A stretch of 64,000 nucleotides of DNA, from assembly GCA_010093605.1 (NCBI GenBank), contig MU004183.1:682001-746000 (forward strand). Reading direction: 5' to 3'. The notes below the pieces were generated by a model, which saw only the letters and a list, made by a program, of their open reading frames with translations, did no database searches and was not told where the DNA came from. Position 1 is the first letter of the stretch; each line of letters opens with the position of its first letter. Source of the stretch: Lophium mytilinum. Lineage: Eukaryota; Ascomycota; Dothideomycetes; Mytilinidiales; Mytilinidiaceae. A program made the position numbers and the translations under genes. Below, in pieces: positions 1-64,000 of the stretch.

Positions 1-144
1 AAGCGCATGGACAACCGCTGGTGGCGCATCAGCGACGACAAGATCAAGGAGAGTCGCACGAGCGACGTGCTGGCGATGCAGAAGGAGGTTTATCTCTTGT
101 TCTACGAGCTGGAACGGCCGCTGCCTGGGGAGGAAGATGCGTAG
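1..144 (+). CDS. Ubiquitin-specific protease, C-terminal end (partial)
   Basis: The window opens inside a reading frame that runs in frame 1 to a TAG at 142-144, giving the last 47 residues of a protein. The segment WWRISDDKIKES followed by YLLFYELER is the usual end of the USP/UCH catalytic domain (peptidase family C19), where a Trp-rich strand, an acidic pair and a final YLLFYE strand close the fold. The catalytic Cys and His lie outside the window, so activity cannot be judged. The protein would cleave ubiquitin from substrates. The only alternative is another member of the same USP superfamily; the subfamily cannot be determined from this tail. Confidence 0.8.
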   Translation, partial: KRMDNRWWRISDDKIKESRTSDVLAMQKEVYLLFYELERPLPGEEDA

Positions 145-1251
145 GAGGCGGCTAATCAAAAACAGACTTCTTTGTGTATATTGGGCACGGGGTGGCGTCT
201 AGGCGTTCTTATTTGCTCCAAAATGGGTGTTTATGTTAGATGATAGATGGCCTTTTGCAAGGTGGCTCAGTTCGCGTTGTGGTGGGCGTTACAGCGTGTT
301 TTTGGTTTTCAAGGCTTATGAGGCCACGTCAAGCGTTGGCGAGAGAGTGTAGACAAGCCGTTGGTGAGAAGCTGAGTTCGAGGGAATGGAATTTAGTAAC
401 CCGGATATCATACTGCCTGAGTGCTGTCTTTATAGGCCAGAAGCCACTGATAGGAGCCTCCCTGCCCAGACCGTCAGGTTGTGATTTGGTTCCCACCGTG
501 TCGAACTTGACATCGTATCTTTGGTTTTCAACGCTCATGGGGCCACCTCAAACATTGGCGAAGAAGGGTGGAGCAGCCTTTGGTAGGATACCAAGTTCTA
601 CGTGATAGGATATAGCAATACATATATTCAACTGCCCGATTCTCATCTTTGCAAGCTAGACGCGACTGTCAGGAAGCCCCCTACCCCTTGGTGACCGGGC
701 CGCCAAGGGCTAACCTGACCCCCAATGCATTAAACTTGACATCGTGTCATATTCTTGAAAGCTCTCTGGGGCGCCGCAAACGCTGGCAAACGCGTGTGGA
801 AACGTGTTTGGTGGAGACACCGAGTTCCAGGATACAGTTCAGCACACGCATATCCTACTACCTGAGTTCCATCTCTAGAAGCTACACACTACCGTCAGGA
901 GCCCCTCTGCTCTTAGATAGCCAGTGCGTCAAAGCGTAGTCCAATTCCCACTGCTTCAAACATGACATTATGTGTTCAGTTTTCAGGACGTATTGGGGCA
1001 CCTCAAACGCTGGCGAACCAGTATGGATAGACCTTTACTAAGACACTGCAATACGGTTCAAGGGAAAAAAAGTAGAAGAACTATCATTGTGTCATGCTAT
1101 CGTGGCTAAAGAAAAGTAAAGAGAACCACCATAACAGGCTGGCTTCGCCGAGCCAACATTGGTATCAAGACCTCGCTTCCTATGCTTTGATTTGCAGGGT
1201 ATTGAATAACAAAGAAATAAGCACCGAAAGTAACTACGTCTCCTACATCGC
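145..1251. repeat. Intergenic; degenerate tandem repeat, about 225-bp period, 4 copies
   Basis: No gene is seen. A recurring core reads roughly TTTTCAA-GCT-ATGGGGCCACCTCAAACGCTGGCGA and begins near 301, 521, 751 and 979, a spacing of about 220-230 bp. Other shared blocks recur between cores: a CTGCCTGAGT-type block, an AGGAGCC block and an AACTTGACATCGT block. The copies differ by many substitutions and small indels, so this is an old array. Short open frames inside it are not conserved between copies and are not called. Confidence 0.7.
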
Positions 1252-2371
1252 TTAGAATCCAACTTCTGCCTCAAGCAACGCTTCGTGTGCGCCTGGAAAC
1301 AACGGCGCATCCCTAATGATTGACCGCAAGTGCTGGAACTTGCCCTCTCGGTGCCTATTGTTGTCAATTCGGACCCAAGGCTCTGTGCTCATGTCTTCCG
1401 AAAGGTAGATCTTGAGGTACGCGACCTCTGCGCCGGCCTCACGCTGAGCGGAACCATTTGTGGCGTCTTCCACCCTCTCCAGCAGCTGAGCGGCGGAATC
1501 GCAGCCTCGGAGGGCGACGGAGCCAAGAGGCGTGTGATTGTTGAAAAAGTTGATTCGAGTCTGTTCGAAAGCGTCCGTTCCTCCGGTGGGGTAGACCTGC
1601 GTTTGCTTCCCTTTGGCTTGGCTAGCCTGCCCTTTCTGCTCAGCGCGCTGGCGCTTTCGTGGTACGTCGGGTTCTTCCTGTCGTTGACGTTTCTTCTGCG
1701 CAGCTTCTTTCGTCTTCTCAGCACTCGTACCGCTCCGCAGCACAGACTTGTTGATGTTCGGAGTTGGCTCTGGTTCATCATCGGAATCATCCTCCTCGGA
1801 TTGGCTGTCGGGTTGGGGTGCAAGAGGGCCTTTGGTCGCAGCCTTTGGCCTGGCCCGTCCTCTCGCCGGCTCATCGCTTGCTCCGTTTCGCAGGGCTGAT
1901 CGATCGATGTTGGCAGTGGCTGCTGCGGTACCTCGACTCTTCTTCGCAAGCACCAGCTGACGGAGATGTTCTTTGATCCTATGGAAGTCAGTATGATGCA
2001 GTGCTTGTTAGCGGATGAGAAACGACGTACGTCTGCTTGTCGCGTGGATAGATGAGATGCTTCCTGTACAGCGTCTCGGGGTCAGGGTCGCGGAGATGGG
2101 TTCTCTGCACATTGGCAGGCTTGTTGGGCCAGATAGGAGGACCAAGTTTCTCCAGTATCTTGTCGAGCTCTTTGTCGAAGAGCTTGGGGTCATTGCGGTC
2201 GACTGCTGAAGCGCTGAGCTTGGTGAAGAGGTTTCCGATCTCCGTCTTGTAGAGATCGTTCAGCGGCTTGAAGTTGAACTTCGGTCTCTTAATAACGCCC
2301 TCGTCTTTGCCAAAGTGTCGCCAGCCGAGCGCCTCGAAGCACTCATTGACGCCGCGGCGTGGTTTTCCCAT
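1252..2371 (-). CDS. Hypothetical nuclear-type protein, short paralogue of the gene at 5,781-8,888 (2 exons)
   Basis: Exons 2371-2031 and 1978-1252 join across a 52-nt intron (GTACGT donor, GCTAAC branch, CATAG acceptor) to give 355 residues. No named domain is recognised. The N-terminal 115 residues contain an ECFEALG motif, a PKLFDKELDKILEKLG helix, an IW pair and a LIYPRDKQ motif, after which the intron interrupts the reading frame in phase 2 and the protein resumes with TIKEHLRQL. The protein at 8,888-5,781 has the same ordered motifs and an intron at the same place, so the two are distant paralogues. The middle is low-complexity, acidic and then basic (KKRQRQEE, PRKRQRAEQK), which looks like nuclear targeting. 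The C-terminal 100 residues look folded but are unrecognised. Confidence 0.75.
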
Positions 2372-4011
2372 AGCTGAGCAGAAGGCTACAGCTCTGAATG
2401 GAGCGGACTAGTTAGTGAATGTTTGGAGAATCTTCATCGCTCACGACTGCTTATAGCACACATTTTTTCTTGAAAATAAAGCGGCAGGCCGTTCCTAAGC
2501 CGATCTAGCGAGTTGGACTGCACTTACTGGAGAGACAAGCAGGGTTGGTCAAAGCAATCCGTACAATGCGGTGACGACAGTGAAATTGTCCGCTCATGTA
2601 ATGTCGAACAGAGAAGATAGAAAGTTGAGTATAGTTGTGACGCAAGAGGAATTAAACGCGAACAAGGCTGAAATGGAGTCGTCGATCACTTGGAGTCGCT
2701 GTCGACGAGCAAATGCAGGTGGCTGGTGTCGGACGCAGAAGCGGCAGGGATGGTGGAAACGAAAGCGGTCCGTCGAAAGGATATACTGGACTCCCGCGCT
2801 GTCGGGTTAGTCGTGCAGTGTATAGAGAGAGTGTTTGGAAGATGGAGGGAGAGGAAGCGCAGCGCCTGATATAAGTTTCAGGTTGGAAGCTCAGGCAAGT
2901 CCGCGCAGTCTGTAGTTTAACCAGGTCGCACACGCTGTTCTTCACCGGCTGCGACAACGATCCATCTACAATTGCAGCCCCACTCTTGCTATTGTGTTCA
3001 ACTATACTCCTTGGTGAGTCCTGATTGGATCATACAACACAACCATTGTCGACCCGGGCCCATCGTTCCTTATTGACAACACCACTTCACCTCTCTATTG
3101 TTTGGCACCGCTCCTTTCCTTCATTTATCAGAGCCCGCCGCCCGCCATCTCGACTGCTGTCCTCAACACCTTCTTTCTCGCACATCGAGCTGCTACATCG
3201 CTCGCAAGCCTTTCGTCAATCCAGTTTTCATTGTCGCATTCGAACCAAGTCCATCACGCTCTTGCCCGACCGACCTTCTCGAGAACACGAACGGCTTCAG
3301 TCCTGCACTTTCAGTTGCTGCTGTAGCGGTAACAACACTGTTGTCATTTCCAACCCTCATTGTCGTTCGCGAATCAAATCCATCACCATCTCCCGACAGG
3401 ATCCTCTGTGTGGCCCTAGTTTCTTCATTCTTGCGCCTTAAGCTGCATCTGGAGCGGCCACGACACTCTCATCGTTTTCAGCCTGCGCTGTTGCTCCCCA
3501 AGCAATTCCATCCCATTCTTGCTCGACACCCTTCCTCTGTATATCTGGACCACCTTCTTCCTGCGCTTCAAGCTGCTTCTGGAGCGGTCACGACAATCTC
3601 ATCATTTTCAACCTTCGCTGTTGCCCCCCAACCAATTCCATCCCAATCTTGCCTGACAGGCTTCCTCTGCGGAACTGGAACATCTTCTTCCTGTGCTTCA
3701 AGCTGCTTCTGTAGCGGTCACGAAGCTCTCATCACTTTCAACTTGGCTCTGGCACCCTCATCAACCCCATCACAGCCTTACAGCCTTGCCCGATCAACTT
3801 TCTGTCAGCATTCCGTTCGCCCTATCAACAGTCTCTCCTTGTAATCTATACCGGTGCATCCTCGTCCATCTCGGATTCCAACGATTCGAGCTGTCACTAG
3901 CTTAAGTGTTTCGCTGTATAGTAAGTTCTTTGCTTCCTCGTTGGAGTGCTGCTCTCGCGCATTCTACATCTAAAGAAGGTCGAGCTAACAATCTGCCCAG
4001 TCTGAACCAAG
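2372..4011 (+). repeat. Divergent intergenic region with 129-bp tandem repeat array upstream of the 4,081 gene
   Basis: This 1.7-kb gap separates two divergently transcribed genes. From about 3,180 to 3,810 it holds five diverged copies of a pyrimidine-rich unit. Copies begin near 3,180, 3,308, 3,437, 3,568 and 3,697, spaced about 128-131 bp. The clearest shared blocks are TTCAAGCTGCTTCTGGAGCGGTCACGA (copies 3-5) and CAATTCCATCCCA. A 248-codon open frame (3,098-3,844) crosses the array, but the protein copies slip out of register between units, so it is judged non-coding. It may be part of the 5' leader of the plus-strand gene. Confidence 0.7.
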
Positions 4012-4068
4012 TCCCTTCAACCAGTCCCTTCAACCAATCCCTTCAACCAATCCCTTCAACCAATCTCT
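4012..4068 (+). repeat. 14-bp minisatellite immediately upstream of a start codon
   Basis: The unit CCCTTCAACCAATC is repeated four times head to tail with one substitution in the first copy. The array ends 12 bp before the ATG at 4,081, so it would lie in the 5' untranslated leader or overlap the core promoter. Confidence 0.85.
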
Positions 4069-4080
4069 ACTACGACAGAA

Positions 4081-5456
4081 ATGGCACCTGCAATCAAGGA
4101 AGTCGAGTGCTTCGGCGATGCTACCAGGGGAAGCCCGCACTACCATTCTGCGCGCGACTTGCATCGACGTGGCATCTGGATCGGCTATCTGGACGATCAC
4201 AAGAAGAAGTTCGAGGATATGCCGTCATTCCAGGACCTCGCCAAGCGTTACAGGAGTAACATGACGCCGTTTCCGGAGCCTACGGTGGGAGCGAGCGGCA
4301 ATACGAGCTACGCCGTCTGCTTTGGCTGTCATACCAGTGGCCAGGACACGCGCATGATCAAGGTGCTAGACCTTCCATTCACCAACAAGAAGAACGTAAG
4401 GGCTGGTTCCTGCGTTCTTATTTGATCACTTTTAGAACATTTCGTCTAACACAATTCGAGTTGCAGAAAGTCTTGATCATGCCTCTCGAAGACGACAATA
4501 ACAACCGCTTGTTTTGCATCTTGCAACCAGACCCCTTCGAGCGAAAGTTCATCAAGTACGGTTTCTGGCAGGTCGAGGGAGGCTGCTCAAGCTACATCTA
4601 TCTTCTCGGCACCACAGCTTCCAACCAGAGGAAGGGCACCCTCGATGAGATCCGGGCCCTCCGTGTCAACAATCGCCAGCCAGAGGAAGCCGATGAAGCC
4701 AACGCTGCTCCAAAAGCCAAAGCAGCCATCAAAACGTCGAAGAAGCGCACCCGTGATGCTGCCTCTGCGAACGAAGACGGAGGCCCATCCAAGAGGAAGA
4801 AGACAACACCTGTGAATGGGAGATCTGACAGTCCGAAGCTGCCCACCAGCTCCACTTTACGCCAGGACGAGGCAGACCTCGATCGGTTGGTTGCTGCTAT
4901 CGGCAGTGGCAGTCTCCCAAAGCCGGTGAAGCCAAAGCCAGTGAAGCCAGTCCAACGCACGACTCGAAGCTCTGGACCGTTGCCTCCGATCGAGGCCAAC
5001 ACTACTCCCTCCGATCTTCACACTTCAAATTGGTCTCACGAAGCAACTGTGGGCTATCTGGTTGAGGATGACTCCGAGCCTTCAGATGGGCTCTCCAAAG
5101 CTCAAGCTCGACGCGTCCGATTCATGTGGACGTTCGATGCCGATGGCCGCGAAGGCCAGATCCTGCTCTGCCTGGCCGATTGCCCGAATTCGAAGGTATT
5201 CCTCGACCTTTTTGAACAAGAGGCGAATCGGGAGCAGGCGACCAAGGACATCTATGCCAAGGCGAAGAGCTGGTGGGTGGACAGGACTGAGGTTTTGGCA
5301 GGTGGAAAAAAGGAGACGAAGGGCCTGCGAATCACGCCTTCGAATGAGGCGTCGGCCGATGTAGCCTTCAGATTGACGCTGGAGGAGATCGCGAAGTCCA
5401 GACATTGGGAATCTGGCAAGGGAGACTATACGGTCGTCTTGACCCCGATTATCTAA
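4081..5456 (+). CDS. Hypothetical protein with nuclear localisation signal (2 exons)
   Basis: Exons 4081-4395 and 4467-5456 join in phase 0 across a 71-nt intron (GTAAGG donor, TCTAACAC branch, TTGCAG acceptor), giving 434 residues. The start is the first ATG after the leader minisatellite. Residues 1-150 look globular and include a short VCFGCHTS stretch, which is too little for a zinc ribbon. The middle is Lys/Pro/Ser-rich with a bipartite basic signal (KTSKKRTR ... GPSKRKK), and the last 120 residues appear folded (FMWTFDADGREGQ, SWWVDRTEV). No family is recognised. It sits between the two paralogous minus-strand genes and is divergent from the first. A nuclear role is inferred only from the basic signals. 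Confidence 0.75.
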
Positions 5457-5780
5457 GAGTGGATTGGGATAGGCGAGATTCAGCGGCTGCTTGTTATTGT
5501 TTATAGCTTGATATCCAGAATTGAATGCGTTCTTCAGCACTTTTGATACATTGAGATTGCTAGCTGTGGTCCTTCAGTGTGTCGCAAAGAATAGATTGAT
5601 TGTTGTTCTCTTGCTACAATACTCCGCCGTAAGTCTAGGCACACAGATCTATCACTACTTGGCTTCAATCTTGCTCACTCGACACCACTGTAGGGGGTAG
5701 CCTGGCTGCTAAGCAGCTACTTGGTCAAGAGGCAGTCTAATCTGCACTACTTGAGACTCGACACTCCTTTAGTTAGTAGC

Positions 5781-8700
5781 CTAGGAGACTAATGCCCTCG
5801 GCGGTACAAACAAAGCCATACAATACCTCTTCAGAATGTCTGTAAACTCCGAATCCATATCTGTGTCGTTGGCAGCATTGATAACGTCCACTAGCAACTG
5901 AACGGAACCACCAGCAACACCCTTGCTAACCTTTCGCCACCGTAATATGAGCGTACGTCGAACATGATTAATCTCTATGGAGCGTTTCAGGCCCTCAATG
6001 CCTGTCTCAACAGCAAAATCTGCAGTATGGGCGATTGAGATGGCACGTTCCATCTTCCTCATCCCGATGAAATACTGCAAAGCCTTGGTCCGAGGATCAC
6101 GCAACGGGTTCTGCAGTTCCTCTCTTGACTCTGCCGCGAGTTTCCAGAGCTTCTCCAGCAGCTTTTCAAGGCGGACCTGCTTTCGATAGCGGTTCTGGGG
6201 TTCCGTGCGACTTCGGTATAGCTGCTGTTGCTTGACGAGGTCGTGCATGTTGATCAACTCCAATTCAATCAGATTTCCGAAGTAGAACCTCAATGTTTCC
6301 TCGTCATCCTCGCTCTCATCGTCCTCGCTCTCTGTGTCGTCAGATTCGTCGAAATCTAACAGTGTAGCCTTTAAAGCGTCGTCGTCGTCATATCGAGGCT
6401 GTGGGTTCTGACTAACGTTGCCTCCAATTTGTGCGTTTCGATCTTCCTGGTGAATGCGGCGGTCTTGGGAAGGCTTTGATAGCGGTCCCGCGCTCCCTTC
6501 GGCCTGCGGGCTTCCACTTCTCCGAGGGGTGTTGTTGCGATCTTTAGCAAGAGGCTCCGATGTCTGTCTAGCACTGCTTTTGGCTTGTGCATTTCTGTCT
6601 CTTTCGTGAGCGCAGCTGCTTTTCTCTTGGGTAGACACCAATGCACGTCCAGTACTGCCTTCGGCTTGTGCACTCCAGCCTTCCTGATGAGCATCGCTAG
6701 CTTTAGGCGTAGGCGAAGCTTCCAAGGGCTTCTGGAATCCGCTTGTGCCGCCGCGCTCGGTAAGGACCGATGGCTGGCTCACAGTTGGAGCTTCGTTTGT
6801 AAGAGGCCGTTCGCCCTGAATGCGCGTTGGAGCATCATGGATTGGAGGATGCTCAGCTGAAGTCTGAGTGGCTGTCGAAGGTTTTTTCGGAGAGGAAGTC
6901 CGACATTGAGGGTGTACTGTAGTCGCGTTGATACGAGACCGTTCAGTATATGACCCACCCGCCGTGTAAGTGTCTTTTGGAGTAGATGAACCTTGAGGAG
7001 AACTAGTTGAAGTATCGTTGTTCGGAGACTGAGTAGCTGATGACTGAGTATCTGTCGAAGCCCTATCGCGGAGGAGGGATCCGTCTCTAGAGACCGAAGA
7101 AGACTCGGGAGAGCCTTGTGGAGTAAGAGTCTGTGCAGGCGATGTTCGGTGATCTTCCGGAGTACTTGAATTAGCAGCTCGAAGCTTTCCCGTCCTGTCG
7201 TCGAAGAACGTTGCGGAGACTGGTCTTATATCAATGGAATCACTTGAGGCTTGCCTCTCAGATGATGGTAGAAAAGAAGCACTGCTAGGGGGAGACATAT
7301 CATCTTCCGACGATCCAATGTCGCTAGTAGGGGACATACGTAGCACAATATGCGGAGTGCAAGAAACGGGACGATTTGTTGGTGTTGGCCCAGCTCGTTG
7401 TGCTGTGCTCGGTGTATTGTTCTTTTGTGCCAACGTCTCGACTCTGATATGCTCCTTTGCATATTGTAGGTGTGATAGTGTTTTTCGTTGAGCTTCTACA
7501 CCAACAGTAGATGATAATGCACCGTGTTGCATCTCTTTGGCAGTCCCAAACACTCCATCGATAGACTGTAAACCTTTTGGTGCCTGGCGAGGTTGAGTGG
7601 GCCGTGTATACGACAACTGAATACATCCAGTTGGAAACATCGGAGCGATCGGGGCTCGAGGTTGCGGACGTTGAGGTTGGGCGCTGCCCGTAGCGACTGA
7701 GTTCAGGGATCGAAATTGAGCATTTTCGTTGGAAATTTCATCGATCGGTGATGTACCTGACGTCTTTTGTGTCTTTCTTGACGACATCGTCTCTTCCACG
7801 GCTGCACGTTTACGCTCGTGGGTCGCGAGAAAAGCGGATGACACGTCTTGCCCGGTATCAAAAGTACTAGGAGATGAAGAAGTTATGATGCCCCAGCTGG
7901 TGAGGATGTTACTTGCTTTATGTCTTAGCTGCAGCTTCTTGTCCCCAGGAAAGGGATCCAGTTTCTTGATGTGCTTCAGGACGCTGTCAATTTTAGTCGT
8001 CCTAATAATTTCCATCTCTAAATTGGGATACTCCTCCAGCAGCCTCAACCAACTAGACATGATGGCCTTCTCATGTTCTTTGGGGGGGTGTAATCGTCCG
8101 CTGTCCAGTTTCCATCCAAATCCTCTCTGCAGTCGCCGTCGAATATGGATGACTGGTGGTTTTAGCACAATATAGAGATACGCAACGAGGAGAATGCTTA
8201 CTCTGTTGTTGCATACTTCTGACCTGCTTGGCGCTATCTTTCAACCAAGGCAACCGCACTATGACTATACGCCCGACCTTTTTATTGTCGTCTGAGTCGG
8301 GTAACTCTTGATGCTCTACTGTGTAAACAGCTTCATCCCAGATCTTGGGGCACGACGGTAAAGGAATTACGCCCACTGCCTTTCCATTATTGGCCTGTGC
8401 CGCCCTTCGTAGGAGCGCCCATTGTCGTATGAGGCGTTTGATTCTACGGCAAGCAATTAGCAAGCTCTGTAAAGTAAGTGGACTGATGCTTACTCTAGCT
8501 CATCCTGCGGATAGTACAGGTCTTTTGTATAGTGCTCATGTGTAATGTCGCCGCCTATTTTCAAGAGGTGACCACGGTTACTTCCCCATATGGTGAGGCC
8601 GTGTGTTTCAAGGAAGCTTTCGATGTGTGCCTCGAACAGTGGATGTGCTGTGTTGTTGGAAAATGCCACTTCATTCTTGGCAAGATCGTCAATATGCGCA

Positions 8701-8888
8701 TATTCGTCCGGTAGAGAATGAGCTAGGGTGGTGACGAAACGGTCGAGTATCTTAAGCATTTCGTTATCGAACCTTGCTCTCGCTTTGCGCGAGACGTTTC
8801 GATTAACTAGGCCCAAGGCCTCGATACATGCATGTGTTCGAGCATTCGGGAGGTCGGGTATGGTCGCGCCCATGGGCATTCTTTCCAA
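5781..8888 (-). CDS. Large protein with TFIIS/Med26 N-terminal-like domain (3 exons)
   Basis: Exons 8888-8494, 8443-8202 and 8152-5781 (introns of 50 and 49 nt, both GTAAGC...AG) give 1,002 residues. Residues about 1-140 share the motif order of the 2,371-1,252 protein (CIEALG, PLFEAHIESFLETHG, IW, LYYPQDE, then IKRLIRQW) with an intron at the same site and phase. Residues about 244-305 (SSWLRLLEEYP ... SVLKHIKKLDPFPGDKK ... LTSWGII) resemble the helical TFIIS N-terminal/LW domain that binds intrinsically disordered partners of the transcription machinery. A long Ser/Thr/Pro/Gln-rich linker follows, including degenerate ~28-residue repeats (coded by about 6,420-6,730), then an acidic run near 812-832 and a helical C-terminus. 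A chromatin or transcription role is inferred from the TFIIS-like domain only. Confidence 0.7.
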
Positions 8889-11397
8889 ATCTGTAAACTA
8901 TGAGTCCGTGGACAAGCCTTCAACTTTGTTTAGGGCTATTTAATACCTTTCAGGTAAGGAAAAGATACAAGTCTTGCCACGATGATATGAGGGGAGGGAG
9001 TTGGAGTACCCTAAATAATTAGGTACTCTAGGGAGTAATGCGAGAAGTAGTGAAAGCTGTGCACGAGCTCACAGTCTAGTTGTGAACCGTTAAGATAAGC
9101 AGACCGAGACTAATAGAGTTCGATGACCTTTAGCGGCTGAAGATGCGCGCTAGAAACAAGAGTTCACTCGCAGGAGTTGAAGAGTGTTGAGCATGAAGGC
9201 GGAGGGGGTTGGAATGGCTGGCCACTTTGTTTCAACCTATGATTGTTTCAATCGTTGGCCTTGAGGGGGTGGTCTCTTTCGGCCCCCTCAAGTGGTACTC
9301 TTTGACCACTATCAGTGGAAAATGACAGATCACTTTGCCCCGTCGCGGGAGGAGACGTAAATACAAACGGGTAGAGGCGCGCATGTCCTGCCACTTAGCT
9401 GTCGGTTCCCGCGTTAGTTCACGGGAACACTCACGCATCGCTAGGATGCCCTGGGAAACATATCCCTACGTGATCTACTCTTTCATTACTTAATCCTGTC
9501 TCGGTGGTCTTATTGTTGGTGTGTGCGTCTATTGGTAAGTTGTCGCTTGCGGAGCGTCCGCAAGGCTGAAACCCTTTGGCGTCAACATGCAGATTGTGCC
9601 CTCGGTTTTCCGCCAGGCAGCGTGCCGGCACGGACGATTGCAAGCCAACACAACCAGCCTACCAAGGCGTCAGTGAGAAACGCCTATGCATGCGCGTGTC
9701 AAACAAGCAAAAAGGCCCATACTTTGGCCTCCGCGCCTTCCCCGGACGCCCACGCCGCATGACTGCAGGAGGGCGACGTCTAGAGTTTTTCGAACAAATC
9801 AGATCACCTGTAGGGTTACTCAACCTGCTCTCTGGGGAGATAAGGGCGTTTTCACGCCATTGCGTGTCTCACGCACGGTCCTGGGAGCCGCTTCACGGCC
9901 CGTTTTTTCGTGATAAACTGAAGGATCACAGACGTTGTTAACCGGGCGTCAAGACCCATAAAACCTGCGTGTGATTCACGACATGAAGATGTGTGAGTTG
10001 CCTTAGCGTTCGGATTGAAGATGTAGTACAGACCTGGTTAGATCTAGCTTGTGAAGAACTTTACAGCACATTCTGGAATTTTCTGGTGCACTAGAGGACC
10101 CCAACCGGTAATAACTAGGGGCCAGAACTCGTATATACTGCATCTAACTTAGGTACGAAAGTTGAGCTGCTCTGGATTTAAGGGAGTAGTAACATTACTC
10201 TCATTTGGCCTCTGGAGACGCTTACATCGCACCCCAAGAGTTTGGAGTGTACTGGAGGACTCCAGACGGCACCATCCTGGTGTCAAAAGCCCTTCATGAT
10301 GCTGCTAATTTCCGGACAGAAGATGCATGGAAAAGGTGGTCTAATGTAGCCTTTAGAGAACTTGACATCTTGACCTGACTTTTTACAGTGTGTCAAAGAA
10401 CCGCAGACGGTGACACTATATCAGAATAATAACGCCCTCTATTTCAGCCTGCGGAGAACTTTACATCGTAGTACAACCTTTCAGAATGCGCCGAAGGACT
10501 TCGAACAGCGGTATAGGGTGTTGCAAAAGACTGGTTCGATGTAGCCTGCGAAGAGCTTTACGTCGTGTTTCTAGAAACAAATCTATTCAGTTACCGTCTT
10601 TCTATTAGCAACTTCATTACGAACTCAATGAGGGAGAGATTGGGAGACAAACGTAGGTGTCGATATCGGTAGCTAGGAAAAGGTCTTGCTACGCTTGCTT
10701 TTCTTGCTCTATGTACATGCTTCAAGTTATGAGTGAAGGGATAGATTGAGCGTGAAAGCCTTCAAGACAAGTGTTTCAACGCGTGTTGGAAGTAGCCTTA
10801 CCCCATAAGCTGTGGTACTTTGCGGTTGCCCCCTAAGCTATGAGGCAAGGAGTCTAATGCGCCACGCCCCCTAGTCACGATGAGTTGAACGTTATTCATG
10901 TGAAATGGGGTGGATCGACAGTGTCAAGTCGATCCCAAGGTCCCTCCTGAACCCTCGACCACGATCGACAATGAATGAAGTCGGATAGAATAGCTTCTAG
11001 GTAACATGAGAATATTGCTTCTCTAAACTTACAGCTTTAATTGCAAGCGTGAAATGGCTTCGCCTATACAGCTTACCACCATTCTCATAGAGTGTGTGGG
11101 TGATCGCACAGCACTTTTCTATTACAATTAGCCTATGACACCTAAGGCCTTTACGGTGAAGCAGCATCTCGAGTGCCGAGAAGCACTGGTATGGGACAAG
11201 AGCTGAAGCTGTGATCAAGGTAGTAGAGCGATAAGTCAATGACTTTGTCACCCAAGAAGGCCCAGTAAGAGCAGTAGAGCAAGGGAAGCACTACTTCGCC
11301 AGGAAAACCCTGGCCACTCCAGGCAGAGGCGACACCATTGAGCAAGAAGTTGAAGCTGGTAGGAAGCGTACACATTGCCCTACCACCCTCCCTTTAC
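8889..11397. other. Gene-poor interval with decayed repeats
   Basis: No intact gene is supported across 2.5 kb. A perfect 10-bp inverted repeat (CTTGAGGGGG / CCCCCTCAAG, 13-nt loop) lies at 9,260-9,292. Open frames at 9,523-9,941 have no recognisable protein features. A degenerate tandem array occupies 10,040-10,570 (listed separately). Confidence 0.6.
10040..10570. repeat. Degenerate tandem repeat (GAACTTTACATCG core)
   Basis: A core close to TAGCCTGCGGAGAACTTTACATCGT recurs near 10,045, 10,205, 10,343, 10,447 and 10,540. Several copies are followed by GGAGGACTCCAGACGG- or AAGGACTTCGAACAGCGG-like blocks. Spacing shrinks from about 160 to 95 bp, so the copies carry different deletions. An AACTTGACATCGTGTC block in the 300-1,020 array is similar, so the two arrays may share an ancestor. 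Confidence 0.55.
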
Positions 11398-11760
11398 CCA
11401 TCTCTGTACTTGTGGTCTTGAGACCTCCGTAAAGGCTCTTATCTGCCCCTAAAGCCCTCGTCGCCACCGTTTACGACATTGGCATCGGCTAGGATTACAC
11501 CCAACCTTACAGTCTCGACCTTGTCTACGGCTACCCCACCGCCTTCTTCCAAACTCCCTTCATGCTAGTCCAGGGGTGTGGCTCCTCTACACTTTCTCTA
11601 CAGCTACGGGGCGCTAGGGGAGAGTTTGTGGGCGGAGAAAGTATCGGTAAGGGAGGCTGAGGGGGTCGAAAGGCGTTGGAGAAGGAGCAGATTGAAAAGT
11701 GAGGACGCGAAGGCAAGGATGCGGGCGTTTGCGGAGCAGGCGCGTAGGTCGAAGCTATGA
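11398..11760 (+). pseudogene. Peroxisomal enoyl-CoA hydratase/isomerase, broken remnant
   Basis: Reading the plus strand from about 11,440 gives PKALVATVYDIGIG, a TAG, then LDLVYGYPTAFFQTPFM and a GSS segment. This order matches the crotonase core (PKPLVAAVxGxAxGxG ... CDLVYASPTAxFQTPF ... GSS), in which the enzyme hydrates 2-enoyl-CoA or shifts its double bond during beta-oxidation. In-frame stops and at least one frameshift follow. A different frame then ends in DAKARMRAFAEQARRSKL and TGA at 11,758-11,760; SKL is a type-1 peroxisomal targeting signal, which fits the assignment. The N-terminal half is not recognisable upstream. This is a dead copy; function is inferred from the residual motifs only. 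Confidence 0.65.
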
Positions 11761-11897
11761 GGATTAATAGGTGTATGTTAGAGGCTCTATCATAGATTAC
11801 AGAGTCTAATTGATTTTAAGGCTGCCTTAAAGTAATGGCTAAAGAGATACATCCACGTTGCTTCTGATAGAGTGATCCACGGCACGTGCATGGGTCA

Positions 11898-11922
11898 TTT
11901 GCGAACTCCTGGAGTTCGCAAA
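11898..11922. repeat. 25-bp near-perfect palindrome
   Basis: Two 12-bp arms, TTTGCGAACTCC and GGAGTTCGCAAA, flank a single T. It lies 337 bp upstream of the quinolinate phosphoribosyltransferase start codon. It could be a dimeric binding site for a regulator or merely a cruciform-forming relic; nothing else in the sequence decides this. Confidence 0.6.
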
Positions 11923-12258
11923 GTGCACGGAGCGTTATCGATAAGGAAAGTGCCTCGGGCTTCACGAAGTAGTCACGCTCCTCTTTCAACTTTTCCCTTG
12001 CCTCAACCCCACACCTTTAGGCTACTAACTCATCCGAATAGAATATACAGATGAGCACTGTACTAGCATAATACCTTACTGCGTAGTTCTGAAGGCTTTG
12101 GTTCATACAGCATCACGCCGGCCGCGGATCGGACAAGACACCCTTCGACCCGAGCTCATCAACTTCTATTACTACGAGACTGTGTACTGTTAGCGAACAA
12201 GCTACTCAAAGACTCACCATTCTAAAAGGAAAACTTGTAATATTTCCACCAATCTTTC

Positions 12259-13397
12259 ATGATGGCCACCGTAGAAGGCGCCCCAGCACATGGAGCTGTT
12301 GCCCATCTACTTCCGCAAACATACAAGCGACTGGTATCAGAGTGGCTAGAAGAGGACACACCAAGCTTCGACTATGGAGGATTTGTGGTTGGCGATGAGA
12401 TCTCTGATGCTAAGCTGCTGGGAAAAAGTGAGGTTAGTGGACCTCAATTCATCAGTTGTCAAATGGACCAATGACTCGTGCTACCTGATCTACAAGCTCT
12501 GACGAGTTCTTTTTGTGTCTCATTCTAACGCTGAGTACAGGGCATAGTCGCAGGTGTTCCTTTCTTCGACGAGGTTTTCAAGCAACTAGATTGCACGTAT
12601 GTTTTTCTACCTGCAATGACCCTGTTACTGTTCTGATCATTGCCATTGCTACTTTCAGCGTCGAGTGGCATGTTAAGGAGGGAGAAGCACTCAAGCCGAT
12701 CATGCATTGTGCTACAGTACGAGGACCTGTCAGAAAGCTTCTTCTTGGAGAACGAGTGGCGTTGAACACTCTGGCTCGGTGCTCAGGCGTGGCTTCAAAG
12801 TGAGTACTGTCTCTCTAGTGTTCCAAATAGACTTGTAATCAGCGAATCCCTAGATCAGCCAGGCTACTTGCGCTTCTACGAAAAGCTGGATATTCCAATA
12901 TCCTGGCTGGCACGCGAAAGACAACCCCTGGCTTCCGCCTCGTAGAGAAGTACGGGATGCTCGTGGGTGGATGCGATCCCCATCGGCACGATCTTTCTGC
13001 TATGACCATGCTAAAAGACAATCACATTGTCGCAGCTGGCAGCATCACTTCCGCGGTACGGGCTGCCAAGTCAGCGGGCGGTTTTGCGATCAAGGTCGAA
13101 GTCGAGTGCCAGAGCTTCGAAGAAGCTGACGAAGCGATTGCAGCTGGAGCGGACGTCGTGATGCTGGACAACTTCACAGGGGAAGGCGTGAAGATTGCCG
13201 CTTCACAACTGAAAGATAAATGGGGAAGGGGTACGGCCGACAGGAAAGCGTTCTTGGTAGAGGTTAGCGGAGGACTAACGGAAGAGAACGTGGAGGCCTA
13301 TGTCTGTTCGGATGTCGACGTCATCTCTACGAGCAGTATCCACCAAGGCGTTCAGCACGTCGACTTCTCGTTGAAGATTGTGCCAAAGGGCAAATGA
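12259..13397 (+). CDS. BNA6: Nicotinate-nucleotide pyrophosphorylase (quinolinate phosphoribosyltransferase), 4 exons
   Basis: Exons 12259-12432, 12541-12596, 12659-12799 and 12854-13397 join to 304 residues, the usual size. The enzyme converts quinolinate and PRPP to nicotinate mononucleotide plus CO2 and pyrophosphate, the step that feeds de novo NAD synthesis. The N-terminal domain shows [25 protein letters not shown]-type sequence. The barrel domain shows [11 protein letters not shown], a KDNHI segment, a [11 protein letters not shown] strand, VVMLDNF and [11 protein letters not shown], which are the substrate- and PRPP-contacting motifs of the NadC/QPRT family. Two adjacent ATGs open the frame (12,259 and 12,262); either could be used. 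It lies in the same orientation as a Zn2Cys6 regulator and a nicotinate-type transporter downstream. Confidence 0.95.
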
Positions 13398-13580
13398 AAA
13401 GGGGAAGGCACCAAGATTGGATGAGGCGTGGAGAAGTTGATTATATTGCCGGTAACAGGCAAGTTACCATTCGCAAGAGTAGTCTCTGCTTCCAGTTTTC
13501 CGTCTTCTAAATCCCCCGTGCAGTGGCTAAAACGCTAAGGAAAGAATACAACATGTCTTATCAAGGAACCCAATAGAAGC

Positions 13581-14042
13581 TCAAGCCGTAACCCCCGATA
13601 GTCCCAACCCATGAGCCGTATGATGCGAAGTGTGCCTGTCCCCCCTCTCGTGCGCGGTGCTGGCACGGCAATCTCTCCTCACGTCCCCTATTTCCCCTGC
13701 AAATCCAGCAAAGCGGTCTTCCCCTTTCACTACCTCCGGCGCTCGTCGACTGCCTACCACGTCCATGTACGCAGGCGGTGGATCCTTCTCTCCTTTCTCC
13801 CCCAAACGTGGAAACGTTTCGACCCTCGTGTTCCGTACTTTGACTTCAGACTGCTGCATGGAAGTCTTCAATTCGTTCTCCCACATAGCCTCCCGAAGGT
13901 TCAGTTGGAGTTGCGATTCGGTAGCGCGGAGCTGCGCATCGGCTTGCTGCTGGGCCTGAATGATGGCGGCCTTCCTGTCCTTGTGCTTTTCGTGCATTCG
14001 CTTGCCAACCACGACGGCACCGGTGATGATTAACGAGGCCAT
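13581..14042 (-). CDS. Small hypothetical protein with PPxY motif
   Basis: From the ATG at 14,042 the protein is 153 residues: a hydrophobic start (MASLIITGAVVVGKRMHEK), a Gln/Glu-rich amphipathic helix (QAQQQADAQLRATESQLQ), then a tail with DPPPAYMDV. PPxY motifs bind WW domains such as those of Rsp5-type ubiquitin ligases, so it may be an adaptor or target. The same frame stays open upstream to an ATG at 14,396 (271 residues), but that extension has unusual composition and overlaps a long antisense frame, so the shorter start is preferred. No named family is recognised. Confidence 0.5.
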   Translation of the reverse strand: MASLIITGAVVVGKRMHEKHKDRKAAIIQAQQQADAQLRATESQLQLNLREAMWENELKTSMQQSEVKVRNTRVETFPRLGEKGEKDPPPAYMDVVGSRRAPEVVKGEDRFAGFAGEIGDVRRDCRASTAHERGDRHTSHHTAHGLGLSGVTA

Positions 14043-14787
14043 GTTCTTGACGGTAGTAGAGCTTTGACGTTGAGGTATCGCAGCCGGCGACCAGGGCGAG
14101 GGCTCGCGCTTCTTTTCAATGCTGAGAAGCTCTCGGGACGGACTCGTGAGCGCGCTCCGAGGCAAGACACAGCAAGCGCTGGAACCTCGGCGAAACCCTT
14201 CGGACTTTGGTCGAGTAACGGGCTTATTGGCCGGTTTGGAGTTGCTGTCGTACTCAAGGTGCTCGGTACCAAATATGTAGGTGAAGCGGTGGTAGCTGGA
14301 TTCCCTTTTTCCGAGAGCTGGACGCGCTTGGAAACACATCTGAATATGAGAAGGTCGGACAGGGAAGACATGCTTTTCTTCTTTTATGGTACGCATGATA
14401 GATCAGTGGCAGGGGGTCTGGTGGCTCACGGACATCGGACGTCGGTTTGGGGCGCTGCCATCCCACGTCGTGGTGTTGAAGTCCGCATTACGCCCCGCCA
14501 ATCATGCTGCGTATGCTTTAGTTCAAGGGAACAGCTGCTACAACGAGTATCGTGTCGTTGGCATCTTCGCCTGCACCGTACCCACCTGGGATATGAGAGA
14601 CGTAAGCCCTCAGCCTTGCAAAAGGGCTGAAAGCACTTAGTCCGCATATGGTCAAGCGTGTGTCGGCGCAAGGCGATGCTAGCGGCGTTTCAAGGCAGCG
14701 AGCCTCCGATCTGCCGCAACCAACCCTCTTCTCATCATGACTCCAGATGTTGTCTTACCCCCTTAATGCCCCCGAGCGTTGTCGACG

Positions 14788-16636
14788 ATGAGCGCTCCTC
14801 CGACGTCGAGTGCAAAGCCAGTTGAGCGCGTTAACTTAGCATGTCTACAATGCCGCGCCCGCCATGTCAAGTGCGATTCAAGCCAGCCAATCTGCAATAG
14901 GTGTAGGCGAGATGGCAAAGCTTGTGATTACGCAAAGTCCCGGAGAGGAGGACTCGACAAAGCTGCTCTTGCACAGAGAAGACTTGCACTGCTGCACCAA
15001 CAACAGGAACAGTCCGTGACGCCCAATCAGACCCCCAAGTCCTGCACATCATCGTCGAGCGGGGGTAAAAGCGATCAGTTGGAGCGTTCCGACGCCCCGT
15101 CCCTGGGATTGTACGATTCGATATCTATCGGCTCCACCGAGATCACCTTTGCCGTCGATTCCGACAGACTGGTCCAACTGTACTTTGAGTATTTTCACGC
15201 CGGTCATCCTTTTCTATTGCCTCAACAATTCTTTACGCAAAGACTTCAATCCGGAGCGCAGGACATGAAAATCTTAGAGGCGGTTGTACAATATGTCGGA
15301 TCTCGTTACGCACCATGGGCTACTTCGGAGGTGTACAGAAGAAAGGCTGAAAGTGCACTGGCAGCTAGTGAGCATGAAGCAACGCCATTTCGTGTCCAGG
15401 CCCTTCTCCTCTTCTCAATCACCAATCATTACTGCAGTGAATGGGGCATGGGCTCTACCATTCTCGAAACTGCAATTTCCTTAGCTTTAGCTTTGGGAAT
15501 GAATACCCACGAATTTTCAGGACAGTATGGGGAAGGAAGTCCTGTTCTTGAAGAAAGCTGGAGAAGGACTTTTTGGAGTTTGTACGTCACAGAGCAGCAC
15601 TATGCAGTCGTCAAAAGAATCATATCTTTTACTCTCAGGGACCTTCCTGGGGTTTCTGTTGGCCTTCCTTGTGAGGAGATCGAGTATGAGTCTGGGGTGC
15701 GTATAAATCCTATTTCTCTTTGGCGCGATTGCTAAGCTCCTCAAGGTGATCCCTCAACCAAAGACTCTCGCGGACTACGATATAAGAGAGTTAGATGAAG
15801 TTGAGGTTGTTTTCTCGTCATTTACATATCTTATAGATGGTCTCCGCATTGTCTCCGAGCTCATGAGAAATTTCGGAGACTTCAAAGCTTCGTGGGAAGA
15901 AACGACCGTTTACACTGATGCCAGACTCTCTGCGTGGAGCTCATTACTTCCAGCCTGCAAGAAGGAGTCAATCCTTCCCGATGGAAGCGTTGACGAGGTC
16001 ATGTTCTTTGCCCACCTCACGATTCTCATACTTACCGTGCAAATCCATCGACCTGCATCGTCTCTTGCGTGGAGCACCGAGGAATGGCAAACTGCTTTCA
16101 TACCCCGTCCTCCAATGGGAATGGTTCAGATAAAGCCAGAGAGACGTAACGTCAATACTGCGAAAGTACTCAGGGCCTTGGAAAAGCAAACGCAGCTTCT
16201 CACTCTCCCTTCTCCCTTGATACTTCACGCACCCTTCACGATGTGTATAGTCGCGGGATTTGCTGCCGCGCACGTCGCATCTTGCACTCTGTTTCCTGAC
16301 GACAGACGCCTAGCAGTGGGAAGAGACCGATTGCGTCTATGCATCGGTGCGATCAGAGCATGCGCTGATATCTGGCCACTGAATCGTCATATGCTGCGAG
16401 ACGCACAGAACATCGCAAAAGGAACGCTATCTCCACCAACGATCATGTCACACCAAACGGCGAGAGCCCCTCTGGAATTTGAGGTTCCAGAAGTCACTAA
16501 GCAAACGAACGAACTCGATTTCGACTTTAGCGTTGGTCCCATGTCCGAAGTTGATATATTCAGCGCATTGGAAGTGCCTGGCATGCCTCAAGACTGGAGC
16601 GCTCTCCTCGATCCCTCGAGTCTCCCGACCGTGTGA
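14788..16636 (+). CDS. Zn(II)2Cys6 transcription factor with fungal-specific middle homology region (2 exons)
   Basis: Exons 14788-15696 and 15746-16636 join across a 49-nt intron (GTGCGT donor, GCTAAG branch) to 599 residues. Cysteines at 19, 22, 29, 36, 39 and 46 form a textbook CX2CX6CX6CX2CX6C binuclear zinc cluster (CLQCRARHVKC ... CNRCRRDGKAC) that binds DNA through CGG half-sites. A Gln/Ser-rich linker follows. From about residue 125 the sequence resembles the fungal transcription factor regulatory domain (YFEYFHAGHPFL, ALLLFSITNHY, RRTFWSLYVTEQ). The start is the first ATG; no upstream in-frame ATG is seen. Its position between QPRTase and a nicotinate-type permease suggests that it may regulate one or both, but this is inference from context. 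Confidence 0.9.
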
Positions 16637-17622
16637 GATACCGTAGCTTACCACTGCCGGGCCTATTGGGCATTACTGGCTTTACCTTATCCACTTAACG
16701 GCTCTCCGCTTCTCTGCTACCCGCCTCGACTGCTGGCGCCAACAACGCTAGGAGGCATGGAATTATTCTATTGCCGGCAACAGTAATCCCCGCTGCGAGG
16801 AATATCATGAAGCGAATGATTAGAGGTGCTGCGACCGGGCCTTCTGGTTCTACGATGTCTTAAAGCCTTCATTGTCGACCCCTGAGTGTGTGTAAGGTCG
16901 ATCTACCCAGACCTTGAAAATTCACGACATCCCTGGCTATCCATCGCGTTGGCTGATATGATTTTGGCAACCCCATTTCTTGTCAGATGTTACAAGCAAC
17001 ACCTATGAGACAGTTGGGACCAAGAATGGGGTACATCTGCCAAGGGCCAAGGGATGTTATACGATTTGAATTGCCGATGGCATGCTCCCTACTCTCTGTA
17101 TTATTACCATATTAGCTAGCTCAGCCCCAGCGCTCGACAGTGTATCTAGCGGTAGCTCCGCTGTAACACCGGCTCCACCAAGTTTTTAAATACATATGTA
17201 GATCTGGTATGCGTATCAACTACTAGCAACAGTGTTTCACCACAAACATATACATGCTAGAGAGCATCCCACCCAATTACCTGAGCATCGGTAATAGAGG
17301 CCGTTATCTAATTCGCTTATCGAACCAAGCCATTTTCGTCATAGCCAAGATGCCGTGAAACGAGAACAGCGCTGATCGCCAACATGGGTAGCAAACGGCT
17401 GTCATACTCGCCGGTCAAGCATGAGAGATACCCCACCTCTGGAGTTTGAGTGCAACTGAGCTGCGTGACATTGATTCATAATGTGCAAACCTCGCATCGA
17501 CTTTCGCTGTTTGCCTGTCAGAGTTCTCAGCATTACCCAGGTGTAGACGCATCAAACTGCGGCTAGTTGACAGCCCTCGGATTCTTGAGTATATTTCTGA
17601 AGCCAATCAGGTTCTTATAAGA
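16637..17622. other. Promoter-proximal intergenic region
   Basis: About 1 kb between the regulator and the transporter. No open frame of interest, RNA gene or repeat is recognised. It must contain the transporter promoter. Confidence 0.5.
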
Positions 17623-19475
17623 ATGTCTGACCTTGAGAAAACTACTTCGCCGCTGGAATCAGGAGATGTGACGACGGCGGTGGATGTAGAGATTGATCAT
17701 GTTGCGGAGAAGAAGCTGGTGCGGAAACTGGACCTCTATCTGATTCCGACTGTCATGCTGCTATACTTGCTCAGCTTCTTAGACCGGTAAGTCAATGAGC
17801 CAATCTTTAAACATTTGATAAGCTTTTCTTTTGTCCCATCACAGCCTTGTCACGTGACTAAACTCGTTCTGCGCTCTTATCAAAATTCGCTTTGGGTCAC
17901 GTAGCAACGTGATCCTGAATTTACAGTTTTTCCGTTCAAACACAAAAGACTCGAGACATCCTTCTGGTCTAATTTCATAAGAGTTCGAAACTAACGCTTT
18001 TCAGTGTCAATATCGGCAATGCAAGACTGTATGGCTTAGAAGAGGATCTCGGCCTCCACGGCAACCAGTTCCAAGTCACGGTCTCGATTCTCTTCGTCAC
18101 ATATATTCTCTCCGAACTGCCGTCGAACCTAGTCCTGAAGAAACTAAGGCCATCGAGGTGGATATCTTTTATTGCTACGGCGTGGGGAATCATCGCTACT
18201 CTTACGGGAGTGACGCAGAGCTATGGCGGACTAATAGCTTGCCGAGTATTCCTAGGTGCCGTGGAGGGAGGGTTGTTCCCCGGAATGGCTGTATATTTGA
18301 CGTTCTTCTACGTCAAACGCGAGCTTGCGCTTCGCATTGGATATCTCTTCGTCAGTGCTGCTCTAGCTGGAGCTTGTGGAGGTTTACTAGCGTAATTTAC
18401 TCTTGAGAACAAAGCTGTAGCATGTGCTAATACCGAACAGCTACGGAATCGGGCACATGGACGGTATCTCTGGGCAATCTGGTTGGAGATGGATTATGAT
18501 TTTGGAGGGCATCCCCACCTTCGTTCTCGGAATCGCCACGTGGTGGATTTTACCTGACTCTCCTGAAACTGCGTACTTCCTCACTCCAGCAGAAAAGGAG
18601 CTTATGGAACTGCGGTTCCTGCGCCAGAAAGGATATACAACATCTGCTGCGAAGTTCCACTGGAAGGATGTGAGAGCAGGACTCAAGGACTGGAAGATCT
18701 GGGCCTTTTGCTTTGCGCAATTCGGAGCTGACACTATGCTTTATGGGTACGTGAATGTCAAACATGAATCTTCTGGACGAAATGGGCTCACTAACAAGTC
18801 TTGAAGCTTCTCCACCTTCCTCCCTAGCATCATCAAAGGCATCAACCCAAAATGGTCAACCGCCATAGTCCAGGTCCTGACTATCCCGTGCTACGCTCTC
18901 GGCGCTATATCCTACCTCCTCGCCGCCCGTCTTTCCGACCACCAGCAAAGACGAGGCCTGTACTCCGTCCTTTTCGGACTAATCTCAATCATTGGATATG
19001 CGATGTTGATGGCCGATACTGCCAGCGGCGTCCACTATGCCGGATGCTTCTTAGTAGCCATGGGTCTTTACGTCGTAGTCGGCTTGCCATTAGCGTGGTT
19101 GCCTACGAACAACCCACGATACGGGAAACGGACTACAGCAACTGGCTTGCAGTTGACAATAGGAAGTACGAAATACTTTTCGCCTCTTCTATGTTTCAAG
19201 GGTGCCTTGCTAATCACAATCCACTAGATTGCGCCGGCATAATGTCCTCGTTCATATACCCTGCCAACGAAGGGCCTAGATACATCCGTGGCCACGCCAT
19301 CACGCTGGCCATGGTCGCGTGGGCTTGTCTTGTATACGGCTTTATGTGGTTTTATTTTGCTCGCCTGAATGCGCGGAGGGCGAGAGGCGAGGAGGATGGG
19401 AAGATTGCTGGTATGACGGACGAGGAGATCAATGAGCTTGGTGATGAGAGTCCGAGGTTCGTGTTTACGATCTAG
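17623..19475 (+). CDS. MFS transporter, allantoate permease / nicotinate (TNA1-like) family, 5 exons
   Basis: Exons 17623-17786, 18005-18391, 18441-18746, 18807-19165 and 19228-19475 give 487 residues with about 12 predicted membrane segments. The cytoplasmic N-terminus leads to LYLLSFLDRVNIGNARLYG, the signature end of helix 1 and loop of the Dal5/Tna1/Vht1-type anion:cation symporters. It is followed by ELPSNLVLKK, CRVFLGAVEGGLFPG, SGWRWIMILEG and WLPTNNPRYGKR, all family hallmarks. These plasma-membrane carriers import organic anions such as allantoate, nicotinate or pantothenate with protons. Substrate cannot be fixed from sequence; nicotinate or quinolinate is suggested by the nearby QPRTase. 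Intron 1 is the longest (218 nt). Confidence 0.88.
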
Positions 19476-19896
19476 GAGTTTTGGAGATGATTGGCCTACC
19501 CTGGAGCAGCGAGAGTCGACATGACAGCAGGTTCTGAAGCGGTTTTCAATATAGATCCAGTCGCTTCGGATTGACGTTCAGATTAGGGCATTCAGCGCTA
19601 CGTGATGATGCTGACGTGTGTGAATATCATGATGTTACCTGCTCACTCTGTGGTAGGTAGGTTGTTTAGATCTAAGGCAGAATATGCACCCACCCCTTGT
19701 CTAAAAGCTCTTAATGCATATTTCCAAATTTGAGGGGCCCTTTCCGTAAGAATTGCAATAGCTCTTCAGACTCCTCCCTTATGGACAAAACAGAGTTTTA
19801 AGCGTTTCGTGTGGAACCGACTGGTAGGATAGAAGAGATAGAGAAAGATACACAGTACCATACGCCGATGCTCTCACCGCAACCTATGCCTTGTGC

Positions 19897-20679
19897 TTAT
19901 CGCTGAGGAGGAACATGTCGTCGCCATCTCTCGCTTTCTAGGTCATACGACATCTGAAGCTCCCATGTCCCGTCCTCTTCCTTACTACTCGGATGCCACT
20001 CAACCTTCAATCCCTCTCGTACAGCAACCTCCTCCTTCAACCTCACTACCATATCCGGTGGTCCCCGGCCAAGCGAGATATGCCTCCTATCTTTAAGATC
20101 ATAGCTAACCTCCACCTCATCGTCTTCCGCAATGATAAAAGCGGGCGGGACAAAACTATGATCAGTTTGAAAGTTTTCGCCCAGAGTAAACGCTCGAAGC
20201 TGTTCAGCATGCGCGTCATAGGGGTATTCTAGGCCTGTAGACTGCAACGTTTCCAGAATGTTGGAGTTCCCAATTTCGAGATTATCGTGCTCAAGCGGTA
20301 CATCGGCGACCTTAATCCACATCCTCAATAGTGGTGTCTCGCCCTCATGGTGTTTGAAGCTCTCCACGCCTTCTTCGGCTTCGGCTTTGGCCGCTTCAGG
20401 ACTGGTGATGTACCACACGGCGTCCTGCCCCTCGGTGCGCTCTTCGAGCAGCAGGAACGGGCCGGTCTGGCCCTCGGCGTCGAGGATATTGCGGATCTCG
20501 TGGTGGGGTTTATTGTGGAAGTTCGGCCGGTCGTGGATGAGTAATTCGACTCTGGGATGGAAGTGTGCGAAGGCGCCGATTGCGAAGGACTTTCGGACGG
20601 TTTCGAGGATGTCGACGGAGAGGGGGCAGGTCGTATAAGCGGGGAGGATATCGGCCTTAGGGGTCCTGATGACGACCAT
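19897..20679 (-). CDS. Hypothetical acidic cytosolic protein
   Basis: A single-exon frame of 260 residues, convergent with the transporter gene. It begins MVVIRTPKADILPAYT, is rich in Glu/Asp/His, has no signal peptide, membrane segment or repeat, and looks globular throughout (FHPRVELLIHDRPNFHNKP, FLLLEERTEGQDAVWY, DVPLEHDNLEIG). No family is recognised. Coding character is supported by the uninterrupted length and natural composition. Confidence 0.7.
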   Translation of the reverse strand: MVVIRTPKADILPAYTTCPLSVDILETVRKSFAIGAFAHFHPRVELLIHDRPNFHNKPHHEIRNILDAEGQTGPFLLLEERTEGQDAVWYITSPEAAKAEAEEGVESFKHHEGETPLLRMWIKVADVPLEHDNLEIGNSNILETLQSTGLEYPYDAHAEQLRAFTLGENFQTDHSFVPPAFIIAEDDEVEVSYDLKDRRHISLGRGPPDMVVRLKEEVAVREGLKVEWHPSSKEEDGTWELQMSYDLESERWRRHVPPQR

Positions 20680-21574
20680 TACTTCTGTAAGACAGACTGT
20701 ATGGGAGAGGCAAGGTGTGGATTAGAGATATTGAGGATATGGGAGTAAAACTATATTTTTGCTATTGAAGAGGTACAGCCCAGCAGAGAAGTGCTGCCTA
20801 GTAGGGCTCGGTCGGATTAACGAGGTCGTCGTCCTTGAAGGATCGAGGGGATGCCTGTTCATCGCGTTTATTCTGTCCATTAGGATCGCGAAGAGGGTTT
20901 AGTATTCGAGAAGTATAGATAGACCGAGGCGTTGCAGGCAAACAAATAAGGGATGAGTCTAACTTCCCGTATAATGTTGTCAAGTGGCGGTTTGGTGGAG
21001 GATAATCCGAGGTGCAGCCCCGAGGGTGTTTACACGTCTTGGCGAATCGCTCTAGGTTGCGCGACGTCACCTGGACCGTCCTGACCGTGATAATATCAAA
21101 CACCAGAGCTTTCGGTATCCCAATTCAGATGCGCAACCCAGGCTAACTCTAAGCTTCTAACTATCGCCACAGTCAATAAGCTCTCGCTTTGTCTCTACGG
21201 GGACACTTTCAAGGCTCAGATTTGACGGCGAGCTTCTTCGCACTGGACTCCTCCATCAACGACGCGTTATTTTGAGCTCCTATAGGCTCCATGGAAACCG
21301 AGAACTTCGCGCCGGTATTCTACAGTGGAACCTACGCGTGAATCAGCACTGTAACCACGTTCTACATTCCAAGTTCACCTCTACACTCATAGTTTGCTCA
21401 TCCAGCAAATTTCACTTTTCTGGCTTCTTATCTTTGAATGTGGCCTAGCAATCAGTCTCGCTACAGCAGACGATTTCCCAGCAACTCCAGGGTTGAAATA
21501 GACAAGATTCAAAATCCAAATCTTCTCAATCAACTGCAGTCAATGTAGGAAACAATTTACTCACACTATCGACC
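20680..21574. other. Intergenic region
   Basis: Divergent gap between the hypothetical gene at 19,897-20,679 and the F-box/LRR-like gene. A 100-codon minus-strand frame (21,103-20,798) ends in a natural-looking tail (RDPNGQNKRDEQASP ... NPTEPY) but has no ATG. It could be the last exon of a small gene whose upstream exon I cannot place. Nothing else is seen. Confidence 0.45.
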
Positions 21575-23017
21575 ATGCATCCAATCAAGCCCTACGTCGA
21601 AAGGGTCACGGCTCAGCCGAAGCGCAAAGTTGATGACACCACCGGCCAGATATACTATGAGAACTCGGTCAAGGCTCGCTCCATGCTGCCGAGTTGGATG
21701 TGGAAGACGAGAGGAAGAGTAGACGATCCCCGTGTGCGTAAAAATAAGCGTCTTGGTGCGGCTTCATTGATGGATATGGCGTTGCGCTCTATGGCCCGGA
21801 ATATGACACGAATCGATTACGAGGCTCTGAGATGTATACCTTCCCATATTGCAATGAAGCTGGCCAATCTTATCACTTCCTCGTAAGTCCTCCCTTGCAC
21901 TAAATCTTTGTCGCTTGGTCAATGAGTGGAAATCAAAGCAGAAAACTGTAAAGAAGTCACTAACACTGGTTCTTCAGCGAGACTTGGAGCTTGGAGACAT
22001 GGGAGACATTCGTTGCAGCACATCCCGAGGCTGTGCCCGACATGAACTATAAACTCGACATACCTGATGCCCGAGGCACAAACCTTTGCGAGCTGCCCTC
22101 GCTCAACAAGCATCTCTCGAATCTAACCTTCGACCATGTCACCCGTCTGAGCATTGTAGAGCTAGCGTTTACCACGGATAACCTCTTCGAGATTGCGAAA
22201 ATCCCGAATCTGGAGGTACTTAATCTGCAAGGTCGAGTTTCTGGCAATAGCGTAGACGATTCGGTGTACAACGATTATTTTCTCTCAAGATGGAGCTATG
22301 TCGTCCTGGGAAGTGGTCACCTATCAAAACTCAGAGTCCTCATCTTCCGACACTTCGACGTGACTTCTGCTACCCTCAAGAAGTTATCGCCCTTCCCTGC
22401 ATTGGCGCTTTGCAATCTTGAGAGTGTTTGCCTCAAATCCGACCGCAACAATACGTCCCGCAATGGATGGGAGGTGATCGGGTAAGTGTAAAATCTCACA
22501 CGTATCCAAGTTCGATTCGACAAGGTCTGGGCTCTTTTGGGCGGGGGCGAGACATGCACAGTCGTGCAAGTCATTCAAGTTTATCGGGCTTCATTTTGTG
22601 TCGACATTGACTTCTAGATATCGATTAGCCTTCACATTGCCGAGCCGCTAACAGCTATCCAGAGAGGAGAATGCGGCGGTACTAGACAAGGTATGGCGAG
22701 AGAAACACAATACGCGTACCACCCGCGGTATCCTTCTATATTCTCGCCAGGTTCCTAAGGACGACTTGCCATCGAGCAGTGATCGAAATAACTCTGCCAC
22801 TAGAATGCCATGTATCAGCATCAACTATGGACCCCTAAACCCCCGGAAGCGCGCGGTACAAGGTTCCAAATCCATATGGTACCGCAAAGTTCCTCTGGAG
22901 GAGAAACTTGGAGCAGAGTTGCCTGCTGAAGGCCCTGTTCGGAAAAAGATCAAGAGGTCGGCAGTTGGAAATATTAAGAGATCGGCAATTGGAGATATCT
23001 TGGGAAGTTTCAATTGA
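21575..23017 (+). CDS. F-box/leucine-rich-repeat-like protein (3 exons)
   Basis: Exons 21575-21882, 21978-22481 and 22663-23017 join in phase 2 at both junctions to give 388 residues. Residues about 85-125 (YEALRCIPSHIAMKLANLI ... SLETWETFVAAHP) have the spacing of a divergent F-box that would contact Skp1. They are followed by leucine-rich segments (HLSNLTFDHVTRLSIVEL, IPNLEVLNLQG, HLSKLRVLIFRHF, LCNLESVCL) typical of fungal F-box/LRR proteins that select ubiquitination substrates. The C-terminus is basic with a tandem KRSAVGN-IKRSAIGD repeat and a probable nuclear signal (RKKIKR). The F-box is weak, so this is a family-level guess. Confidence 0.65.
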
Positions 23018-23117
23018 TGGATGGCTTGTACGAGAACAGGGTAGTTGTCTGTGGATCTGTTTGGAGTGCCACATGCTATAGAAGAACTGTCGCCTTGACG
23101 GGGCCCCAAAAAACTCA

Positions 23118-23997
23118 TTAGCCGTTGGGCGATGCCGCCTTTGGTCCCGCTATTGATCCTTCGTGCTCTGTCCGTTCCTTTCGTCTCTGAGCGACATCCC
23201 AATTGTATACTCTCGCCGTGGCAACCTCCAGTGTCTGTTGCAGATATCAGTATTTAACACTGAATTGATTGCCTGAGATAGGCCTACCGTGATCTGTTCC
23301 CTCAGGAAGTCCTGGTCCTCGTCACAGTTCTCTAAGCTTAGTTTGGCTGCGGAAAGTTTAGACTTAAGAAGCTCTTCTGCTTCGGGGATGGGATAGGCGA
23401 GCATGACATTTGCCTGGACGTGAAAAGTCAGCACCAAATTGAGCGGGACCTATGAGAGAAGTATCACATACCCCCAGCCATAGATACACCTCTTCTGTGG
23501 GCGGAACGAGCGCCTTTGCAAACAGCGTGTCATTCAACTCGAAAGTGGTCTCGATGGGATCCAAATCCGCCTGCAATGAACTGTCAGCAATTTCCTCTAC
23601 GATGAGTTCCCAAAGCCCTGCACCTTTCGCGTCTTCAAGAACTGCACCGTCTCAAGCGTCTTCGAGATATCTGGAATTTTGTCTTTGAGCCCCGCAGCGC
23701 GCCTCTGTGTATTGACCTCCATGAACTGATATTTCCTACCCCACATCCAGTGAGCGTTTCTCCGGCACAGGCTGCTGGCTTAGGACTACGCACGATATCA
23801 TCTCCTGGAAGCTCTTGAGGGTGCTCTCGACTTCCTCGCGTGAGGCAACATAGTCCTCGACCTTGTCGACGAAGGGCGCAAATGGGATGCCCCGAGGGTT
23901 GGTCGGCGCATCTTTGCTACTGGGAGGATGTTAGCTTCTGTTGACACCCTTAGAACAGGTTGAACTCTTGCCTCAGTGCTTTGGCGGAAGTAGCCAT
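23118..23997 (-). CDS. PAC10: Prefoldin subunit 3 (6 exons, first intron GC-AG)
   Basis: Exons 23997-23972, 23919-23794, 23735-23624, 23570-23472, 23413-23288 and 23234-23118 give 201 residues with every junction in frame. The sequence matches prefoldin-alpha class subunit 3 (VBP1/Pac10): NPRGIPFAPFVDKVEDYV, a long N-terminal coiled-coil helix ending KYQFMEVNTQRR, TLFAKALVPPTEEVYLWLGANVMLAYP as the beta-hairpin core, then a second long helix ending VYNWDVAQRRK. Prefoldin is a hexameric co-chaperone that hands unfolded actin and tubulin to the TRiC/CCT chaperonin. The first intron (23,971-23,920) starts GCAAGA rather than GT; no GT donor in that stretch keeps the frame, while the GC site restores the conserved S-S-K-D-A-P segment. 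Confidence 0.93.
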
Positions 23998-25981
23998 TGA
24001 GGGGCGGTGCACACAGTCAACAGCCCACCAAACCGTAAATCAACGCGATGTCATGTTTAGTTTGCAGTGTTTGCAATGATTTCGGAAGATCTAACGGAAA
24101 ATCTTGTCGCCGGCCCAGCACCTGACTCAGCAGCGGAAAGCTTGGGAGCAGTCCGCTCCACCCTCCTTCTCACGCCAAGGAATCAGCTAGTGCGCAACGG
24201 CGTCAACTCTCTCTTGACATCTGCCACGACCAGGGGACAGCTCCATGCTCGTCCCGTCATCGATCCCTCAAAGCCGACAAACCTCCAACCGGCTCCAACC
24301 GGCCCAATTCTCCTCCGCTCGAATAATGCACACTCACCGGCCGCGTTGTCACATCGTGGCTCAAGGGGGCCAGCAGCAGCCGCAGATACGAATAGCCAAC
24401 GCTCGGACGAGTCGTGTTCCGCGCCTGCTGCCTTCCGCTAAGCCGCCGACGTAGCTCCTCTCCCCTGACCCCTCCCACCCGCTGCTTTTCCCTATTCCCG
24501 CTTAAGGGCCCCTCGCAAGCGGTTTTCGTGTCCGCCTTGCCCTGTCTGTCGTCTGTGTCAAGCGCCGGGAAACGAGCTGATCAGCGCCCGCCGCCAGGAG
24601 AACAACCCGGTCAGCGCTAAGCAGTGCGGTTAACGTGAGTGGAAAGCTAGCGAAGAGTGCAGTGTTAGGGTAAGCGCGGCGCCGGACATCTCCACTTTTC
24701 CATCCGGATAGTTGGCGAGGCGAGGTGTGGGGGGAGGAAAAGAGGGAGAGCGGGTGGCTGGCTGGGAGCAAGATTTCTTGACAATGATGACATGGCAATT
24801 CGAGATGTCCATGGTTCTTTGCTTGTTTTAGGTGCTGGCCGCTGAAGATGAAGCAACCAGCCTAAACCGGTCGTGCATTCCGATTGCGCCTTACAGCTGC
24901 AGACTCCCAATATTTGCAGGCTGTTATCGACATTCATTGCAGATCTTGAAAGATGCGCGCTGGGATATTACCCCGAGACCTTGCTGATTCACGACCTCTA
25001 ACAAGCGCCTGTAGGTAATCAGGTGGGTATCAATCCCCGACGGTAAGCCTTGCAGTGAACCTTACCTGCTGCCCTTTGTGGAATCTCACCGTCGCCTTTC
25101 GCCTGAGTCGCCATACATAAAGGGCTATCCCCGGCATATGCGCGACAACATTGGCGCAGCATGCACCTGTCCGCTAGAACAATCCCTAAACAGGAAACGA
25201 GAGTGTGGCACATGCGCCAGCTGCAAGACCCCCTGTTAGCGGTTCGCACCGGCGACGCTGGTTAAATATAGTAAGTATTGATTTTGGCGAAAGGACTAGG
25301 CTCCTGGTCTCGAGCATCCATGACGACAGCGGTCCAAAAGGACGTCGAGGATGCGACGCTGTGACACCGGTGTGATTTTGTGAAGGTGGACTGATGTGCA
25401 GCAAGCGACGGGTCTGAGGGCTGGCCTAGCGGAAATTCTCGGCATTCTAAGCCTTGCAAATTGTCAGAGAAACGACACATCATGGCACAGGATTACAAGT
25501 GTCGCAGCCATGATGCCAGTATCCGTCCGTACGAGGTGCTCTGGTACGTCTGTAGCATCTGACTAGCATGTGCACCTAACGAGAAAGTTAGGTCGCAGGG
25601 GATTTTGAAACAATGAATCCGATTGCCAATATATACATTACATGAGATGGAATTATCTCTTCGGAACAACGAAAGGAAAATGTCATGAGTGACAATCTTG
25701 AAAAAGCAAACGCGCGAGAACATGAGGAGGCTAAACAGGAGAAGTATACCCTTTAAGACGCTGAAACCCCGTCAATATGAAACGCCAAATCCCCCCAGGC
25801 TTAGCTAACGATATGAGACATGTAAAAACAACCTGTAACCATGAGATATGAAAAATACTGTGAAATCTTTAATGCATCATCAGCCGAATTCCCAACGCCT
25901 GTCCACCCATCCATGAGACCGCCAATGATATAACAAGGCACTTTGACATAGGAAATTTTCAATCTTGATCACACTCTTAAT
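23998..25981. other. Intergenic region between prefoldin and the PKS 3' end
   Basis: About 2 kb. The first 500 bp upstream of prefoldin are GC-rich. Short direct repeats occur (CTCCAACCGG twice near 24,286-24,300; CAGCGC/CCGCCGCC clusters near 24,580-24,600). No gene is supported. Confidence 0.5.
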
Positions 25982-28900
25982 CTATAGGTGTAGCCCTTGC
26001 TTAATCAATTTGCCGAGGGTAACGCCCTGATGATTGTTAGTTTCTGTAAGATGTTGCAGACTGAAGAGGGTAACTTACATGAGCATCCTTCATCATCGTG
26101 AAGTGATTGCCGCCCATGACGGCGAACTCGAAATTCTCCTTTGGTAATAGCTGTGCCCAGCCATTGTCTGAGAAGTCGGTGCGGTTATTCAGAAGCCACT
26201 TCATGGGAGCAGGATCTTCCTCCTCAGCTGGTGGGGGACGAGGGTCGTCTTCATTTGGGCATACACCGTCTGTGCACCAGATGGCGAAGACTTTAGGTGC
26301 CTTGGAATGGAGCATCGGTTCTGGCTCATACTCCTTTAGGGCGTTGATGGAAGCCGTGAAGTGAGGAAGAAGCCAGCTAGGAGTTCCGCCTGGCTTGCCA
26401 GTACCGAGCAGACCGATCTGGTCGAAGAAGACGTGAAGGCGGGCCGGTAGAGGATCCAGTCTGACGGGGCAGGGTGAATCGATCAAGACAAGGCTCTCAA
26501 CCTTCTCACCAGCTTCGATGAGTTGAAGAGTAACTTCATAAGCCATCACACCTCCAGCGCTCCATCCACCAATGATGTAGGGACCCTGAGGCTGTCGACG
26601 CTTGATCTCATTGAGATAAAGGCGGGAGACACCTCGGACACCACAAGTGAAGTCAGTCGGGTTTTTCATGAAAGGACAGTTCAGTCCGTAGACCGCCATA
26701 TCCGGGGAGATGTTGGGGATAGAGATGTATGAAGTCGCGCTACCAGATCCGTCGGGAACCAAGAAAAACTTTTTGCTGGCGATCTTAGCATTACCCTGGA
26801 GAAGAACAGACGTAGCTGGCGGAAGTTTGGAGAGGTCTTGGGCTTTTTCAAGCTTGCGGTTGACTTCAGCGAGCTGTGGGGGCTTTGGCTTCAAGGTGGG
26901 CTTTGCTTGGGTCTTGACTGGTACCTGAACTTTAGCAACTGGCTTAGGACGCATGCCTAGTTCGTTTTCAACGTCTTCGATGCAAGCGTTGGTGACGAGG
27001 AAAGTTGAGGGCAAGTCGATTCCGGTCTGCTCTCGGAGAGAACTGAGGATGGTCAGACTCATAAGCGAATCCATACCCATCTCAGAAAGGTCGGCTTGAT
27101 CAGTAATCTCAGAAATGTCGACGCCCATCTCTTCGGCTACAATCCGTCGTGCAAGACTGGGACCACCATCGTTGACTTCGGTGGGCTCACTGATATTGAT
27201 TTGCACCGAAGGCTCTTTCCCTGAAATGCTTGCAGCGGAGCTGGGAGCAGAGCTGGGAGGCGTGCTCGCAGACGCCGCTTCGTAGGGTGTGACGAGGTCT
27301 GATGGCTCGTCTGAGGAGTCGGAATCTTCTTCTTCCACAAGAGGAGCTCCTCCGTCGTATTGGGAAAAAAAATTCTTCATCTCTCCAATGGTTGGATAGT
27401 CCGTGAAGAGAGTAGAACTGATCTCCAGGTCAAGGTCCTCGCGAAACTTAGCAGAGATAGTCAAAGACAGAAGAGAGTCAACGCCCAAGTTCTCAAAGGC
27501 TGCCTCATCGACAAGCTCCGACATGGCCATGTCAGTCTCCTCTGCGATGATCTTCATGACGCGAGAAGAGATAGAGTCGGCAGCAGGCTTTGCAGCGCGG
27601 ACTTTGGCCACCTTAGCAGGCTTCGTAGCCTTAGAAGTTTTGGCAGGAGGAGCGAGTTGGGCCTTCGGGGCTGGAGCCGCCTTGGGTTGGATAGCTTTAA
27701 CTGGAGCAGCTCCCTTAGCAGCGGTCTTAGCGCCGACCGGAGGAAGCATGATGTTGAGGACGCGGCGGGGGATTTCCTGAAATTTGAGACCAATGCAGAC
27801 ACCAATGACCTCCTCGCCCTCCAAGAAGTAAACGTCGCCAACCATGAGGTTGCCGGGCTGCGGCTGCATTCGAACGTAGGAGCGGTAATTTCCTTCGGCA
27901 GACAGTTGCTTGGAGAGTTTGAAGTTGCCCCAACCGTGGGAAATGTATACAGACTTTTCAGAGTCAACCAGATCCGAGGCATTGACAATGAAGCCGGAGA
28001 TATGGCAGAGGGAATCGACCCAGTGTGGGGAGCAGTAGAAGTCACCGTCGGCCGGGGTGGACTGGAACTTGATGGATGCTGTGGCCTCAGTTTGCTTGCC
28101 GTCGAGGATGACTTCCTCCATACCCTTGTACTTGTCGTCATATGTGACCAATGCCTTGAACAGCTTGTAGGCCATGCCGCGAAGAACCTTGTGCGCGGCT
28201 CCTGACTGGAGCTTGCCCTTGAGGAGGTCGATCTGGGTCTGAACCATGTACTGGGTCCGGTTCCATTCCTCTTTCCAGACTTCGACATCCTCGTACTTGA
28301 CAGTACCGTAAGCGTGATCGGCAATGACTTTACCAGCGGGAGTAACACTTCGGAACTTGAGATCCACCGTACCGAGCTCAAGGTCAGCAGTAGCCTCGAG
28401 CTGGATGTGCTGTCCTTCTGGAGGTGGCGGCATGATAGCAACAAGAACCTTCGGCACTTCAACCTTGCAGACATTCAGACCAGGGGTAGGAATGTTCGGT
28501 CGGAGTTCCTTCCAGAGATAGTCGGCGGCAGTCAAAGCCATATCAACATACAAGGTAGACGGGCAAAGAGGTGCACCGTTGACCATGTGCCCGGTCACGA
28601 CCTTGTAGAGCTTGGGCTCGGCGAGATCAGATTGGATGACGATGGTACCAGAATTTGCCTGCAGATCCTCGCGCACAATCTTTTGGCAAGATGTAGTGGA
28701 GAGCTTGGAGACGACTTCTACCACAGGCTCGGCCTCCATGATAGCTGCAGCCTTGGGGGCCTCGCCCTTCGTGAGAGTCCAGTTGTTGGTGTAGTCGAGC
28801 CAGTACTTCTTGCTGTCGAAAGAGTACGTTGGGAGGGTAAGCAGCTGATGCGCGCTGTTGAACTCGCGGTGGTATTCATTGAAGTCGATAGCAACGCCTG

Positions 28901-31900
28901 CGAGATACAGGCTGCACAGGCTGGACGCGATGGTCTTCCACGGATCTTCGCTGCGGCGGAGAGAAGGAGCGGTGACAGGAGCGCCGCCGAGCGATGCCTT
29001 GACCATTCCACTGCATACGGGGTGAGCGCCGATTTCCAACCAGGCAGTCTTCTCGTCGAAGACCTTCTCGTCCTTGCCCGTGGACAAGGCAGTCCAGAAG
29101 TTGACCGTCTCCCGTGCGTGGCGTGCGAGGTAGTCAGGTCCGATGATTCCTGCTTCGCGGATGACTTGACCCGTGAGTGGGGAGAGGACCGGAACAGTCG
29201 GCTTGTTGAACGTGACTGAGGACGCAACAGCTTTGAAAGACTCCAGGATGGGGTCAACCTGCGAGGAGTGGAATGCAAAAGGTACATTAAGCTTGGTCGC
29301 TTTTAATCCTTTCGATGCCAAGATATTGCTGGTAGAGTCCATGAGGTCGCTAGTGCCGCAGAGGACAGTCTCCTCAGGGCCGTTCACGCACGCGATCTCG
29401 GTCATGTTTGATCCGAGAGCGGCGGAAATAGCGTCAACACCACCCTTGACAGCGAGCATGCCATGAGTGTAGGCGGTGCAGTCTGCCTCCAAGAGCTCGG
29501 CGCGACGTCCAACCAGTAGGATCATGTCGCTGGCAGAAATGACACCAGCAACGTGAAGGGCGGCATATTCTCCCAGGCTGTGACCAATAACAGCAACGGG
29601 CTTCAGACCCCACGCAGACCACATGCGAGCGAGAGCAACTTGAATGCAGGCCATGCCGAGTTGCACAACGACAGGAGATAGGGTCGTGACGTCGGTGCCA
29701 TCCAAGAGAGGGATGAACGACGGGAAGCCCTGCATGCGCGCAATGTTGTCCAGCTGCTCAATGTCGGTCTTGAAGGAGCTCATCTGCTCATACAGTTTCT
29801 GGCCAAGGGCGGTGTATTGAGAGCCTTGACCAGTGAAGGTGAAAGCAGTCTTGGTGGGAACCATAGCAATCGGGCTGTACGAATCCTTCAGCTGGGCCTG
29901 GAGAGAATCCTTGACCTTCGCGATCTCCGAGATAGGGAAAGCGACGCGGTAGTTGTGTTGGATGCGGCGGGCAGTCGTGGTGTATGACAAGCTCGGCAGG
30001 GTGGTATCCGGGTTCTCCTGGAGGTAGCCGATGAGGTTGACAATGTTGGTCTTCAAAGAAGCAATGGACCTCGCGGAAACAGTCACAATGTGTGCAGACC
30101 TAGGGTCAGCTGCTGTAGGGACTTCGCGGATAGGACCATCTTCGAGGAGTATAGCGGTGTTACCGCCAGCAGCGCTGAAGTTGTTCAAGAAGATGCGGCG
30201 TTTCTCAGCGCCCTTGCGAGGGAACGCAACCTGAGAAGTCGAGATGTGCACGTTGCGCTGACCCAAGTCCTTAGGGAAGGTCTTGTTGATCACACCCTTG
30301 ATGCCGACGTTGGCAGGAATGGCGTTCTTCTTCATCATCATCATCACCTTGATCAATGAATTGATACCAGAAGCAGCTTCACCGTGGCCAATGTTCGCCT
30401 TGATGGCGCCAAGATGAAGCGTTTCCTCAGGGCGACGTTGGCGATGGCGGGGAGCAAATACGTTGGTGACCGATGTCATTTCAATGCCATCACCAGCTTG
30501 AGTGCCAGTGCCGTGCATCTCGACGTAGCTGATACTATGGGCATCAACACCGGCATTAGCAAGAACGCGCTTGTAGAGGAACTCTTGGGCGCCTGCGTGC
30601 GGGTGGGTAATCGAGACTGCTTCCGCGGAGTGGTTGGTAGCGGCTCCCAAGATGCATCCCAGAATGTTGTCGTTGTCGGCGATGGCATCCTCATAACGCT
30701 TGAGAATGACAGTACCACATCCGTCACCTCGGCAGTACCCATCGGCATCATTGTCGTATGTCTTGCATCCACCAGTCTTGGACAAGAACTGGCCTTTGCT
30801 GAGACCAGCGAAAATGTCAGGGTTGGTGAGGACGTTCAACCCACCAGCACAGGCAGTGTCGCAGTCGCCAGCCCACAGAGATGTGCAAGCAAGCTGGATG
30901 GCAGCGAGAGACGACGAGCAGGCGGTGTCGATGCTGTATGAAGGGCCGGAAAACTTGAAGTAATAATTAATGCGTCCCGGGGCGAACGCACGCACACCTC
31001 CAGTGATGAAGTATGTGTCGACGTTTTGGGCCGCATTAATTTCACGCCAATCATCGGATGTTTGACCGTAGAAGGTACCAATCCGGTGCAACTTCGTGGA
31101 AGGCGTCCGGTTTGGCACATAGCCAGACATTTCGAGTGCCTCGTAAGCAGTCGTCAGTGCCAAACGACCCATGGGATCTGTCTGCGCTGCCTCGCGAGGA
31201 GACATGTTGAAGAACCGGGGATCGAAAAGACCAGGCTCATCGATGAAACATCCGTAGGGAGTATGGCTCTTGTTCTTGCCTTTGCCGGAGGGGTCGCAAT
31301 GGGCTTGCGCGTCGAATCGGTCGGCTGGTACCTCCCTGTGAACATCCAGTCCCTTTTCAAGAAGCTCCCAGAGCTTCTCGTGGCTTGCAGCACCGGGGAA
31401 ACGGCCAGAAATGCCAACAATGGCAATCTTGTCGTTCTGGGTGCGGCCTGCGGCATCCTCTGCCTTCAGTGCCCAGGAGGTGTGATCACGAACAGAGATG
31501 TTCGACTGGCCGCCGGCCTTGAGCGCGGACACCAAGCTGTTGGCGATGTTGGTCACACCAATAGCGGCAACTGAACATTCGGCGTTGCTGACGGCGGTGA
31601 TCTGCGAAACAGTCTCCTCCAAAAGACTGTCCCACCTGACCGGCTGCATCAACATCTCCTTCAGCGCGAGTTCGACCAGCTCGAGGGTGCTGGTGGCGGT
31701 GTGGCATTTTCCTGAAGAGGCCGAGTGGACCAGGCTGTACGGGCGGTACTCCCTGAGGAATTCTCGTGTCTTCGGGTCGATGATTCGTGCAACATCAGCG
31801 TCGTTGTATAGATGCTGCGCGTGATAAGGAGCGAAAACGGGAATCGGAACGCGGTGGTTTTTGCTGAACTGCTCGGATTCCTTGAATAGACGCCTGGTCG

Positions 31901-32585
31901 TGGAGGGAGGTCCGCTGATCGTCAGGGCCATCACGCTCACAGCGCTAACGTAAGCCTGGTTGGACACTGGAATGCCAGTCTTCTGGTGGAACTCGGCAAG
32001 AGCTGCTCTAGCTGGTTGCTCCGAGATGTTGGCGACAATGGTGGACCATGGTTCGGTCGAAGTAGCGTCTAGGGCATCCCTAGCCACTCCAACGCAAGAG
32101 CCAGCTCGGAAAGCGACTCGGACGATCTCGACCGCTAGGGGGAGCAGGTCTGCAGGGCTTTTAGATGAAGCAACTGCAGCGCCTGCGAGAAGACCAGTGC
32201 ACAGTCCAAGAATCCGGGCGTTTGAAGGTGCTGGTATTTCGGTTGGGTTCTCGCCGTAGTACCTAAAACATTAGCCGAGCCCTCGACCATTCATGTGGCG
32301 GACGTACCCGATGTAGTGCGCGAGTTGTGCTAGTGTTACCATGCAGCTCTCCAGTTGCGGGATTCGGAGCCCCTTTGCAAAATAGGCTTCCACGAGATCC
32401 GACACCCTAAGGAAGTCTGGGATCTCTGCGCGTTGGGTCCGGGGAAGCTTCTCAATCTCGTCCCGGAGGACCACGCTGACGCGCTCCAAGAAAGTCGACA
32501 GCAGGGCATTGTCCTTCCGCAGAGATACCTTCCGCAGGAGCGGGTACTGGTCGGCCGTTTGATCTCCAAAGATGAGGGCGTTCAT
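25982..32585 (-). CDS. PKS1: Non-reducing polyketide synthase for DHN melanin (SAT-KS-AT-PT-ACP-ACP-TE), 3 exons
   Basis: Exons 32585-32308, 32262-26079 and 26026-25982 (introns of 45 and 52 nt) give 2,168 residues. Domains in order: starter-unit ACP transacylase (about 1-370; GLCTG Cys114, YHAQHLY His240), ketosynthase (about 370-800; DTACSSS Cys541, HGTGT His676, KANIGH His719), malonyl-CoA acyltransferase (GHSLGEY Ser988), product template (GHMVNGAPLCP His1318, HWVDSLCHISGF Asp1509), two acyl carriers (LGVDSLLS Ser1689, MGMDSLMS Ser1825) and thioesterase/cyclase (GGWSAGG Ser1994, GGNHF His2146). All catalytic residues are present. This architecture is that of the melanin synthases (PKS18/ALM/PKS1 group) making 1,3,6,8-tetrahydroxynaphthalene. 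The ATG at 32,585 is preferred because it opens directly with the conserved MNALIFGDQT. Confidence 0.95.
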
Positions 32586-35500
32586 CTTGTCGTTGCTAAT
32601 CGTCACAGAACTAGGAAAGGGTATTAAGGGTATTAAAAAGAATGAGAAAGGGCAGTCTTGACCACGAGGGCAAGAGCTAGTCGCGAGAAAGAGGTCCCCT
32701 GTGGCGGTGTAGGTGTGTGGCGGTGTGGGTATTCAACGATCGTGAATGGCAGTCTGCTCTATGTGGTAGGAGCGTGTGGACTGAACCTCTATTAAAATAT
32801 TAAAGAGGGGGGACGGGAAGATGGGGCGAGTTAGGGACGATTGGTATGGAATGGATCGAAAGTCACTGGGGATTTGGGCATTCTATATTTGTAGGCCGTA
32901 GAGCGCGATGGCTTGGCGATTTCAGTGAGGAGCATGGGCCTGGGAGTCGTCACAGTGGTGAGGGCAAGGTTAGTGGACAGTGCACGAGGCATGGAATCGC
33001 GCGATGACAAGGCCCACTCGGTCCCGGATCTCTCAGGAGCACAGATACGGGGCTGTTCGCTGCCGAAACGATGTACAGGAGCAACATATTGACGTGAGCA
33101 AGTGAGTGGAGCTCCGCAAAACCCTATTCTGGTTGGTCCTTCCTGTCTCCCGAAAGCTAATGGCGTGCAGAAAGGCAGCGGTTTCTCCGAGTAAGCGTCT
33201 ATGGCTATTGTTAGCTTGGGCGGGCCAGGCAGTGTAGTTCAGCCGCTGAGGTAGCCAGCCAATTGCCCAGGATGATAACAGAGATGAGATGTATGGGTAG
33301 TGGTGACCGTCAAGGCGCTGTCTCGAATGTCGGGTCCCAACTCGGATCCCCATAAGCCGGGGGGTGAGGGCACGGCCGCGTTTGCTACCTGTTATGTCAG
33401 CCAGATGCACATCCCAGGCTTGAAACAGCATAGAGAAATCCTGATCAAGCCTGATGGGCCGATGTAGAGTGCTTCAGCGCAACGGTGGAGCGCCTTGCTG
33501 GCGAGCTATCCGGCTCACGTCCGCTCCAGGATCATGGAGCACAACGCCACGACGAGAACGCCGCGCCAGAGCAGTCTCGCATCGAGTATGCCGTTACACG
33601 TGCTCGCTGGTGGTGACGCTGGACGACTTTGATACTCGAGTGGCCCTGCATCAGTGAGGGCGGCGTACCAGAGTTGTTCCAGCCATCTCGAACCCAGTGG
33701 GCGGGCGGTCAAGCATGGCGGGCCTGGGGCGCTGCTTGCAAGGGCGGTACTGCCACGGCATCGCTGATGCAGTGCCACGGAGCAGAGGGAGGCCTGGAGA
33801 GCCGCTGGTCTCTAACCATAGTGGGATGTCGTCGAGGTACGGGTGGCGAGCCACGGAACGAGCAACATACTAGGAGCTATGGGCGAATTACGGGCGTCCG
33901 ACGTTCATTGAGGCCTCCAGGAACACCGCAAACGGCGGGCTTCTCGGCACGCCAGATACGAGATGGGCATGGCTGCCAGCATTAGGGAGCGTTTGGAGGG
34001 CGGCCAGCGTCGCAGCACTTTCTTTCTAGCGCAGCCCTGGATCAACGACGGACGGCGGCACAAATTGGCCATGACGGAAAGCTCCCGGGGGCTTCAGCAG
34101 CCCTGAGGCGGCCGACGTTTCTCACGACTCAAACAGCGCGCTGCTGAGAATCTGCAGGCCTGTCAATTTCGTGTCGATCATGATTAGCCCCTGGCCCTAC
34201 GCTTCCCCACACGGATACCAGAGCATAGCCGGCCCACGCCAACGAGCTTATAAACGCAGCACACGCTGGGCAGGCGGTGCCCTCCTGGCTGAGCCGTGGG
34301 AGATGCGCCATGGCAAGTCGGTTCTACGCGGTGCTGTTGTCGATCTGCTGGGACGGAGTAGAGAGGGGTGCAGGCCGCTGGAGTCCTGATTCTTCATGCT
34401 GCCGGGAGCCTGTATCAGGGGCGTCAGCAACACCGTGGCTGAGTACCCAACGCAGCCGATGCTGGATGCCGCCCACTGTGGAGCGGAGCCCTTCGTACTG
34501 CAGACGCCAGCCGGGCGCGCAGCCAGAGCGGAGCGGAGGGCCTAGGAGGGGGGAACGCCTCCAGGATGCACGCATTGCACGCATTCCTGTTGCCACTCCG
34601 CTCCTGCGCCGCGGTGGACCTCAGTGATGCCGCGCAGGACGGAAGCAGCAGTCGATGGCCAGATTCTGTGAGGGCTTACAGCGTGCTGGTGGGGCATGCG
34701 GTCGTGGACAGCGAGGACGAGGGTTCGGTTGGCGGTTGTGAGGATTGAGCATGGCGCGGTTGTGTGCTCCGGACATCATGAGGAGTGCCGTCGACGATCT
34801 ACACAGGGGGCCTGCTGCTAGGGCGGAAAAGGTGTGGTGTTCCAAGCCTTACCCCGGGACCTCATATCATCAAGGTTCAATCAACACCATGCCCTGGCTT
34901 TGAGGCCCTCCACCCACCAGCGCTCGCCTGCCGCAGTTGCTGCGCCTAGCCCTGGACGCCTATTGTCTGCTTCTCATGTGCCCCTCAGGCACGCCTTTCT
35001 GCGCCGCCGCGATGCTGTCAGCTTGCTGGCGGCCACCCCTGAGCGCTCCAGCACCGTCGACCAGCCCAGCGGCCTCACTAACCGCCCAGGAATCCCCTGC
35101 AGCCTCATCGTTCGCTGCAACTCGATGAGCTCTATATGTACATCGGAACTACTCCGTCGCTGTCATCGAGATTCCACCGCGCCGTTGGAGACGCCAATCT
35201 GGACATGGCTCCAGCCATGTCGACTCGATGTGTGCTAGTAGAGATCTAATGCAGAACTAACATTACCTGACAGCAGGTCGGTTTGCTGGGAGCCAAAAAG
35301 CATGCCGTTCGCTGCTCGCTGGGGTTGCCGCTGCGTGAATTCTGCACATGTAAAGCTGCCGGGGTGTTCCCCCCGGGAAAATCGTTGGCTCAATATGGCT
35401 AATATGCTTCCTGCGTCAAGCAACATCACTTCCACTTTCCTTCTCAGTCTACTTCTCCATTGCTTCTCTCCCCTCAGTGTCTCCGGACAACATTTCCTGC

Positions 35501-38500
35501 GGGCCCAGCTCTCCTCCAATCTCCCTTTACCCCGCTGTCACACCCCAACGCCCTATGATCTCATGCTACTCAAGAAAACGATCCTCAGATTGCTTCTGCG
35601 TTTATAGCCTGCGATGCTTCTCCCTTTCGATCCGGAGCTTGAATTCTGCAGGGACGGGTGTCTCGGGACTACTCCGCGTCAGGGAACAACCCACGAGCCA
35701 AAACAACTCACCGCGTAGATTAGTTGAACATAATGCAAGGTAATTGCAACAAAATCAGCAGTCCGAAAAGCAACGTTCCACAGACACCACGTATCTCCTT
35801 CCATTGGGGGCTGCTCGCTGCTCAATCTGGCCGAGATTCTATATGCAGAACAAGCCAGGCTCGCGCAGCTGCGGCATTTGTCTCCATCTCGAACATGCGT
35901 GTAGTGATCCTCCAAGCTGAAGCTCCGGTGCAGAAGCTCAAGCACTCATTGCCAACCAAGATGACGAGCTGACGGAAGGTAAGCCGAGTTTGATGTTGAT
36001 TGATTCCTGCAACACTATGACGCGCATGCATATGGTATACTGACGGGGTCATACTATGAGCGAGTTCAACTGTCACGATAAGCGTGGGTTGGACATCTTC
36101 GGCAACGGACGGACCCATTTGAGGTTTCTATAGCCGGTACTGTGCCTGGGCTTGCAGGTGCAGGCGGTAGCATCTCAATCCGGGAAGCAGATTCACCAAG
36201 CTGCCCGAGCTTTTCGGGCCGCAGATGCCAGAACTCCCAGACCTTGGACGTCGGGAACGGAGCCGGAGAGACCCCACTTGTGGCTGCATACCCCTCAGCA
36301 CCCTCCCTTGATGTGGCGTTTACTGGTTGAATTCGCTCGGAGCTCAAGAGGAGCTACTGGGACTAAAGGCCGTATCAGATCTATCTTCTTTCGTCGTCAT
36401 GCATTTCTGCAAGATAAGCGTAATCCGAACGCGTGGATGCCTACGAACGGTCCTTTACCCTCTTCACATGCGACAATGGAGAGTCCGAGTGCTCCGAAAT
36501 ATCCGTCCTGCAGAATTATCTCTCTGAGTGGATGTATCCCACCAGAATCGTTCGATCACGAACCCGTGCTTTGGTTCCAAGTAAGAATCCTGTCGTTGAA
36601 CCCAACAGTCTGCACGTGAGCTAGTTTGTACGAGCATGTGAATTCAAGTTGAGAAATGTTTTCCCTAGATCAGCTGTGTCATCAAGTCTCTGCCCAGGTT
36701 TTTCTGTTGTCAGCTGTAGTCTCAACGCCCAATATAGCCAATAGAAGTGTGAAAGATGGCCAATTGCGCCCAGCAATGGTGATTCGGTGTTCGGTCATTC
36801 ACCTTTGGCCCGTTACGTACCACTGGCTAAAGTAGCCCGGTTTCAGTCAAAATTTGGGTAAGATTTAAATTGCGCTTTGTAAAGACCATCAAAATGCAAT
36901 TGTGGGGTTGGGTATCGAGTACTCCTGAGTACGAATACGAATACGAAGCTTACTCGAGTCCACCGTCCTAGATATCCACAAGATGCAAGTTCCCTCGGAA
37001 TCACTCTTATTTCGCTGGGAATTTCCATAAGGCTCCGTCTATACCTGAAGGGATGCAACGTAGCTCGCAGATCCAGAAGACACATTGAGTATCTATAGAC
37101 GATATGATGACAGAGCGTCAACATGTATTATCACACTACATTTGCTCTTATTAGAACTTCCGTAGCAGATATGTCAAGTACTCTAGTTTCGTGCCATTCT
37201 CATCATCGGCGCCTCCGTTCCATGGGTCACCTCCTATCGGCATCGGTCAGGAAGTAAGAGCCCAGCATGCTTTTCATGATGAAAGCGACTGTCACGGGTC
37301 TACGCCGCTCTACGCGCCTATGAGACCGCGCTCTACACACTTCGGACACTACATGGCGAATTGTCTACGAGGAAGCATCTCAACTACCTTGGCTGTCATT
37401 TGCATTGGAACTGCGCACCCCCCTCGCAGAAAGTGACTACGCGGTATTTACCCCGCGTACACCCAATGGAACCGTGTATAGTTATACCCGTCGCTGTATT
37501 CATGTCAGTAATTAGTAGTGATAGGTATATGTCAGTGAATACACCCCAGTCTCCCTCTTCCATCTTGTATATCCTCATTGTCTACTCGTAGAAAGATATC
37601 ATCTCTGACAAGCTCTCCAGCAGATTCTGTGATGCCCCAAGATACTCGCTCTCTGACTCTTCCCTATGGCCTCATCTGCCCCCAGTCGCCAATACAACTA
37701 CTATAATTTGTTGAAATACCGAACCTATAGCCTTTCTCAGGAGGGGTTGATTTATCTGATATAGGCTATACAAGGACTCGTCTTAGACAACTTCTCTTAT
37801 CCGATATGAGTTGGGGTTTCATCTTCCAGTATAAGTTCATCATGTCAGCACGTAGCAGAAGGATCGCCAGTGTAAGGCAGGTGCAAGTGCGAATAAATGC
37901 AGGTGGTAGACGCACACTCCCAGACAGATTGGACGGAACCTGACGGCGGCTACCTCCGCATCTTTCCTCGCCTCTTGAGGCCAGTCCCAATTTTGAAGTC
38001 GATGCTGTATTCAGGAGGCCAAGTACATCAGATCTACTACGTATGCTCTACGCGATGCACACAGGTGGTTGGTTGATCTCATGATAAATGGATCTTGCTC
38101 TGCAAATTGCTTGCTTGGTCAGACACTCTATTAAAAAGGTTTCGGAGGGTGCAAGCTTATTGAAATAAATGAGGAATTGATGAGAAGAGCTAGGAGAAGC
38201 TGCTGAAGTGATCCCAATTCACTTTGAGTCTCAGTGGTAAGTGAATCAATACCAATGTGGTGCCTTTGAAACATGATAATTACATACGAAGCACTCACCT
38301 CCTTCGGGTTACTTCATATCACTTCAGTATGCACCATTCATTGCTTGTGCTGTCTATCAAGCAGTAGCAGAGTAGACCGCACGCTATACACTCCGATGAT
38401 TCTTTGCCGTCATTGTAGATGCGGAGAAACCATGTAGCAAATAATCAAGCATGTGGACCTCAACTTTGTATGCGTTGAATATATCAGGTGCCTTAATATG

Positions 38501-41500
38501 TTCTTCTATCAATTGGCTCCTTATTGTCTCTTTTTGGCGTTTTCCCAATAATCTTGCCATAAGTTCAGGCCAGACATCTGTATGTTCACAGGAGAACATA
38601 ACACTATCTGAGATTGAGATCTATCTTTGCCATGAAGTCCCCGTCTCTTTCATTTAATTTCTTTCCTTCCTGTTTCAAACAAGCATTAGGTTCATGTACA
38701 GTTCCCTCAGATTCACAAGCATGTCCGATCCTCTTACTTTACTGTCGCGAAATGTATAAATGGGAGCTTGCCCGTGCGAGTCGAAGTCTGTTTGGGCCTG
38801 TTTTGAACGACGCTTCAAATCAGGCCACAGGATTAAGGTTGATTTAAGTGTCGCGAGATGTATAAACGGGAGCTAGTCCGTGCGATATGAAGGCTGTTTT
38901 GGCAAGTTACTGGACGGCGCTTCAAATCGGGCCACGAGATCAATGTTGATTTCAGTGTCATGAGATATACAGACGGGAGCCAGTCCGTGTGATTTGAAGG
39001 CTGTTTGGGCATGTTTTTGGACGACGCTTTCAAACGGGTCACAAGATCAAAGATTCAAGGTCATGAGCTATATGAACGGGAGACAGTCCGTGATTTTCCT
39101 TTTGCAAAGGTCGAGTATCAGAAATAAGTTTCTACAAACCATCTAAAATGCTCCAGTATATGTATATACATTACAACTATAGCATCATTTCATCCAAAGC
39201 TGTCCTTCAACTCTCCACGAAACAAGATCCCAAGTCATACATCAGTCTTTGCGGAGAAGCGCTTCAAATTGGCTCCTTTAGATCGGAATGGATCATCGTA
39301 GAGATCGTGAGAAATGGCACGTGGACCTCAGAAGGCCAACAAGTACTAACTTTTCTCCGTAGTAATCTATATGATGATATATCATATCTGCTCTTACTGG
39401 TGACGAACTCGCTAAACTGTCTCGGACTCTGATGCCCAAGGCGTATTAAGTCAAGCATATTGGAACTTCTTTCGACCGCAAAAGACGACGAGTCAACATA
39501 GAGCAAACCCGGCGGACGTCAACGCTTTGGTTTTTGAATAGGAAGCGCCAACAAGATCTTCCAAGTCAAGACTGCTTGAGGGTCTGGAGGGCCTTTCACT
39601 CCAACGCACCACAGTTCTATAGGTTCAATACCAATGCGACGGTTGCCTGAGATTCTCGCACGTTGAGTTGTGAGATTCTCTAATTCCATATTGAGCGTGA
39701 ACTCTCACTCAAACCTCAACTCAATGACTGCTACAGCTGATCTACGTAGCCAGGACTGTGATCGAGCACACCATGAAGCAGGACACCCTAAACCAGATAC
39801 CAACTTGACCACTGTCACAGCCGATCTCCTTTGCCTATGGCTGTATTCAAGCAACCCCTGGAGCAAGACACTCCCTAGCCACAAGGAACGGTACACTTCA
39901 ACATCAGAACACTGCTTTAGCTATTGCTGGCTGTTCCGCGCATCTGCTCTGCTGCAGGAGCGAACTGCACAAGATCGGTCTCCTGAAGGCATCCAGATAC
40001 ACTGTCACAGTCCTTGCATCTCCTGACGACCTCGTTACACAAGTACGAAAGATATCCACATGAAGAGAAAGCATAACGTAAATTAGTGAAGCGGGCAAGA
40101 TTTGCTGAGGCGGACGAATGTCGGCAGCACTACTCTATTCGCATCTGGCTGGCTCCTGCGAGCTGCACGCCGCACGCTGCAGGTTGCAATATTGAAATTG
40201 CAGCAAGACATTATTCGGGTGTGCCGACATCCCCAGCGCGTTGTTGTCCCCTTATCTGGTAGATCGTGCAGCAAACTAGCGTATTGCCAGCAGAGGGTCT
40301 CACTGGCATGATCGAAACGCCATGTCCTACAATTCGAGGGCCCATATCTGCAAGATGCAGCCAATCGCAGACGCAGCAACGACGCGGCTCGAGATCGACG
40401 AGATCGCCCATCTAGCAGCCGTTCTGCCCCCCTTCACTAAATTGCGACGGGCAGAGCAGTCCACGTTTTCGGAGCTCCCATCATCGGTTCCAACGCCACA
40501 CATTTTGTGAAATAATCTGGAAATCGTGATCCGCAGGAGGTTTTATCGACCGTGGGGGACAGCTGTACTGGCGTTCTGGCGGTCAAAAAAAATTAAAGAC
40601 CCGAAAGGACGCCACGATGCCACAAAGCGCCATCCTTGCGCAAATCGAAGATCTCGCGCCGGACCGCTCATCCTGGCCGATTTGTGTTCTCCACTGCGAA
40701 GCGCAAGGAAATTAGCACCGTGCTTGATGCAAGCCGCTTTTCCTGCCTCTCCACATTTTGCGGCGTCGTTGCGCGATTTCGTTATCTCCACCATCACCCT
40801 GGGGCTTGTCTGGCATCGAGGTTGGGCTTTTAGCGCAATGACTGTGCGCCGCCACTGCAACCTGGCAGCTTCAACACCACAGGCCTCGATATCTAGACCT
40901 CCAATATGGCGTTAGGGCACGCTTCCGGACGAGGCTGGGCCCAGTTGGCGTGGGGCTTGTGCAGCAACCTTCTTCGGGGACGCTCCGTACCTGCAAACGC
41001 GTCGTCGTCCATGGTTGACTACCGCCGCCGGCGTCGCCTCCGCGCCTGGGCCATAAATTATACTTCGGCGCGGGAGCAGCGCAGGAGAAACGGAGAACTC
41101 CCCGACCAGGTACCGGCAGTCGTCCTCCTCGACGGGGGTCTGATATCGAACGAGGATTTGAGATTGGTGTTTTCGTCATTGACTTTGAGATGGAGATTTG
41201 ACTCGACGAGAGCTGCGTAGACCGCATCTCGAACACAGCAAGCCGATCGCGGATCGCGGGTACGTGCATGGCTTGACCCACGAATGCTCTAAGGCGCCGG
41301 TAGTGCTTTCAACGCTGGCCAGACGCTAGCGGCATGTTCATCGATGTCAACGTGTCGAAAATGTCAAATCTATCGAGAGCTATTAGCAACATGATTGCAG
41401 GTCTCCGGTCAGAACGTAATGCACCAACTACAAGTGGCAGCTCCCAATGCGAGGACTGCACATCCCATCTCCTTGACCAAATAGATCAAGTAGACGGCGG

Positions 41501-42968
41501 CTGTCAATGACGCTATCGTATCTTTCCTGCATTCTCTCTAACACTCTCGTTACGACCGAATTCGTCGACGAGAACTGAGGTTCCAGCACCATGGTTCGAC
41601 CGTCCCAAACGCAGGTTGCCGCCGGACGCAGGCAATCGCTGGGACTGTGCAAAGCGACCCAATACTTTTGGGAATACTCTTTATTGGAGTATCGCGGTCC
41701 ACGTCATCACATATCGTGAGCGTACAAGCTCGTTAAGAGGTCGGGACTGTCTCCACGTTGATCACGACATGCTCCTTGCTTCATGTACAGTGCCCCATAT
41801 TTCTTAATCGAAAAGCATCATCCCGACGATTCGCTCCGATAAAGTGAATCCGGGTCCATGGGCGAACACGCCGTGCGCATAGGACTCCAATGTCGTGGTA
41901 TCATCGATGTGCAATCTATCCACAGCGCTTCAGCGGGATCCTGCAGGAGGGAGAAAGAGAGTTTCGGGGATATTATTGACACGAACTGAATTACGCAGGA
42001 CAGGCCGTTAGCAAAGCTGAGGTTTCATTGATATTGACTTCGAGAAACGTGGGCGATAACCCAGACCCTGTGCATGCGCAAAGGCTAGAAAGAGATAGAT
42101 GAAGAAAGACGGAGCTGACGAGCATGCGTCAATACAATCGTGGTTGTACCAAGTCCTTCTCGAACCCCGTATCACACGTTCTTCAGCCCTTGTCCCTGCC
42201 TACACTGCGTCGGCGCTCTCACAAAGGGTCCACGGAAAGAGAACACCTTCCACGACATCAATGCCATGTCGTCGGATTAAGGGCCTACCACCACGTTGTG
42301 TGGTTGCATGTCGCACGACTGGCTGCACAGCTCGTGGTGCATTATCTAGCTCGTTTCCTCCGGCGGAACGTTCGGGACTGAGGTTACACGAGGCGTCGAC
42401 GCGTTCTGACAATAAGCAGACCCCTATCGGAGAGTTGCAGTCCTTTTGCCAACGTCTCCGTGTTGTGATCGCCATCCTGCATACGTATGGCGTCTGCGTC
42501 AGAGTGAACCGTCGTTCTGTGCAACTCAGGGGGTTTACTCCGGAATGTCGCACAAGAAAAGTTCTACCACCCAAACCATTGAAGCGAGCGGTGGTACAAA
42601 GGGTTTGTCGGCGTCATGTCCCACGTCTATACCACATCCTCGGCGCTTGTGGTTGTTTCGTCCTGGTACCATTTACACGACCTGTGAAATACACGTAAGA
42701 CTTAAGTCAGACATGTTAAGAAGAAATAATTGGGTAGACTGATTAATGAGGAGGAGACTTTGCACGTTGTACTTCTCCCTCACCGCTAGAACATCGTGTC
42801 CTGCGGCGCTCGCACTGCAGAGATGACTTGACGAGAGCATCGACTCGCTCACTTTCCTCACCCACACTGACGCCCAGCTTCACCGCCTCGTCCCTCGCGT
42901 CGCTGCCCTCATCTGGGGCTGTACATGACAAGAGATCTTTTTTTGTCGACCTCCTTCGTCGCGACGTG
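32586..42968. other. Long gene-free interval upstream of the PKS
   Basis: Ten kilobases with no convincing protein gene. The frames present (longest about 200 codons, 42,099-42,698) are Arg/Ser/Pro/Cys-rich with no recognisable motifs, as expected of chance frames in balanced or GC-rich DNA. Near the PKS a TATTAAAATATTAAAG stretch (32,789-32,804) could serve as a TATA-type element on the minus strand. A 107-bp tandem array lies at 38,743-39,095. CGAATACGAATACGAA near 36,930 is a short minisatellite. Confidence 0.55.
38743..39095. repeat. About 107-bp tandem repeat, 3.4 copies
   Basis: Copies start at 38,743, 38,849, 38,956 and 39,059 (the last partial). Each has TGTCGCGAGATGTATAAACG, GGGAGC-AGTCCGTG, GAAGGCTGTTTGGGC, GACGACGCTTCAAA and a GATCAA-GTTGATTT-AG end. 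Identity between copies is roughly 80 percent by eye. The unit does not keep an open frame. Confidence 0.8.
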
Positions 42969-42970
42969 TA

Positions 42971-43104
42971 CAGCCTTGACCGAAATCAGAGGCCGCCCCA
43001 AATTCGAAAAACATATTTTTAAATATAGATTTCGGGCCGCCACATAATCTCTACAAATAGGCTATTCCTGTAGTAGTAATTAGCCTGTTTTTTAGGGGAT
43101 TAAG
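42971..43104 (+). repeat. Left terminal inverted repeat
   Basis: 134 bp, ending at GGGGATTAAG. It matches the reverse complement of 46,741-46,874 with five transition differences. The outer part still contains CpA sites (CAGCC, TCAGAGG), unlike the interior. Confidence 0.9.
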
Positions 43105-43241
43105 TAGACAATAATAATAATAAATAAACTAGATTTCGCCGAGCCCTTCTATTCTATCTGCTATATTCTCTCTTCCTTCTTTCCTATATAGATTTCTTAT
43201 AATAGCTTCTTATTTTCTTTACTACTATACCTGCCCGCCTA

Positions 43242-44252
43242 AGTAAATACGCCTACAACGCCGCCAACATACTAATTAAGGGCGGAATTACCTCTTATAA
43301 GCTTAGCTATAAGCTTAATTACTACTAGAGGACTATAAGAAAGTTAATAAGGTAGTAGAGGGCCTAGGGCACTACCTACGCACCTTCTAATTAAGTAGGA
43401 AGATAGCGCAGCCTTACTATAGTAATAGTTATCTATTTACTAGTATAGCTTACTAAAAAGCTAATACTATATATAGATAAGATGCAGTAGCTACTATATA
43501 ATAAGTTTAGCGCTATTATTTCTTACTTATCTATTATAAGAGAGTTAAGGCTAGCCGGTTAGAATAGAAAGATAGTAAGTATACTACCTAGTAGATAGAG
43601 CCTATACTAATATACCTAGTACTACTATTACGCCCTTAAATATAGCTATAAGGTACGTAATATATATATAGTGTAGATTTTATAGTTCTAGGCTAATTAG
43701 CTTATATTTATTAATAAATTAGGTGCTAACTTAAAGACCGGCGTAAGAAAGTTTAGATAGTCTTCTATAGGCGTTGCGCTAGTATAGAGAGTACTATATA
43801 ATTAAGGAGAGACGCGGCTTAATATACTACTAGCCTATACTATTAATAGTATTCTTATCTTATTAGTATATAAAGGAGCTATAAATAATAAGAGCTATAA
43901 GTACTAGATTTAGAACTACCTTCTTCCAGCGTGTAGTTAATTTCCTGCGCTAAAATTAGTAGTAGTTATAGATAATACAAGCTTCTACTACTCTAATTAG
44001 ATAGAAGCTTTATTTAGAGAGGTAGGCGTTATTTTAGTATATCTACTGCTATATTTACTAGATTTAAACCTAATTAAGAAGTTTTTTAGTAAGCTAAAGA
44101 GCTTTATATATTATAGCTAGCTAGCTTAAATAGGCTACTCTAAGTACTTTAAGTATAGCTTTAAATAGTTTCTAAAGTATTATATAGAGGTAGTAGGTAG
44201 TAATAGGGCTTAGGCGAGAGGCTATTTTAAATATAGTAGTTATATTTAAGAA
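43242..44252 (+). pseudogene. DDE transposase remnant (Tc1/mariner, DD34E), inactivated by RIP
   Basis: One frame runs through this stretch with many stops, almost all TAG or TAA at positions where CAG, CAA or TGG is expected. The N-terminal part keeps a helix-turn-helix-like segment (KYAYNAANILIKGGITS, compare AxxYxVxxxTLxxRxxG). Later come LNILLAYTINSILI and a VVVIDN segment followed by IEALFREVGV and YLLLYLLDLNLIKKFF. These correspond to the DDE_3 endonuclease fold: Asp at 43,971 and the last acidic residue at 44,076, where GAG has become AAG (Lys), with 34 residues between. Loss of the catalytic Glu and the stops make it dead. The protein would have cut and pasted the element. Confidence 0.8.
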
Positions 44253-44699
44253 TATAAAGAAGAATATAGAGGAGGTTATAGTTAGTAGAAGGTTATTCTC
44301 TCTAGCGTTTACTATTAATTTCTAGAAGTGTAGGTAAATTAAAATATACTAGCAGCTAATTAGCTTACTTATTATATTAGCGTGTACCTTATTCTTACTT
44401 CTTCTAAGTCTATTCTACCCCTACGCTAAACTACGGCCTCTAATTAGCTTAAACGGCTGCTACCTAGAGCTAAGTAACTATAGCCTAGAAAATTAATAGG
44501 GGTATAGGCTATAGTTATATAGTAAGTCTATATATATACTTACTATTGCGCTAATAGCTATTAGCGTGCTCGCTAAGTTAATATACAGCCTCTAATTAGC
44601 TTAAATAAGGGCTAAGCTAAACGGAAAGGCTATATATAGACTTTCTATTTAATAGTAAATATAAATATAGTATATAAAAAGAGGATATATATATAAAAT

Positions 44700-46700
44700 A
44701 GTATATATTTTATATATAGAAATAGTAAGTAAATATACTATAGTTTTATATAGCATTTCTCCTTTATATATAACTGTTTTTGCCCGTTTAAATAAGCTTA
44801 ATTTACCTCTCTCTCGCGCCTATAGCTTATCCTGCGTTTCTTCCTCCTCTACTAATACCTCTATTCTCTTCTTCTTCTACTACTTAACTTCTTTAATTAT
44901 ATTGCTAATTAATATATTAGAAACGCCTATATCTATTATAATAGCCCTTACCGCCGCCTTATCTTTATAGATATAATCTAGGGTTATCTACTACTTCTAG
45001 AGAGCCTTTTAAGCTACCTAGAACTTCTCTACCTACTTAGAATTATTCTATACGCTCGCCTTAAGGCTATTAAAGTACTCCTCTATATTCTAGACGCAAT
45101 TTTTAACTCTATTTACATATTAAATATATAGCGGCGGCAATAACAGCAGCTTAGTTAGTGCCCTCTTTAACCTCTTTCTCCTCCTTAATAGCAACCTAGA
45201 TTCTAAGCTTAAGCTATACCTGCGGTGGTAGCTACTAACTACCTAATTATTAAGGACTATAATAACTAGTATAGGCGCTGCTAGCGTTACTAGAGCTAGC
45301 GTTAATTTAGGCCTTAATTGCCTATTATCTTATTACTTCTAGAATATCTTTATTATTGCCCGCGGAGGCGTCTCTATATTAATACTATTCTCTCCTCTTA
45401 CTATAGTCTAGCTTATAAGGTTACCCGTAAGAATTCTAATATATACGCCGTCTATTTAAAAGCACTAGCTTAATAACTATATATAGGTTTAATTGCTGCA
45501 CCTCTACTATCTTATAAAAGCTATCTAGAAGAGCTGTGCACTACTAGTAGCCTTATTAACTAGTACTAATTAAGTAGATAGAGCTCTAGCTAACTAAGCT
45601 ACTATAGAATTTAACACCGGGCCGCCTATTCCGCCGGCGCTGCCCTAATTAGTATAGAATAATTCTATCTTAATTATTAATAGCTTCTATATATTAGTAT
45701 TATTAATATAGTCTATCTAATTAATTACCTTCTTATTAAAGCGTTAGTAGTTCTTCTTCTTCTCTAGGTTAATTAAGAGCTTTAAAAGCTTTACGCTATA
45801 CTATATAGTATTAAACTTTATCTTAATAGGCGGGGCTAATATCTAGTTACCCGCTAGGTTATATATATAAAGAGTAGCCTATACTTTTAGATAGATAATC
45901 TTTACCTAGAGCACCGCGCACAGAACGCCTTATTTCTTAAAGGTGTCCTCTAGTAAGATTCTTACTACCTACTTATCTATCTTTACCTTAATTACTAATA
46001 GTATATTATATATAGTAAATATACAGCCGCGCGGCGGCCTATAGACCTTCTATTAGCGCCCCTACTAGTAGAGAATTAGCTTTTTTAGAGTATTATTACT
46101 ATTACTATACTCTATAGGCGCCCGTAATATATAATATAGAGGTAAGATAGTTAAGGCTATTTAAGAGGCTATTTAAGAGGCTATTTAAGGGGTAGATCTA
46201 GCTAATAATAATAGCGTAGGTAGGCAGCTATAGCCCCCTCTAGGGGCCCTCTAGTTCTTAAACGCCTAGCTATTCTCTTTAAAATTATAGCTAATTTTAG
46301 AGCTATAGTTATCTATAGGCGGTAGTAATAGCCCTTTAAAAGGCGCCTTTTCTACTAGTACTCCGCCTATAATCTTATTAATTAATAGGCCGCTAAGTAG
46401 CTTAGCTGCTTCTATATTAGTATAGTTAAGCTAGGTTAAAGAGGGTAGCTATATTAGGCTATTAATTAGCTAAGAATAGAAATTAAATAAGGCTATACTT
46501 AGAAGCTGTTAAGATTTATTAAAATTTAATAACAATAGTAAATTAGGCGGGCGATAAGAAATAGAGGCTAACTCTAGGTTGTTTAATAATATTACAGCGT
46601 TGCGTTAAGGTTTCTAGTAATTTAGAAAGAAGGCTATTATTAAAAAGTAGTAAATAGGTAAGTATAAGCTTTCTTAGCCCTCTCTATATAAGTATAAGAT
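44700..46700 (-). pseudogene. Second transposon reading frame, unrecognised, inactivated by RIP
   Basis: On the minus strand one frame can be followed from about 46,700 down to about 44,700, some 650 codons. It is interrupted only by TAG/TAA codons that fit mutated CAG/CAA. The N-terminal third looks disordered and Gln/Asn/Pro-rich. A middle part with QGSAGGIGGPVLNSIVAQLA and IDGVYIRILTGN looks folded. A Pro/Arg-rich linker (YHRRYSLSLESRLLLRRRKR) leads to a helical, Gln/Lys/Glu-rich C-terminus (EEYFNSLKASV, EKFQVAQKALQKQQ with TAG/TAA read as Q). A 12-bp unit (AGGCTATTTAAG, three copies, 46,154-46,189) would encode an I-A-S-Q repeat. It converges on the transposase. No family is recognised. 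Confidence 0.6.
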
Positions 46701-46740
46701 AATATAAACTTTATATTACTATAGTAATTGTAGCCGGGCA

Positions 46741-46874
46741 CTTAATCCCCTAAAAAACAGGCTAATTACTACTACAGGAATAGCCTATTTATAGAGATTA
46801 CATGGCGGCCCGAAATCTATATTTAAAAATACGTTTTTCAAATTTGGGGCGGCCTCTGATTTCGGTCAAGGCTG
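46741..46874 (-). repeat. Right terminal inverted repeat
   Basis: 134 bp, the reverse complement of 42,971-43,104 apart from five transitions; ends GGCTG next to the flanking TA. Confidence 0.9.
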
Positions 46875-47727
46875 TACAGCGTAGTGTCTCAACGTATGGC
46901 GGGAATTTTTACTTGACAAAGACACAGCCCCTACAGGTCGCCTTGTTACCGACTTAGCTTAAAGGTTGTCGTGGAAGGATCGGGTCATCATCCATCGCGC
47001 CGGGATCCCCATGTCTCATTACCTACAACGGTACCACGGGACGAGTTCGATTCAAATCCCATGTTCCCTGACTCTTCTGTCCCCCACAGTGGAAGTTAAG
47101 GCTGTGCTTCGACGTGGCGATAGCCGTTGGGCCAGTATGATCGACGGGTCTAATGATCCTCTGGACCCAGATTTCAGCCCCTGGGCTCGAACACGAGCCC
47201 CAAGGGCTGTGTTTCCTGTACTTTCTGAAACAAACAGGAAAAGTGTCGTCGCGGTCAAGATCTGTGGCAAGTCGTCGCGAGACGGTAGGATTCTAACTTT
47301 AGACTCTAGTCAGGTCGCGGGCGGTTGGACAGGAAGGGAGGCCTCAAAAGCTTAATGCCCCACGACCGCTCAGGCCTGTGGCTCATTGTGGGGGCTGGGG
47401 CGGGAACACGACGGAGTATGACCGAGAATGCACAACGCTGAAACAGTATAGGAAAAAGGGAAAAATAAGCTTATACGACATTTCGATTGGAGGCTTGGCT
47501 TTACGAGTTTGTTTAGCGCTGCGTATTGCCTACTGCGGTGTTCCGAGCAGTGTGGTGGGAAGTTGCACCGCTGGGGCCCGGCATCTTCCAGTGCGCTCGT
47601 AAAAGTGTGGCAAGGGAGAAGGAATACGAATGGATGGGCGTCTACAAGTTCTCATCTGGGATCGTCAATATTGAGCTGATGCTGTGATGCCGACGGTGCC
47701 GAATGGAAGCTCCACGGTGGAGTCTCG

Positions 47728-47761
47728 CCCAGGCGCCCAGCAAATCTCAGGGCCTGCCAGC
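47728..47761 (+). repeat. 34-bp dispersed direct repeat, copy 1
   Basis: The block beginning CCCAGGCGCCCAGCAAATCT is repeated at 51,849-51,882 (CCCAGGCGTCCAGCAAATCT) with a single C/T difference over 34 bp. Flanks differ. Confidence 0.85.
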
Positions 47762-50700
47762 GGCTTACTCACTGTGCGGGACCGCACATCGCAAATGCTG
47801 TTGGCAGGGCCCTAGATGCGTATTCAAGCGGTTGCCGGATGCAGTTCGCGAGGCCTGTCGAGGGGTGAGGTGAGGCTCGCGACGCGGGCGTGTCGTCTCC
47901 TTTTGATATTCGCTTTCTGCGCTGCTCGCCTGACAACTAGGGAGGTGGTGAATGGTCTAGAACGGGGGGACAGGCAGGCGATTGCCGCTGTCAAGGCTGC
48001 ATCTTAGCGACGGCCCAGCACGGGAGAGCTGGGCCCGAAACGGCTACACTGCGCGCTATTCTACGCGAGCTCTAGTGCCAAGGTAAGCTGACCAAAGCAG
48101 CACCCCGCTGTGGCCGGTGAAGCCTCCGACCGTTGGACCTCCTCCGCGATCCCCATCCACTGTAGGCTGCCTAAGCCTCGCCGACTGCAGCATCTCTGCA
48201 GCATGATGATATCGTTCGTTGAGGCATTCAGGCTATCCGCCAGTACCGCATCACGTCACGATGCCTCAGAATACAGTGCTAGGCGACGGCGACAATCTTG
48301 AAAACCTGCTCCACTCATGCCACGACAGGATCGTCGACTTAAACCCCACCGCTGGGCAATTACCAGCGCCCTGCATGGTTGCCAGCCCTGCCACGCCGAT
48401 ACCACCTCGACACCGACCAGCCTACTACCGACATGTCAGATTCACTTGGGTTCATCTGGGTGTATCTGCCGGAACCTGGTACCGTCGGGACATAGGGCAC
48501 GCCTGCAGGGCAATCGACTCCGAACACCTTCTGGATGGGCTGCAGAAGAAAATGAAATCATTAAAGTTTGGTCCGTGACGTCGGGACGCTTTGGGCCACG
48601 GCCTTCCTGAACAGTGAATGGCGCCGCCACGCGAGGGCTTCGGTACACGAGAACGATGACGGCATGCTCCTGGGCGAACTGACACCAGCAGCGGCACTTG
48701 GGATAGCGGGAGGCTCCCAACAGTGCAATTAGTATTCACAGAGCGAAAATATTAGCTAATCAGGATTATGGCATGGATCGTCAATGCAACAACACATCAA
48801 CGTTGGAGCAAGTCTTTCGTATGACAAGAGCCGGATTTGGGCGCGCTCGACTCTGTGTGGACTGGAGCCCCGCCATGCCCCTCACTGTGCTCACGCTTTA
48901 GGAGGACCTCCAGCTGCGCTGCACGAGAGAGCACCAGCCACCAATACTTCCGTACAGTAGTCTGCAGGATCGTCCTGCGCGCCCAGGAGCGAGGGCAGAC
49001 GTTGACGTCTTGTATTGGCGAGAAGCCTTCCCCGCCGCCTCTTATCGTGCCAGAAGACGTTGCTATCGTGGTCTGGAGAAGCCGGTGGGGAACCGGCCAT
49101 CGCTCGCAACCTTCAGCTGTTGACATCGCGACATTCACTCGAGAGCAGCTGAGAGCGGAGCAGAGGGTGGAAGCAGCAGCAGCTCCGCCTCCACTCCTCC
49201 GCTCCCTCCGTCGCGCCCGCAGCATGCACTGGCGACGATCTGAACCAAGATTCAGTCCCACGCAGTTCAGGCAGCCCGGTCCAGGACGATCGCGGGTATT
49301 TGCGTGCGTCGTGCAGCTGCCTTGAGCACTTTGGTACTGACAGAAGAGCTAGGCCCGCTTTGAGCCTTATCTGGTAATTATCTGATGAGTTGTCGCTGTC
49401 CTGTGGTGCACTCACACGGTACTCTGCATCCGCGCTTTCACCACCATGCTTTTCTCGAAGCACCTGCTGCAGACCCTGCAGCTCAGATGCCTTCTTCTGA
49501 CGCTATCTCGCGCCTGTGGCGGTGCAAACGCTAATCGACAGGCTCGATGAATATCGATCGAGACCTGCGGGTCCAGTGCCGACATGTCACTGGTACATCA
49601 TCTACATCTGTCTGCACTCTACTGCGAGTCTGCGTGGTGGAATCGGCATGGCCCGCCCTCTATCTCGCAGAGTCCCAATCTATCCTCCGGCAGTCCCCAG
49701 CTGGCCAGAGAACCGCCATGCAGATTTGGTGGAGACTCAGGTAGGTGTATTCCGCCCATTCATCTCAGCACTTTGTTGGCTTTGGCCCTGGACCTCTGAT
49801 TGTGCACGAGGCGTGCGAAAAGGAAGCTGTGGACGCGAGGATTGCCTGATCCTGGTATGAGTGGGCCTTGTCGTCTTTTTCTCCCTTTATCTCTTTCAGT
49901 CTCTCTTTCCTCTTCTGTTACGGGCGGGAGGATCGGAAGCAGCACTGAACGAGGCACGTCCGCGTTCACGTCGTACACGCAGCGGGATTTGTTTCAACCC
50001 TCATGGACAGGGATATCGGGAATGTAGACTTGAAACACAAACAACCGGAGCGCTAGATGCGCGTGGCGCTCGAGCACAGTGCGCATGGGAGACATGCCTC
50101 GCGCGAAGGCCTGCGCGATTTCGACATCACCCTGGGGGATTCTCGGGCTTTGATACAGCGGTCAATGTAGGAGCTGCTGCTTTCAGAGCGCTGACGAGGG
50201 CAGACGAAATTGAGGGTGAGTGCGTATTCGCGTACACAGGAGCGAGAAGTGCGAAAAGTGCACGAAGGAACGCGAGGGAGCTTCCCTCGTCCAGGGACGA
50301 AGCGAAAGGGACGGAGCACTACAATGTGCAATCTCACAGCTTACGTCGAGCGCGAGTCAGACTCGGTCTGCACAATTGATGAAGAGACAGAAGCAGATGG
50401 CGCGCGAGGAAGATGTCATGCATGACGAGGACACGCTGGCACGGATGTGTTTGAGGGCGCTCGCGGTTTCGACTGGCGACAAAGTCAATGTACAAGTGTG
50501 GAGAGGGCCAGGAGTCACTCCGTAGCCGGCTCGGTCACACTCGCGGCGCCGGTGGCCCATGGATTAGGGGCGGGAGAGGGCCGAATGGGGAAATCGGATC
50601 GGCATCATGGTTTGCTGCAAGCGAGGCGATCCGACTTGTAGCGCGCCCAGTGCAGTATAGACACACTTTTAAGTGTGCAGCTAGGCAGTATCGGGCCGCC

Positions 50701-51848
50701 CAGACGACTCGCAACGCACCAGATTTCGACTTTTGCTACCGCTTTCGGACGACTGCTCATCTTCGCCAGGATGCAACGGCACACCCCCGGCCGGTCTGCT
50801 GCTGAACGGTCAGGACCCCCGTCCCAGCACCGTTCGTGTGGAAGTCGACGGCGGTGTCGACGTCGGCGCGATCGACGGTTGATCCTCATGTCCACGGTGC
50901 TGGAGGCTGCCTGAGTACGAGAGAGTGCAAGACGGCGTGCCAGTGCCGTCCCATTGCTTGCCGAGTCCAGTGTGCCCAGCGAGTGCTCGCAGTCCCGGGC
51001 AGATTACTCGGAACGACAGCAGCGGCCGTGCAGACATGGGCGACAGTGAGCCGTGGCCCGCGCCGGACGCCACCTGGGCACGTCAGCCGAAGCGTGACGA
51101 CAGCGGACGGCGACTGGCGGCAGTGGAGCGCGCGCGATCTCGAGGCTTGTGGGCTTGGCGCAGATGGGGGAGGGATTGCGCAGTGGACATGGTGGAGTGG
51201 TGGAGGCATCGTGTTTGGTGCAGCAGGATGCTCCCCCCAGCAGCGGTGGAGCGCAAGGCTGATGGGCGCGAAAGTCTCCGAGCCGCTTGCAAAAGCTTGG
51301 GTGACGATCGTATCCGCGTCGGGGGCGCTGTTATTTTTAGCCATCTTGGGAGCCAGTGACGCATGCCACGCGAGCTAGAGGGCCTAAGCTGGAGGCAGCG
51401 CGGGTGAGACAGTCTATCGAATTCACCACCCCTGCCGCTCCCTGAACGCTCCCACCACTCCCGCATACACCACCGACGCCCACACCAAGAAAGGCCCCAG
51501 CAGCCAGCAAGCAAGCAGCCCCAGTTCCAGCGAACGAATCGCGCGCCCTGGAGCAAAGCCAAAGCCAGTTCCAAAGCAGTCGAAACAGGCCAAAGTCAGA
51601 GCCACCCACGCAAGGCTCCAGCGCGCCCATGCTCCCCGTATGCCCTATGTACGCCGCCCCTGTCCTGGCGCTGCGGCGGCCGGCCTCTCACTCACTGTCC
51701 CAACGCTTGCCTCGGTCGGTCAGTCCACTGCGGTGCTCGCTCCGGCGTGCGGTCGTGACTGCAGCGAGCCATGGACGCTGGCCCCAGCCGCCGCCGTCGT
51801 GGGTGGTGGGCCCTAGCTGTGCAACGCGCTGCCGCAGCTTGGTGTCTC

Positions 51849-51882
51849 CCCAGGCGTCCAGCAAATCTCAGGGCCTGCCAGC
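51849..51882 (+). repeat. 34-bp dispersed direct repeat, copy 2
   Basis: Second copy of the block at 47,728-47,761, about 0.9 kb upstream of the CMR1 start codon. Confidence 0.85.
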
Positions 51883-52737
51883 CTGCCAGGGCCACGGCGG
51901 AGAGCTGCTGGGGAGCGCTGGGGGAGGGCGGGTGCACGGGTGGACGGCGGGACGAGGCCTTCTGAAAAGGCAGACGCAGACGCGGTGGAGCTTCATCAAT
52001 CAAATCCTCAATGCGTCGACTCTGTCAGGGTTGTTCCGCGATCCGCCGGGCGCCCTGGTTGGGCCAGCGAATCGATTGATCATCGCAAAGTGTTGACGCT
52101 TTCCATTTGCGGCGCTGCAGGGCTCCAAGACAGGGTTGCAGGGGCGGCTTGTCCGCGGGCGATCGTTGTCGAGTAGGTACGGAACCATGTACTCCTTATC
52201 GTTGCTCTTGACCGCAGCAGGTAAGCCATGGAGCGAGCCTTGTCACGGCCATAACAGCGGAGCACATGCTACCCAAGCGCCTGGCGCCGCAGACCACGGG
52301 AGGCACCATCGAGCACTCGAGCATAGAGCAGCGTTTCTTGATTATGCACCACGGGCAAGCACGCCTAGCCTCCTAGTCGTAAGAAAGTCTCAGCACTGCT
52401 TTCTCCTCTGCCCTTTCCAAGGAACCCTATGCCATAATACTGCCATTGAGACGACAGCTCAGCTCTCCGCCGTGTAAGCAAGCTCACAGCCCGCCGCCAG
52501 CGTCTGCCCCCAGGACCCACCACATATAACATATTCCAAACCAGCCCACGGCCCAAGCGTTTCCCCTCTCTACCTTTCCTCCCATGCCACCACCGCCTTG
52601 AAACGACCTAACTCTTCCCAACCTTTTCTTTGAAACTTCCCTTGCAGCATACCTACGGCCGTTTCCTCTATATCTGCCACCGCCCGTGCTGCCACCGGCT
52701 TCCGCCATCCGCACCACTTTCGTTTTCCGCCGCCATC

Positions 52738-55700
52738 ATGGTGTTCTGCACATATTGCGGCCAGTCGTTTACGAGGGACGAGCACCTCGAGAGGCATATC
52801 CTTACCCGTACGTCCTCCACCCTCCCCACGGCTCCGATTTTTTGGAGATGGCCAACTGACGAGCTTCTGTGGTCTAGACACTAATGTAAAACCGTACAAA
52901 TGCTTTACTTGCCATATGTCGTTTGCCCGTCGGTAAGTGGTTCTCTATTGCAAGGCTGGTCGTTCCAAAATGCACACACGACTTCCCTGCAGCTTCTCCA
53001 ACACCTCTTTGACTTGCTGACACGCAATTAGCGATCTGCTCCAGCGTCACTACACCGTCCATGGCCGGGACGCTAATAATCAGGAAGGCTTACCGCCGAA
53101 TTCTGGAATAATACCCAAATCCGCCGGCAGAACGCCCATCGCCTGCAGTAACTGTGCAAAGACGAAGACGAAATGCGACAAGAAGTTCCCCTGCAGTCGC
53201 TGCGCAAGTAGGAACCTCCGCTGCACCCTCCGGCCGACTCGCCGGGCCTCGAAGAACGTCAATCGTGTGTTACCGCCAGGCGAGAGTGCGGGAAGCGGCA
53301 GTTCGTCTGAGCATGGCAACAATGGCAGTCCTAACGGCTCGAATCGCAACTCTCCTCTTGCACAGACTCAGACTCTCCCCGAATCGCAATCACAGACCAC
53401 TCCACAGATCCAGCCGCAGCTCCTCCAGAATCCCACCCCCGAGGACGAGAAGCCCCCCTCCATGGAAGGGCCTACGCCGTTTTTCGAGCACAGCCCTCAG
53501 AACGGGCAAACAGCGGTGCTCCCGTCTGTCCTGTCACCGCTTCCCACCCCCGTCAACGGCTTCATTGCACAGACACCAATGTCTGGGTATGACGACTTTC
53601 TCCGTGCCGGTAGAGACGGCTCAGAGAACAACTCCAGTCCACGATTTCTTATGGATTGGGCACATGTGCAGGTGGCTCCAGAGTACGACCCGATGGGCAG
53701 GATAGATCCCTCGATGATGATGGCCACCATGGGAATGGAAATGAACCACATGCAACAGCACGCTGACGGTCTCCTGGGTATGATTCCGGAGATGCAGACC
53801 CCACACGGATTCCCCGTTCAAACACCGAGCCACACCCCGCGCATGGACGAGACGTTTTCAGACCTCCAAATTGGCAGCTCCGCTTCGATGTTCTACACTT
53901 CTCACAGCCGTCAGCACTCGATTACTGATTCCGGGGTTGCGGACCTCGGCGCTATCATTGCCGCCCAGGACGGGTGGACCGTTTTCAGGTGCACCCCTCC
54001 TATCCCGTCTAGCTCGTGTCCACGAACGGCGAAGCTGAACCTGGAACGACTCGAACAAACTCTGCGTAATCACGAAGGATGGAGCCAATGGAGGCCACTG
54101 TGGGATGAGGCTGACTTCGCGTCGGGAGAGCAACTGTCGGTTACGCCAATGCGTGAAAGCACCCGAGACAAGCTACTCGCCATTACGCAGATGTTCTTGC
54201 ACAAAGCGCTTGATATCCACAAGGACGGCATGAGCAGCTCGCCAGGCAGCGGCGAGTCACCCAGCTCCACAGGATCCAACTTCGTACTCCTCCCACCGGC
54301 GACGGTGCTAGACTCTTTCCTTCGCTCTTACGCTAATTCTTTCGAGCGGTACTACCCAATGACGTCGCGGGGCGTGCTGGACTCGAACGAGCTAATGCAA
54401 TGCTATAATGACAAAGCCTCGACTTTACTAATTTTAATGATGATTGCCCAGGGCGCGATGGTAATTCCGTCGGTCGAGGCACGGTGGTTGACAGGTGGCC
54501 TTACGGAGGCATGCCGCATCTCGCTCTTCGACCTAATCGAGAAAAACATTATCATGTCAGGAGACCCGATTGTGTTGCGTTCGGCGTTGCTCTTTACCGT
54601 CCAGGCGGCATGGAGCGGCGACAAGTGGCAGATGGACATCGCCATGGGTCAACGCGGCATGTACTTTGCGATGCTGCGGCACTCAGGCGTGCTCGAGCCT
54701 GCACACGCTACGCCAACGCCTAGACTGAACTCAAGAGGGACGACTGAGACGTTGTGGAGCGACTGGATTACGATGGAGAGCCGAAGCAGGTATGTCGTAG
54801 AAACTTGACGTTGGTGTATCACGTGCTCACTATTCGTTAGGTTGATCTATTCGTGGGTAATGGTCGATCAAGACCTGTCGCTGTTCCATGATACAGCACC
54901 GCTTTTCTCCGTCACTGAGTTTGGCGCGCCCATGCCAGATGCCGACAGGTTGTGGCAGGCGAAGACGTCCCAGGAGTGGTCTGAGGTCTTCAACCAGGTG
55001 CACGAGTTCAGCGGCGGCTACTCCTCCGTGGGCTCGGGCGCGCGTCCGTTGTCGCTGCGTGATCTGTTCCGTCTGTTCCTAGATGACGAGATAATCCCCC
55101 AGAATATTGCTCTAACGCCACTACATTTGCGGCTATTACTCCACCCGCTCCAGTCACTTGTCTGCCAGTATTGCCAGCTGTTAAGCTGCTTCTCCGACAC
55201 TATGGCCTCACGCAACCGCTCTCGCGCCGTGACGGCAGCGTCGACCCGCGTTCGCCTCGAGGAAGTGCAAGCTCTTCTACAGCGCTGGTATGACCTTGCA
55301 GACCGTTATTCCAAGGCGAACCCCATGTGCGCTATGATGCACGCCAATCTTGTTCTGTTCCACCTCATTTCCCTCAACGCCGTAACGAACTTCCCCGAGA
55401 TCGAGCGTCTCGCCCGCCGTGAAGGTTTCGACGGCACTTACCAGCAGCTGCTCTGGATCCACAAGCGCTGCATCGCCGACGTCGAGGAGGCGATCTTCCA
55501 CTGCGGCCAGGTGCTTCGGCTCATTCGGTCTATGCCTCGGGGAATTCGTCCTCCATGGTGGCCTGGAGCAGTCTACCGAGTTGCTCTGATCATGTGGACC
55601 GATAGTTTGACACACAACGAGAGTGTGAGCCCATCCAACGGCATGTTCCCTCCATCTGGCGTGTCCTTCGCAGTCGACGGCTTGCCAGCGGAGCATCCTC

Positions 55701-55888
55701 TCATTGTTCGCTATCTGAGCAAGCGGGAGGGCGTCCCAACGCTAACGAAACGCGACGGCTCCCAACTGCCCATGCACCACGCCTACACGGTGCTAACCCA
55801 CTGCATTGACGTGGTCGACGAGGGTCTCGCGACACGCTTTTCCGACGGGATCCGGGGGAAGCTGGAGAAGCTGGCGCGGAGTCCTTGA
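52738..55888 (+). CDS. CMR1: Melanin pathway transcription activator with two C2H2 fingers plus Zn(II)2Cys6 cluster (4 exons)
   Basis: Exons 52738-52807, 52878-52932, 53032-54789 and 54841-55888 give 976 residues, close to the known Cmr1 size. Two tandem C2H2 fingers (CTYCGQSFTRDEHLERHILTH and CFTCHMSFARRDLLQRHYTVH, first two introns fall inside them) are followed about 35 residues later by a binuclear cluster CSNCAKTKTKCDKKFPCSRC. This pairing of two zinc-binding classes is diagnostic of the Cmr1/Pig1/Bmr1 melanin regulators. A Gln/Pro/Ser-rich linker follows, then a fungal regulatory domain (SFERYYPMTSRG, TLLILMMIAQGAMVIP, TEACRISLFDLIEKN). It would activate the PKS and the reductase gene. 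The start is the first ATG and leads straight into finger 1. Confidence 0.95.
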
Positions 55889-58800
55889 GTCAAGTCCAGA
55901 TATCCGGATTCCTTCTCTTCACCTCCTCCCGCCCCATCGCTGCAACCATAACTTCCATCTCTTTCTCCGCCTTTCACATGCGGCCAGCTAAAGAACGGGG
56001 CGCTCCACGCCCTATATACCGTCCGCCCATCCCATGTGCAAATCCCCTGGGAAAGCCTCGGCTCGTGACCGAGAGCAATACGGGGTCCGGGAATGAAGAT
56101 CGCACGCGTGCTCGTGCGTATGGCAACGCCGTCCTAGTTCTCTCTCCTTCTCTTTCCCGTGTCCGTGTCGGTGGCATGTGGTATTCCTCCGGCTTCCCCT
56201 CTCGGATTGTCGTTCGGCCTCCCATCACAATGTCGTCCAACTTCACTCCCCCAAGCATTTTCCTCGCGGGCCCCCCTAATGTATTATACACCTGTCCTCG
56301 CCTATCCCGCGCAGGCCTGTCGATGATGGATGGACCGATCCGCAGTGGTGAATGATGTTCTTATTCGCCATCCCTGCCTTTCCCGCATCCGGCCACGATC
56401 CTCGGCGATCTTGCCCACCGATGGAAAAAGTCCTTTTACGATATGCATTCGTCCAAACTGGTTCCCATTCGGCGTTTCTGGCTGCGGTTCTTCATCTCTT
56501 TCTGTTTTTGCTGTCTTGCGCGGTTGTTGCTTTTAATCTTGTTTTTGGTGGGGTGCGGGTTATTAGTTGGGTGTGAGGAGGGTAGGTCATCAGACCGCTT
56601 CCCGACCCACACACACCCACACCATCATACCCGCTAGGGCTTTTGCGATCTGGGAATCGATCGCAAACTTACGTGATGCATGCATGCGTTTCTGCGCCAC
56701 TCGGCGGTGGTGGCGGTCTTTCGCGTAATGAACGAATTGTAAACGATTTTCCTTTTTTTGTTTTTTGCTTTGCGTCCGTTCGTTCATCCTTGCGTGATTC
56801 GCTGGTAATCTTCATAGAGCGATGGAGTTTTTCTGTTCTCTCTTTTTGCTTCTTTGTTGCGATGGGATAGACCGCACTGGGCTGGGTTGTGTATCTGGTA
56901 TCGATAATTGGTAATGCGCTTTTGCTTCTCGCGTATCTCAACTAGTTCTGGTATCATGGTATCTGGGACGGATGAAAGGAGGTAGACATGGGTGGTATTG
57001 TTGGGGATTCTATAGTCTAATGAGCGAGTCTTCCGTTATGAATGGTCTTTTGAAGTGTTTTCTGTGATGTGATGTGGATTGACTGAGTGCGGAGAGGAAT
57101 GAAAGGTGTATGTATGAGCGATCCCAGCGTTACCCTCGAGGTAGGTGTAAAGGTGATGCGGTGTGAAGTGGATGATGCTCAGTGTTGGGAGGCTTGAAGA
57201 CGTAAGGGGTGTGAGGGGCCACGAGGGATCCCGTCTTCACTTCCTCGGTATGTATTGAAGTGATGTGATAGTATGATAGGGGGAGAGTGCTAACATTGAC
57301 GTTGAAGTGGAGGCTCCCTTTCCTACCCGTGAAGAGATATGGAGGGGGGTCGGTGAGGGGTTTCGGAGACGGAAGAGTGAGTGTGTCCCTCATCTCGTCC
57401 TTGGTATGAGTTGAGGTGGGGTGAAGTGAAAGAGATCTCTCCCGGGAGAGAAGTGATGCAGTGAGGGTCTGGATATGGGGGAGGGGTAGGCCATCGAAGT
57501 GACCATTCCGTCACATCCAGGGTCCACGTCGAAGTGGGTTGAAGTGATCGAGGGTCCAGTCCATGACGGGGGAACGAAAGACAACGAGGGGCACCGAAGA
57601 AAAAGAAGAAAGAGGAGGGGAAGAGAGGGGATACAAGCCTTTGCTATATACAAGTCAAGTTTTTCCCTACCGCCTGTTCATGCCACCTCAGTGGCTTGGC
57701 TTAATACCTCGTCCGTCGTTCCTATTTCCTCAGTTCCCGCAATCAGCCGGACAGTCGTAGCGGCGTATAACGGCCATGCACCTGCGTAGCCCGTCCCTGC
57801 TTCTCCCCAGCCCGCCCGTCGAGGTGCAGTGCGGCGGTGGGCCTTTCTTCCAGTCAGAGTGACGGTACGGCAAAACACCATAGCCATGTGGCATGGCCAC
57901 CACCCACTAGGCCTGCCTGCGGGCGTCGGTTCGGGAAAGGCAACGAGACTCGCCACAGCCAGTCACGGTGGAGGTGGAAAAGGAAGAGTGCACGCCTGCT
58001 GACGCGGCCGCCAGAAGAGCGGGTAGCAGGTATCAAGGGTTGAGGGATGGTGGGATATGGGGAAATCAGAACACGAGGCGGACCAGGGCAATCCCAAATG
58101 CCCCCCCTCCAAGTACAAGACAAGTCCTCATACCAGCTCCATATATTCTCTGCTGGTAAACGGCCATTTCGCACGGTACCGGTACGGTTACCCTCCCCAA
58201 AACCCGCAGACCCGGCTTGCCCGCTACAAGTCAAAATTCGCGTATACAGAACCCGTAAGGCCCAGGAAACATGCTGGCCGCCATTCCATCATCGCCTTCG
58301 CGCTGGCGAAAGACGCAGGCAAGATCATCATGTCCCCAGCATTAGCATTCTCCGTAGCCCTTCCGGCTGGCTTTCGTACTTGGGACGCTTTGCCCCTTTG
58401 GGAATGCTGGGGGAAAGGCACTGGCACGCAACCGGGCAGCGCAATGCACGCGGCGGCGAATCAAGAGCGAAAGATGGCTTGAACTTGGTTGTGAAACGGG
58501 CCCGTTTGCCCGCTGGGCAACGGTTTTCTTCTGCTTTGGGCATGGAGCGGGGCGGAGGGGTGGTGATTGGGGAGGCGGAGGGGCGATGGGCGAGGGATGC
58601 CACTTGCGATGCCCGACGTACTAGCCCGGCATGCCACTCGCATGAGGTGGACTGGGATTGCAGATGCCTACGTAGGGGTGGTTTTTCGGCGAATGAGGGA
58701 GGGGAGGCGTAGGTTGGGGCCGGGGCGAGCGATGGGAATAGATGGGGTGGTAGAGAGGGTTGGGAAGAGGGGAGGAAAGAGTGCTAGGTGGGTTAAGTTG

Positions 58801-61011
58801 GTGATATGTGCGAGCGTTGAGAGAGTTGTGGTTTGTGCGATTTGACGTGCGTGACAGGCACAGGAACAGGAACAAAAAGAGGACACGTTAGGGACTGGGG
58901 TAGAAGCACTGCAGGACACAGGACAGGTACTGTATGGTAAGACAAGGTTGCGGGTCGGTATGGGGAGTGCGAGATTGTACGTGGTTCGTGCTGGGGATGC
59001 TGGATACCTCTGTGCGGTCGAACGTGCGGTGACGGCACCGACGGGAAGACCGGGGGGTCCTGAGTTCTCCGACTATGGCTACGGATAGAAGACAATGACG
59101 GCGCGCTCGATGCTAGGTTGTTGAAGTGGTATTCCGTGATAGCCACGCGGTTGAGATATAAAAAGCTTGGGGCGGACATGTAGACATGGTAGATATATTG
59201 ATGCTTCTTTCTGCGACATCTCGACATGTATGTTGGTATCTTTTTTAACAGTGCTCCGGCTCCATATCGAAGTCACAGGCAATAGTCTTCCAGCAGATGG
59301 AACGCTACAAGCAACTGACTCTCAACATGTTACTTCCTGCAGCCTGTCGACTGGGAGTACAACGGCCTGTCAATCCTTCGACCACCTGCTACGGACTAGG
59401 ATCTCTGCCCGCCAGATGCCACGTTGAAATTGCTCTCCATGGACCATTCACAGCCACGAGGCCCATTGGTCAACCTGGACGAGCAGCATCACGACGGGCT
59501 TCAAAGTGGCAGGATGCAGGCAGCGGAGCCTGACAAAGCGAGTCTAACGCGAGCAATGCTTGGAAGTCTGGTAGGCTAAAGGGACATGGTTGCGCGAGAG
59601 GCAAAAGTGCGGCGTAGGTGGCTGCGGGCCGCCGAGTTGCTTGCTGGATGCAGTGCGGATCGTCTGGGCAGGACCTGTCGGAACAGTGAGCATTTCCAGC
59701 GGTACCGATGGATAGGGGAATTGCTTGACAGGCGGCGGATATAGATAGGTTCGAGCTGGGCGCGGACGTGGTGGTGGTTGGGGGCAGCGTGTCGTCGCGA
59801 TGCTGAGCCCTGGAGTGCGGAGCCGAAGCCGTGAGTTGCGGCATGCCACAAGCTCTTCCGCTGCCGGACTCTCCTCTTTCTTTCGCCGCAGGATCGCGAT
59901 GGGGAGCCCTCAGGTCCAATCCGACGCGATGCCGGACAGCAGCTTGGGGCAACAGACGGCGCAGGAGTGCTTGGTGGGGCTTGCGTCAACGAGGCTGCGA
60001 GGGAATGGGGTTGCGATGGGTCGATGGTCGTCGTGAGGCCCCGTATGCCTCAGTTTTAACTGCTGACAAGGCGGAAAACTGCCTGGCGATCGCCCTCCTC
60101 GCGGCTCTCACCGTTAATGGTGCCAAATTGGCCGGATTACGCCCAAGAGTGGGTGCGAGGCAGCAGGCCAGCACTTCATAAGAGCGCGGTGGTCGTGCTG
60201 GTACTACGTTCTGGCTGGTGTCTGACCCTTTTCTCACTCTCAGGCCTCCTCAGGCTCACCAGGCCCCTCTCTCCGCCACGCCTCCCCGACAAATGTGGCA
60301 GCCGGGCCACTCGCCGGGCCGCATCTACGATGTTCGATGCCAATTCTCTAGCTGCTTAGCACCCAAGCCGCCTGTCTTTGCAGCATCTCAGGCACGCGCT
60401 GATGATTCGGTCGCCATTCGGTCGCGCAGCCGTCAGTGAGTCGTGACGCTGATGTTCGGGTCGTGGCTGCCATCGCTCCCTGCCGGCGTCGCTTCCTGCC
60501 CCTGACAGGCGACAGTTGGTCCCCTAGTTCTTTCTCCATCTGATATCGCGACAACTGGCAGGTGCTGCTGCGCTCGGCCCCGCCCAAAGCCGACACGAAG
60601 CCTCGCACAATGCCCCGCAGTCCACGGCTCAACTCCACTGCCAACGCGGTGCACGGCTTTCCGCCGAAGCTGCCAGGCACCGCGGGAGAGGCTGATGGGG
60701 GGCCCTGACGGTGCCAGTTGGGGACGCGGCGGCTTCTAACGATGGCTGTTGGGGAAGCGGCCGCACATGTACCACTCTTCAGATGTATTCTCCGGGGCGG
60801 CCATGCTTCCTTCCGTATATAGGTCCATTGTGCTCCTGCCGTAGACGAATCCATATCAACCAGTAGACCTTTCACTGTGCAGCTTTCAACTCCAACCGCT
60901 TCCTCACTCTTCCACTCAGCAATCCACTTCCAATCACTTCTTTTGCTCCTCTCACAATCAACTTTCTTCAAACTCCACCCAACTTCAACCCCACATCATC
61001 CAATCTTCAAA
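55889..61011. other. Intergenic region between CMR1 and the reductase gene
   Basis: Five kilobases without a supported gene. 57,130-57,560 is a purine-rich stretch with many GAAGTG or GAGGTG words (for example TTGAAGTGATGTGATAG, GGTGAAGTGAAAGAG, GTTGAAGTGATCGAGG), suggesting a decayed short-unit repeat. A second purine tract lies at 58,640-58,800. Open frames across both are not credible proteins. Confidence 0.5.
60816..60822 (+). promoter_or_regulatory. Putative TATA box of the reductase gene
   Basis: TATATAG lies 190 bp upstream of the ATG. It is followed by a pyrimidine-rich leader (about 60,860-61,010, many TCAACT/CTTCC words), the layout of highly expressed fungal genes. Confidence 0.45.
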
Positions 61012-61933
61012 ATGGCCGTAGGAAACGCCAGCACCTCGTCCGAGATCCCCACATGGAGCCTTGAGGGCAAGGTGGCCGTTGTCACCGGCTCAGGTGAGAG
61101 ATCCTGATATCAAACATGTCTATCTCGAGACTGACCAAACCACAGGCCGCGGCATTGGAAAGGCGATGGCTCTGGAGCTCGCCAAGCGCGGCGCAAAGGT
61201 TGTCGTCAACTACGCCAACACCATCGAGGGCGCCGAGGAGACCGTCAAGGAGATCAAGAAGCTGGGCTCCGACGCGATTGCCATCAAGGCCAACGTTGCC
61301 AACGTCCAGGAGACCATCAAGCTCATGGACGAGACCGTCAAGCACTTCGGCAAGCTCGACATCTGCTGCTCCAACTCCGGTGTTGTGTCTTTCGGCCATC
61401 TCAAGGATGTCACCGAGGAGGAGTACGACCGCGTCATGAGCATCAACACCCGTGGCCAGTTCTTCGTTGCCCGCGAGGCCTACAAGCACATGGAGGTCGG
61501 CGGCCGCATTATCCTCATGGGCTCCATCACCGGCCAGGCCAAGGGCGTGCCAAAGCACACTCTGTACTCCGGCAGCAAGGGCACGATTGAGACTTTCGTC
61601 CGCTGCATGGCCATCGGTACGCTCCCCATCATCCCCAAATCCTGAGCACCCAACTAACAACTTTTAGACTGCGGCGACAAGAAGATTACCGTCAACTGTG
61701 TCGCCCCCGGCGGCATCAAGACCGACATGTACCACGCCGTGTGCAAGGAGTACATTCCCGGAGGAGACAAGATGAACAACGACGAGGTCGACGAGTACGC
61801 CGCCACCTGGTCGCCGATGAACCGCGTCGGCCAGCCCATCGACATTGCGCGCGTCGTCGCCTTCCTCGCCTCCCAGGATGGCGAGTGGGTCAACGGCAAG
61901 GTCATCGGCATCGATGGCGCCGCCTGCATGTAA
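61012..61933 (+). CDS. BRN1: Trihydroxynaphthalene reductase (SDR family), 3 exons
   Basis: Exons 61012-61093, 61146-61616 and 61668-61933 give 272 residues, the usual length. It is a classical short-chain dehydrogenase: nucleotide-binding TGSGRGIG at 25-32, an arginine-rich region typical of NADPH enzymes, catalytic Ser154 (MGSITG), Tyr168 and Lys172 (YSGSK). The tail IGIDGAACM is close to the characteristic end of fungal naphthol reductases (Brn1, Thr1, Buf1). The enzyme reduces 1,3,8-trihydroxynaphthalene to vermelone, and often also tetrahydroxynaphthalene to scytalone, in DHN melanin synthesis. It lies 5 kb downstream of the activator in the same orientation. Codon use is strongly biased to C-ending codons, suggesting high expression. 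Confidence 0.95.
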
Positions 61934-63392
61934 ATGCCTAACGACCCCTCTCATGCCCATCACGACATCTTCGTCACCGCTTCTCCCCCCGGCGACTCAT
62001 AGGAACCGGATATCAACCCCGACTCTCCCCACGACCTTCTCGAGGGTACCATCAACTACTCTCCCCCCTTGCCTGAACCTCGTGCTTTAGCTAGCGCGAG
62101 GCCTGGTCCTGCATGCTATTACTGACTAGAAGGATTCTCTGGGAGACTTCCGGTGCAGCACTAGTTGGCGTTTGATTTATATGCTCTTTACCGAGATTTA
62201 GCTAGCTCGACGGTGCGAAATGAAAGAAACCGTCAATACCCCTATTCTGTCCTGCTCGCTTGTTCCTGCCGTGCATGTGAGTGTGACCATGGTCCTGTGG
62301 AGGAGTCTAGTGAGTTTGGCTCCAGGGTAAGAAATTTGGTTCAATGTGGTATGTATGGGCTAGTTGCTTTGGCTGTTGTGGTTAACTGACTCTGCATAGT
62401 CGAATGGTGTTGCACTGAGCACTTGTGTAGCTGGCACGGTACGATTGCGGCTCTAGACCTGCGTTGGTGGAGCTAGGGTTTGGACAGAGTGGTTCAGTGA
62501 GACGTCTGGTTTGAGTTGGCGAGTTCCTAGCTTACCGTAATTTGTGATCGGGCTAATGCGGTCGAAACAGTGTTAGGGGAAAGGGACAGCCATGGGTGAG
62601 AAACGTCAGCGAAAGAATGGTTTTGGAGACTGGCTAGCAAGATTGGGATTTTTGCAAGTTGCTGGGTTAGGAATGGTGGTTGGGGTGAGGAATGCGGATA
62701 GGAGGTTTGTTGCGGTGAGTTCACGTGACTAGTTTTACGATAAGACTATCTGACAGCGTCGAAAGCTATACATGGAGTTGATTTCGGGAAGGAATATTAA
62801 TGCCTGCTGTTAGCGCGGAGACCGGTATCAAAAGTGTACGCATTCTGCATGTGTTTATCTCCTTTCGATATATTATAGCTGTCGTAAGTAAGCTCAAAAA
62901 GTGTCGAGGTGAGACGATATCTGTCTTCTAGTTTCCTTGAAACCCCTTCGATTTCCGACCACGCTCGCATGGCAGAAGACAGTCGTAGCTTGTAGGCAAG
63001 CGTCGTAATAGCTGAGCTTGTGCTACGCCTCCAACCGTGTTACCCCGGATTACTCTCTAATCTTCTGGTTCCCACCTCTTCCTTGAGACTGAGACGATTC
63101 GCTGCACAAGTATGGTGGCATCCTTCGAGTCTCGTAGGCCTTATGTGTAGCTTCTACTTTAAGTCAACTGGAGGGGTCGGTCGTAGAATTTGGAGGTCTG
63201 AAATTGCGAGACGAGGGAGAAGAAGCGGAACTGCCATGCTCTCAGCATCTGCTCCCTATATCTCTTCTGTTGAGCTTAGACATCGCTGACCCTGCTGTAT
63301 AGAAAACTACATAATCAAGCTGTGTGAATCACGTGATATGCGAACAGACCGTTGTCGCGATGATCTCGACTTTCATTCACTCCACCACCGAA
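61934..63392. other. Intergenic region
   Basis: About 1.4 kb between the reductase gene and the last gene. No credible frame, RNA or repeat is recognised. Confidence 0.5.
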
Positions 63393-63487
63393 ATGGCTCG
63401 TTTCTTTCTGCCAACTCACGACGTTCAACAATGACTCAATCCTCCACCTTACAAGTTCTTCAAGATGGGCCGCAAGACAAACGTTGA
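63393..63487 (+). promoter_or_regulatory. Two chained upstream ORFs, the second overlapping the main start
   Basis: uORF1 (63,393-63,434) encodes 13 residues and stops in ATGA, whose ATG starts uORF2 (63,431-63,487, 18 residues). uORF2 runs past the main ATG at 63,465 in another frame. If both are in the mRNA, reaching the main start requires leaky scanning. Confidence 0.45.
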
Positions 63488-64000
63488 GGAGTTCCTAGTC
63501 GACCTACGCTCAAGGCATCCCAAGTTGCGGTCCGCGCAGGATGTGCAGGAAGCCATTGGTGAAGGAAGTATCCAAAATGCAGTCATAGACTGTGTGCGCT
63601 ATCTCGAACTTGAGTGGGCATGCGATGGAGAATGGGGCGTTCATCTGAAGTTCCGCGTAAGTACTGATATCCCATGGACTGTTCTTTCCCTAATTGGTCT
63701 TAGAGTGGCCCGTTCCGTGACGCCGTAAGACTATGTTTACAAGGACAACCTCCTCGCCACCAGTTCGCATCCTTTCTTCGCAGCCTACCGACCTGGGATG
63801 GAGATGCAGAAAAGGCGAAATACCTCGTGTCCGTGCTTACTACCGACGATCGGCGTGTCTTCGATCTTCATGACACGACGGGACTACAGTCTTTCGTTGC
63901 CTACCTCGCGGTCTTGAAAAATGCTCTGTCTTCTCCTACCGGCAGTTTGCGCCCGCCGCGGTTGTCTGATGAAGCTCTACGGGATCAGCTAGAATCAGGA
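63465..64000 (+). CDS. Hypothetical protein, N-terminal part (2 exons seen, runs off the window)
   Basis: Exon 1 (63465-63656) joins exon 2 (63704-64000 and onward) in phase 0 across a 47-nt intron (GTAAGT donor, CCCTAATTG branch, CTTAG acceptor). The frame is still open at the window end after 163 residues. The protein begins MGRKTNVEEFLVDLRSRHPK and is helical and leucine-rich (DAVRLCLQGQPPRHQFASFL, FVAYLAVLKNALSS), without a signal peptide or membrane segment. I do not recognise the family; helical repeat subunits of large nuclear complexes look similar. Confidence 0.7.

What the first reader, a model, noticed from the sequence alone, without database searches (positions are those of the whole stretch)
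44700..46700. A second, ~650-codon reading frame inside a Tc1/mariner-type transposon, convergent with the transposase
Directly seen: one minus-strand frame persists for about 2 kb with stops only of the TAG/TAA kind, and reading those as Gln restores continuous protein-like sequence. It includes a disordered N-terminus, a glycine-bearing middle (GSAGGIGGPVLN) and a helical Gln/Lys-rich C-terminus. Tc1/mariner elements normally carry only the transposase. Inference: this is either an accessory transposition protein or a captured host gene. I could not match it to any family.
Basis: partly seen in the sequence, partly recalled or inferred. Interest (0 to 1): 0.8.

Follow-up and report, generated by a model that had tools for sequence, protein, structure and literature searches.

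The report
Fungal jumping gene with second gene
A mutation-ravaged fungal jumping gene appears to carry, besides its own mobility enzyme, a second unknown gene pointing back at it; larger relatives in the same genome have the same layout, and a comparable two-gene element is already in print.

Summary
The frame is very probably real. Window 42971-46874 is one 3,904-bp Tc1/mariner element: TA duplications, 135-bp TIRs, a plus-strand DDE_3 transposase (Pfam 7e-11). A minus-strand frame (about 46640-44760) scores far above chance in a RIP-aware codon test (24.6; shuffle mean -15.6; 0 of 1000). Limits: 'only TAG/TAA stops' is no evidence (no frame there has TGA), stop counts alone are weak (11 of 1000), and in 44700-45699 the antisense frame scores slightly higher. 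The one other copy found (C18) has the same layout, no indels, and all 258 differences inside the element are transitions: RIP, not a nested insert. Both transposases read Asn and Lys at two of three catalytic places. No family, PDB or other own-genome match was found for the second protein. New here: three larger relatives with both ends found (5.2-5.8 kb) also carry a convergent second ORF, a protein aligned at 14 loci with third-position excess of transversions; its kinship to the window's ORF2 is unproven. Best reading: a resident accessory gene of a long-TIR Tc1/mariner lineage; function inferred only. A two-ORF Tc1/Mariner family with a coiled-coil ORF is in print for Pyrenophora tritici-repentis (PMC3538342): new variant of a known kind.

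The parts
42969..42970 (.). TA target-site duplication, left
   Evidence: TA next to both ends in both copies, flanks beyond differ
42971..43105 (.). Left terminal inverted repeat, starts CAGCCTTGACC
   Evidence: inverted pair 42967-43105 / 46740-46878, 96% complementary; ends trimmed by comparison with the C18 copy
43272..44330 (+). RIP-broken Tc1/mariner transposase (best-supported stretch; ends approximate)
   Evidence: DDE_3 E 7.4e-11, residues 201-336 of the read-through 43101-44600; IS630 model residues 58-336, 44.4 bits, below its cut-off of 100; first Asp reads Asn and the Glu reads Lys in both copies
44340..44690 (.). AT-rich spacer between the two 3' ends, no coding signal
   Evidence: best codon score -1.0; 589 of 1000 shuffles as high
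44760..46640 (-). Second frame (ORF2), RIP-broken, convergent with the transposase; core 46457-44802; start and end codons not determined
   Evidence: codon score 24.6 over 44700-46699, 0 of 1000 shuffles; windows; read-through P0001
46740..46874 (.). Right terminal inverted repeat, ends GGTCAAGGCTG
46875..46876 (.). TA target-site duplication, right

Best explanation
A dead, RIP-mutated copy of a two-gene Tc1/mariner-type transposon from a long-TIR lineage of this fungus. One gene is the transposase (spacing of a DD34E type); the other, convergent with it, coded for a protein of roughly 550-650 residues that I take to be a resident accessory protein travelling with the element. Shown: element ends, TA duplications, transposase family, the coding signal of the second frame, two copies that differ only by transitions, and the same convergent layout in three further elements with both TIRs. 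Inferred: that the protein worked with the transposase (DNA binding or oligomerisation through a helical C-terminus) or helped the element against silencing. Both copies are now inactive.
For: Element and copies. Transposase. Coding signal in ORF2 and none in the spacer; 1-kb pieces 8.5 to 15.9 against at most 4.8 in 12 RIP-simulated non-ORF pieces. Same layout in relatives with strong minus-strand signal (50.1, 63.0, 38.6 against 7.0, 8.2, 2.2 for the best plus frame; 0 of 300 shuffles each). The relatives' ORF2 is conserved across families (32-36% identity where transposases are 47-54%), with transversions more frequent at codon position 3 than 2 in 11 of 13 pairs, 7 of 13 at p < 0.05 (pairs not independent).
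Against: No direct test of selection on the window's own ORF2 is possible with two copies that differ only by RIP-type changes. Its homology to the relatives' ORF2 is not shown. The codon model was trained partly on ORFs of this window; it gives the transposase only 4.7 (17 of 1000 shuffles as high), and a RIP-simulated host exon that was in the training set 30-52 per kb, well above ORF2. Antisense frame equal in 44700-45699. Function has no evidence beyond position; the fold is unusable.
Confidence: 0.55

Rival explanations
1. A captured cellular gene or gene fragment (transduplication): the element picked up a host or foreign gene as passive cargo, with no part in transposition.
For: ORF2 has no proven relative among the other elements' ORF2; transduplication by fungal DNA transposons is in print, including a Tc1/Mariner family of P. 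tritici-repentis (PMC3538342, passages).
Against: No own-genome match other than the two copies at E <= 1 (a search that found 30%-identical RIP-broken relatives of the transposase); the same position and orientation is filled by a second ORF in L018, L021 and L029.
Confidence: 0.25
2. No second protein on the minus strand: the open-looking frame is a compositional artefact of RIP, or the gene is on the plus strand in the 3' part.
For: Stop counts alone are not extreme (11 of 1000 shuffles); the plus frame is close in stops and scores slightly higher in 44700-45699; zero TGA is compositional.
Against: Codon score 0 of 1000 shuffles in both copies; 1-kb scores 8.5-15.9 against at most 4.8 in 12 RIP-simulated non-ORF pieces; the spacer of the same element shows no signal; relatives have a clear minus-strand signal in the same place.
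Confidence: 0.1
3. A separate transposon or repeat nested in a normal one-gene Tc1/mariner element.
For: The transposase half alone would be the size of an ordinary Tc1 element.
Against: Both copies have the identical 3.9-kb layout without an indel; no convincing inverted terminal repeats inside 44330-46740; the block does not occur elsewhere in the genome without the element.
Confidence: 0.04

Closest known systems
Tc1/Mariner family of Pyrenophora tritici-repentis with an added ORF holding an osmosensory transporter coiled-coil domain (PF08946), 46 members (PMC3538342; passages)
   Same: Ascomycete Tc1/Mariner with TIRs around a transposase and a second full-length ORF; helices are also predicted at low confidence in the C-terminal part of the window's ORF2
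   Different: PF08946 not found in ORF2 (E up to 10) or in this genome; orientation of the published ORF not seen by me; there 31 copies are almost identical, here two RIP-broken copies
TBE and Tec elements of ciliates (PMC7325037 section 8; PMC4724952 passages)
   Same: Tc1/mariner superfamily elements with more than one ORF; one Tec ORF lies on the complement strand
   Different: Three ORFs, other host kingdom, other accessory proteins (recombinase, zinc finger/kinase); no homology tested
Fanzor1-bearing Mariner elements (PMC3627910; abstract and passages)
   Same: TA-flanked Mariner elements with a transposase plus a second large protein
   Different: No zinc-ribbon (PF07282) match in ORF2 or in this genome; RIP would damage such cysteines, so this is a weak negative
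TET/JBP-bearing fungal DNA transposons (PMC12730594; abstract, outline and passages)
   Same: Fungal DNA transposons carrying an accessory enzyme thought to counter silencing
   Different: 11 transposon lineages are named there and the word mariner does not occur in its text; no dioxygenase match in ORF2
Tc1-OP1 of the yeast Ogataea parapolymorpha (PMC9977792; passages)
   Same: Fungal Tc1 element with a large unknown extra protein region of about 680 residues
   Different: There the extra region is fused to the transposase in one protein; here it is a separate convergent frame

Membership tests
Tc1/mariner (IS630-Tc1-mariner) superfamily | TA target-site duplication | tested here: met
   both copies
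Tc1/mariner (IS630-Tc1-mariner) superfamily | terminal inverted repeats around a transposase of the DDE_3/IS630 kind | tested here: met
   TIR pair; DDE_3 42.5 bits, cut-off 28.6; NCBIfam IS630 44.4 bits is below its cut-off of 100
Tc1/mariner (IS630-Tc1-mariner) superfamily | intact catalytic DD(E/D) triad | tested here: not met
   first Asp reads Asn and Glu reads Lys in both copies; explained by RIP, so kinship is kept and activity is denied
Tc1/mariner (IS630-Tc1-mariner) superfamily | single-ORF element of about 1.3-2.4 kb (usual, PMC4188875 passages) | tested here: not met
   3.9 kb with two coding-like frames
Second ORF of the P. tritici-repentis Tc1/Mariner family | PF08946 coiled-coil domain | tested here: not met
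   no match in P0001 nor in the genome
Fanzor1 | C4 zinc ribbon (PF07282) and RuvC-like motif | tested here: inconclusive
   no PF07282 match, but RIP changes Cys codons; the rest of the motif was not tested
Transposon-borne TET/JBP dioxygenases of fungi | dioxygenase domain | tested here: inconclusive
   no Pfam or PDB match, with sensitivity reduced by RIP
L018-type second ORF of the same genome | sequence homology to the 14-locus alignment | tested here: inconclusive
   no significant match by profile or pairwise methods; weak hints in the right frame of a size also reached by unrelated sequence
L018-type second ORF of the same genome | convergent position between transposase and right TIR | tested here: met

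The most novel reading that the evidence does not exclude
Filamentous ascomycetes host a long-TIR Tc1/mariner lineage that is a true two-component transposon: the transposase always travels with a convergent partner protein, and the window element is a deep branch whose partner has diverged beyond recognition or was swapped. RIP would have hidden this lineage by erasing its reading frames.
Probability: 0.35. Interest if true: 0.65.

Novelty: new variant of a known kind. Interest (0 to 1): 0.42.

Why it matters
Tc1/mariner elements are the textbook one-gene transposons. A lineage that keeps a second gene in a fixed convergent position would make it testable what such a partner does (helping transposition, or countering fungal silencing). 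The case also shows that RIP-broken DNA can be read for coding content by codon statistics without restoring any base.

Tried and rejected
Family searches of the read-through ORF2: Pfam (best E 0.054, GD_AH_second, 14 bits against a cut-off of 27.3, taken as chance), NCBIfam none up to E 1, PHROGs best 0.25, PADLOC best 0.51, PDB none up to E 10 by single sequence and by two-copy profile. AlphaFold2 on the 552-residue core without an alignment: mean pLDDT 36; no fold search was run. Fanzor, TET/JBP and PF08946 were considered as identities and found no support.

Homology of the window's ORF2 to the relatives' ORF2: profile-profile comparison found nothing. The window's two-copy profile has its best local hit in the ORF2 frame of L045 (domain E 0.0026; best of 12 column shuffles 0.22, reversed 0.8). 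Against this: the sequence-level E of that hit is 8.1; pairwise BLAST finds the same region with 27.2 bits, which 10 of 60 shuffles reach; a RIP-adjusted profile alignment gives 15.9, reached by 3 of 60 shuffles and by three of five other frames; sub-profiles put ORF2 first or second for two regions but with E 0.53 and 0.22, and the C-terminal one not at all, while a presumably unrelated locus (L025) reaches E 0.0042. I treat it as unproven.

Other dead ends: a first alignment of the two copies was in the wrong orientation and was redone; only its junction and TIR prints are used. One search translated L018 one base out of frame and is not used. Shared stops as a test for ancestral stops: weak, because most stops are shared in the transposase frame too (27 of 32), and RIP has strong context effects. 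L027 has the transposase, but a reverse-transcriptase match (C16:1549671-1550123) lies in the neighbouring coding signal, so it was not counted. L023 has inverted pairs around its DDE_3 match, but no match to this transposase clade; left unanalysed. Literature: 8 searches; no passage that I read described this ORF2; I do not claim that it is not in print.

Full report
What is there. The window comes from a 43.2-Mb genome in 24 contigs, fungal by its contents (RIP, Zn2Cys6 regulators; my inference). An AT-rich island (GC 29-36% in 43001-47000, 53% and 56% in the neighbouring kilobases) is one transposon. Two inverted arms, 42967-43105 and 46740-46878, are 96% complementary. A second copy on contig C18 (422855-426762) lets the ends be fixed: both copies share TA-CAGCC...GGCTG-TA and differ outside it, so the element is 42971-46874, 3,904 bp, with TA duplications. 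The DNA search, which gives lower bounds, found besides these two copies only their own TIRs and one 49-bp match on C12 (86%, in the transposase part); the ORF2 protein search found the two copies only.

Transposase. The plus frame matches DDE_3 (E 7.4e-11, 42.5 bits, cut-off 28.6) and, below its cut-off, IS630. In the alignment with relatives 34 residues lie between the second Asp and the place of the Glu; the first Asp reads Asn and the Glu reads Lys in both copies (my reading of the alignment; that these are the catalytic residues is recalled knowledge of the family). Both copies must be inactive.

RIP. TpA/ApT is 1.84. Inside the element the copies differ at 258 of 3,904 positions, all transitions, without an indel (the 260 differences and one transversion include four flanking bases). 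Cytosines before A differ far more often than others (97 discordant and 43 kept in both; before T 21 and 697). Hence selection on the two frames cannot be tested by comparing these copies.

The second frame. Raw stop counts are a weak argument: zero TGA holds in all six frames, and 11 of 1000 shuffles have as few stops. I therefore scored codons with a model trained on 21 ORFs (9,333 codons, window and other loci) after simulated RIP. Over 44700-46699 the minus frame scores 24.6, the next best (plus) frame 12.5, the others -36 to -85; best-of-six in 1000 shuffles averages -15.6 (sd 5.0, maximum 3.3). C18 gives 20.7. The spacer gives no signal. The transposase, as positive control, scores 4.7 in the right frame, with 17 of 1000 shuffles as high, so the model is not strong on transposon genes. 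In four overlapping 1-kb pieces ORF2 scores 8.5, 11.3, 15.9 and 15.7, against at most 4.8 in 12 RIP-simulated non-ORF pieces; six RIP-simulated pieces of a host exon that was in the training set score 30-52, so ORF2 is weaker than a host gene. In 44700-45699 the plus frame is slightly higher (10.5 against 8.5): the strand is decided by the 5' part of ORF2. Within 44700-46699, the 9 stops seen in one copy only face CAG, TGG or CGG in the other; 46 are shared.

Identity. No family or structure match. The single-sequence fold is unusable (mean pLDDT 36). The lack of an own-genome relative outside the element speaks against a recent capture from this genome, not against an old one.

Relatives. Of 14 DDE_3 loci (13 over the cut-off) I fetched the 12 other than the two copies, plus one found by protein search. 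TIR pairs of 190-193 bp frame L018 (5,819 bp), L021 (5,776) and L029 (5,244); short elements of 1.3-1.5 kb with 41-54-bp TIRs are L019, L022 and L028; L020 and L026 have pairs of 32 and 66 bp, L023 several, and L024, L025, L027 and L030 none. A profile from five transposases of this clade also finds L024, L027, L030 and L043; the window's is 27-33% identical to the other seven. L018, L021 and L029 have a minus-strand second ORF in the right part: 50.1, 63.0 and 38.6 against 7.0, 8.2 and 2.2 for the best plus frame, although there too a plus frame has fewer stops. So 5 of 5 elements of the clade with both ends found share the convergent layout. In L024, L043 and, as a fragment, L030 both genes are seen and are convergent by my reading of the coordinates; in L027 the second gene was not identified, and L042, fetched over 6 kb, has the ORF2 but no transposase match. 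The other eight aligned ORF2 loci were fetched without enough flank to tell.

The relatives' ORF2. It gave 38 matches in the genome, fragments and repeats included; 14 loci were aligned. The eight cross-family pairs with both genes are 32-36% identical in the ORF2 core and 47-54% in the transposase; in the two close pairs ORF2 is not less conserved (0.84 against 0.75, 0.77 against 0.75). Transversions are more frequent at codon position 3 than at 2 in 11 of 13 pairs examined (7 of 13 with p < 0.05, pairs not independent); the two exceptions have 7 and 1 transversions. These proteins match no family or structure either: Pfam best 0.029 in 1 of 14, PDB best E 1.1.

Is the window's ORF2 the same protein? 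Not shown. With transposases at 27-33% and ORF2 falling faster across families, kinship could be beyond reach. There are weak hints in the right frame and failed tests, told in Tried and rejected. I leave it open.

Mechanism. Most likely a resident accessory protein; whether it helped the transposase bind or oligomerise, or the element to escape silencing, is inference. The fixed convergent place in sister elements is the main argument; long C-terminal helices in the model have low confidence.

Known kinds. Two-ORF Tc1/Mariner elements are in print: P. tritici-repentis with a PF08946 ORF, 46 members, 31 with both coding regions full length, and similar coding sequences in tandem on a BAC of Alternaria alternata (PMC3538342, passages); TBE and Tec of ciliates; Fanzor1 Mariners; a yeast Tc1 element with an extra unknown region. 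Papers on two other fungi that I saw in passages report single-ORF potentially active elements in Cochliobolus heterostrophus (PMC4112212) and 1.8-2.3-kb elements in Sclerotinia sclerotiorum (PMC4188875). Hence: new variant of a known kind, of moderate interest.

Noticed in passing
L018:191-3049 (+), L021:6844-9744 (-), L029:850-3243 (+) and 11 further loci (alignment A3): A conserved, RIP-broken protein family without Pfam or PDB match, convergent with a Tc1/mariner transposase wherever both were seen.
   Followed up: partly
L018, L021, L029: middle of the elements: Besides transposase and ORF2, plus frames with positive codon score lie between them (for example L018 frame +2, codons 500-700), perhaps a third coding stretch or an exon.
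   Followed up: no
window 26040-32270 (-): Large ORF with SAT, ketosynthase, acyltransferase, two phosphopantetheine sites and thioesterase: looks like a fungal non-reducing polyketide synthase.
   Followed up: no
window 14767-15732 (+) and 53021-54805 (+): Two Zn2Cys6 regulator-type ORFs.
   Followed up: no
G000 contig C21 (614,441 bases): 28 of the 150 scored reverse-transcriptase (RVT_1) matches lie on this small contig (my count): a transposon-dense contig.
   Followed up: no
window 42967-46878 v C18 copy: RIP depends on the base before CpA: of 43 CpA sites kept in both copies only 3 are TpCpA and 25 are GpCpA; the window copy carries more of the one-sided hits (66) than C18 (31).
   Followed up: partly
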